Part shown: positions 1 through 37,612 of the stretch, in pieces
Layout: each line of letters begins with the position of its first letter
Numbering within the stretch: the first letter of the stretch is position 1
Assembly (NCBI GenBank): GCA_031279635.1
Contig: JAITIC010000028.1
Span: 1 to 37,612 of the forward strand
Direction of reading: 5' to 3'
From: Treponema sp.
Lineage (GTDB): Bacteria > Spirochaetota > Spirochaetia > Treponematales > Breznakiellaceae
DNA length: 37,612 bases
Made by a program: the position numbers and the translations under genes
The notes under the pieces: generated by a model
Told to the model about the DNA's origin: nothing
Database searches by the model: none
Seen by the model: the letters and a program-made list of their open reading frames with translations, nothing else

Positions 1-60
1 CAGCGTTGGCAGCACTGTTTCTATGCGATTTAGTATCGCTAATACATCTACATCTTTCAT
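1..60 (-). CDS. Start of an unrecognised gene, cut by the window edge
   Basis: Reading leftward from an ATG at 60-58 the frame stays open for 20 codons to the window edge, giving MKDVDVLAILNRIETVLPTL. The product is not recognised. The best support is the promoter immediately upstream (TTGACA, 18-nt spacer, TATACT), whose -10 box ends 6 nt before the ATG, leaving almost no leader and no ribosome site. The local DNA is much more AT-rich than the rest of the window, so this gene may belong to a different, possibly acquired, segment. Confidence 0.45.
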   Translation of the reverse strand, partial: MKDVDVLAILNRIETVLPTL

Positions 61-66
61 GCTTGA

Positions 67-96
67 AGTATAGCATATTTATTTCATATTTGTCAA
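67..96 (-). promoter_or_regulatory. Sigma-70-type promoter of the left-edge gene, probably leaderless
   Basis: On the minus strand TTGACA (96-91) and TATACT (72-67) are separated by 18 nt. Only six bases (TCAAGC) lie between the -10 box and the ATG at 60, so the expected start of transcription is at or next to the start codon. Confidence 0.55.
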
Positions 97-121
97 TGTT
101 ATTTATATACACTTCCTAAAC

Positions 122-553
122 AAATCACAGATTACCGTCCAGGTGGGCGGCCGCCCGAACCCGGCGCTTGATACCGCAATCGAAATTTCTCAGGCCGCAG
201 CCGATAAGCTGGGGATATACAAAGATATTCCCACGTGGGTATGGCTCGAACCGGTACCCGCGGCGGACACGACGGCCAAACACGTCATGCGGCCCCGGAT
301 CGGGGTCTTCAGGCAGACGGGGAACGCCACCATTCTGCCCTCCGGAACAGGCTTGACCGCTTCCCATACCACCCTGCCGATGGGGATAAAGGTAAAAGTG
401 ACCAATCCCACCAACTCAAGGAGCGTGACCGTTACCATAAGCGACCGCATCAGGGCTTCCAAAGAGCGGATTATTGATATGTCACAAGCTGCGGCCAGGG
501 CGCTCGGCATACAGCGCACCTCCAAGGTCCAGATCGAAACAACGGACGGTTAA
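122..553 (+). pseudogene. RlpA-like double-psi beta-barrel protein, 5' truncated
   Basis: The C-terminal half matches the RlpA double-psi barrel: LTASHTTLPMGIKVKVTNP, then VTISDR and RIIDMSQAAARALGI. The N-terminal part ends a second, earlier copy of the same fold (TAIEISQAAADKLGI), so the intact protein probably had tandem barrels. There is no signal peptide and no proper start: GTG 143 lies inside the fold, and the homologous-looking reading continues upstream to about 122 before entering AT-rich, non-homologous DNA. RlpA proteins act on septal peptidoglycan in the periplasm; some cleave naked glycan strands and others only bind. The fragment is probably the leftover of a larger gene cut by a rearrangement. 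A start at GTG 143 cannot be fully excluded, but it would give a protein with no export signal. Confidence 0.6.
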
Positions 554-602
554 TGTCCGTACCCAAAGGCGCAGCGTTTGGGCAATTAAGAGGAAGAACA
601 CT

Positions 603-1640
603 ATGAAAAAGATACGGTTTATTATAATGGCATTGGCCTTGTGCGCGCTTCCGCGGCTCCAGGCCCAGCAGCAACTCATCATCTACACCTGGGAGGAAAT
701 ATTCCCCCGGGAGATTCTTGACGGCTTTGAAAGGGCGAACCCGGGCCTGGAAATCGTGTATGAGACGTTTGACTACAACGAGAACATGTTTCTGGATCTG
801 CAAAGTACCGAGGCCAGTAATTACGATTTGGTCATAGCTGACGACTATATTATTCAGCTGGTCATTGAAAACGATCTGGCCCAAAAACTTGACAAGAGGA
901 AGCTCGGCAACCTCGTCAATGTTAATCCGTTCTACCAGCATCAGTTTTTTGATCCCAAAGACGAGTACACCGTTCCCTATGGCGCGGGGATACAGACCAT
1001 TGTGTACGATCCGTCAAAGGTAAGGCTGGACATTAAGGGCTACGCGGATTTATGGGACAGGTCTCTCAGGAACAGCGTGGGCGTTCTGGGGAATTACCGC
1101 GTTATGAACGGGATGGCCCTCAAGACGCTCGGCAAGAGTTACAATACCGAAGACATTGCCGATATCAGGAACGCGGGAAGCAAGTTAAAAGAGCTGGTTC
1201 CGAATGTCCGCCTGATTGACGACAGCGGTCTTGATAAGGAACTGGTCTCCGGCAGGTTATCCGCGGCGGTAATGTACACCGATATGGCAATGCGGGCAAG
1301 ACAGAGAAACCCCAATCTTAAAACGGTATTTCCCCGCGAAGGCATAGGCTTCGGCATCATGGCAGGCTTTATTCCCAGGAATGCGCCCAACGCGGACGCC
1401 GCCCACAAGTTCCTCAACTATATCCTTGACGCCAGGCGGGGCGCCCAGTGTTTTGAATATCTCGGCTATTACTGTACCTACAACGGGTCGGAGCAATATA
1501 TCAAACCGGAGATGAAGGAATTTCTTATTCTTCCCCGATTCAACACATTTGAGATGATTCAGAATTTTGTAAGTCAGGCGGCAGAGGACGAGCACCAGCG
1601 GATATGGAGCGAATTCGAGACTGCGGTAAGCAAACAATGA
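603..1640 (+). CDS. potD: Spermidine/putrescine-type ABC transporter substrate-binding protein
   Basis: The product is 345 residues with a signal peptide (MKKIRFIIMALALCALPRLQAQ). The mature protein has the PotD-family opening (LIIYTWEEIFPREILDGFE), the YDLVIADDY segment, VPYGAGIQTIVYDPS and a C-terminal helical lobe. PotD captures polyamines in the periplasm and passes them to the PotABC permease. The start at 603 is set by AGGAAG nine bases upstream and by the signal peptide; a longer reading from 474 has neither. No potA, potB or potC lies nearby. The next gene, 18 bp downstream, is a different type of transporter, so the usual partners are either elsewhere or replaced. Substrate identity is a family-level inference. 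Confidence 0.82.
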   Translation: MKKIRFIIMALALCALPRLQAQQQLIIYTWEEIFPREILDGFERANPGLEIVYETFDYNENMFLDLQSTEASNYDLVIADDYIIQLVIENDLAQKLDKRKLGNLVNVNPFYQHQFFDPKDEYTVPYGAGIQTIVYDPSKVRLDIKGYADLWDRSLRNSVGVLGNYRVMNGMALKTLGKSYNTEDIADIRNAGSKLKELVPNVRLIDDSGLDKELVSGRLSAAVMYTDMAMRARQRNPNLKTVFPREGIGFGIMAGFIPRNAPNADAAHKFLNYILDARRGAQCFEYLGYYCTYNGSEQYIKPEMKEFLILPRFNTFEMIQNFVSQAAEDEHQRIWSEFETAVSKQ

Positions 1641-1658
1641 GAACGTCCTCCTGAGCTT

Positions 1659-3584
1659 ATGGAAAAGGCGGACTGCATAACCCGTGACTATATACGGGAT
1701 TTTTTCAGGCTGACCGAGGAAAATGATAAAGCCGTAATAGATTTTATCATGGCCCGGTTGGTCCTGAAAGAATTTGCGCATAACACTTACATCTGCCGCG
1801 CCGGGGACGAGGCGGACTCCATGTACTTTATTGATTCGGGGACCGTTACCGTAAGGGGCGCGGGCAATGAAGTAATCAACGAACTGCAGACTGGCGGCTG
1901 TTTTGGGGAGTACGCCGCCCTTACCGGGGACAAACGCCTTGCCGATATACAGGCGCGGGGAACGGTCCGGGTATACGCCCTTGATAAAGAAACACTGCTT
2001 TCCCTGTCCCGGAGTCATTCGGGTATTTACAGCCGCTTTCTCAAAAACATTTATGTACAGGAGTCGGAGCGCTACCGGAAACTGGTCAGGCTGCTCAGCG
2101 CCAAGCGCGGTATCGGATATACGGGCTTCAGAAAGAAGCTGACCCTGCCGTCGCTTTTTTTGAATTACAGTGTTGTTTTTACGATCTTTTTCGCCGTCCT
2201 GTTATTTGCCCCCAATCCCGCCCTGGAACAAGTGCATCCGTTTTGGCTTTGCTCTCCGGTGGTGTTCATGGTGGCCTATTTGATTATCACCAAACGCGCG
2301 CTTGAGGCCCTGGTGCTCGCGCCAATGTACATCATGATACTTCTGGGAAAACTCAATTTTGCCGGGCTCTTTTGCGCGCGTATAGTAACCACAATTATTG
2401 ATACGGCGGATCTTCTTGTGATAGTTATGCTGATGGGTTCCCTGACCAGACTTTTTACCGCGTCGGGAAGCGTCAACGCCCTGAGGTATATCGCCCAAAG
2501 AAAAATAAAAAGCGCCAAAGGGACGATGCTGGCCGCCTTCGTGTCGATGGTCTTCATCGCCATTGACGAGTATTTGTTGTTCCTTATAAACGGCGCCTGT
2601 TTTGTCAACCTGGCGGATGAAAAACGGATTCCCCGTGAAAAATCCGCCATGGTTATGGGAATGTCGCCGGGGGCGCTGTGTATTTTAAGCCCCATGTCCC
2701 TTACCGGCATTTACCTTACCGGCCTTATCGTCATGTCAAGCGGGCAGAAAGGGCTTTTTATCGAAGCCATTCGCTATAACTTTGCCGCAATTATCATGAT
2801 TGTAGTGATTCTGCTCCTCGCCTTTGAAAAGCTGCCGCTGGTCGGCGCGTTGAAAAAAGCGGCAATCCGGGTGAAGGAAGGGGGGGACCTGTGGCCTGAG
2901 GGCACGGATAATCCCGAAGAGGAAGAAAATTCCGCCCTGCGGGGACGGGTAAGAAACCTGTTGCTGCCGGTTCTGCTTCTTATCGTCAGCTCGATTGCCG
3001 CCGGGACTCTTGAGGCGGGAGAGTTTCAGATCAACGTACTGTACGGGATGATTATCACCCTGATCGGTACTTTTCTGTTGTACTGTTTTCAGCAATACAT
3101 GTCCCCCGATCAGTTTTTCAAAAATGTGGTATACGGCATTGAAAGCATGATCGGCCCTATCTTCATGTTCATTATGGGGAAATGTTTCGCCAACGGCATG
3201 GACGAGATCGGTTTTTCGGCCTGGCTTGACGGGCTTGTGCAGAGCGTTATCCGGGGACATGTCTGGCTGCTGCCGCTTATCATTTTCGGCGTTTGTACTT
3301 TCGTGGGCGCGCTGTTCGATAACCCCTGGGCCATGTATGCCATCGGCATGCCCATCGCGGTGGGTTTTGCCGCCACTATGCACGGAAACACCGCGCTTTA
3401 TGTGGGCGCGGTCTGCGCCGCGGGTTTGCTGGGAAACGAAATCGCTATGGGCGACATCTTTTTTATCGGTCCCATGCTGGGCATAAACCCGATGAGCTAC
3501 TATCAGGCCAAGCTGCCCTATGTGATCGCCGTCGGGGTCCTTGCCGCCCTCGCCTACGCCGCCGTGGGCTATTGGGGACTGTGA
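1659..3584 (+). CDS. Cyclic-nucleotide-binding domain fused to an NhaC-type transporter
   Basis: This 641-residue protein has two parts. Residues about 15-130 form a CAP/cNMP-binding beta roll (FIDSGTVTV; phosphate-binding-cassette-like GCFGEYAALTGDKRLADI with its Arg). From about residue 160 to the end there are roughly a dozen hydrophobic segments of the NhaC/ion-transporter type, including IDEYLLFLINGACFVNLADE and KSAMVMGMSPGALCILSP, which correspond to the conserved DD-Y-F/Na+ site region of NhaC proteins. A cytoplasmic acidic loop (about 415-430) splits the membrane domain. NhaC relatives exchange Na+ and H+ or couple organic solutes to them. The N-terminal sensor implies gating by a nucleotide, which is inference. 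It follows potD by 18 bp, so co-transcription is likely. Confidence 0.8.
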   Translation: MEKADCITRDYIRDFFRLTEENDKAVIDFIMARLVLKEFAHNTYICRAGDEADSMYFIDSGTVTVRGAGNEVINELQTGGCFGEYAALTGDKRLADIQARGTVRVYALDKETLLSLSRSHSGIYSRFLKNIYVQESERYRKLVRLLSAKRGIGYTGFRKKLTLPSLFLNYSVVFTIFFAVLLFAPNPALEQVHPFWLCSPVVFMVAYLIITKRALEALVLAPMYIMILLGKLNFAGLFCARIVTTIIDTADLLVIVMLMGSLTRLFTASGSVNALRYIAQRKIKSAKGTMLAAFVSMVFIAIDEYLLFLINGACFVNLADEKRIPREKSAMVMGMSPGALCILSPMSLTGIYLTGLIVMSSGQKGLFIEAIRYNFAAIIMIVVILLLAFEKLPLVGALKKAAIRVKEGGDLWPEGTDNPEEEENSALRGRVRNLLLPVLLLIVSSIAAGTLEAGEFQINVLYGMIITLIGTFLLYCFQQYMSPDQFFKNVVYGIESMIGPIFMFIMGKCFANGMDEIGFSAWLDGLVQSVIRGHVWLLPLIIFGVCTFVGALFDNPWAMYAIGMPIAVGFAATMHGNTALYVGAVCAAGLLGNEIAMGDIFFIGPMLGINPMSYYQAKLPYVIAVGVLAALAYAAVGYWGL

Positions 3585-3598
3585 CGGGGATTGCCCGA

Positions 3599-3694
3599 AT
3601 GAGCCTCCGCGGAGCAGAGCTTGGCAAGTGCAGCTTGCATGGCAAGCATAGTTTGCCTTAGGGTATTAAACCAGACTTTCGAATCAAAAAGTCC
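3599..3694 (+). repeat. Dispersed hairpin repeat, copy A
   Basis: The copy starts with GAGCCTCCGC, contains a degenerate GGCAAGC/GTTTGCC stem and ends with GGTATTAAACCAGACTTTCG. It begins 15 nt after the stop codon of the transporter gene. The same end sequence recurs at 12168-12190, 18337-18354, 30457-30480, 33220-33247 and 33946-33967. The rest of 3585-3860 shows no gene. Confidence 0.8.
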
Positions 3695-3861
3695 GCGGAA
3701 TTCCGATTTCAACCACGGGCGGAACCGACAGAACCGATATGATAGCGTGTAAGGCGAAAATTGCCCCCTCAATTCGTCCGCGGCTGTCCGTGTAGTGCCC
3801 ATGCATGCGCGGACTTGCGGTTGTCTTGAATTCGGAATTGCTGAAAATCCGCAAATTGCCC

Positions 3862-3890
3862 TTGACAAAATTTTGGTTTTTATCTATTTT
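3862..3890 (+). promoter_or_regulatory. Promoter of the rex-serC-serA operon
   Basis: TTGACA (3862-3867) and TATTTT (3885-3890) are separated by exactly 17 nt. The predicted transcription start at about 3897 falls inside the Rex palindrome, so repressor binding would block this promoter directly. Confidence 0.8.
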
Positions 3891-3893
3891 ATC

Positions 3894-3909
3894 TGTGAAA
3901 TATTTCACA
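3894..3909. promoter_or_regulatory. Rex operator
   Basis: TGTGAAATATTTCACA is a perfect 16-bp palindrome and matches the core of the known Rex box (TTGTGAA-N4-TTCACAA) except at the outermost left base. It lies just downstream of the -10 box and 7 bp before the rex start codon, which fits NADH-relieved autoregulation. Confidence 0.85.
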
Positions 3910-3916
3910 AGGGGAA

Positions 3917-4576
3917 ATGGCGTCCGGCGCCGGGAAAACAGTGTCTGTCAGCTTATCCGGGCCGGCAAAAGAGCGGCTCTTGCAGCTTATGCGGCTGCTG
4001 GAAAAACACGCCGCTCATGGAGAACGGGGGCCGGTTACTTCCGCGCAGGCGGAGCAGCTTACGGGCTGGCCGAGGGATACCATCAGAAAGGACATTTCCT
4101 GCCTGCATGGGGCGGACGAGGCCGCTATCGGGAACAGCGCGGGCTATAATCCGGAACTGCTGATCCCGCTGATAAAAAAAGCTCTGAGGCTGGACCGCCG
4201 GGCGAAGTTCTGCGTGGTGGGCCTGGGGCGGCTGGGATCGGCCTACCTTAATTTTACGCCGCCGGAGTTGGGGGAATTTGAGCTTGCCGCCGGGTTTGAC
4301 ACCAACGTGAACAGGGTGGAGATTCTCAAGGCCGCGGCGCCGCTGTACCCGGCTTATAAAATGCCCGAGATTATCGGCCGGTTCGGCATCAAGATCGCCC
4401 TGCTCTGCGTTCCCGCGGAGGCGGCGCAGGCGGCGGCGGAAAAATGCGCCGCCGCCGGAATCCGGGGCATTCTCAACTTTGCGCCGGCGGCGTTGAGTCT
4501 GCCGCCGGAAGTGGCGGTTCATAACGTGTTTGTGGCGGACGAACTGAGGAATTTGGCTGTTAAAATGAGGAGTTAA
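3917..4576 (+). CDS. rex: Redox-sensing transcriptional repressor Rex
   Basis: The 219-residue product has the usual Rex length and order. An N-terminal winged helix (residues about 15-75, with DTIRKDISCL as the recognition region) is followed by a Rossmann domain (FCVVGLGRLGSAYLNF, then AAGFDTNVNRV) and the late signature GIRGILNFAPAALSLP. Rex binds DNA when NAD+ is high and leaves it when NADH rises, usually controlling fermentative and anaerobic genes. AAGGGG sits a few bases before ATG 3917, and the Rex palindrome overlaps the transcription start. The gene ends one base before serC starts, so rex and the serine genes are one transcript. Confidence 0.93.
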   Translation: MASGAGKTVSVSLSGPAKERLLQLMRLLEKHAAHGERGPVTSAQAEQLTGWPRDTIRKDISCLHGADEAAIGNSAGYNPELLIPLIKKALRLDRRAKFCVVGLGRLGSAYLNFTPPELGEFELAAGFDTNVNRVEILKAAAPLYPAYKMPEIIGRFGIKIALLCVPAEAAQAAAEKCAAAGIRGILNFAPAALSLPPEVAVHNVFVADELRNLAVKMRS

Positions 4577-4577
4577 C

Positions 4578-5681
4578 ATGAAACGAGTGTACAATTTTTC
4601 GCCGGGGCCTTCGGCCCTGCCGCTGCCTGTTTTGGAAAAGGCGGCGGCTGAAATGTGCGATACCAACGGCAGCGGCCAGTCCGTTATGGAAATGAGCCAC
4701 CGCTCCAAAGACTTTAAACCTATTATCGAAAAGGCCGAATCCCTGCTCCGGGAACTGACCGGCATACCGCCCAACTACAAAGTGCTTTTTTTGCAGGGCG
4801 GCGCTTCTTTGCAGTTCTCCATGATTCCCCTCAACCTTGCGGCGGAAACAGGCGCGGGCAGAAAAAAGGCCGCCTACATCGAAACCGGCGTCTGGGCGGA
4901 CAAGGCCGCCAAAGAAGCCGCGAAATTCGCCGGCGCGGAAGTGCGGGCAAGTTCCAAAGACAAGGCCTATACCTACATCCCCAAGGCGCCCGCCCCTGAG
5001 CCGGGAGACGCCTATTATCACATAACGCTGAACAACACCATTGTGGGTACCAAATGGGCGGAGATTCCCGATACCGGAAAAGTTCCCCTCGTGGCGGACA
5101 TTTCGAGTAACATTCTCTCCGAGCCGCTGGACGTTTCCCAATTCGGTCTCCTGTACGCCGGCGCGCAGAAAAACCTGGGGCCTGCCGGGACCACGGTGGT
5201 GATCATTCGGGAAGATCTTCTCGGCCATGCCGCCGATAAAACACCGGCCATGCTCCGTTACGACATTCATGCCGCCGAAGGTTCAATGTATAACACCCCG
5301 CCCTGTTACGGGATTTACATCATCGGCCTGGTGCTGGAATGGCTTAAAAATCTCGGCGGCGTCGAAGCAATAGCGAAACTCAACCGGGAAAAGGCGGGGC
5401 TTTTCTATCAATACCTTGAAAGTTCAAAGCTCTTTTATTCACCGGTGGAAAAAGCCTCCCGCAGTTTAATGAACATCCCCTTTGTCAGCAGAGTAGAAGA
5501 TTCTGAAAAGCGGGCCGCCCTTGAGAGCCGCTTTGTAAAGGAAGCCGCCGCCTCGGGCCTCGTGAACCTTGCCGGCCACCGCCTGGTAGGCGGCATGAGG
5601 GCCAGCATCTACAACGCCATGCCTGTTGAGGGCGTTAAGGCGCTCATTCAGTTTATGGAGAAATTTGAGCAGGCGCGGTAA
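4578..5681 (+). CDS. serC: Phosphoserine aminotransferase
   Basis: The enzyme converts 3-phosphohydroxypyruvate and glutamate to phosphoserine and 2-oxoglutarate, the second step of serine synthesis, using PLP in the cytoplasm. The 367-residue length is standard. Visible family marks are the opening YNFSPGPSALPLPVLEKA, the HRSKDF segment, FLQGGASLQFSMIP, and the PLP lysine in YAGAQKNLGPAG (about residue 197). AGGAG lies six bases before ATG 4578, overlapping the end of rex. serA follows after 17 bp with its own AAGGAG. No serB was seen in the window. Confidence 0.96.
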   Translation: MKRVYNFSPGPSALPLPVLEKAAAEMCDTNGSGQSVMEMSHRSKDFKPIIEKAESLLRELTGIPPNYKVLFLQGGASLQFSMIPLNLAAETGAGRKKAAYIETGVWADKAAKEAAKFAGAEVRASSKDKAYTYIPKAPAPEPGDAYYHITLNNTIVGTKWAEIPDTGKVPLVADISSNILSEPLDVSQFGLLYAGAQKNLGPAGTTVVIIREDLLGHAADKTPAMLRYDIHAAEGSMYNTPPCYGIYIIGLVLEWLKNLGGVEAIAKLNREKAGLFYQYLESSKLFYSPVEKASRSLMNIPFVSRVEDSEKRAALESRFVKEAAASGLVNLAGHRLVGGMRASIYNAMPVEGVKALIQFMEKFEQAR

Positions 5682-5698
5682 GCCTTCAAGGAGCAGCC

Positions 5699-6880
5699 AT
5701 GTTTCGCATCAGAACGATGAATAAAATCAGTCCCCTGGGGCTGGAGCTTTTTCCCAGGGATAAATACGAAGTCGCCAGTGAGATTCCCCATCCGGACGCC
5801 ATTCTGGTGCGGAGCGCGGATCTGCACAACGCGGAGATTCCCGATTCAGTGCTGGCCATTGCCCGGGCCGGGGCGGGAGTCAACAATATCCCTGTTCACC
5901 AGTGCAGCGACAGGGGCCTCGTGGTGTTCAACACCCCGGGCGGCAATGCCAACGCGGTAAAAGAACTGGCCCTCGCGGCGCTGCTCATCGCGTCACGCGA
6001 CATTGTGCGGGGGATCGGCTGGGCCGCATCCATTGCCGGAAGGGCGGACGAGGTGCCGGACCTGGTGGAAAAGGAAAAATCGAAATTTGAGGGGCCGGAA
6101 CTCCGGGGTAAAACCCTGGGGGTAATCGGCCTTGGGGCTATCGGCGTGATGGTGGCCAATGACGCGGTCGCTCTGGGCATGGATGTTATCGGCTACGATC
6201 CCTATATTTCGGTGGACGCCGCCTGGAATCTTTCGAGGGAAGTTGTCCGCGCCGATACCCTGGAAGGGTTGCTGGCAAAGGCCGATTATATCAGCCTGCA
6301 CATCCCCCTGGGCGATACCACCAGGGGCCTTTTGAACGCCGAGAAATTCCGCTTTATGAAGAAGGGGGCGCGGGTCGTCAACCTGGCCCGCGGGGGACTG
6401 GTCAACGAGGCCGACATTATCGAAGCCCTGCAATCGGAAAAACTCGCCGTGTATATAACGGATTTTCCCTCAGCGGAACTGCTCGCCTGCAAAAACGCTA
6501 TTTGCATTCCCCACCTGGGCGCTTCCACACCCGAAGCGGAAGACAACTGCGCCATTATGGCGGTAAAGCAGCTCATGGATTTTCTTGAAACCGGCGCCGT
6601 CCGCAATTCGGTGAATTATCCCCGCTGCAAACTGGACCAGCGCGCCCCGTTCCGCCTGCTGGTGGCAAACCGTAACATTCCCAACATGGTGGGGCAGATA
6701 ACCACGATTCTCGCCGGGGCGAATATCAACATAACCGATCTGATCAACCACCACCGTGATGAATTTGCGTATAACATCATTGACACTGAACAGCAAATTC
6801 CCAATTCGGTTTTTAAACAGCTGCGGCAGGTGGACGGCATTATCCGCATCAGGCTGATAGAAAAATACCCTGCGGTATAA
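5699..6880 (+). CDS. serA: D-3-phosphoglycerate dehydrogenase
   Basis: The enzyme oxidises 3-phosphoglycerate with NAD+, the committed step of serine synthesis. The 393-residue chain carries the D-2-hydroxyacid dehydrogenase fold: NTPGGNANAVKELALAALL, the nucleotide loop LGVIGLGAIGVMVAND (about residue 140), the catalytic Arg in VNLARGGLVNEAD, the Glu region, and the catalytic His in CIPHLGASTPEAED. A C-terminal ACT domain (about 320-393: NIPNMVGQITTILAGANINI) is present and usually mediates serine feedback. It lacks the extra ASB domain of the longest forms. AAGGAG lies eight bases before ATG 5699. Its NAD+/NADH chemistry is a plausible reason for sharing a transcript with rex. Confidence 0.95.
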   Translation: MFRIRTMNKISPLGLELFPRDKYEVASEIPHPDAILVRSADLHNAEIPDSVLAIARAGAGVNNIPVHQCSDRGLVVFNTPGGNANAVKELALAALLIASRDIVRGIGWAASIAGRADEVPDLVEKEKSKFEGPELRGKTLGVIGLGAIGVMVANDAVALGMDVIGYDPYISVDAAWNLSREVVRADTLEGLLAKADYISLHIPLGDTTRGLLNAEKFRFMKKGARVVNLARGGLVNEADIIEALQSEKLAVYITDFPSAELLACKNAICIPHLGASTPEAEDNCAIMAVKQLMDFLETGAVRNSVNYPRCKLDQRAPFRLLVANRNIPNMVGQITTILAGANINITDLINHHRDEFAYNIIDTEQQIPNSVFKQLRQVDGIIRIRLIEKYPAV

Positions 6881-6899
6881 ATTGAAGAGGATGAAAAAA

Positions 6900-7769
6900 A
6901 TGCATTATATAAAAATAGGTTTTGCGCTGCCGGTGTTCCTGGGCGGCCTGAGCTCTCTGGCGCTCTGCGCGTTTCTGGCGGTCCGCGAACCGGAGCTGTG
7001 GACCTCCGTTTCGGAACGTCCCGAAAGCGTTTCGCTTGAACCGCCCGTTGTTAATGAAGAAATGCCGCCCGAGGTAAACGCCTTTCAGATTTTAACCGGG
7101 AAAAGAGAGCAAAAACCGGACCTGATACAGGAAATGTACCGGGATCCGGACAAACGTGAATGGGTGATTGAATTTTTCCGGGAAATTTGTGACTCACGGG
7201 AAATAGCGGAAGTGATTCTTGCCAACGCGGCGGCCTTTGACATAGCGCCCGCCCTCGCTTTTGCCCTGGGCTGGGAAGAGAGCCGCTTTAATCCCCGCGC
7301 GGTAAACAACAAAAACCGCGATCAGAGTATAGACCGGGGCCTGTTCCAGCTGAACAGCCGCTCTTTTCCCCGCATAGAACCCCAGGCGTTTTTCGACCCT
7401 AAAATCAACGCGTGGAACGGCATGAGTCATCTGAGATTCTGTCTGGACAGCGGCGGCTCGGAAATAGCCGCGCTTGCCATATACAACGCCGGTTCGGGCA
7501 AAATAAAGTCAAGCGGCGCTCCCAGGCAAACCCTGGACTACACGAACCGGATTCTGGAAAACCGCCGGAACATTGAGAGTTATTTTGAGGCGCGTCTCCG
7601 GCGTGAAGCGGAAACTCGTATGGCGGAAAAATTCGCCAACACCCGCGGCCGGGACGCGACCCCGGAGCAGAACATGGACTTCCTGCTGGGGGAATTCTCC
7701 GAAGAGCTTGCCGAATCGGAGCCTGCCCGTCAGCGTCTGATCCGTCTGACCCCGCTTGCCGGCCGCTGA
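6900..7769 (+). CDS. SLT-type lytic transglycosylase, membrane-anchored
   Basis: The chain begins with an N-terminal hydrophobic anchor (residues about 3-28) and then a lysozyme-like SLT domain (about 105-215). The catalytic Glu is in ALGWEESRFNP, followed by RGLFQLNSRSF and AIYNAGSGKI, the standard order for these peptidoglycan-cleaving enzymes. A helical C-terminal tail rich in Arg/Glu follows. ATG 6900 is preferred because GAAGAGG lies nine bases upstream; TTG 6882 and ATG 6891 are in frame but badly placed. It starts 19 bp after serA and may share its transcript, though no functional link is apparent. Confidence 0.85.
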   Translation: MHYIKIGFALPVFLGGLSSLALCAFLAVREPELWTSVSERPESVSLEPPVVNEEMPPEVNAFQILTGKREQKPDLIQEMYRDPDKREWVIEFFREICDSREIAEVILANAAAFDIAPALAFALGWEESRFNPRAVNNKNRDQSIDRGLFQLNSRSFPRIEPQAFFDPKINAWNGMSHLRFCLDSGGSEIAALAIYNAGSGKIKSSGAPRQTLDYTNRILENRRNIESYFEARLRREAETRMAEKFANTRGRDATPEQNMDFLLGEFSEELAESEPARQRLIRLTPLAGR

Positions 7770-7806
7770 AAGGAGGAGTGTCTCGATTAGGAACATACGA
7801 ACGCAA

Positions 7807-8268
7807 ATGGAAACGGTACTGAGCGTGTATACCGACGGAGGCTGTCTGGGTAATCCCGGTCCGGGGGGCTGGGCTTATGTGATGGTCCTGAGAACCTTTC
7901 AGGGAGAGAAGGTAGTGGCCGAAGGGAAAGGGGCCGAAAAGGACACAACGAATAACCGCATGGAATTGCAGGCGGTAATCTCCGCGTTACGCGCATTAAG
8001 AGCCGCCAAAGAGCTGCCATGGAAAGCGGTAGTGTTTACCGATTCGCAGTATGTGCAGAAAGGTATCACCGCGTGGATACAGCTCTGGAAAAAGAACAAC
8101 TGGCGCACCAGCGACAAGCAGCCGGTAAAAAACCAGGATTTATGGAAAAGGCTGGAGGTTCTGACCGAAGATCTGACGCTGCAATGGGAGTGGGTAAAAG
8201 GCCACGCGGGAAACAACTGGAACGAGCGCTGCGACCGCATGACCCATGAGGCTATCACCGCGCTGTAG
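7807..8268 (+). CDS. rnhA: Ribonuclease HI
   Basis: RNase HI degrades RNA in RNA-DNA hybrids. At 153 residues the protein has the normal size. All four acidic catalytic residues are visible: Asp in VYTDGGCLGNPGPGGW, Glu in NNRMELQAVI, Asp in VFTDSQYVQKG and Asp in NERCDRMT, plus the flexible-loop His in VKGHAGN. The start is uncertain. ATG 7807 matches family N-termini, but the strong AAAGGAGG site is at 7769-7776, about 30 nt upstream. An in-frame ATT at 7786 is at the right distance from it and could be a rare start giving seven extra residues. Confidence 0.93.
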   Translation: METVLSVYTDGGCLGNPGPGGWAYVMVLRTFQGEKVVAEGKGAEKDTTNNRMELQAVISALRALRAAKELPWKAVVFTDSQYVQKGITAWIQLWKKNNWRTSDKQPVKNQDLWKRLEVLTEDLTLQWEWVKGHAGNNWNERCDRMTHEAITAL

Positions 8269-8299
8269 GAGCCTGTTGCACTTGTAGGTTTGCCCTTTT

Positions 8300-8770
8300 C
8301 TACACCGTAATATCCGCGAACTCGGCGGAAAGAAAATCCGCAAGGACGGCGGGATCAAGCGCCACCTGCACGCCGCGCTCTCCGGCGCTGACCCCGATAA
8401 TGTCGAAGAGGCGGGCGGTTTCGTCGATGAACGTGGGGAACTTTTTTTTCATGCCGATTGGAGAACAGCCGCCCCGGACATAGCCGGTAAGGGGGTACAG
8501 TTCCTTCATCGGGATAAGGGCGGCGCTTTTTTCACCCGCCGCTTTGGAGGTTTTTTTCAGGTCCAGCTCCGTGGCGGCGGAAATGCAACACACGATATAC
8601 GCGCCGGAAGCGCCCTGCAGCACCAGCGTTTTGAAGACCTGTTCCACCGGCATATCAAGGGATTCCGCGGCGTGCAGCGCCGAAAGGTCCGACACGTCCA
8701 CCGCGTATTCCTTGACCGTGTAACTGATGCCGGCCGCGCTCAAGAGGCGCATGGCGTTGGTTTTTATCAT
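8300..8770 (-). CDS. ybaK: YbaK/EbsC-type aminoacyl-tRNA deacylase
   Basis: This 156-residue protein has the YbaK fold: a start of MIKTNAMRLLSAAGISYTV, the conserved Lys in EQVFKTLVLQG, LDLKKTSKAAGEKSA, the GYVRGGCSPIGMKK loop and a C-terminal segment ending in LADFLSAEFADITV. YbaK proteins hydrolyse mischarged Cys-tRNA(Pro) in trans. It is convergent with rnhA (31 bp between stops) and divergent from the DUF2804 gene. The frame stays open far upstream, but only the part from ATG 8770 looks like the family. Confidence 0.9.
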   Translation of the reverse strand: MIKTNAMRLLSAAGISYTVKEYAVDVSDLSALHAAESLDMPVEQVFKTLVLQGASGAYIVCCISAATELDLKKTSKAAGEKSAALIPMKELYPLTGYVRGGCSPIGMKKKFPTFIDETARLFDIIGVSAGERGVQVALDPAVLADFLSAEFADITV

Positions 8771-8812
8771 GCCTGTACTATAAGACAACACAAAGGTGGC
8801 TGTCATCCCCTG

Positions 8813-8841
8813 TGGCATTGGAAGCGGTAATTCGTTATACT
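8813..8841 (+). promoter_or_regulatory. Promoter with -10 box abutting the DUF2804 start codon
   Basis: TATACT (8836-8841) ends 7 nt before ATG 8849. The -35 (TGGCAT, 8813-8818) is weak. There is no Shine-Dalgarno sequence, so a leaderless mRNA is likely. Confidence 0.5.
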
Positions 8842-8848
8842 GTTCTTG

Positions 8849-9895
8849 ATGTATACCCGAAAAATCCTGTCGCCCTGTTCTTCTCCCATTGAAAACGGAA
8901 TCCCCGTGCAGGGAACCTGGGACCGGGCGTTTGACGAAGTGAATTTGCTGGATATTCACCGGCCCTATCTTTTGCCTCTGCCGCGCTGGTTTAGGGACAG
9001 CAGGATTAAGGAATGGGAATGTCTCGGCATACAGGACGACCGCTTTATGCTTGAGGCTTTTTTGGCCAACGTGAAGCTGTACCGCCTGGCGCAGGTGTTC
9101 CTGGTCGATAAGGAAAGCGGGGAACGGTTTGTTTTTAGAAAACTCATACCGGGTACGGGCTGGGTTCTTCCCCGCAGCCTGTCCAATGCGTCGGTGGAGA
9201 GCCGCTCGTTCCACTTTTTTTTCCGCATTCACAACTGGCTTGACGCCGACACGATAAAGCTCGATCTCAATATTGAGGCCAGAGGCCGCCAGCCTGCGCT
9301 GACCGTCCATCTGGCATACAATATGAGCCCCCGCGACGTTACCCCCATGGCGGTTTTCCTCAACTTTACCGGGCGGCGCGCCATGTACGCATTCAAGGCG
9401 CTGGCGGCGGTACGGGGGGATATGGTTTTCGGCGGACAGCATATCAGCCTGGAACCGGGGCGCTGCTCGGGGTTTTTCTGTGATTACAAAGGATTTTTTC
9501 CCTATCGCCTGCGTACAACGGTTTGCAGCGCGACGGGCTTTTACGAGGGACGCCGTTTCGGCTTCCATATTGCCGAGAATCAAACGAAGGAGACCCTCAA
9601 AAACAACGAGAACGCCCTGTGGGTGGACGGGCGGCTGACGCCGCTGCCGCCGGTGCGGATTACCATGCCCGGCGGTCCTGAATCCGACTGGATTATCCAG
9701 GACCTGGAGGGCATGGTGGACCTGGTGTTCACTCCCAAAAAACCGAACCGGGCCGGTACGCGGCTTTTTTTTACGAGCGCCGACTTTGACGTCCTGATGG
9801 GACTGTATAACGGGATGCTGGTGAGTGCCGAAGGCGCTCAGATTCAGGCGCGCAATCTGTGGGGAATGGGGGAGCGGCTGTATTTGCGGGTGTAA
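8849..9895 (+). CDS. DUF2804 family protein
   Basis: The 348-residue product has the features of DUF2804: an N-terminal segment giving back an entry phrase like PIENGIPVQGTWDRAF, a central beta-rich region, and a C-terminal stretch with ALWVDGRLTPLPPVRI, WIIQDLEGMVDLVFTP and a closing NLWGMGERLYLRV. No catalytic function is established for the family. There is no signal peptide, so it is probably cytoplasmic. ATG 8849 sits 7 nt after a TATACT box with no ribosome site. The next gene begins 2 bp after the stop, so the two are co-transcribed. Confidence 0.75.
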   Translation: MYTRKILSPCSSPIENGIPVQGTWDRAFDEVNLLDIHRPYLLPLPRWFRDSRIKEWECLGIQDDRFMLEAFLANVKLYRLAQVFLVDKESGERFVFRKLIPGTGWVLPRSLSNASVESRSFHFFFRIHNWLDADTIKLDLNIEARGRQPALTVHLAYNMSPRDVTPMAVFLNFTGRRAMYAFKALAAVRGDMVFGGQHISLEPGRCSGFFCDYKGFFPYRLRTTVCSATGFYEGRRFGFHIAENQTKETLKNNENALWVDGRLTPLPPVRITMPGGPESDWIIQDLEGMVDLVFTPKKPNRAGTRLFFTSADFDVLMGLYNGMLVSAEGAQIQARNLWGMGERLYLRV

Positions 9896-9897
9896 TT

Positions 9898-11982
9898 ATG
9901 GCGAAAAAAAAACAGAAAGCGATTTACGCGCCGGGGGAATTGGACCGGATTCGCAGCAAGTTAAAAGTCAGCGATGCCGAGGCGAAGCGGATGCAGGAGA
10001 TTCTCGGCGGCGAGGTGGGCGTCGAGCGGAGTGAAACGCCGGACAGGGGCGAAAAAAAAGGCCGCTTCAGAAGCGAAACGGTAGAGCTTGTCGTGGAGCG
10101 CGGGGGCCGGGGCAGGAAGACGGGCCGCCATGTGGAAGTAGTCGAAGACGATGTGGAAAAGGGCGGGAAGAAAAAAGCGCAGGCAAAAGAGAATGATCCG
10201 GCTGATGATCCTTCCATTCAGCTTAAAATGTCCTATTCGGAGCGGGTCAAAATGGACCGCTACGCCGCTCAGACGGATTTCGATATTAAGAATTCGGGGC
10301 AGGTGTTCATCTCGGTACTTTCGTTTTTCAAAGAGCCGGTCGATTATGTGAATCCCCGTTTTGTTACCAAAAGGATGGACGAGTATTACGGGAAAATCGA
10401 ACAGCTGGTAACTTCCACACGGACCCTTTTTCCCCGCAACAACATGAAGCGCAATGAGCGGATGAAGCGCATTTCCCCCTTTGTGTTTACCGTGCTTAAT
10501 ACGTTCCGCAGCTGGAACATCGAAACAATCTCCGCAAATCTTGCCAACCTGCAGGCCAGCCCCCGCGCGGCGAAGACCGGCGACTTTGCGGAAATCCTCA
10601 AGCTGATATATAAGCCGCTGTTTGTCCTTGAACAGCTGGATATGGAAGAACATATTAAAAGCTCTTTCAAACTCCTGTACAAAGTGCTGTATCTGGACAA
10701 TCCCAGGGAAGCGCAGGAAAAATCTCAGGATCTTATCCGCACGGCCCTTGCCGCTTTTACCTACGTACGCCGTAATGTGCATTACTGCCTGTACCCTATG
10801 CTGATGAAACTCATATCGGATCGCTGGTTTCCCTACGAGCGGTTTTTTGTTGACCGCCGCCGCCGTTATATGGCCTTCCTCGGCGTTACCGAACAGGATC
10901 AGATAAGTACGGATGGCGTAAATGCCAAAGAGATAGAAAGCGGGGACACCGACGCCCTTAAGGACGATCTGCAAAAAGAGAAGAAGGAAGCTTCCGCCAA
11001 AACAGATGAAGAAATTGAGGGATACTCCAATGACCCGGAGGTGATCGCCCGCAAGGCGGCGAAAGAGGCGGAGCGCAAGGCTCTGGACAGAGGCTTGGCC
11101 GCGCTGGAAGTCCTCTTCCCCAGGGCCGGCTGGGATCAGCTTTCGTCTTATCCCGATCTGTATCCCTATTTTGTTACCACCTACTCGCTGCGAAAGGGCT
11201 ATGAACTGATCGCCCCGACCGATCCCCTCCAGCAAATCGCCGTGCTGATGCACATTCTCGAAGACATTTTTATCGCCATGCGCAATGTCACCTTCGGGGT
11301 GATTACCGGATCGGACGGTAATCCCATTCAGGTGGAAAAATACCTGGGAGAGATTATCAACAACTGGCGCGGCTACATCGAAGACAGTTTTGTAAAAGAG
11401 TACCTGCCCCGCATGGCCGACTACTGCCGCATTTTGGAAAACTCTTCGGAATCAAGAAATTCGGTGTTCGCGAAAAAGGTAGTGAACGAACTCCACTGGG
11501 TCAAGCGGCTGTATTTTCTGCCCTATTACAAATTCTCGTCCCTCGGCCCTCCTCCTTTCCAGAAACAGGAAGTAACTCCCATTTACAGCACCGTAAGAAC
11601 CCTCCGCAAATACCTTACGGCGATTGCCCATGGGATTGAAATGGCCACCCGCCAGGGCGGCGCAAACGCAAACGCGCCCTGCGACGGAATAGACAACCCC
11701 TGGGCTCCCTACAATTTTGAACTGCCGAACCCGGTATCCAGGCGCCTTGATATGCTCCTCGCCCCCGGAAAAAGAAACAACTCCTCCCTTGTTTTCTTTT
11801 CGCTTTCTACGGTTGCGGTTCTTGACCACCTGATCAACGATGAAAACAGCTGGGCGTATGACGGCCGTCCCGGTCCGCTGTTCCGCAGTGTCAACGGCGA
11901 AGGTACGACGCCGATGTTCGGCGTCGATAAAAAAATTGACGCGGATCAGATTTTCAAGGATGAGTTGAAAAAGAAAAAATGA
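9898..11982 (+). CDS. Large conserved-looking protein of unknown function
   Basis: The protein has 694 residues and is not recognised. Residues about 1-100 are highly charged and Lys/Arg/Glu-rich, probably disordered. From YSERVKMDRYAAQTDF (about residue 115) onward it is predicted mainly helical, with repeated aromatic-rich segments (RFFVDRRRRYMAF, YLPRMADYCRIL, YFLPYYKFSSLGPPPF). A second charged stretch (about 350-400) separates two helical halves. There is no signal peptide or membrane segment. The start at ATG 9898, two bases after the DUF2804 stop, implies translational coupling. Homopolymer and codon style match the neighbours. It may be spirochaete-specific; I cannot assign a role. 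Confidence 0.8.
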   Translation: MAKKKQKAIYAPGELDRIRSKLKVSDAEAKRMQEILGGEVGVERSETPDRGEKKGRFRSETVELVVERGGRGRKTGRHVEVVEDDVEKGGKKKAQAKENDPADDPSIQLKMSYSERVKMDRYAAQTDFDIKNSGQVFISVLSFFKEPVDYVNPRFVTKRMDEYYGKIEQLVTSTRTLFPRNNMKRNERMKRISPFVFTVLNTFRSWNIETISANLANLQASPRAAKTGDFAEILKLIYKPLFVLEQLDMEEHIKSSFKLLYKVLYLDNPREAQEKSQDLIRTALAAFTYVRRNVHYCLYPMLMKLISDRWFPYERFFVDRRRRYMAFLGVTEQDQISTDGVNAKEIESGDTDALKDDLQKEKKEASAKTDEEIEGYSNDPEVIARKAAKEAERKALDRGLAALEVLFPRAGWDQLSSYPDLYPYFVTTYSLRKGYELIAPTDPLQQIAVLMHILEDIFIAMRNVTFGVITGSDGNPIQVEKYLGEIINNWRGYIEDSFVKEYLPRMADYCRILENSSESRNSVFAKKVVNELHWVKRLYFLPYYKFSSLGPPPFQKQEVTPIYSTVRTLRKYLTAIAHGIEMATRQGGANANAPCDGIDNPWAPYNFELPNPVSRRLDMLLAPGKRNNSSLVFFSLSTVAVLDHLINDENSWAYDGRPGPLFRSVNGEGTTPMFGVDKKIDADQIFKDELKKKK

Positions 11983-11993
11983 AAATATAACGG

Positions 11994-12192
11994 ATGAGTC
12001 TCCGCGGTATCTTTAGCGTTGGGTTGTACCGGAACGGAGGCTCGTTCGAGAGGAAATTTATAATACCCTCTCCCGCGCAAGCGGGTTCTTGGGTTTAATA
12101 CCAAAAGTTTGTAAGCGTTGCGTCATTTGAGCCGCGGCAAGCCAGGCAAGCTGCGCTTGCCTTGGGGCGATTAAACCAGACTTTTGAATCAA
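11994..12192 (+). repeat. Dispersed hairpin repeat, long copy B
   Basis: This copy opens with GATGAGTCTCCGCGG and carries a TCCCGCGCAAGCGGGT hairpin (GCAA tetraloop) and GGTTTAATACC (12092-12102). It ends with a GGCAAGC/GCTTGCC-type stem and ATTAAACCAGACTTTTGAA. The segment 12043-12188 is nearly identical to the reverse complement of 18338-18480. It starts 11 nt after the stop of the large unknown gene. With the palindrome and terminator listed next, it accounts for most of the 480-bp gene-free stretch 11983-12463. Confidence 0.85.
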
Positions 12193-12201
12193 TTAATGAA
12201 T

Positions 12202-12237
12202 GAGCCTGTTCCAAAACCTCGGGTTTGGAACAGGCTC
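12202..12237. repeat. Perfect palindrome next to repeat B
   Basis: GAGCCTGTTCCAAA and its exact reverse complement flank the 8-nt loop ACCTCGGG. Half of the same motif, TGTTCCAAAACCTCGGGTTT, recurs alone at 13913-13932, so this is a repeat rather than only a local terminator. Confidence 0.75.
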
Positions 12238-12320
12238 GAATTATAGTAAATAGCCTCCGTGCGGCAGGCGGTGCCGTTCAGGGATTTTTGGAAAAGCGAA
12301 CATTTCAAAATGTCTCCCAA

Positions 12321-12355
12321 CAAAAGGCGGCCCGTTACGCGGCGCGTAACGGGCC
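12321..12355 (-). terminator. Terminator of the 12464 lipoprotein gene
   Basis: On the minus strand GGCCCGTTACGC and GCGTAACGGGCC form a perfect 12-bp stem with a 3-nt loop, followed by GCCTTTTG. It lies about 110 nt past the lipoprotein stop codon. The T-run is short but the stem is very strong. Confidence 0.7.
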
Positions 12356-12463
12356 TGAAAAGAAAGCCGGCGCCGCCCGCGGTGGCTGAGCGGCGGACGG
12401 CCGGTTTGCCCTGCACCAAAACCGCGCTTGCCGCCGGCAGGCAGCGGAAAGCGCCCGGTACTC

Positions 12464-13357
12464 TTACCGTGAGAAGTTCTGGAGGTGCAGTTCGTTGACC
12501 CCGTTTTTGAAGCTGAATTTCTTCACGTTGCCGTTATACCGCCTGTCCCGGTTTTGCCCGGAAATCGGATTTTCCTGCTCTGTCTGGTTACGGGAAGTGG
12601 CATCCTTGGTGTAGACATAAGTACCCGGGGGTAATTGACCCGTACCCGTATTGGGGGCTCTCGTCAAAAATACATAGTAAGAGCCGGTCTTTTGCCAGAC
12701 TTGGTTCCTGCCGGCGGTAGTGTCATACAAAAACAGGTCGATGTAGACGCCTTCTTTTGTCCGGGTAAGCATCGGGGCAGTGATTGTATACCCCTCCCCC
12801 TGATTAGCAATTATGGTGCCATCCGCTCGGGTCACTCCGGTTCCAATTACGTTATATAACCGGCCTGGAAGAGTAGCACCCGGTGCTTGCACCGCTTGAG
12901 CACCATTTGCAAGGGTATCCATCATGGTATCCCCATTTGTGAGGCTTCTAAGTGTGAGCAAATTCTGCGCGCCGTCCGCCCCCGATACCATATAGTCATA
13001 TATACTTTGTCCACTACCAGGACTGACAGCGGTCGTAGCATTAGTAGTGGCAACTGCCTCAGTAGCCCCACCAGCAATATTATAATCATACATAGTTTGG
13101 TACAGTGTCGATGCCCTGGTGAGGTTATTCCATTTGTCTCCGGTGAAGCTCGCCAAGGTGATCGCAATTTCATCCCACTCATCCAACGGCAAACCAGGAC
13201 CACCAGCAGTAGCAGTAGCAGTATCCTCAATCCACAGCCGCAGGATCGTGTCCTGCCCGACGCCGGAGCCTTCCTCATCGGTCGGCTGCGCACAGGACGC
13301 AAAAACGAGCGCCAGCGCTACGGCAAGCACTCCCAGTTTTACTAACCTTTTCTTCAT
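12464..13357 (-). CDS. Lipoprotein of unknown function
   Basis: The 297-residue product starts with a lipoprotein signal: a basic MKKR, a hydrophobic stretch, and the lipobox LVFASC about residue 22. The mature part is Thr/Ala/Gly-rich and polar (e.g. ATTNATTAVSPGSGQSIYDY), then more ordered near KEGVYIDLFLYDTTAGR and TGSYYVFLTRAPN, and ends with VNELHLQNFSR. No known domain was recognised. ATG 13357 is chosen over ATG 13363 because GGAAGGAG lies seven bases before it but only one before the other. The gene has a long GC-rich leader and its own terminator, so it is monocistronic and probably regulated after initiation of transcription. Confidence 0.8.
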   Translation of the reverse strand: MKKRLVKLGVLAVALALVFASCAQPTDEEGSGVGQDTILRLWIEDTATATAGGPGLPLDEWDEIAITLASFTGDKWNNLTRASTLYQTMYDYNIAGGATEAVATTNATTAVSPGSGQSIYDYMVSGADGAQNLLTLRSLTNGDTMMDTLANGAQAVQAPGATLPGRLYNVIGTGVTRADGTIIANQGEGYTITAPMLTRTKEGVYIDLFLYDTTAGRNQVWQKTGSYYVFLTRAPNTGTGQLPPGTYVYTKDATSRNQTEQENPISGQNRDRRYNGNVKKFSFKNGVNELHLQNFSR

Positions 13358-13363
13358 ATCCAT

Positions 13364-13570
13364 ACTCCTTCCTTCCCGGGCGCGCGCGTTTTTGCCACCA
13401 CAATCCTGCGCAACGTCCCTTCGGTTTATACTCAGGGAAGCGGCCCCGCACCCTGACAGGGCGCCGGCCTTGACAGACCGCAGGACCTTTACCCGCCGCC
13501 GGGTTCCCCTTTGTACCCCAATCTCCGCCGCGACGCGGCGGCTTCCGGCAAGCCCTTTCGGTTGATCACC
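13364..13570 (-). promoter_or_regulatory. Long GC-rich, structured leader of the lipoprotein gene
   Basis: About 200 nt of non-coding, GC-rich sequence separate the probable promoter from the lipoprotein start. On the minus strand it contains CCGCCGCG-T-CGCGGCGG (an 8-bp inverted repeat) and a GCGCCCT/AGGGTGC hairpin. The near-repeated phrases ACCGAAAGGGCTTGC and ACCGAAGGGACGTTGC are placed near its two ends. This arrangement suggests a folded RNA. It does not clearly match any riboswitch class that I know. Confidence 0.4.
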
Positions 13571-13576
13571 GGTTAT

Positions 13577-13620
13577 AGAGAATATAGATTGTTTTTTTTG
13601 TCAACAATAATTTTAAGGAA
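13577..13620 (-). promoter_or_regulatory. AT-rich promoter region of the lipoprotein gene
   Basis: A sharply AT-rich block interrupts GC-rich DNA. On the minus strand it reads TTATTGTTGACA, a run of eight A, then CTATATTCTCTATAAC. TTATTG with TATATT at 18 nt is one possible pair. The TTGACA has no -10 at the ideal spacing, so the exact boxes are uncertain. Confidence 0.4.
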
Positions 13621-13753
13621 GGATAAAAAACGGCGCTTTCCCGCGTTCCCCGGCCGCGCCTTTCCCGTTCGTTCTCAATTTGCATTTATGCCGCCTGAGG
13701 CGCGTGTTTAGGAAGCAAAAACGAAAAAACCGGTAAAAGACAGAGGAATGAGA

Positions 13754-13910
13754 GGAGAAATACGGGAAATTTGCGGATTTTTATCCGATAAACGCCTGGC
13801 CTTGGGCGCTATAAAACGCCTGTTGGGAACGGCGGCGGAAGGGGGATTTTTAAGGGCCGGAAAAAAGGGGAGCAAAGTTGTTCATTTTGTGAACAATTCG
13901 CGGAATTGGG
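13754..13910 (+). repeat. Direct repeat 1 flanking the Y1-transposase-like gene
   Basis: This ~157-bp block matches 14630-14785 in the same orientation with scattered substitutions and a few small indels. The central TGTTGGGAACGGCGGCGGAA part is identical. It contains a TTGTTCA-TTTTG-TGAACAA hairpin (13878-13896) that is preserved in the other copy through a G-U pair. No gene is evident in it, although a frame through it runs into the transposase-like ORF. Confidence 0.85.
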
Positions 13911-13996
13911 TTTGTTCCAAAACCTCGGGTTTCACTTTTTTATGCTTTTTTCCCGTCTCACTAAAGCAACCAGCGCCTCAATCACATATATACCGT

Positions 13997-14485
13997 ATGA
14001 GAATGAAACGAATCTTGGCGCAGGGCGTATGGTACGAGGTGCGCACAGCGGTCAATAACCGTGAGCCGCTCTTCAGGTTGTACGGAGCCTCGGCGCTCTG
14101 CTTCCGGGTACTCCGCGAGGCCAAAGGACTCTTTGCCTTCGAAATTCGCGAGATCAGGCTTGAGGATGAGCGACTGTCGTTCTATATCAAGCCGGCCCGC
14201 GGGTTCCAACTGCCACAGATCCTGCAGTGGATAAAGCAGACGTTTGCCGTCCGGTTTAATGTACGGACGGGAAGGAGCGGGCATATCTGGGGGGACCGCT
14301 ACTGGTCGCGGATAGTGGCGGGGGAGCCGCCGGAGTGGGCGGAGGTGGAGGCGGAGAGTGAAATGCAAGTACCGGCAGCCAAAAGGCGACTGCCGTCGAG
14401 GGTCAGCCCCCGAAAGGCGGGCAAGAGGGCAAAATTGCTGTTTTTACCCCACCTCCCCCTTCATTCCACATCCCCACCCGGCTAA
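13997..14485 (+). CDS. Y1/RAYT transposase-like protein without an HUH motif
   Basis: The first 110 residues match the REP-associated (IS200-like, Y1) transposase fold: RILAQGVWYEVRTAVNNREP, an alpha-beta core, then LPQILQWIKQTFAVRFN and RSGHIWGDRYWSRIV. At the strand that carries the catalytic His-hydrophobic-His the sequence is instead LEDERLSFYIKP, and no late catalytic Tyr region is present. It is therefore probably not a working transposase: either decayed or domesticated for DNA/RNA binding. The C-terminal 50 residues are basic and low in complexity. The start at ATG 13997 has no ribosome site and lies close to an AT-rich CATATATA stretch. The gene sits between two ~156-bp direct repeats. 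Confidence 0.65.
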   Translation: MRMKRILAQGVWYEVRTAVNNREPLFRLYGASALCFRVLREAKGLFAFEIREIRLEDERLSFYIKPARGFQLPQILQWIKQTFAVRFNVRTGRSGHIWGDRYWSRIVAGEPPEWAEVEAESEMQVPAAKRRLPSRVSPRKAGKRAKLLFLPHLPLHSTSPPG

Positions 14486-14533
14486 GCGGCGAAAACCGAC
14501 CCAAGCTCCCGCGGGAACAGCCTCACAGACAAG

Positions 14534-14566
14534 CTCCTCAGCGTCCTCCGGAAACGGAGCGAGGAG
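14534..14566. repeat. Nested hairpin downstream of the transposase-like gene
   Basis: CTCCTC (14534-14539) pairs with GAGGAG (14561-14566) around an inner stem-loop CTCCG-GAAA-CGGAG (14546-14559). It sits about 50 nt after the stop, where a REP-type foldback would be expected. It could also be a terminator, but there is no T-run. Confidence 0.5.
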
Positions 14567-14629
14567 TAGTCTGACCCAATACCGCACAGGGAAAAGAACA
14601 TTTTACCCTCAAAAAAGGCGGGAAAAGTG

Positions 14630-14785
14630 GGAGAAATACGTGGAATTTACGGATTTCTATTCGGTAAACGCCTGGCCCTGGGCGCTATAAAACACCTGTT
14701 GGGAACGGCGGCGGAAGGGGGATTTTTAAGGGCCGGAAAAAAGGGGGCAAAGTTGTTTATTGTGTGAACAACTCGCGGAATTGGG
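14630..14785 (+). repeat. Direct repeat 2 flanking the Y1-transposase-like gene
   Basis: Second copy of the block at 13754-13910. The unit between equivalent points is about 876 bp. Together with the hairpin at 14534 and the M48 promoter it fills the gene-free stretch 14486-14889; nothing else is evident there. Confidence 0.85.
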
Positions 14786-14854
14786 GACGGAGAGCGCCCG
14801 GAGCGCGGGGGAAGGCGGCCCGCGCCGTTGGCAGAACGAAGTATTCGTGGGACG

Positions 14855-14883
14855 TTGCTTAATTCCGGCGCTGATGTTACAAT
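14855..14883 (+). promoter_or_regulatory. Promoter of the M48 protease gene, probably leaderless
   Basis: TTGCTT (14855-14860) and TACAAT (14878-14883) have a 17-nt spacer. ATG 14890 follows after six bases (GCCCCT) and no Shine-Dalgarno sequence is present. Confidence 0.65.
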
Positions 14884-14889
14884 GCCCCT

Positions 14890-15693
14890 ATGAGAAAGCA
14901 GGTTCTTTTTTTCTTTTTGCCGGCGGCGCTTGTGCTTTTTGTGCTGACCTGCGCCACTAATCCCCTTACCGGCAAAAGTACCATGGCCCTTGTGGATAAT
15001 ACCGAGTTGTTCGCCATGTCCTTTGAGGAATACGATCAGTTTCTGGCGGAAAACAAAGTTGTCACCGGGACGCCGGAAGCGCAGATGGTGGAGCGGGTGG
15101 GGCAAAACATCCGGACGGCGGCGGAAAAATGGCTTGCCTCGGAAGGGCAGCGCGGTTACCTCGACGGCTACGAATGGGAGTACCATCTGGTTGAGTCCGC
15201 TGAAGTGAACGCCTGGTGTATGCCCGGCGGGAAAATCGTGGTCTATTCCGGCATACTGAGCGTTACCGAAAACGAGGACGGGCTTGCCACGGTGATGGGC
15301 CACGAGGTTGCCCACGCACTGCTGAACCACGGCCAGCAACGGATGAGCGCCGGTGTATTGCAGGAGCTGGGCGGGACGGCGGTCAACGCGCTTTTTTCCG
15401 GCAGTTCTGAGAACACCCAGACCCTTACTATGCTGGCCTACGGCATCGGTTCGGAAGTCTTCGGCACCCTTCCCTTTAGCCGCGAGCATGAGAGCGAGGC
15501 GGATCACTACGGCCTTATCCTCATGGCCATTGCCGGTTATAATCCCGAAGAATCGGTGCCCTTCTGGGAGCGGATGTCGGCCCTGGGCGGCGGTACGGTC
15601 GAATTTCTCAGCACCCACCCCTCGGACGTGACCCGCGTCAGGCAGCTCCGGGGCTGGATGGCCGAGGCCAAAAAGAAAGCGGCGGAGTTTTAA
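14890..15693 (+). CDS. M48-family zinc metalloprotease, lipoprotein
   Basis: The 267-residue protein has a lipoprotein-type signal (hydrophobic stretch ending VLFVLTC, about residue 21). It continues with [15 protein letters not shown], typical of exported M48 (BepA/LoiP-like) proteases. The zinc site [15 protein letters not shown] (about residue 138) and the third ligand Glu in [12 protein letters not shown] (about 200) are intact, as is [15 protein letters not shown] near the C-terminus. Such enzymes act at the cell envelope on misfolded outer-membrane proteins. There is no C-terminal TPR domain. The promoter directly abuts the start codon. Confidence 0.92.
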
Positions 15694-15735
15694 TTCCGGC
15701 GCTGCCCGCCCGGACGGCGATGATTGTGGGGGCGT

Positions 15736-15832
15736 TGCGGGGGCCAAAAGTGAATGGCCTTCTGCCCCCGCAGAGGGAGGCAAGACGCCGCAGGCGGCTG
15801 GAGCCAGGGGGGAGACTTCCCCCCTTTCCTTT
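15736..15832 (+). terminator. Three hairpins between the protease gene and leuS
   Basis: In order: TGCGGGGG/GCCCCCGCA (15736-15772), GCCGC-AG-GCGGC (15787-15798), and GGGGGGA-GACT-TCCCCCC (15807-15824) followed by TTTCCTTT. The last has the form of an intrinsic terminator and ends about 40 nt before leuS. It may simply end the M48 transcript or act as an attenuator for leuS. No T-box consensus was found. Confidence 0.65.
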
Positions 15833-15872
15833 GTGGTCCGGTTTACATTTTTTTATAAGGAGTCCGACAGGT

Positions 15873-18326
15873 ATGGCGAAATATCCCTTTGAGACTATTG
15901 AGACCAAGTGGCAGCGTTATTGGGCGGAGCATAAAACATTCAAAGCGGCGGAGGATCCTTCGATTCCGAAGGAGAGGCGCCGTTATGTGCTTGACATGTT
16001 TCCCTATCCTTCCGCCCAGGGCCTGCACGTGGGCCACCCCGAAGGCTATACGGCTACGGACATCTACTGCCGTTACCTCCGCATGACCGGGTATAACGTG
16101 CTGCACCCCATGGGCTTTGACGCCTTCGGCCTTCCCGCGGAAAATTATGCCATAAAAACCGGTACCCATCCGGCGATTACTACCGCCGCGAACATAGAGC
16201 GTTTCCGTTCGCAGATAAAGGCCCTGGGTTTTTCCTACGACTGGGATCGGGAGGTGGACACTTCAAGCGGGGAATACTACCGCTGGACCCAGTGGATATT
16301 CCTCAAACTGTTCGAGAAGGGCCTTGCCTACGAAGCGGAAAGCCCGATCAACTGGTGCCCTTCCTGCAAGACGGGTCTTGCCAACGAGGAAGTGAAGGAG
16401 GGTCTCTGCGAGCGCTGCGGCGCTAAAGTTACGCGCAAGCGAATCCGCCAGTGGATACTCAAAATAACCGCCTACGCCGAGCGGCTCCTCAGAGACCTGG
16501 ACGGCCTTGACTGGCCCGAGCCGGTGAAGCTGATGCAGCGCAACTGGATCGGCCGCAGTGAGGGCGCCGACGTGGTCTTCGCGATTGACGGGCATCCTGA
16601 GACGCTGGAGATTTACACTACGAGGCCGGATACTCTGTTCGGCGCGACTTACATGGTCCTCGCGCCGGAGCATCCTCTGGTGGAAAAGATCACTACGCCG
16701 GAACGGAAGGGGGCGGTGGCGGCCTATCTTGAGGAATCCGCGCGCAAGAGCGATCTTGAACGCACGGACCTGGCAAAAGAAAAAACCGGCGTGTTTAGCG
16801 GCGCGTACGCGCTGAACCCGGTCAACAACGCGAAAATCCCCATCTGGATCGCCGATTACGTGCTTATCTCCTACGGCACCGGCGCGATTATGGCGGTGCC
16901 CGCCCACGATGAACGCGACTGGGACTTCGCCAAGGCCTTTGACCTGCCGATTGTGATGGTTGTGGCCGCCGAAAAACCGGAGGCGGGCAGGGACTACTCC
17001 GCCGAGCCGGCCGAATGTACCATAGCGGACGGTTACTCGGTGAACTCAGGCCCCTTTACCGGCCTCCCAACCGGCGAGGCGAAGGAGCGCATAACGGACT
17101 GGCTTGCGGAGAAAGGCATCGGCAAACGGGCGGTGAACTACAAGCTCAGGGACTGGATATTCAGCCGCCAGCGCTACTGGGGCGAGCCTATTCCCATAGT
17201 GCATTGTGAAAAGTGCGGCATTGTACCCCTGCCTGAAAACGAGCTTCCTCTGAAACTGCCTGAGGTAAGATCCTACGCCCCCACCGGTACCGGCGAATCG
17301 CCCCTGGCCGGTATCGACGAATGGGTACACACCGCCTGCCCCCGCTGCGGCGGCAGGGCAAAACGGGAAACCAACACCATGCCCCAGTGGGCGGGTTCCT
17401 GCTGGTACTACCTGCGCTACCTCGATCCCCGCAATGATAAAGCCTTCGCGGCAAAGGACAAGGTTGATTACTGGGCGCCGGTGGACCTCTACGTCGGCGG
17501 CGCGGAACACGCCGTCCTCCACCTCCTGTACAGCCGCTTCTGGCACAAGGTACTCTACGACCTGGGGCTGGTAAACACGCCTGAGCCTTTCCTGCGACTC
17601 ATTAACCAGGGCATGATCCTGGGCGAGGACAATCAGAAAATGAGCAAAAGCCGGGGGAATGTGATCAACCCCGACGACATTATCAGAAACTACGGGGCGG
17701 ACTCGATGCGGCTCTACGAGATGTTCATGGGGCCGCTGGAAGTGAGCAAGCCGTGGATCACCGCGGGGCTTATCGGCGTGTCGCGCTTTCTGGAACGGAT
17801 CTGGGTCATCGGTGAAAAGCCGCTCTGCGATGCCGCGCCGGGAAGCGAGGCGGCGGGCGGCAAGGCCCTGCTCAAGCTCTTCCATCGCACTATCAAAAAA
17901 GTGAGCGAAGACACGGCAGGCATCAACTTCAACACCGCCATCAGCCAGATGATGATTTATTCCAACGAGCTTGCCAAGCTCGCCGAAATCCCCCGCGGCC
18001 TCTGGGAGCCTCTGGTGATCATGCTGGGCGCTTATGCCCCTCATCTGTGCGAGGAACTGTGGGAAAAGCTGGGCCACGCCGAATCGGTATCCGCCTGCTC
18101 CTGGCCGCGCTATGACGAGCAATTGACCCTTGACGAGGAAGTAACGGTCGTGGCTCAGGTGAACGGCAAGATACGCGACAAGTTCACCGCCCCCGCCGGG
18201 ACCGCAAAGGCGGAGCTTGAAAAAACCGCCCGGACTCTGCCCGGCGTGCTCAAGTGGACTGAGGGGCATACGGTGGTGAAGGTTATCTCCGTGCCGGACA
18301 AGCTGGTGAATATTGTGGTGAAGTAG
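15873..18326 (+). CDS. leuS: Leucyl-tRNA synthetase
   Basis: The enzyme charges tRNA(Leu). The 817-residue length and motif order are standard for bacterial LeuRS. The start is [17 protein letters not shown], the HIGH signature appears as [10 protein letters not shown] (about residue 50), and zinc-type Cys pairs occur at CPSCKTG/CERCG. The CP1 editing domain has [13 protein letters not shown] and [13 protein letters not shown] second Cys cluster (CEKCG, CPRCGG) and KMSKS as [10 protein letters not shown] (about 590) follow. The C-terminal domain ends with [17 protein letters not shown] lies 10 nt before ATG 15873. In-frame upstream codons from 15720 include a hairpin region and are not part of the protein. 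Confidence 0.97.
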
Positions 18327-18336
18327 CGTTTATTCG

Positions 18337-18505
18337 AAAGTCTGGTTTAATACCCCAAGGCAAGCTCGCTTGCCAAGCTCACTCCGGCTCAAATAACGCA
18401 ACGCTTACAGGAACTTGGTATTAAACCCAAGAACCCGCTTGCGCGGGGGAGGGTATAATAAACTTCCTATCGAACGGGCCTTCGTTCAAACCAACGCAAC
18501 GTTTA
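18337..18505 (-). repeat. Dispersed hairpin repeat, long copy C
   Basis: Long copy in the opposite orientation to copy B, starting 10 nt after the leuS stop. Inverted copies of GGTTTAATACC (18344-18354) and GGTATTAAACC (18417-18427) enclose the GGCAAGC/GCTTGCC stem. An adjacent CCCGCTTGCGCGGG hairpin follows. Its outer part (to about 18505) diverges from copy B. Confidence 0.85.
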
Positions 18506-18510
18506 AGACA

Positions 18511-18552
18511 GGGGCTGTCCGAATAAGTTTTTCAAACTTTTCGGACAGCCCC
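18511..18552. repeat. Long palindrome beyond repeat C
   Basis: GGGGCTGTCCGAA (18511-18523) and TTCGGACAGCCCC (18540-18552) form a 13-bp stem that continues inside as AAGTTT-TTC-AAACTT. It could terminate leuS, but its place next to a long repeat copy parallels the palindrome beside copy B. Confidence 0.75.
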
Positions 18553-18599
18553 TTGTGGTTATTGTGAAACCGGAATTGCCGTGTCCAGTGCAACGAGGT

Positions 18600-18628
18600 T
18601 TGCATATTATTACTAATTTTGATATAAT
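18600..18628 (+). promoter_or_regulatory. Promoter of the nifS-nifU operon
   Basis: TTGCAT (18600-18605), a 17-nt spacer and a perfect TATAAT (18623-18628). An ATG follows after exactly six bases at 18635, and the nifS start is about 100 nt downstream. Confidence 0.75.
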
Positions 18629-18634
18629 TAGACT

Positions 18635-18706
18635 ATGTCCGCGCGTGAACGCTCATTTCCAGCAATCATTCGTATTTATTCGCGTAATTCGCGGACTTCA
18701 TTATAA
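18635..18706 (+). CDS. Possible 23-codon leader ORF upstream of nifS
   Basis: The ORF starts with MSARERSFPAIIRIY, contains five Arg and five Ser codons, and stops at TAA 18704-18706, 19 nt before the nifS start. The ATG lies six bases after TATAAT, so it would be read from a leaderless mRNA. No homologue is recognised. It may be a regulatory peptide or chance. Confidence 0.35.
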   Translation: MSARERSFPAIIRIYSRNSRTSL

Positions 18707-18725
18707 ATGCAAGACGGAGATGATA

Positions 18726-19949
18726 ATGGCTGAAAATAAAATAGAATCGCAACAAACTCCCCGGCGGGTTTATGTTGATTATAACGCTACTACCCCGCTG
18801 AAACCCGCGGTGAAGGCGGCGGTAATAGAAGATTTGGAAGTGTATGGGAACGCTTCCAGCATGCACGCATCGGGGCGGCTGGCACACGCAAGGGTGGAAC
18901 AGGCCCGGAGCGCGGTGGAAAAACTTTTGGGTGCGCCCGCGGGCACGGTTATTTTTACTTCGGGCGGCTCTGAATCCAACAATACGGTGTTTCAGGCGAT
19001 GCGGCGTCTTGCTTCCGGACCGGACGGCCGCCCCCTGGCCGCGGGCCGTAACGAGTTTATCACTACCGCCATAGAGCATCCCTGCGTGCTTAATTCCGCG
19101 CAGTACCTTAAAAGCCTGGGCTTTAAGGTGATCATTCTGCCGGTGGACGGGTACGGCAAACTCAGAATGGACGAACTGCAAAAAGTCCTCAGCGACAAAA
19201 CCCTCTTTGTGTCGGTCATGGCGGCTAACAACGAGATCGGCACTATCCAGAACATCAAAGAGATAGCGGGCATGGCCAGGGCCGCGGGCGCGTGGATGCA
19301 TACCGACGCGGTGCAGGCGGTGGGGAAGATCCCCCTGAGCGTGGAAGACCTGGGCGTGGATTACCTCACCATGTCGGCTCACAAGATATACGGCCCCAAG
19401 GGAGTGGGCGCCCTGTATGTCCGCAAAGGCGCGCCGCTGTCAGCGCTGATCCACGGCGGCCATCAGGAAGACGGTCTGCGGGCCGGGACATACAACAACA
19501 TCGGCATCCTGGGTTTCGGCAGGGCTGCGGCCATCGCCGCCGCTGAGGTTGAAACATACGGCAGGGAGATTTCGGCCCTCCGCGACCGGCTGCGCGCAGG
19601 GCTTGCCGCGGCCATTCCCAGTATCAAAATAAACGGCCATCCTGATGATCTGTTGCCCAATACCTTGAACGTCTCCTTCCCCGGCGCGGAGGGTGAGGCG
19701 ATTCTGCTCTCCATGGACATAATGGGGATAGAGGCTTCCACCGGTTCGGCCTGCGCGTCGGGAAGCCTTGAACCTTCCCACGTATTGCTGGCCATCGGGG
19801 TAGGGCCGGAACTGGCCCACGGTTCCATTCGTTTTAGTTTGGGATGGGGGAACAGCGCCGGGGACATCGACTATATTATTGAGACTCTGCCTCCCATCAT
19901 TGCCCGGCTCAGAGCCATGTCCACCCTCACGCCGGACGCGGTGCATTAA
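18726..19949 (+). CDS. nifS: Cysteine desulfurase, NifS/IscS type
   Basis: The PLP enzyme takes sulfur from cysteine for Fe-S cluster assembly. The 407-residue chain has VYVDYNATTPLKPAV, FTSGGSESNN, the His of AIEHPCVLN, the PLP-Lys in TMSAHKIYGPKGVGALY (about residue 225), and the active Cys in STGSACASGSLEPSHVL (about 345). The short loop around the Cys is the IscS/NifS (group I) form. ATG 18726 has GGAG seven bases upstream. nifU follows after 11 bp, so sulfur donor and scaffold are made together. No nitrogenase genes are in the window, so housekeeping Fe-S synthesis is the likely role. Confidence 0.93.
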   Translation: MAENKIESQQTPRRVYVDYNATTPLKPAVKAAVIEDLEVYGNASSMHASGRLAHARVEQARSAVEKLLGAPAGTVIFTSGGSESNNTVFQAMRRLASGPDGRPLAAGRNEFITTAIEHPCVLNSAQYLKSLGFKVIILPVDGYGKLRMDELQKVLSDKTLFVSVMAANNEIGTIQNIKEIAGMARAAGAWMHTDAVQAVGKIPLSVEDLGVDYLTMSAHKIYGPKGVGALYVRKGAPLSALIHGGHQEDGLRAGTYNNIGILGFGRAAAIAAAEVETYGREISALRDRLRAGLAAAIPSIKINGHPDDLLPNTLNVSFPGAEGEAILLSMDIMGIEASTGSACASGSLEPSHVLLAIGVGPELAHGSIRFSLGWGNSAGDIDYIIETLPPIIARLRAMSTLTPDAVH

Positions 19950-19960
19950 AAGGAGATAGT

Positions 19961-20554
19961 ATGTCCGATTGGCTTTATTCAGATACGGTGAAGGATCATT
20001 TTACCAGCCCCCGGAATGTGTTATTCGAAGACGAGGCAAGTTTTGACGCCGACGCCAGGGGGCAGACGGGGAATATCAAATGTGGGGATCAGATGCTGAT
20101 GCTCCTCAAGATAAAGGACGATGTTATCACCGACGTGCGCTGGAAGACCTACGGCTGCGCCAGCGCCATCGCCTCCACCAGCATGCTCTCCGAAACTATC
20201 AAGGGCATGTCCATTGAGGACGCCTACAGGATAAAGCCCGAAGACCTGGTTGAAAAACTGGGGGGGCTGCCGGATTACAAGATACATTGCTCCGTGTTAG
20301 GCGACAAGGCCCTGCGCTCCGCCATCGACGACTACCTTGCCAAAACCGGCAGGCCCGGCATGCTCAGGGAAGAAACGACGGAGATATGTCATTGCCTGGG
20401 CATCACCGACAAGGACATTGAAGCCGCCTTCCGCAGGGGCGCCCGCACCTGGGAGCAGCTTCAGCAGGCCACCAAGATCGGCACCGTCTGCGGAAGCTGC
20501 AGGCAAAAAGCCTCGGAACTGCTCCACGGACTGGGGCATATATACGGGAATTAA
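19961..20554 (+). CDS. nifU: NifU-like Fe-S scaffold with a C-terminal BFD domain
   Basis: Residues about 1-125 are the IscU/NifU scaffold with its three cluster Cys in NIKCGDQM, KTYGCASAIA and YKIHCSVLGDKA. Residues about 140-190 are a bacterioferredoxin-like [2Fe-2S] domain with Cys in ICHCLGIT and VCGSCRQK. The third NifU module, the Nfu CxxC domain, is absent; the protein ends at 197 residues instead of about 300. AAAGGAG precedes ATG 19961. It is cotranscribed with nifS. Confidence 0.92.
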   Translation: MSDWLYSDTVKDHFTSPRNVLFEDEASFDADARGQTGNIKCGDQMLMLLKIKDDVITDVRWKTYGCASAIASTSMLSETIKGMSIEDAYRIKPEDLVEKLGGLPDYKIHCSVLGDKALRSAIDDYLAKTGRPGMLREETTEICHCLGITDKDIEAAFRRGARTWEQLQQATKIGTVCGSCRQKASELLHGLGHIYGN

Positions 20555-20584
20555 GGAAAACCGCGGATTACATAAAGGGAATTG

Positions 20585-21847
20585 CTACAGACCCCGGTAT
20601 TCACGTACGGCGTCAATCATCGCTATAACATTTTCCGGTGGAACCTTTGCCAGAATATTGTGAATCGCAGCAAAAACAAAACCGCCTCCGGGGGAAAATA
20701 TTTCAAGCCGCTCGCGTACCTGTTTACGCACTTCCTCAGGCGTTCCTCTGGGCAGTACTTTTTGGGTGTCCACGCCGCCCCCCCAGAATACGATTTTATC
20801 GCCGTATGTGTCTTTAAGATGACGGGGGTTCATGCCGTTTGCGGAACACTGCACCGGGTTTAGGATGTCCATGCCCATATCTATAAATTCGCCGATGAGG
20901 GATTCTACCGCGCCGCAGCTATGGTAAAACACTTTCCACGAGGTGTTTTTATGAACCCAGTCGTTTACCTTTTTGTAGTAGGGTTTGTATAAATCAAGGA
21001 ACACTTCTTTTGACTGCATCAGGCTGCACTGGGTTCCGAAGTCCGTCCCCGAAAGCCAGATTACCTGAATTCGGTCCTCCACGGCCTGCCGGTACATCTC
21101 CATGTTTTTCAATGCTATTTCCGTCTGGTATTCAAAAATGGCGCGTACATATTCCGGGTACAGTACATGCGCGGTAAGCCAGCCTTCTATGTCCCGTATG
21201 CCTTTTGGATTTTTAATCCAGGGACCGGGAATCTCGGCCACATCTCCCAGGCCCATGCCGCCCGCGACGCCCATAACGGCGAAATCGGTTTCTTCATAGA
21301 GACGCTTTGATTCTTTTTCCCAATGCACGCAGTCCTCTTCGGTTTTGAGGGTGTAGTTTTCCTTAAAGTCCTCAATGGGGGTAAGGTTGTCCTCGTCTAC
21401 CGGAGGAGAGCGGTAGATGTTGTCAAAAAACGTACCGCCGGGCGTCATGTGCAGGGAATAGGGAGCGCCGCGCTTTCCGGCGGGATATACAAAAGTGTAA
21501 CCGTTATCCGCCACATCGTATTCAAAATCGGTATTCATCAATGCGGGTGTACCGTCCGGCATATCCCAGCGTTTTTCCCTGGGGCCGCAGAGGCCGAACA
21601 TATTGCCGCGGTTCCACAGCGGCACAACATCAGCGCCGATTTTGGCCAACAGATCAGGTTCCACCGTTCCCAAAAGCTGCATAGGTTCGCATATGTCCAC
21701 CGGATGTTCCGGTAATCCGTAGGCCTTGCGGAGCGCGTAAAGGGTGCTGGCGTTTATGCCGGTCTGCCCGCATCCCCCTATATCGACAGGCACGTAGTCA
21801 GGCTGCCGGTGATTGATAGATTCGATTACCCGTTCTCTTGAAGTCAT
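20585..21847 (-). CDS. Uroporphyrinogen decarboxylase/MtaA-fold protein
   Basis: The 420-residue protein has the UroD/MtaA fold: MTSRERVIESINHRQPDYVP, GADVVPLW, WLSGTDFGTQCSLM, VFYHSCGAVESLIGEFIDMG and DILNPVQCSANGMNP. The His-Ser-Cys resembles the zinc HxC of corrinoid methyltransferases such as MtaA/MtbA; true HemE lacks it. So methyl transfer is more likely than haem synthesis, but no corrinoid protein gene lies nearby. It is the last gene of the sugar ABC operon and overlaps the cupin-like gene by ATGA, with GGAG before the start. Its substrate is unknown. Confidence 0.8.
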   Translation of the reverse strand: MTSRERVIESINHRQPDYVPVDIGGCGQTGINASTLYALRKAYGLPEHPVDICEPMQLLGTVEPDLLAKIGADVVPLWNRGNMFGLCGPREKRWDMPDGTPALMNTDFEYDVADNGYTFVYPAGKRGAPYSLHMTPGGTFFDNIYRSPPVDEDNLTPIEDFKENYTLKTEEDCVHWEKESKRLYEETDFAVMGVAGGMGLGDVAEIPGPWIKNPKGIRDIEGWLTAHVLYPEYVRAIFEYQTEIALKNMEMYRQAVEDRIQVIWLSGTDFGTQCSLMQSKEVFLDLYKPYYKKVNDWVHKNTSWKVFYHSCGAVESLIGEFIDMGMDILNPVQCSANGMNPRHLKDTYGDKIVFWGGGVDTQKVLPRGTPEEVRKQVRERLEIFSPGGGFVFAAIHNILAKVPPENVIAMIDAVREYRGL

Positions 21848-22395
21848 TTGCTGTCTCCGCGTTTTATTTTAAGCTCATAGCCGCCAAAGGCGGTAAGGTT
21901 CAGGGGCAGGTTCAGGCTTTCGGTAACATAGAACGATGGCGGCCGTTTTCCGCAATTCACGATTGCCTCTCCGTGGGGAACACCGGCGCGCATAACAAAG
22001 AAACTAAGTTCCGGATCGTTGTACTTTATCCACAGGGCAATAAAATCGGATTCTGTTAAAGTACCCGCCGCTATTTTCGCGGCAAGCTCCGCCTCGCCCA
22101 AAAACGAAATGGCCAGATACATGGGCTGGGTATCGCCGCCGCCGACAAGCCAAAATTCCTCGTTGTCCGGATGGGTACCAAAGCCCGCGAATTCTTCACG
22201 GTTTACCGTAACACTGATGAGCCGGTGGGGACCGTATCCTTCCTTTGGCTCGTATAACAGCTTCCACACGGTTTCACCCGGCGCGGCGTCAAGTTCATCG
22301 TGCCCGGGGCAAAGGCGCATAATAAGCCCTTTCTTTTCCAGATCATCCATGATTTGCCCGGTCATTTCTACGGGCTGAAGGTAAATGGTATTCAT
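21844..22395 (-). CDS. Cupin-like protein of unknown function
   Basis: The 183-residue protein is predicted mostly beta, with NREEFAGFGTHPDNEEFWLVGG and AGVPHGEAIVNCG in positions that resemble the two metal-binding cupin motifs. No family was recognised with certainty. It starts within the stop of the upstream permease (TAATG) and ends overlapping the UroD-like gene, so it belongs to the transporter operon. A role in processing the imported compound is inference. Confidence 0.65.
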   Translation of the reverse strand: MNTIYLQPVEMTGQIMDDLEKKGLIMRLCPGHDELDAAPGETVWKLLYEPKEGYGPHRLISVTVNREEFAGFGTHPDNEEFWLVGGGDTQPMYLAISFLGEAELAAKIAAGTLTESDFIALWIKYNDPELSFFVMRAGVPHGEAIVNCGKRPPSFYVTESLNLPLNLTAFGGYELKIKRGDSK

Positions 22396-23354
22396 TATAA
22401 TGTCCTCTTTTTCCCCGATCTGTTTTGGGCGATGATAACCAACAATAAAATCAGGCCGGTAATAATTTTTTGCCAGTAAGAATTAATATCCCCCTGCAGG
22501 TTTATGATGTTTTTAATAAATCCGATGATCAAAACGCCGCAGATGGTATGGCCGACTCCTCCCACACCGCCTGAAAGCAGCGTGCCGCCTATGGCTACAG
22601 AGGCTATGGCGTCCATCTCCCAGCCGTCCCCGCTGACAGGCTGTCCGGCCCCAAGACGGGCGCAGAGAATTACCCCGGCCAGGGCGGAAAGAAAGCCGGT
22701 TGTTACATAACTTAAGCTTTTATTGCGCTTAACACGCAGGCCCATCATTCTCGCGGCGTCTTCGTTGCCGCCAATCGCGTAGACACTGCGGCCGAAACTC
22801 GTTCTGCGTGTAACAAAGATCATTACCACCGCCGCGGTCAGAAAAATAATAACCGGAATGGGAATACCGATAAAATAACCGCGCCCCAGGCCGATAAAGA
22901 TTTCGGCCGACCGGTCTACCGCTATGGATCGCATGTCGGTCAACAGATACGCCACGCCCCGGACTGCCATTTGTACCGCCAGCGTCGCGATAAAGGGCAC
23001 AATTTTGAAATTGTTTACAATGAAGCCGTTCACGCCGCCTATAATTATTCCGGCCAGCAAGGAAACCAGTATCGCCGGAACCAGCCCATAGATCGATAAT
23101 TTCGCGGCGATTATTGCCGAAAGGGCTACGGTAGCGCCTACGGAAAGGTCAATTCCCGCAGTTAGTATGACCAGTGTCATGCCGATGGAAACCAAACCTA
23201 CCATGCTTGTTTGGCGTAACACATTGCTTAAATTGCTGTACGTAAAAAACTCACGGTAAATGAGGGACGCCGCCAGCAGCATGACACACAAAGCGATAAA
23301 AGCCCCGTTTTCACAGATCGCCCTTTTTACTGTAGAAAGTTTTAGTTTTGTCAT
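22395..23354 (-). CDS. Sugar ABC permease, YjfF/RbsC type
   Basis: The 319-residue membrane protein has about nine hydrophobic segments and the RbsC-family marks MTLVILTAGIDLSVGATVALS, GGVNGFIVNNF and AIGGNEDAARMMGLRV. It is one of two different permeases in the operon, as in the E. coli galactofuranose importer YtfQRT-YjfF. The start overlaps the other permease by ATGA. Confidence 0.9.
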   Translation of the reverse strand: MTKLKLSTVKRAICENGAFIALCVMLLAASLIYREFFTYSNLSNVLRQTSMVGLVSIGMTLVILTAGIDLSVGATVALSAIIAAKLSIYGLVPAILVSLLAGIIIGGVNGFIVNNFKIVPFIATLAVQMAVRGVAYLLTDMRSIAVDRSAEIFIGLGRGYFIGIPIPVIIFLTAAVVMIFVTRRTSFGRSVYAIGGNEDAARMMGLRVKRNKSLSYVTTGFLSALAGVILCARLGAGQPVSGDGWEMDAIASVAIGGTLLSGGVGGVGHTICGVLIIGFIKNIINLQGDINSYWQKIITGLILLLVIIAQNRSGKKRTL

Positions 23355-24292
23355 AAAGCGTCCTTCTGCAAATAAAGGGCAAAAACAATAATTGCCGATT
23401 TAATTACCAGGGAGAACGCGTAGGGAACGTTGTTCATATTAACCATGGTTGTTATAAGCTGCATGATAAGCGTACCGGTTATAGTGCCTATGATTTTCGC
23501 CCTGCCTCCTGACATTGAAGCGCCCCCCACCGCGACCGCCGCGATACAGTCAAGTTCTATTGCCTTTCCGATATTGTTCGGATCCGCCGACAGCATACGC
23601 ATCGTTTCAAAAGACGCCGCCAAACCGGCAAGCAGGGCGCTTATAATGTAGACGGAAATCAGTACCCCCACGGTATTTATTCCCGCCAAATGGCTTGCCT
23701 GTATGTTGTCGCCCACCGCCTGTATATAACAGCCGAAGGTGGTTCTTTTGAGGATAAAAAGGGCAATGATCGCCGTTACGGCGATAATGACAACCTGAAC
23801 CGGGATTATACCTGCGATTCTGTACAGCCCTATGGCCGAATAGGTGTCGCCGTAAAAAGAAATTACCACGCCATCATTAAAGAGCTGGGCGATGCCTCTG
23901 CCGGAAATCATCAGGATGAGGGTTGCCACTATGGGCTGAAATTTGAATACCCCTACCAGTACGCCATTGAACAGACCGAAGATCAGGGCGGCTCCGAGGG
24001 CAAGGGCCAGGGAAACGCCAAAGGAGGCGTTATTGAAGATTAAAAACTTAGCCAGGACAATGGAAGACAGGGCCATGGTTGAACCTACGGAAATATCAAT
24101 GCCGCCCGTGGCAATAACAAAAGTCATCCCAATGGCTATCATCATTACCGGGAAGGACTGCAGGAGAATATTCCAAAGGGTATTGATATGCACAAAATTC
24201 GGCGTTATAAAGGCGTTTATTATAACCATAAAGAAGAGGACTATGCCTGCGCCGTATTTTGTCAAAACCGCGTTTGCCTTGATAGTAATCAT
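23351..24292 (-). CDS. Sugar ABC permease, YtfT/RbsC type
   Basis: The 313-residue membrane protein has the same fold as the downstream permease: MTFVIATGGIDISVGSTMALS, FGLFNGVLVGVFKF and AVGDNIQASHLAGI. Its ATG overlaps the stop of the ATPase gene. Two unlike permeases probably form a heterodimer channel for a furanose or related sugar; this follows the YtfT/YjfF precedent. Confidence 0.9.
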   Translation of the reverse strand: MITIKANAVLTKYGAGIVLFFMVIINAFITPNFVHINTLWNILLQSFPVMMIAIGMTFVIATGGIDISVGSTMALSSIVLAKFLIFNNASFGVSLALALGAALIFGLFNGVLVGVFKFQPIVATLILMISGRGIAQLFNDGVVISFYGDTYSAIGLYRIAGIIPVQVVIIAVTAIIALFILKRTTFGCYIQAVGDNIQASHLAGINTVGVLISVYIISALLAGLAASFETMRMLSADPNNIGKAIELDCIAAVAVGGASMSGGRAKIIGTITGTLIMQLITTMVNMNNVPYAFSLVIKSAIIVFALYLQKDAL

Positions 24293-25791
24293 GCCTCAGC
24301 CCCCGCAATTGAACGGATAATATTTTTTTCTGTTATATCGGGACCAACGAGAGTTTTCATATTGGCGCCTTCCCTGATCACTTCTACCCGGTCGCAGTTC
24401 CGTATCAGTTCCTCAAATTCGGAAGATATAAACAGGATGCTGATACCGTCATCTGCCATACGGCGTATTAACGCCTCAATTTCCCGTTTGGCCCCGATGT
24501 CAATGCCCCGTGTCGGTTCGTCCATAATGACAAGATTAGGTTTAAGGCATAACCAGCGGGCAAGAATCGTCTTCTGCTGATTTCCCCCCGACAGGTTCAT
24601 GATGGTCTGCTCCCGGCTTGGCGTTTTAATCTTGAGTGCTTGTATATATTCGTCAACCAGCGCGTTTTGCCTTGATTTCGCGATAATGCCAAAACGGCTC
24701 GTGTTGTTCATATTGGCGATCAGTATATTATCCTTAACCGACAAATGGGGGATAATCCCCTCGGTTTTTCTATCCTCGGAACAGAACGCAAAGCCCCATT
24801 TTATGCCGTCCCTGGGGACGCGGAATTTAACGGGCTTCCCGTCAATAAGGATACTGCCCATGTCATACTTATCGACGCCGAACAATACCCGTGCAAATTC
24901 CGTCCTGCCCGAACCCAGGAGGCCGGCAATGCCGACTACTTCGCCTTTTCCAATGGCAATATTCAGGCCCTTCAATTTGAACCCGCATTTGATCCCCTCG
25001 GCGCGGACGAATTCTTTGGATACTTTACTTGAGCGGACTTTCCGGTCCGCGAGAATCGCGGCCGCGTCACGACCAACCATTTTTGCGATTAATTCCTCAT
25101 GGGTTATGGTGTTTGTTTTGTATTCCCCGATAAGCTGCCCGTCCCTGAGTATGGTTATTTTATCCGATATTTCAAAAACCTCATTAAGCCGGTGTGAAAT
25201 AAACAGGATGGAAACGCCTTCTTTTTTCAGTTTGCGTATTACGCCAAACAGTACGTTTACCTCGCCCTCATCAAGTGAGGAAGTAGGCTCGTCCATTACA
25301 ATTAATTTTGCGTCAATTGAGATAGCCCTGGCTATGGCGGCCATTTGTTGAATCGCTGTCCCAAAGCTGCCGGCGGCGCGGGTAACGTCAATTTCAAGCC
25401 CCAAACCTTTAAGCAGCTCCCGGCTTTTCTCCCTTGTGGTCTTCCAGTTGATAACGCCGTTTGTTTTTATTTCCCTGCCGATAAAGATATTCTCCGCCAC
25501 ACTAAGCTGGGGAATAAGGCTTATCTCCTGATAAATGGTACTTATCCCGGCGCGCTGAACTTCAAGGGCGCTTGCCGGAGAAAATTCGCGGCCGTCAAAA
25601 AAAATAGTTCCGCCGTCCTGTTTATAAATGCCGGTTAGAATTTTTATCAGCGTGGATTTACCGGCGCCATTCTCACCCATAAGCACATGGACTTCGCCCT
25701 TTCTGATACGAAAATCAACATTATCAAGGGCTTTTACGCCGGGGAAGTGTTTGCTTATGTTATGCATCGAAATAATACAATCGTCAGCCAT
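24289..25791 (-). CDS. Sugar ABC ATPase with two nucleotide-binding domains
   Basis: The 500-residue RbsA/YtfR-type ATPase has two halves. The first has Walker A GENGAGKST, a weak signature (FGTAIQQMAAIARA) and Walker B LIVMDEPTSSLDEGE. The second has a degenerate Walker A (GLLGSGRTEFARVLFG), a good signature LSGGNQQKTILARWL and Walker B LVIMDEPTRGIDIG. This asymmetry is normal for the family. ATG 25791 has AAGGTG five bases upstream; an earlier in-frame start at 25827 has no ribosome site. It is separated from the binding-protein gene by 159 bp. Confidence 0.92.
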   Translation of the reverse strand: MADDCIISMHNISKHFPGVKALDNVDFRIRKGEVHVLMGENGAGKSTLIKILTGIYKQDGGTIFFDGREFSPASALEVQRAGISTIYQEISLIPQLSVAENIFIGREIKTNGVINWKTTREKSRELLKGLGLEIDVTRAAGSFGTAIQQMAAIARAISIDAKLIVMDEPTSSLDEGEVNVLFGVIRKLKKEGVSILFISHRLNEVFEISDKITILRDGQLIGEYKTNTITHEELIAKMVGRDAAAILADRKVRSSKVSKEFVRAEGIKCGFKLKGLNIAIGKGEVVGIAGLLGSGRTEFARVLFGVDKYDMGSILIDGKPVKFRVPRDGIKWGFAFCSEDRKTEGIIPHLSVKDNILIANMNNTSRFGIIAKSRQNALVDEYIQALKIKTPSREQTIMNLSGGNQQKTILARWLCLKPNLVIMDEPTRGIDIGAKREIEALIRRMADDGISILFISSEFEELIRNCDRVEVIREGANMKTLVGPDITEKNIIRSIAGAEA

Positions 25792-25871
25792 TTGACACCT
25801 TAAATTTATGAAAGAGGGAAGCTTCAACGCCGCCCTCTTCTATAATGAGTTGTTGTTTTAGCAAGGTAAAT

Positions 25872-25892
25872 GCTGCTTTAATAACAAGCAGC
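25872..25892 (-). terminator. Hairpin between binding-protein and ATPase genes
   Basis: GCTGCTT and AAGCAGC are separated by 7 nt, with a weak T-rich tail on the minus strand. It may reduce read-through so that the binding protein is made in excess over the membrane parts, a usual pattern in such operons. Confidence 0.4.
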
Positions 25893-25952
25893 CCATTTAT
25901 CGGGGATTTTTGCGGCATCAAACGTAAAAATCCACAAGCGCAACAAGCTGCT
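25888..25952 (+). repeat. Dispersed repeat R3, first copy
   Basis: CAGCCCATTTATCGGGG followed by AAATCCACAAGCGCAAC corresponds to the reverse complement of 33041-33103. It ends just at the stop of the binding-protein gene. Confidence 0.65.
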
Positions 25953-26913
25953 AGAACGCATCGGGCATGTAGGCGTCAACATTCGATTTGTCGATGACCC
26001 TGCCGGGGTTCTGGATATAGGTTGGCAGTTTTTCGCCCCTCACTATTTTTTCGGCGGCGTCAAAAGCCGTGGGGCCGAAGAACGGACTGCATAGAATCGT
26101 GGCGTCCATTTCGTTCTGCTGGATTAAGAGGGCCGCGTCTTTGAATCCGCCGACCCCGACTACGGCAATATCCGCTCCAGGTTTGTATCCGGCGGCTTTA
26201 AGCGCCTGGATAGCGCCGATTGCGCACTCATCATCATGACCATAAACCGCGTTGATATTGGCACCCTGGGACTGAACAATATTTGTCATTACATTCTGGG
26301 CGATTGAGCGGGTAAATTCGCCGTTCTGGGTGGATATGATTTTGAAGTTGGGGTATTTGGCAAGCTCGTCTTCAAAGCCTTTCTGGCGGTCGATGGCAAC
26401 GGATGATCCGGGGGTACCGGTTACCTGGACGACATTCACCGGCTGGCCTGTTCCGAAGCGTTTAACCAGAACCTGGGCGCACTGCTGTCCTTCCCATACA
26501 AAGTTCGCGCTTATAAGAGAAGCGTAATCAACTCCTGGTTCACCCTTCGCGTCCCGGTCAATCAGGATGAGGGGAATATTGGCTTTTTTTGCCGCCGCAA
26601 GCGCGGGGACAAGCCCTTCATACTCCCTTGGGGCAAGCAGGATCACGTCCGGCTTTCTCGCGATAATGTCTTCCACATCCGAAACCTGCTTGGCGGTATC
26701 GCCCTGTGCGTCGGTGTAGATCAGCTCAATGCCGCGCTTCTGGGCTTCAGCGCGAATCGACGCCGTTTCCGCCACGCGCCAGGCGTTGTTCATCTCCATC
26801 TGGGAAAAAGCCACCACCATTTTCCCAGAACCCGAAGCACTTTTCTGTCCGCCTGCACCGGCCATGCAGACAAACAGCAGGCCAATTAGCAAACCCAAAA
26901 AAATCTTTTTCAT
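25951..26913 (-). CDS. Sugar ABC substrate-binding protein, YtfQ type
   Basis: The 320-residue protein has a signal segment (MKKIFLGLLIGLLFVCMAG) with a Cys near residue 16 that could be a lipid anchor. The periplasmic-binding fold of the YtfQ/RbsB family follows: NNAWRVAETASIRAEAQKRG, DVILLAPREYEGLVPAL, LILIDRDAKGEPGVDY and NAVYGHDDECAIGAIQAL. The NNAWRVAET and TDAQGDT segments resemble E. coli YtfQ, which binds galactofuranose; the real ligand is not known. AGGAG precedes ATG 26913. It is the first gene of the operon and divergent from an AraC regulator 156 bp away. Confidence 0.9.
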   Translation of the reverse strand: MKKIFLGLLIGLLFVCMAGAGGQKSASGSGKMVVAFSQMEMNNAWRVAETASIRAEAQKRGIELIYTDAQGDTAKQVSDVEDIIARKPDVILLAPREYEGLVPALAAAKKANIPLILIDRDAKGEPGVDYASLISANFVWEGQQCAQVLVKRFGTGQPVNVVQVTGTPGSSVAIDRQKGFEDELAKYPNFKIISTQNGEFTRSIAQNVMTNIVQSQGANINAVYGHDDECAIGAIQALKAAGYKPGADIAVVGVGGFKDAALLIQQNEMDATILCSPFFGPTAFDAAEKIVRGEKLPTYIQNPGRVIDKSNVDAYMPDAF

Positions 26914-27069
26914 TTTCTCCTCCTGCGGAAATAATCAGGGCTTATCCCCTGTTAGATTTTTATCATAGTACCGCTTTTCCGCTGTTGTACATGTATTATT
27001 TTCCAAAAACAGATGGACTATCTTCCGATTTTACTTGGTTTTGAATGAAAAAAGAGCGAAAATTAAGAT

Positions 27070-27960
27070 ATGGACAGCATACAAAAGGCGGATGGTTTTC
27101 AGAACGAGTATCTTTTTGTACTTCCCGCCGAGACGCAGGAAGCGCTTTTACAAAACGACCTGTTCAAGTTTTTGCTCGTTACCGACATCGGTTATTTTCC
27201 CACAGCCCGCTACCATTTCAGGCAGAGGCCGGAAGGGTGTCCCACCTCGATTCTCATGTATTGCAGCGCGGGGCGGGGATTCTATTCCATAAACGGGGAA
27301 GAGCGAAAAAGCCTTACGGCGGGACAGATCATCATGATTCCTCCTGATACGCCCCATGTGTACGGCGCCTCGGAAGACGATCCGTGGAGTTTGTATTGGA
27401 TACATTCCAAGGGCTTTTTCTTCGAGCAGTATTACCGGATACTCTCGTCCCGCTTCCCGGTTAACGCATCAGAGATGATGGGTGAAAAGATCAAGGATAT
27501 GTTCAGGCAGTGTTTTATACTTTTGAAGAGTCCGTGGCAGATCGAGGAATATTTCTACGTCTGCCAGCTTATCGGTACAGTTATGGCGATGATTTCCTGT
27601 ATCGGAAAAGGGGCGGACCCGCAGATTGCCCTGCACGGGACCCGCGGTATCGGCAAGGCCCTCGTTTTTATAAAGGAACATCTGAATGAAAATATCACGC
27701 TGAAAGATTTAAGCGATACAAGCTCCTTAAGCCCCTCCCAACTGCACAATCTCTTTCACCGCGCCACGGGTTTTGCGCCCATTGAATACTTCCTGCGGGC
27801 AAAGATGCTGGCCGCTTCCAAAGACCTGTACTTCTCGGAACTTCCGATCAAAGACATCGCCATTTCCTACGGCTTTGAGGACCCCTACTATTTTTCGCGC
27901 ATTTTCAAAAAGAACATGGGAATTTCCCCGCAACAGTACCGTTCCATGGTTAAAGGGTGA
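27070..27960 (+). CDS. AraC-family transcriptional regulator
   Basis: Residues about 40-110 form the AraC-type cupin sensor (GRGFYSINGEERKSLTAGQI then IMIPPDTPHVYGAS). Residues about 195-296 are the double helix-turn-helix: ITLKDLSDTSSLSPSQLHNL and IKDIAISYGFEDPYYFSRIF with the closing MGISPQQYRSMV. Being divergent from the YtfQ-type operon with a shared 156-bp region, it most likely senses the imported sugar and activates that operon. The start at ATG 27070 has only a weak ribosome site; ATG 27045 is out of frame. Confidence 0.9.
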   Translation: MDSIQKADGFQNEYLFVLPAETQEALLQNDLFKFLLVTDIGYFPTARYHFRQRPEGCPTSILMYCSAGRGFYSINGEERKSLTAGQIIMIPPDTPHVYGASEDDPWSLYWIHSKGFFFEQYYRILSSRFPVNASEMMGEKIKDMFRQCFILLKSPWQIEEYFYVCQLIGTVMAMISCIGKGADPQIALHGTRGIGKALVFIKEHLNENITLKDLSDTSSLSPSQLHNLFHRATGFAPIEYFLRAKMLAASKDLYFSELPIKDIAISYGFEDPYYFSRIFKKNMGISPQQYRSMVKG

Positions 27961-27993
27961 TGTGTATGAAGAGTTCTCTCAAACAATTTGTGG

Positions 27994-28024
27994 GCAGAGG
28001 CCGCCCGAATGGGCAGCCTCCTGC
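27994..28024. terminator. Hairpin between convergent araC-type and dehydrogenase genes
   Basis: GCAGAGGCCGCCC and GGGCAGCCTCCTGC form an imperfect stem around GAAT in the 75-bp gap between convergent stops. There is no long T-run on either side, so it is a candidate only. Confidence 0.4.
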
Positions 28025-28035
28025 TCGATTAGATC

Positions 28036-29076
28036 TTAAATCTCGATAACGATTTTCGTTACTTCTTTTTTGTTTTGAATGTTGGTCGTAAGGGCTTCCT
28101 GAAGCTGGTCCAGTTTGAAGCGGTGGGAAACCATGTCCCGTACTTTGATCGTGCCGGAACTGATAGCGGACAACGCCGCGGGATAATTGTGGCAATAGCG
28201 GAAACTGGTGACGATGCTTGCCTCTTTCATCAGGAGACCGTTTAAGTCCAGCGCCTGGGTCGGTTCGCCGAACATTCCGATAACCACCATTATGCCGTTA
28301 CGATTGAGCAGTTCAAGGCTCTGGGTAACGGCCTTTTGCGAACCGGTACATTCAAAAACCCGGTCAACTCCGCCGCCGGACAGTTCTTTGATTTGGGCAA
28401 CCACGTCTCCGTCATGATCGTTGAAGATTTGATTGATCCCCAGCGCCTTTGCCTTTTCCAGACGGACCTTGTTGTGATCGGTAAGGTAAACCTCGGTAAT
28501 CCCCTGGGCTTTCAGCACCTGGGCTACGCAGAGGCCGATGCAGCCGCCGCCCAAAACCGCCGCGCTTTGGCCGAATTTGATTCCGCTCTGCGACACCGAA
28601 TGAATGCCGACCGCCAGAGGCTCGGCAAGACAGGCGTCGGCCGTGTCCGTGCCGGGGGCAACCTTGAAAACCAGATTGGATGGCCATGCGAGGAATTCCT
28701 TGAACGCGCCTTTGCAGCCCGGTACAGACATAAAGACCATTTCGGGGCACATGTTGTAACGGCCGGATAAACAGGTGGGGCAGGTAAAACAGGCTTTCCC
28801 CGGCTCTACCGCCACCATGTCTCCGGGCTTTAAGCGGGTAACGTTTTTGCCCACAGCCTCCACAATGCCCGCCGGTTCGTGGCCCAGCACATGGGGAAAC
28901 TCCAGCACCCACGCGCCGATACGGCCGCTCTTGAAGAATTCCAAATCGGCGCCGCAGACACCGACATGCTTGACCCGCACCAGAACGTCATTGTCGCCGT
29001 ATTCGGGTACCGGCAGTTCACCCATCTCGATTTTTCCCGGCCCCATCAAAAGAGCCGCTTTCATCATCTTTGCCAT
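28036..29076 (-). CDS. Zinc-dependent polyol/alcohol dehydrogenase
   Basis: The 346-residue medium-chain dehydrogenase resembles sorbitol/L-iditol dehydrogenases. Catalytic zinc ligands are in HVGVCGADLEFF and FPHVLGHEPAGIV. The structural zinc Cys cluster is present (CFTCPTCLSGRYNMC), and the NAD(P) loop AAVLGGGCIGLCVAQ lies near residue 170. AAGGAGG sits six bases before ATG 29076. It is convergent with the AraC gene and may oxidise a product of the imported sugar, which is inference from position. Confidence 0.88.
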   Translation of the reverse strand: MAKMMKAALLMGPGKIEMGELPVPEYGDNDVLVRVKHVGVCGADLEFFKSGRIGAWVLEFPHVLGHEPAGIVEAVGKNVTRLKPGDMVAVEPGKACFTCPTCLSGRYNMCPEMVFMSVPGCKGAFKEFLAWPSNLVFKVAPGTDTADACLAEPLAVGIHSVSQSGIKFGQSAAVLGGGCIGLCVAQVLKAQGITEVYLTDHNKVRLEKAKALGINQIFNDHDGDVVAQIKELSGGGVDRVFECTGSQKAVTQSLELLNRNGIMVVIGMFGEPTQALDLNGLLMKEASIVTSFRYCHNYPAALSAISSGTIKVRDMVSHRFKLDQLQEALTTNIQNKKEVTKIVIEI

Positions 29077-29175
29077 AAAACCTCCTTGGCATAGACTTTA
29101 ATCAAAGCCTGCGGGACCGCGAGGGACAAATTCGCAAAATCCCGCACCGGATTAACACAGGCTGCTAGCAACTTG

Positions 29176-29250
29176 CTGCGCTTCGCGCATTATAATCCCC
29201 AAAAATCGCCTTCAGGCGATTTTTTACCCTGCAAACTCCCAAGCGGCTTC
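29176..29250 (+). repeat. Dispersed repeat R2, first copy
   Basis: The block CGCTTCGCGCATTATAATCC, the hairpin AAAAATCGCC-TTCA-GGCGATTTTT and ACCCTGCAAAC recur inverted at 33110-33180. It fills most of the gap 29077-29321. Confidence 0.8.
29201..29225 (-). terminator. Terminator after the VOC-like gene (within R2)
   Basis: The 10-bp stem AAAAATCGCC/GGCGATTTTT with a TTCA loop and T-runs on both strands is a bidirectional intrinsic terminator. It is placed to end transcription from the VOC-like gene. Confidence 0.65.
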
Positions 29251-29321
29251 GGCCGCCGGAGCCTCGAAATGCGTAAAATCGCGCGTTTCTTTATACGAAT
29301 TACGCAAAGTCCCACAGGCTC

Positions 29322-29651
29322 CTAGGAAGCCGTGTTTTGATCCAGTTCGATAATGGTATTGTCCTTGATAATAAAGGCGATTTTGAAATTCGGCGCGATT
29401 TCCGTGGGCTGAAAAATCACCTCGTCGGCATCTTTCAGGTATTTTTCCATATCATCAACCAGGTAGGCGACGTGGGGATTCATGTGGATAATCTCCGGAA
29501 TGGGGCTGTTTTCTTCGAATTTCAGATATTCGATTTTGTAGTCGTATTCATCGACACTCTTGTTCGACCAGCACTTCAAATTTTCCCAATAGATCATCCC
29601 TTCTTTTTTGGTAGTGATGGGAATTCCGACATGTTGATAGATAGCTGACAT
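29322..29651 (-). CDS. VOC-fold (glyoxalase-like) small protein
   Basis: The 109-residue protein has the two-module layout of VOC proteins: IYQHVGIPITTKKEGMIYW, then MNPHVAYLVDDMEKYLKDAD and a closing KIAFIIKDNTIIELDQ. Metal-ligand positions (His in HVGIP, His in PHVAY, Glu in IIELD) are visible. The reaction is unknown. AAGGAGA lies six bases before ATG 29651. A longer frame from GTG 29735 is possible but adds residues unlike the family. Confidence 0.7.
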   Translation of the reverse strand: MSAIYQHVGIPITTKKEGMIYWENLKCWSNKSVDEYDYKIEYLKFEENSPIPEIIHMNPHVAYLVDDMEKYLKDADEVIFQPTEIAPNFKIAFIIKDNTIIELDQNTAS

Positions 29652-29804
29652 AACTCTCTCCTTACTTTGCAGATTAAAAACATCAAAACAGGTGAGCCGT
29701 TTACAAAACATGAGCTCTGCAAACGCATCCGGCACGCCTTAAGGCTTAACCTCCTTCCCTCCAGGGTGTAATTCCGCCGGCCGACGCGGGCCGGATGGTA
29801 CATT

Positions 29805-29833
29805 ATGGTAAACCCGCTCCATTCAGTTGTCAA
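29805..29833 (-). promoter_or_regulatory. Promoter of the VOC-like gene with a ~146-nt leader
   Basis: On the minus strand TTGACA (29833-29828) and TACCAT (29810-29805) have a 17-nt spacer. The leader holds an unused strong ribosome-site sequence (GGAGGGAAGGAGG, about 29744-29757) far from the chosen start. The rest of 29652-30051 shows no gene. Confidence 0.5.
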
Positions 29834-30051
29834 GAAAAATGTAAAAAAAAAGAGAAATTTTTGACAAATGCTAAAATTTGCCGCAGGAACCGCGGAAGGC
29901 CCGGGGAATAGGGGTACCCCGCAGGGCTAAAAGTGAAATATTCGGCGTTTTCTGCGGCTTCTCTTCCCTATTTGTTCCATTTTACGTTACAATCAAGGCG
30001 GACACCCGAATATGAAACGACTATCTTGAAAAATGCAAATGACAGGGAAAT

Positions 30052-30453
30052 ATGTACATACATCCGAAACTGGTTGCCTTTACCGACAGTCTGGAGAAAC
30101 TCTTTCACGAAGTTGACGAGGCTTTGGAGGATCACTGGGAACAGAGTTTTTCGCTGCACCCCAACCGTCCCGGCAAGGGAGAAACCTGGAACCCCGAAAT
30201 GGACGGCCTCTTTGAAATAGCCCCCGACTTTACCACCGGCATCGGTTCGGAAAGGGGAAGGGGCTATATTATTTCCTTCCGCGTCGCCACTTTGGAGCGT
30301 GTCACTCCCGAACAATTCGAGTTCCTCATGGAAGAAGCCGCGGTACTTGTCAAAAAAAAATTGCCCCGGTATTTCCCCGGCAGGAATCTTGAGGTAGTCC
30401 GCGACGGCAAGCGCTTCAAAATAGTGGGGGATTTTTCTCTGGGCGAGGCTTAG
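30052..30453 (+). CDS. Conserved-looking small protein of unknown function
   Basis: The 133-residue protein is mixed alpha/beta: an N-terminal helix (LVAFTDSLEKLFHEVDEALE), a central beta part (GRGYIISFRVATLERVTPEQ) and a C-terminal strand pair (LEVVRDGKRFKIVGDF). It has no signal peptide or known motif. AGGGAA lies four bases before ATG 30052. A repeat copy follows directly after its stop. Confidence 0.75.
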   Translation: MYIHPKLVAFTDSLEKLFHEVDEALEDHWEQSFSLHPNRPGKGETWNPEMDGLFEIAPDFTTGIGSERGRGYIISFRVATLERVTPEQFEFLMEEAAVLVKKKLPRYFPGRNLEVVRDGKRFKIVGDFSLGEA

Positions 30454-30456
30454 AAA

Positions 30457-30519
30457 TTATTCGAAAGTCTGGTTTAATACCCTAAGGCAAGCTCGCTTGC
30501 CAAGCTTGCTCCGGCTCAG
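30457..30519 (-). repeat. Dispersed hairpin repeat, copy D
   Basis: ATTCGAAAGTCTGGTTTAAT, then the GGCAAGCTCGCTTGCC stem and TGCTCCGGCTCA. It begins 3 nt after the stop of the plus-strand gene and, on its other side, cuts off the AbiEii-like remnant. Confidence 0.85.
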
Positions 30520-30625
30520 CGCGGTACCGCCGGTTAGAAAAAACCGTGTCCCCGTAATTGTTAAGCGCGTTCAGTACCTCATTCTGGAGGCGATACAGGC
30601 TCTCTTCGTAGTACTGCGAGTCCAT
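30511..30625 (-). pseudogene. Remnant of an AbiEii/AbiGii-type nucleotidyltransferase toxin
   Basis: From ATG 30625 the reading is MDSQYYEESLYRLQNEVLNA followed by LNNYGDTVF. After one frame change it continues as FLTGGTALSR, the signature of AbiEii-type nucleotidyltransferases. Repeat D begins exactly there, and the remaining ~200 residues are gone. Without the frame change a 47-codon ORF (stop at 30482) runs into the repeat. The family forms toxin-antitoxin and phage-abortive systems. The fragment cannot be active. Confidence 0.6.
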
Positions 30626-30891
30626 AGTCAAAATGCCGCCTCCTGTTCTGCGGCCATATACGCTTTGCCGCTTCCGTCGTATACAGTTTTTTTACCTGTT
30701 CAACACCCCAAAAGGCGATAATGTAGTGCCGGAGATCCGTTCCAAAAAACGGACAAACAAAAAATCGATATCAAAGGATCCCGCCTTGTCTATCCTGCCT
30801 TCCGCACCGCCAGCATGTCTTTGGGGGAGGTGGTATGATCCCAATTGAGGGAAGAGAGCATCTTAATCTTTTCGTCATAACTCAGGGTCAT
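30579..30891 (-). pseudogene. Frameshifted partner gene of the AbiEii-like remnant
   Basis: Three pieces in different frames join into one plausible protein. They are MTLSYDEKIKMLSSLNWDHT up to a stop at 30790, KAGSFDIDFLFVRFLERIS, and YIIAFWGVEQVKKLYTTEAA to HFDYGLAVLRREPVSPPE. Its start overlaps the end of the TPR gene and its end overlaps the toxin remnant, the tight order expected of a two-gene module. Two frameshifts mean it is dead. The antitoxin role is inferred from position only. Confidence 0.5.
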
Positions 30892-32131
30892 CAACCGTAG
30901 TATAACCGTCAAAAAATTGCCTGGCAATGGGATCGTCCGGCTCAAATTCAAGCGCGGTTCTGAAAAAGGCCGCCGCCTCGTCGTTGTCACCGTTTTTCAT
31001 GGCGAGTACTCCCAGGTTTGAAATGATTTTGACATTTTCAGGATCTTCCCGCAGCGCGGTTTCCAATTCGCGCCGCGCGAGCGGATAATCGCCGGTTTCG
31101 ATAAGACAGATGGCCAGCTCGTTTCGGGTGTCGCTGTTGCCGCCGCCCAACTCGACGGCCTTGCCGAAAGCCGCGGCCCCGTCTTCCCAGCGGCCGAGCC
31201 TGCGCAAAGCCCAGCCCAGCATGAACCAGCCGTTCCACACCGAGGGACGGCGCTCCAGAAAATCGCGGATTTTTTCCATACCCCGCGTTTCCTGTCCCTG
31301 CCGGATTAACTCGTAAGCCTCGCGGAAACTTTCATCCTCAAGGCCGCTTTCCTCAATTTCCCTGACCAGCGATTCGGCCTGCTCTTTTTTGCCGTCCCCG
31401 TCTTCGCCGGCCCCACCGCCCTCTTCGGCGATTTCGATATAACGGCAAAAACATTCCCTGGCCCGGCGGAAGTCCTTTTGTCCCATGAAAAAAAAGCCCC
31501 CGTTAAAATGGGCCGCGGGGAAAGACGGCTCCAGGGCCAGGGCTTCTTCGTATGCCGCCTCCGCGGCCAGGTACACGGCTGCCGCTTCGCTTTTGCCCTG
31601 CCGCTCCAGCAGGGCCGCCTTTTCTTCCAGCGTCAGCGCCCGGTTGAGCAACAGCGCCGGCGAAGCGGGAAACAGCCCCCGCAGCGCGTCAAGAATCTCC
31701 AGCGCCATATCGAAATCACCGTTACGCGCTTTTAGAATGGCCGCCTCGGTAAATTCCTCCAGGATGCGGGGCCGGGAGGCCCGCACAAAGCGGCGGTAAT
31801 AGTCTATCCATTCCGGTTTTTCTTTACCGGCGGCAATGACCTGCAGCATCCCCGAAAGGATCATCTCCGGGGAAAGCGCTTCCGGATTGAGCGTTTCCGC
31901 TCCTTCGGGTAGTTCAACCGGTATGGGAATAGCGGGATGTATCGAAAGGCCGGCGGCATCACCGTATGATTCGTCTTCGCCGGATTCATGTGCATCATCG
32001 TGATCGTGTTCGTCATGCTCATGCCCGTCGTGGCCATGCGCGGTATGAGCGCGGGCCATTTCCCCAAGCCGCTCCCGCAGGCCTCCGGGAACGGGGAGAA
32101 AGATTATCCTGTTTTGATGATTTCCTGTCAC
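30875..32131 (-). CDS. TPR-repeat protein with a His-rich N-terminal segment
   Basis: The 418-residue protein has a His/Asp/Glu-rich stretch (HGHDGHEHDEHDHDD, about residue 32-50) that could bind metal ions or simply be disordered. Tetratricopeptide-type helices follow in two groups (about 135-260 and 300-410; e.g. WFMLGWALRRLGRWEDGAAA and KIISNLGVLAMKNGDNDEAA). There is no signal peptide. The start is GTG 32131 with GGAG seven bases upstream, three bases after the PilZ gene stop, so the two genes are coupled. The TPR part suggests a scaffold role; partners are unknown. Confidence 0.8.
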   Translation of the reverse strand: MTGNHQNRIIFLPVPGGLRERLGEMARAHTAHGHDGHEHDEHDHDDAHESGEDESYGDAAGLSIHPAIPIPVELPEGAETLNPEALSPEMILSGMLQVIAAGKEKPEWIDYYRRFVRASRPRILEEFTEAAILKARNGDFDMALEILDALRGLFPASPALLLNRALTLEEKAALLERQGKSEAAAVYLAAEAAYEEALALEPSFPAAHFNGGFFFMGQKDFRRARECFCRYIEIAEEGGGAGEDGDGKKEQAESLVREIEESGLEDESFREAYELIRQGQETRGMEKIRDFLERRPSVWNGWFMLGWALRRLGRWEDGAAAFGKAVELGGGNSDTRNELAICLIETGDYPLARRELETALREDPENVKIISNLGVLAMKNGDNDEAAAFFRTALEFEPDDPIARQFFDGYTTVDDPEL

Positions 32132-32134
32132 GGG

Positions 32135-32965
32135 CTACTCCAGCGACTGGCCGCCGATACGGTTGTCCGCGCGGACGGTGTTGAGAAAATCGTTGAGTCG
32201 TATCTTGTAGCCCATGGGAATGTCAGCCTCGTCAAATTCCAGGGCCAGGGCGAGCATTTCTTTTTTCCCCTCGACATTTTCGGCGCGGACGAATTTTCCC
32301 TTCACCAGAAAACTATCCCTGGGGTCGTCAAAATCAACCCGCAGCCCCACCTCTTTATCCACGAGGAATTTCGCCACGCCCATCATAACCAGCTTGGAAC
32401 CGGAAAACGACAGGTCGCGCAAAATGCACCTTCGGGGCACCCCCTGCACAAAGACCGTGCTTTCTTTGCTCAGTAGATTCAGTTTCCGCTGGGTTTCGGT
32501 GGTGATAAATATCCGCTCATCTTTCCGCTTGGCGGAGTTGACATTGGCGTCCAGAACCCGCCCCATGATTTCGATCAGATCATCCGGCGGCCGTTGGGTA
32601 AATTGCAGATTTAGGAGGAACACGTCGTTCGCGCCCTTGTAAGGGGCGGTACTCTGCACCCGCGCGGCCACAAAAAAGGTCAACGGATCTCCTTTTTCGC
32701 CGTTTTTGAAACAAAAGCGGAGGCTCACCGAGTTGTTTGCCTGCCGCAGTTTTGCCAGCAGCCCGGACTTTACGTTGGCGACGATTTTCGCCCCCTGAAA
32801 GGACGTGGAGAAAAGCACACAGGGCCAAAAATCACTGAGGCACTTCAAATGCACCTGCTGGGTCTCAAGCCCCGTAACCTGGATTATCTCCTTGGTAAAG
32901 GTTACGTCAATGCCCTTGAAACGTTCATAGTAGGCGGCTATTTTCTGACTGGTTACAACACCCAT
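32135..32965 (-). CDS. PilZ-domain protein, likely c-di-GMP receptor
   Basis: The 276-residue protein has an N-terminal YcgR-N-like half and a C-terminal PilZ half. The PilZ entry RRCILRDLSFSGSKLVM and the late segments EVGLRVDFDD and LALALEFDEADIP are visible. In PilZ the Arg pair and the D/N-x-S-x-x-G motif bind c-di-GMP; here the motif reads DLSFSG. Such proteins adjust motility in spirochaetes and other bacteria. ATG 32965 follows TTATTATTATAGATA with no ribosome site, another possible leaderless start. Confidence 0.8.
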   Translation of the reverse strand: MGVVTSQKIAAYYERFKGIDVTFTKEIIQVTGLETQQVHLKCLSDFWPCVLFSTSFQGAKIVANVKSGLLAKLRQANNSVSLRFCFKNGEKGDPLTFFVAARVQSTAPYKGANDVFLLNLQFTQRPPDDLIEIMGRVLDANVNSAKRKDERIFITTETQRKLNLLSKESTVFVQGVPRRCILRDLSFSGSKLVMMGVAKFLVDKEVGLRVDFDDPRDSFLVKGKFVRAENVEGKKEMLALALEFDEADIPMGYKIRLNDFLNTVRADNRIGGQSLE

Positions 32966-33040
32966 TATCTATAATAATAAGTAAATTAAAGGGATTACGT
33001 CAATCAATATCGGCTTGAAAGTTTTAAGCCCCGCAGACCG

Positions 33041-33103
33041 CTGTCAGACTGTTGCGCTTGTGGATTTTTTGCAATCTTTCAGGCCCCCGATTATGGGCTG
33101 TTT
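33041..33103 (-). repeat. Dispersed repeat R3, second copy
   Basis: Contains GTTGCGCTTGTGGATTTTTT and the CCCCGATTATGGGCTG end, the inverse of 25888-25952. Confidence 0.65.
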
Positions 33104-33109
33104 GCTGCT

Positions 33110-33180
33110 AAAGCGGCTTGCGTTTGCAGGGTAAAACCGCCTGAAGGCGATTTTTGGGGATTATAATGCGCGAAGCGCGA
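33110..33180 (-). repeat. Dispersed repeat R2, second copy
   Basis: Inverse copy of 29176-29250, including the GGCGATTTTTGGGGATTATA part and the palindromic GCGCGAAGCGCG end. R3, R2 and copy E lie end to end here and account for most of the gene-free stretch 32966-33316. Confidence 0.8.
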
Positions 33181-33247
33181 TGAGCCTCCGCAAGGCAAGC
33201 CCGGCAAGCGGGCTTGCCCTGGGGTATTAAACCAGACTTTCGAATAA
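33180..33247 (+). repeat. Dispersed hairpin repeat, copy E
   Basis: Starts TGAGCCTCCGCAAGG, has the perfect AAGCCCG-GCAA-GCGGGCTT stem region and ends GGTATTAAACCAGACTTTCG. Confidence 0.85.
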
Positions 33248-33316
33248 ACTGCTAGCCGGCAGACGAAATCTGTAGTATAATAAACAAAAATCTTGAGATA
33301 TAGATTGGAGGCTTGT

Positions 33317-33823
33317 ATGAAGTATATAAAAACGTTTGCGTTGGTCTTGTCCCTGGTGATGGCCTCGTGCGCTGCCGGTACGGCCGTGAATGAAACGGAA
33401 ACCGCTCCGGCAAAGGCCTCTTCTGTAGACAGGAGCGTGATTGTCGGGGCCATCTGGTATCTCTGGGAAATCAGAAGCGGGGACATGGTGCTTGACATAA
33501 ATCGTTCGGGGCTGAAAGCGGATGGCATTGAAGATGCGTACAGCCTGCGCTTTGACAGGGATGACCGCGTTTTCGGTAGGGCCATGCCGAACACTTACCA
33601 CGGCCCCTGTACGTGGGAAGACGGCTTCGTTTTACGTTTCGGGAACATGGCCTCTACGAAAATGCTGGCCCTGAAGGAACCCGATTCCATCAAGGAGCAG
33701 GAGTTTTTTGACTACCTGGCCAGGGTAGACCGCTGGGCTTTAACCGGTGACGCCCAGTTGTTACTCCGTAGCGCCGGCAAAGACGGCCTTCAGGCGGTAA
33801 TGGTTTTCAGGAATCAGCGCTAG
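33317..33823 (+). CDS. META-domain (HslJ-like) lipoprotein
   Basis: The 168-residue protein has a lipoprotein signal with lipobox LVMASC (about residue 17). A META domain follows: IWYLWEIRSGDMVLDI, YSLRFDRDDRVFGRAMPNTY, then FGNMASTKMLALKEP and LLLRSAGKDGLQAVMVF. META proteins such as HslJ are surface or periplasmic and of unclear role. TTGGAGG lies six bases before ATG 33317. It stands alone between repeats. Confidence 0.85.
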   Translation: MKYIKTFALVLSLVMASCAAGTAVNETETAPAKASSVDRSVIVGAIWYLWEIRSGDMVLDINRSGLKADGIEDAYSLRFDRDDRVFGRAMPNTYHGPCTWEDGFVLRFGNMASTKMLALKEPDSIKEQEFFDYLARVDRWALTGDAQLLLRSAGKDGLQAVMVFRNQR

Positions 33824-33945
33824 CAGGTTGATTGGACTAAACACACTGATATGAGTGATTATAGAAACAAAAAACAACCACGGACGGCTCGGACAGAACG
33901 GACAAACAGGTGGATTTGTGACCAAAACTCCGGGTATTTCGGTGG

Positions 33946-33967
33946 TTATTCGAAAGTCTGGTTTAAT
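33946..33967 (-). repeat. Dispersed hairpin repeat, partial copy F
   Basis: Only the terminal ATTCGAAAGTCTGGTTTAAT is present, then unrelated sequence. With the promoter and tRNA fragment below it accounts for part of 33824-34181; a CCCC-TTTTT-GGGG hairpin lies at about 34126-34140 and nothing else is evident. Confidence 0.75.
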
Positions 33968-34004
33968 TTTGAATTCGGAATTGCTGGTTCTGGGAATTGG
34001 CTCG

Positions 34005-34033
34005 TTGACTTTTTTGCGGGTTTAGGGTATAAA
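34005..34033 (+). promoter_or_regulatory. Strong promoter before a tRNA fragment
   Basis: TTGACT and TATAAA with a 17-nt spacer, about 25 nt before the tRNA-like 5' end. Strength and distance fit a tRNA promoter. Confidence 0.65.
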
Positions 34034-34058
34034 GTTATATTAAAAAGGTAGTTTAGCA

Positions 34059-34079
34059 AGGCTTTTAGCTCAGTTGGTT
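34059..34079 (+). pseudogene. 5' fragment of a tRNA gene
   Basis: AGGCTTT, TA, then GCTCAGTTGGTT matches the acceptor strand, positions 8-9 and D arm/loop of a tRNA. After this the sequence departs into AT-rich DNA leading to the integrase. No anticodon arm or matching 3' half is found in the window, so the tRNA is broken. Its identity cannot be told. Confidence 0.5.
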
Positions 34080-34181
34080 CCCGCCGTATAATATGCTAAT
34101 ATATAGTAGATAACACGTAAAAAATCACCCCTTTTTGGGGGGATGGTAACACTATGGTGACATATTTGGCTGAGGTTTACT

Positions 34182-35204
34182 ATGTGAAGGCCCACTTTAT
34201 ACAAACACCGGGGAATTTGGCAGGCGCGGATATGGAGCGCGGATGAGAAAAAATATCATGTTCATTCCCTGGGGATCGTTGCTGAAGGCAAGCGGGAGCG
34301 CCGCCGGGAAGCGGAAGAAGCGGCCCGTGTTCTGGCGGAAAAGCTGGAAGTGGAAGCCCGCGCCGCCGCCGCTCCCCTCCGTAGCCCGGAAGTTGACCGG
34401 CCCCTCCTGGAGTACGCAGCCGCTTTTTGGGCGGAGGACAGCGAGTACCTCCGGGAAAAAGCCCTGATCGAAAAAAAGCCCGTCTCCTACCACCACGCCT
34501 TAACCAACCGCCAGATGGTCAAAAACAAGCTGGCTCCCTTCCTCGGTTTCCAGGGCGTTACCCTCTCCGGGATCACGAAGCCCCTCATCCGGCAGTGGAA
34601 AATCTGGCTCGCCGGGCAGGGATATTCCGGACGCACGATCAACGGCGCCATGGCGGCCCTCCGGGTCCCGGTCAGGCGGGCGTTTGGGGACGACATCATT
34701 CCCGTCGATCCCTTCGCCGGCGTCCCCCAGGCACCGCACCAGGAAAAGCTCCGGGGCATCCTCAGACCGGCGGAGATTAAAAAACTGCTTGAAACGCCGG
34801 TAACCGATCCCCGTTCCCGCCTTGCGGTATATTTGGCCCTGTACTGCTCTATGCGCATGGGTGAAGCCCGCGGTCTCCAGTGGGGAGATATTGCCGATGG
34901 GGTGATCCACATCTGTCACAACTGGCAGGAGATCGAGGGGCTCAAGGGGTGCAAGCAGGGATCGGAGGGATATGTCCCTATGCCCCGGATTGTGGCTGAT
35001 CTGGTCAACGAGGTGCATGCAAAGGCGCCGCTTACCGGGCCAGGTGATTTTGTCATGGCCCAGCGGCCCTATCATCCGGTGTCGCGGGAATTCCTGGGGA
35101 AGGCGCTGAGGACGGAACTTGCCTCTATCGGCATCACGGAGGATGAGCGGAAAAAGCGGAACATCGTGTATCACAGTCTCCGCCACAGTTTTGTGGGGGT
35201 GAGG
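34182..35204 (+). pseudogene. Tyrosine-recombinase integrase, nonsense at codon 2 and 3' truncated
   Basis: A tyrosine integrase is clear. The N-terminal DNA-arm part is LYKHRGIWQARIWSADEKKY, followed by the core-binding domain (WAEDSEYLREKAL to WKIWLAGQGYSGRTINGAMA). The catalytic Arg is in MRMGEARGLQWGD and the His-x-x-Arg in YHSLRHSF. Two defects kill it. The ATG at 34182, well placed after GAGG, is followed at once by TGA. After HSLRHSF (about 35193) the frame enters DNA that is antisense to the tail-sheath gene, so the last His and the nucleophile Tyr are lost. It lies beside a tRNA fragment, the usual target of such enzymes. Confidence 0.85.
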
Positions 35205-36607
35205 TCGTCCGGGAGTACGGCGCCTTCAGGGAGAGGAACGCCGATGTTCTCAATCTTGACCTTGCCCCACACCCCGGCGGTTTTAAGATGGTACTCCACG
35301 CCCCGGTAATCGGGAATGACTTCGCCTTCTATGGTAAGCTCCTCATGCGGCTGGAGATCGGCCCATTTGGCGGTGAGATCGGCTTCCTCGGCTTCGCTCA
35401 AAATCTTTTGCCCCTGCCCCAACAGGCAGTACACGGCAGCTTCTTCGTACAGGCGTATGCGAGCAGCCTCTATTGCCTCGGTGATAGGCTTCAGTTCCTG
35501 TATGTACGGCGAGGTCCCGGTTGGTGTACTCGGTCGTCCAGTCCTGCCCCGCGTTGCGGGCCAGAATGCCGGGATCAATGCCTGAAAGCGGGGCGTCGCT
35601 GTAGCCTTTCTCGGCAAACTGCGCGTTGGTGATCTCCATATACCCCAGGGCCTCCGCCGCGATTTCCGCCGGATGGGTGAGGCTTCCGGGGCGGCATACG
35701 ATCCCATTCGTCCGGTCAGTCTTGCGGGTATCGGTATAGAAGATAAGCGCCGCCAGCCCGTCGCTGCCGGGGCTTACATCCCCGACAAGGGAGCGGAACG
35801 GCCGGGCGATGGTTTCCTGGTAGAGGCCTATGTTTTCATTGCCGATCCCGTTGTATTCGGAGAGGGCGTCAAGGACGGTGCTGTCTTTGCCGTACCCGTG
35901 GACAATGGCGGTAAAGCCCGCTTCATTGGCGCTGTCCCCGCCGCCTAACGCGAGGGGAAGGTCCGCGGCTACATCGGGAAGGCCGGAGCCGCCCGTCATC
36001 GGGGCGATAATTACCGTTACTCCCTGCGGCTTTTTTTCCCCTTCGGCCGGGCGCTGGTTAATGGCAGCCGTGATCCCGTTGCCCAGGGCCCGGCGCTTTT
36101 TGACGTGAAAGTAATCACGCCGTCAACATTGTCGGCGCTTACGGGGCAGGCCTGGTCGGCGGTTATGGCGGCAGCTATGCGGCCCCCTAAGAGCGTCGCG
36201 GTGTCGGTAGGTTGTACGGGGATACCGTACTTTTTCCCGGCCACATAGAGGGCGAGCGTTCCCGATTGCGGGGCTGACACGGAGAGGGTGAATGTCCCCT
36301 TCGCGAAGGTTGCCCCGCTTATGTCGGCCTCGACAAGCAGACAGACCGGAACGGCGTTACCGGAACCGCGAAAGGCGGCGATAGCGAGGCGGTGGGCCAT
36401 GGAGCCGGGGCCGCATTTGCTTGCGACATCTTCGGGCGATAATACCAGGAACGGCGTACCCATGATGTGTTTATCCGCATAGGAGGAAAGCGCCGTCGCT
36501 ATGATGAGGATTTTTCTGGCGAGCACCTCCCCGCTAAATGCCAGCGGAACATTTTTTACTTCGATACTCACACCGGCGGCAACGCTGTTGTCAAGTATGA
36601 TACCCAT
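35205..36607 (-). pseudogene. Mu-like contractile tail sheath protein, frameshifted
   Basis: The product resembles the Mu gpL-type sheath, which forms the contracting tube around the tail. The N-terminal frame (MGIILDNSVAAGVSIEVKNV, from ATG 36607 with AAGGAG) runs to about 36090. There it must shift by one base to continue as GNGITAAINQRPAEGEKKPQ, then MTGGSGLPDVAADLPLALGG. A second one-base shift near 35508 leads into YIQELKPITEAIEAARIRLY. The 3' end fuses to the integrase remnant at about 35200. The summed length (about 465 residues) is near the family's. Both shifts could be assembly errors, but the truncated end and dead integrase argue for decay. Confidence 0.75.
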
Positions 36608-36645
36608 TTTGTTTCTCCTTCCGTCTCCCGACGGTAGTTTTTCTG

Positions 36646-37278
36646 TTAGAACGGCTTGCCTACCGTTACCCCTTCTTCCGGCACATTTTCCGTGTCGCTT
36701 GTCAAATCAATACGGTGGCTTATAACACTGCCCGGCGTTCCGGTTTCTTCCGAGGTATATTCCACCGTGTCAAAAGTCATCGTGAAATATCCCGCAAGAA
36801 TCACGATTGATCCTGTCGGCTGCGGACGGCCTTTGTTGTAACTGGTGATCCAGCGGTCAAGTTCGTTATCCGTACCGAGCTTGCTGTTTTGCGGACGCAT
36901 TATCAGGTCAAACAGTATCGCCGCCGTCTCTTCCGCTTTGGCGTCCACGATTGCGTAGGCGTCCATGGTCGCGGCTAGTGCGGCGGTTATCTGCTCCGGC
37001 GCCGCTTCGGGATTTTGCAAGACGGACAAGTCAACGGTCGTTTTGGCGGCGGTGAGAATATCGATCCTGATCGTCGCTTCCTGCGTATACGGGCCCCGGC
37101 TGCCGCTGCGGTTTTTGGGGAAGTTCCCGGAATCGAAATACACCGTTACCAGGGGCCGCTCCAGTAAATCCCCGGCGTCCGTCTTGCGCTTGCGGATGTC
37201 CTCTACGCGGTAGCGCCCTTCGGCGGCCCGCGTGAGGAGGTCTACAAGCGCACCTTTTACGGCGAAGGCGGCTAACAT
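36646..37278 (-). CDS. Phage tail-region protein of unknown function
   Basis: The 210-residue protein precedes the sheath gene, where Mu-like phages have gp37-type genes. It reads MLAAFAVKGALVDLLTRAAE, then VEDIRKRKTDAGDLLERP, EATIRIDILTAAKT and a C-terminal beta part. No firm family match is claimed. ATG 37278 has AGGAGG four bases upstream and overlaps the stop of the Cys-rich gene before it. The frame is intact. Confidence 0.7.
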   Translation of the reverse strand: MLAAFAVKGALVDLLTRAAEGRYRVEDIRKRKTDAGDLLERPLVTVYFDSGNFPKNRSGSRGPYTQEATIRIDILTAAKTTVDLSVLQNPEAAPEQITAALAATMDAYAIVDAKAEETAAILFDLIMRPQNSKLGTDNELDRWITSYNKGRPQPTGSIVILAGYFTMTFDTVEYTSEETGTPGSVISHRIDLTSDTENVPEEGVTVGKPF

Positions 37279-37406
37279 GAAGCCTCCTGCATGTCGCAAT
37301 AGAGAGGCGCATGTTTCAACAAACAATTTTTATTGCTTGGACAATACGGACACCTGTGCCTGCTTTTTAAGCATTGCCTTAATCTATCGGCCTGCTCCCT
37401 GTTATA
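37272..37406 (-). CDS. 3' exon of a Cys-rich phage gene split by a group II intron
   Basis: Directly after the intron end the frame is open for 44 codons: YNREQADRLRQCLKSRHRCP, then YCPSNKNCLLKHAPLYC and a stop overlapping the next start (ATGTTAG). CPYC with NC and YC spaced downstream resembles a zinc knuckle. The tight overlap with the following phage gene indicates a real coding frame in the tail operon. The 5' exon is outside the window or lost. Confidence 0.6.
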   Translation of the reverse strand, partial: YNREQADRLRQCLKSRHRCPYCPSNKNCLLKHAPLYCDMQEASC

Positions 37407-37483
37407 GTCGGCTGGGTCAGGGCGGATTGCTCCGCCCCTTCCCGCCTAAGAACCGTACGTGATAGTTTCCCTTCATACGGCTC
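37407..37483 (-). ncRNA. Group II intron domains V and VI (3' end)
   Basis: On the minus strand 37483-37450 is a 34-nt domain V: GAGCCGTATG, GAAA-type centre and CACGTACGGTTC, with the AGC catalytic triad and a perfect outer stem. Domain VI follows as a GGGCGGA-GCAA-TCCGCCC stem and TGACCCAGCCGAC, which ends the intron at about 37407. Sizes and order are those of a self-splicing intron. Only the 3' end is inside the window. Confidence 0.88.
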
Positions 37484-37612
37484 AAGCCTCTGATAAGCAA
37501 TCACCTGCTGGGCGGTTGCCGGTTCCGGCAGCGGAAGGTTGTTCAGCTTCCGCCGCCTGCGCCTTTGCAATTCGAGTTTGGGCTTTATTGATGAACGTTT
37601 CCACCTTGCACC
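37482..37612 (-). CDS. Open frame upstream of domain V, partial
   Basis: A 42-codon frame open to the window edge reads KVETFINKAQTRIAKAQAAE then AEQPSAAGTGN and stops at the first bases of domain V. It could be the end of the intron-encoded protein or a phage gene next to a 5'-truncated intron. It does not look like a typical maturase, and another frame is also open here. Confidence 0.3.
   Translation of the reverse strand, partial: CKVETFINKAQTRIAKAQAAEAEQPSAAGTGNRPAGDCLSEA

Follow-up and report, generated by a model that had tools for sequence, protein, structure and literature searches.

What can a mobile element gain from a dead enzyme? A working gene is normally absent from non-autonomous elements, and a dead transposase usually decays or turns into a single host gene. 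The gene at 13997-14485 (+) of the window, the whole 37,612-nucleotide stretch of Treponema sp. DNA analysed here, encodes a dead transposase relative of a kind that is both multicopy and selected, and this raises the question of whether binding by itself is enough to keep a gene on a mobile element. As detailed below, its HUH-less relatives form one clade, occur in multiple copies, carry inverted ends on one third of the copies tested and have a core under purifying selection.

The window protein and its HUH-less relatives

The window protein has 162 residues, with a conserved core (approximately residues 1-104) and a variable tail that follows the block GHIWGDRYWS. Its open frame spans 13748-14485, and comparison with homologues places the start codon, ATG, at 13997. 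It scores 21.3 bits against Pfam Y1_Tnp (cut-off 23; profile positions 7-109 of 121) and 28.1 bits against the NCBIfam model for REP-associated tyrosine transposases (cut-off 80); a homologous core domain is present, below the curated cut-offs of both profiles. In alignments, ERLSFYI (within LEDERLSFYI) falls on the [NT]H[IVL]HLLI of HUH-bearing relatives, and the strand carrying the catalytic histidines is replaced. The profile matches and this alignment bear out an earlier note on the locus, which had described a RAYT-like protein without HUH. A further loss absent from that note is that of Y---NP, given in excerpts of PMC6006769 as the catalytic-tyrosine motif of class 2. A search of solved structures returned chance-level matches only.

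The gene is preceded by a 5′ leader, CTAAAGCAA...CATATATA (13961-13996, +), which we read from the sequence and which resembles the leader of HUH-bearing relatives, e.g. L002 and L013. Downstream, the stretch from the stop codon onwards (14486-14600) folds more strongly than expected by chance (z -2.66, equalled in 2 of 200 shuffles), confirming the hairpin noted earlier after the stop (14526-14573, +). GVRP or a near variant is frequent in the tails of aligned HUH-less proteins, and nucleotide alignment shows that in several copies it is encoded as a palindrome, GGGGTCAGACCCC. Palindromes of this sort precede the gene or sit at the stop codon in several HUH-bearing relatives, and the HUH-less tail may therefore represent read-through of a former 3′ REP.

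Scanning named genome contigs yielded 79 loci, all in records titled Treponema sp. or Spirochaetaceae bacterium, which, from their isolate names, we take to be termite-gut assemblies. At E 1e-38 or better, 33 of 195 family genomes, from 15 genera, matched the HUH-less clade (some of the candidates, 18 per genome, being scored). The next genome had a best match of only 1e-32, and loci read from genomes with weaker best matches were all HUH-bearing, with the sole exception of G153. In a sample of 392 genomes from the phylum, with 9 candidates scored per genome, three matched at 1e-38, all from the same family, and the clade was found in no genome of another family. Among viral contigs, 30 stretches fitted a search pattern and none was a relative.

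From 187 proteins found, 164 were distinct, identical proteins having been dropped, and 131 of these had a full core. The HUH-less counts are those caught by the pattern search and the later family searches; alignment A1 holds the HUH-less loci from the pattern search with the window protein, and loci from JAI... records overlap partly in genome origin with those under G handles. The 131 proteins divide cleanly: 37 have both histidines, 94 have neither and none has just one; among the 37, L008 has a masked base within its HUH motif. Neither HxH anywhere in the protein nor Y---NP was found in the 94, three of which are shortened by contig ends; Y---NP is present in 35 of the 37 HUH-bearing relatives. 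A tree of 106 columns was built from all 37 HUH-bearing rows and from 42 of the 94 HUH-less ones, of our choosing. Of these HUH-less rows, 41 lie on one side of a branch with 100/100 support, a rough value, as the bootstrap had not settled. The remaining row, L241 (G153:C49), sits on a very long branch among HUH-bearing rows, has ENWIDLYI at the HUH strand and lacks Y---NP; it may represent a second, independent HUH loss, in a genome that holds 8 matches. The GHIWGDRYWS block is invariant in 27 aligned HUH-less members, and a similar block, GH.WGERF.S, occurs in HUH-bearing relatives.

The histidine split and the tree, together with the dN/dS values given below, uphold the idea of a stable HUH-less family rather than random decay. 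The earlier note had regarded intact HUH homologues in close relatives, together with random placement of the repeat block, as a sign of simple decay. Such relatives do exist nearby, but the HUH-less clade stands apart from them and is under selection, so that simple decay does not follow.

Element limits, direct repeats and dispersed palindromes

In several genomes, homology between copies ends sharply on both sides of the gene, with blurred limits in JAIRSQ. The elements are 0.6-0.95 kb long, have the HUH-less gene as their one recognised gene and carry inverted ends of two recurring kinds: type A is CTAAACTTGACCC, and type B is GAG(G/C)CTGTTCCAAAAC. Flanks of 250 nt or more to the left and right were available for 77 copies, of which 27 have a full end pair (19 type A, 8 type B; 0.2 and 0.0, respectively, in shuffled flanks) and 50 lack a complete recognised pair.

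Type A elements appear, on reading rather than scoring, in or beside GC-rich REP-like palindromes. They show no fixed-length duplication (n = 22): identical flanks are at most 2 nt long in all but L046 and L208, which have 8 nt (permuted mean 0.28) and 9 nt (permuted mean 0.05), respectively. HUH-bearing copies can have type A ends too. In G061, 11 such copies were read and 5 have these ends on both sides, L246 among the 5 being frameshifted before the tyrosine; none of 7 HUH-bearing copies read in G059, or of 6 in G045, had such a pair. The multicopy HUH-bearing genes of G061 thus carry type A ends in part.

Type B ends bound short dispersed palindromes as well as gene-bearing elements, and the motif has 121 matches in the window's genome, G000, compared with 2 for a reversed control. 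This common motif substantiates the proposed sequence link between the element ends and the dispersed palindromes of the genome. We scored 58 type B elements, 52 without and 6 with the HUH-less gene; nested palindromes among them can share a flank. Exactly 4-bp target duplications flank 20 of these elements, whereas with the flanks permuted 2000 times the mean was 1.6 and 20 was never reached. This excess points to a DDE-type enzyme for type B. Among the pieces read, no full-length DDE-transposase element with type B ends was found. A duplication of its own is present in one of the six gene-bearing elements, L052 (AATT); in L034 and L073, ACTT and TGAA stand crosswise, an arrangement that recombination between two copies would give. 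In the window, a short palindromic mini-element with type B ends (12202-12237, +) has GAAT on both flanks, a 4-bp target duplication.

The window element itself begins with a type B left end, TTTGTTCCAAAAC (13911-13923, +), with homology to its nearest relative, L031, running from 13913 to 14594 (L031:3614). L031 has its right end, GTTTTGGAACGGCCTC, at 3634-3649, and the right end expected in the window (14595-14607, +) is decayed. Two direct repeats frame the element, as described earlier at about 156 bp: copy 1 (13754-13910, +; 157 nt) abuts the left end, and copy 2 (14629-14785, +) is 92.4% identical to it. With its right end decayed and its target duplication diverged by 7.6%, the window copy looks old.

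A third, undivided copy of the repeat lies elsewhere in the same genome (G000:C222:6407-6563). On the left it aligns with window 13485-13910 (431 nt, 88%), on the right with window 14629-14807 (181 nt, 87%), and the overlap of the two matches is the repeat itself. It follows that host sequence was duplicated around the window element, either on insertion or through recombination at a later time, and that the repeats are a local target duplication outside the element. We also checked the flanks of the 79 loci, leaving out 9 that were too short and 19 at contig edges. Of the 51 copies counted, only L036 has flanking direct repeats of at least 60 nt (115 nt, 94%, unrelated sequence); L048, L050 and L066 have shorter ones of 43-55 nt. 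The empty-site-like third copy and the one case in 51 lead us to reject the idea that the 157-bp repeats are long terminal repeats or a flank that the element requires, and the suggestion that they form part of the unit is not supported. A hairpin in the repeats, said to be preserved by a G-U pair, holds in its letters (TTGTTCA..TGAACAA in copy 1, TTGTTTA..TGAACAA in copy 2). In RNA folding its stem is part of the optimal structure of copy 2 (z -2.24), whereas copy 1 prefers another fold (z -1.93). The region 5′ of a lipoprotein-like gene (12464-13363, reverse strand), at window 13485-13910, is repeated on G000:C222 at 88% identity.

Palindromic repeats elsewhere in the window, also reported in the earlier note, are of at least two kinds. 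Besides those with type B ends there is a REP-like repeat around GTCTGGTTTAATACCC, at window positions 3653-3687, 12158-12192, 18330-18391, 30457-30518 and 33214-33248. Exact matches to GTCTGGTTTAATACCC number 93 in G000, 96 in G031, 32 in G032 and 0 to 7 in the other 36 genus genomes searched. The expectation that gene copy number would track these palindromes is not borne out, as G000, with 93, has one intact gene and G031, with 96, has 34 matches; the type B motif is moreover common in G032 and G021, in which the HUH-less gene was not found. We therefore reject such tracking. In G032 and G021 (L272-L291) the type B-ended palindromes include composite ones of about 160 bp, and six read in G032 have 4-bp target duplications; an enzyme that moves them was not found in either genome. 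Farther along, the window carries a phage-type integrase gene (34350-35309, +; Pfam Phage_integrase, 47.9 bits), followed by three reverse-strand frames, up to 37326, with no Pfam match.

Copy number, selection and possible partner enzymes

Matches per genome run from 1 to at least 150. The window's genome has one intact gene, together with a fragment and a stop-ridden remnant (L003, L004). G031 has 34 matches, 33 of them free of internal stops, and in 12 cases the match starts where its contig does, the pattern of unresolved near-identical repeats. In G107, where 150 of 272 candidates were scored, matches number at least 150, and in G108, with 150 of 157 scored, at least 75. Across the 145 matches listed for these two genomes, many of them partial, 7 have in-frame stops; all 12 G107 copies that we read, chosen from the best matches, have full frames. 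The gene had been suggested to be a non-transposing, domesticated relative, and the numbers in G031 and G107 contradict this: it belongs to a multicopy mobile element.

To measure selection we used the Nei-Gojobori method on groups of our choosing, consisting mostly of full-frame copies. Median dN/dS was 0.15 in the core and 0.70 in the tail for JAIROT, which is G031 (8 copies, 28 pairs), 0.19 and 0.28 for JAIRZS (10 copies, 45 pairs), and 0.17 and 0.52 for JAIRSQ (11 copies, 55 pairs). The window copy and three JAITJI copies gave 0.12 in the core (6 pairs) and 0.50 in the tail (3 pairs). Across genomes the values were 0.17 in the core, for 92 of 120 pairs, the rest being saturated and without a finite value, and 0.67 in the tail. 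Strong purifying selection acts on the HUH-less core, including between copies that share a genome.

We searched for enzymes that might act on these elements in trans, in genomes 55 to 98% complete, where any single absence is weak evidence. G031 had no PF01797 match at E 1e-6 or better; at 1e-3 there were 11, all coinciding with HUH-less copies. PF01797 had no match in G167, and the best matches of G071, G077, G091 and G101 were HUH-less copies. REP-type HUH enzymes were read in G078 and G084 and IS200-type ones in G068, G070 (where four further matches were left out of the reading) and G107; in G067 and G108 the reading gave no clear frame. The pieces read in G081, G082 and G125 were interrupted or partial IS200-like ones only. 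HUH-bearing REP-type genes themselves reach 24 to 88 matches per genome in G045, G043, G059 and G061 (L238, L236, L250, L234), with 88 in G045 and 45 in G043, unusual numbers given that such genes are described as single-copy.

Possible roles and comparison with known systems

Our preferred account, to which we give a little less than an even chance, gives the protein an accessory role: by binding DNA it would help its own element to use an enzyme supplied in trans, a mechanism that we infer. Binding offers the simplest explanation for copies that spread and yet depend on a protein with no active site. The gene, in a small mobile element of treponemes related to termite-gut ones, would descend from a REP-associated Y1 transposase gene. 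The HUH pair and the tyrosine motif would have gone, and the front two thirds of the fold, which remained, could still hold folded single-stranded ends. On this view the protein's target would be single-stranded DNA folded into the end hairpins of the element that encodes it, and the trans enzyme might be an HUH Y1 transposase for type A ends and a DDE-type transposase for type B. A preference for the encoding copy would explain the intact frames in spreading copies. Against it count the partner searches in these incomplete genomes (no PF01797 partner found in G031 or G167, best matches that are HUH-less copies in G071, G077, G091 and G101, and no full-length DDE element with type B ends among the pieces read), the 50 of 77 copies without a recognised end pair and the single own duplication among six type B carriers, and two unrelated end types fit poorly with a single binding protein.

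A self-limiting repressor strikes us as unlikely; here the dead protein would sit on transposon ends, obstruct active transposases and be retained because the host is protected or over-transposition stopped. A repressor would suit the retention, judged by sequence, of the front two thirds of the fold, the selected core and the end types common to HUH-bearing elements and mini-elements. It would not, however, promote its own multiplication, which reaches 34 matches in G031 and at least 150 in G107, unless it favoured its own copy, and the HUH enzyme that it would target was not detected in several genomes. We consider it quite unlikely that the element is autonomous through new chemistry, the HUH-less protein moving it alone or with a host nuclease. 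The element has one recognised gene, under purifying selection; it is amplified in G031, where an HUH Y1 gene was not found, and GHIWGDRYWS is invariant. Yet the similar block of HUH-bearing relatives means that this block need not be new, and of the two unrelated end types one has the 4-bp duplications typical of other transposases. A broader proposition, which we rate as doubtful, is that of a self-spreading bacterial element whose sole protein, Y1-derived and without an active site, recruits a host or foreign nuclease or uses unrecognised chemistry, and which has replaced its HUH ancestors in several genera.

That the gene is a passenger, host-useful or neutral, carried by unrelated mini-elements, appears decidedly improbable. 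End types do differ between genomes, and gene-free short type B-ended elements are common in G000, G032 and G021, but neutral genes should decay, and stop-free frames (33 of 34 in G031) and low dN/dS among copies are seen instead. Least probable of all, in our estimation, is plain decay of a transposase gene in the window's genome. The fragment and the stop-ridden remnant in G000 and the decayed right end of the window copy speak for it; HUH loss is, however, common to the whole clade and the core is selected, and these observations contradict simple decay as an account of the family. Decay may still describe the future of this single window copy.

The closest known system is TnpA_REP/RAYT (class 2 TnpA-Y1), whose members, according to excerpts of PMC8266576, bind and cut folded single-stranded REPs. 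The core is homologous (27 of 27 aligned HUH-less members match NF047646 at E 0.01 or better), the leader is similar, and hairpins and dispersed palindromes lie nearby. As to REP flanks of the gene's own family, dispersed type B ends occur not only in G000 but in G032 and G021 as well, where the gene was not found. The HUH-less proteins differ in lacking HUH and Y---NP, the window protein reaching 28 of the 80 bits of the cut-off. RAYTs are vertically inherited, single-copy genes according to PMC8049555, whereas the HUH-less clade has 1 to at least 150 matches per genome; class 2 genes, according to PMC6006769, are low in copy number except for subclass 2.3. The HUH-less clade departs from described RAYTs in catalytic residues and copy number, and the multicopy HUH-bearing relatives of G045 and G043 depart from them in copy number. 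Among the titles and abstract openings returned by our searches of open-access literature, none described an HUH-less Y1 family.

Other systems resemble the element in part. Like IS200/IS605, it is small, has one small Y1-type gene and, for type A, inserts without a fixed-length duplication; unlike them, its protein lacks the catalytic residues and its ends are inverted repeats. With MITEs and REPINs it shares the form of short multicopy inverted-repeat elements with the same type B ends. Those, to our knowledge, have no conserved gene, whereas the HUH-less element has one under selection. Finally, type B elements resemble DDE-type insertion sequences and their MITEs in having terminal inverted repeats and 4-bp duplications (20 of 58 elements, 52 of the 58 being gene-free).
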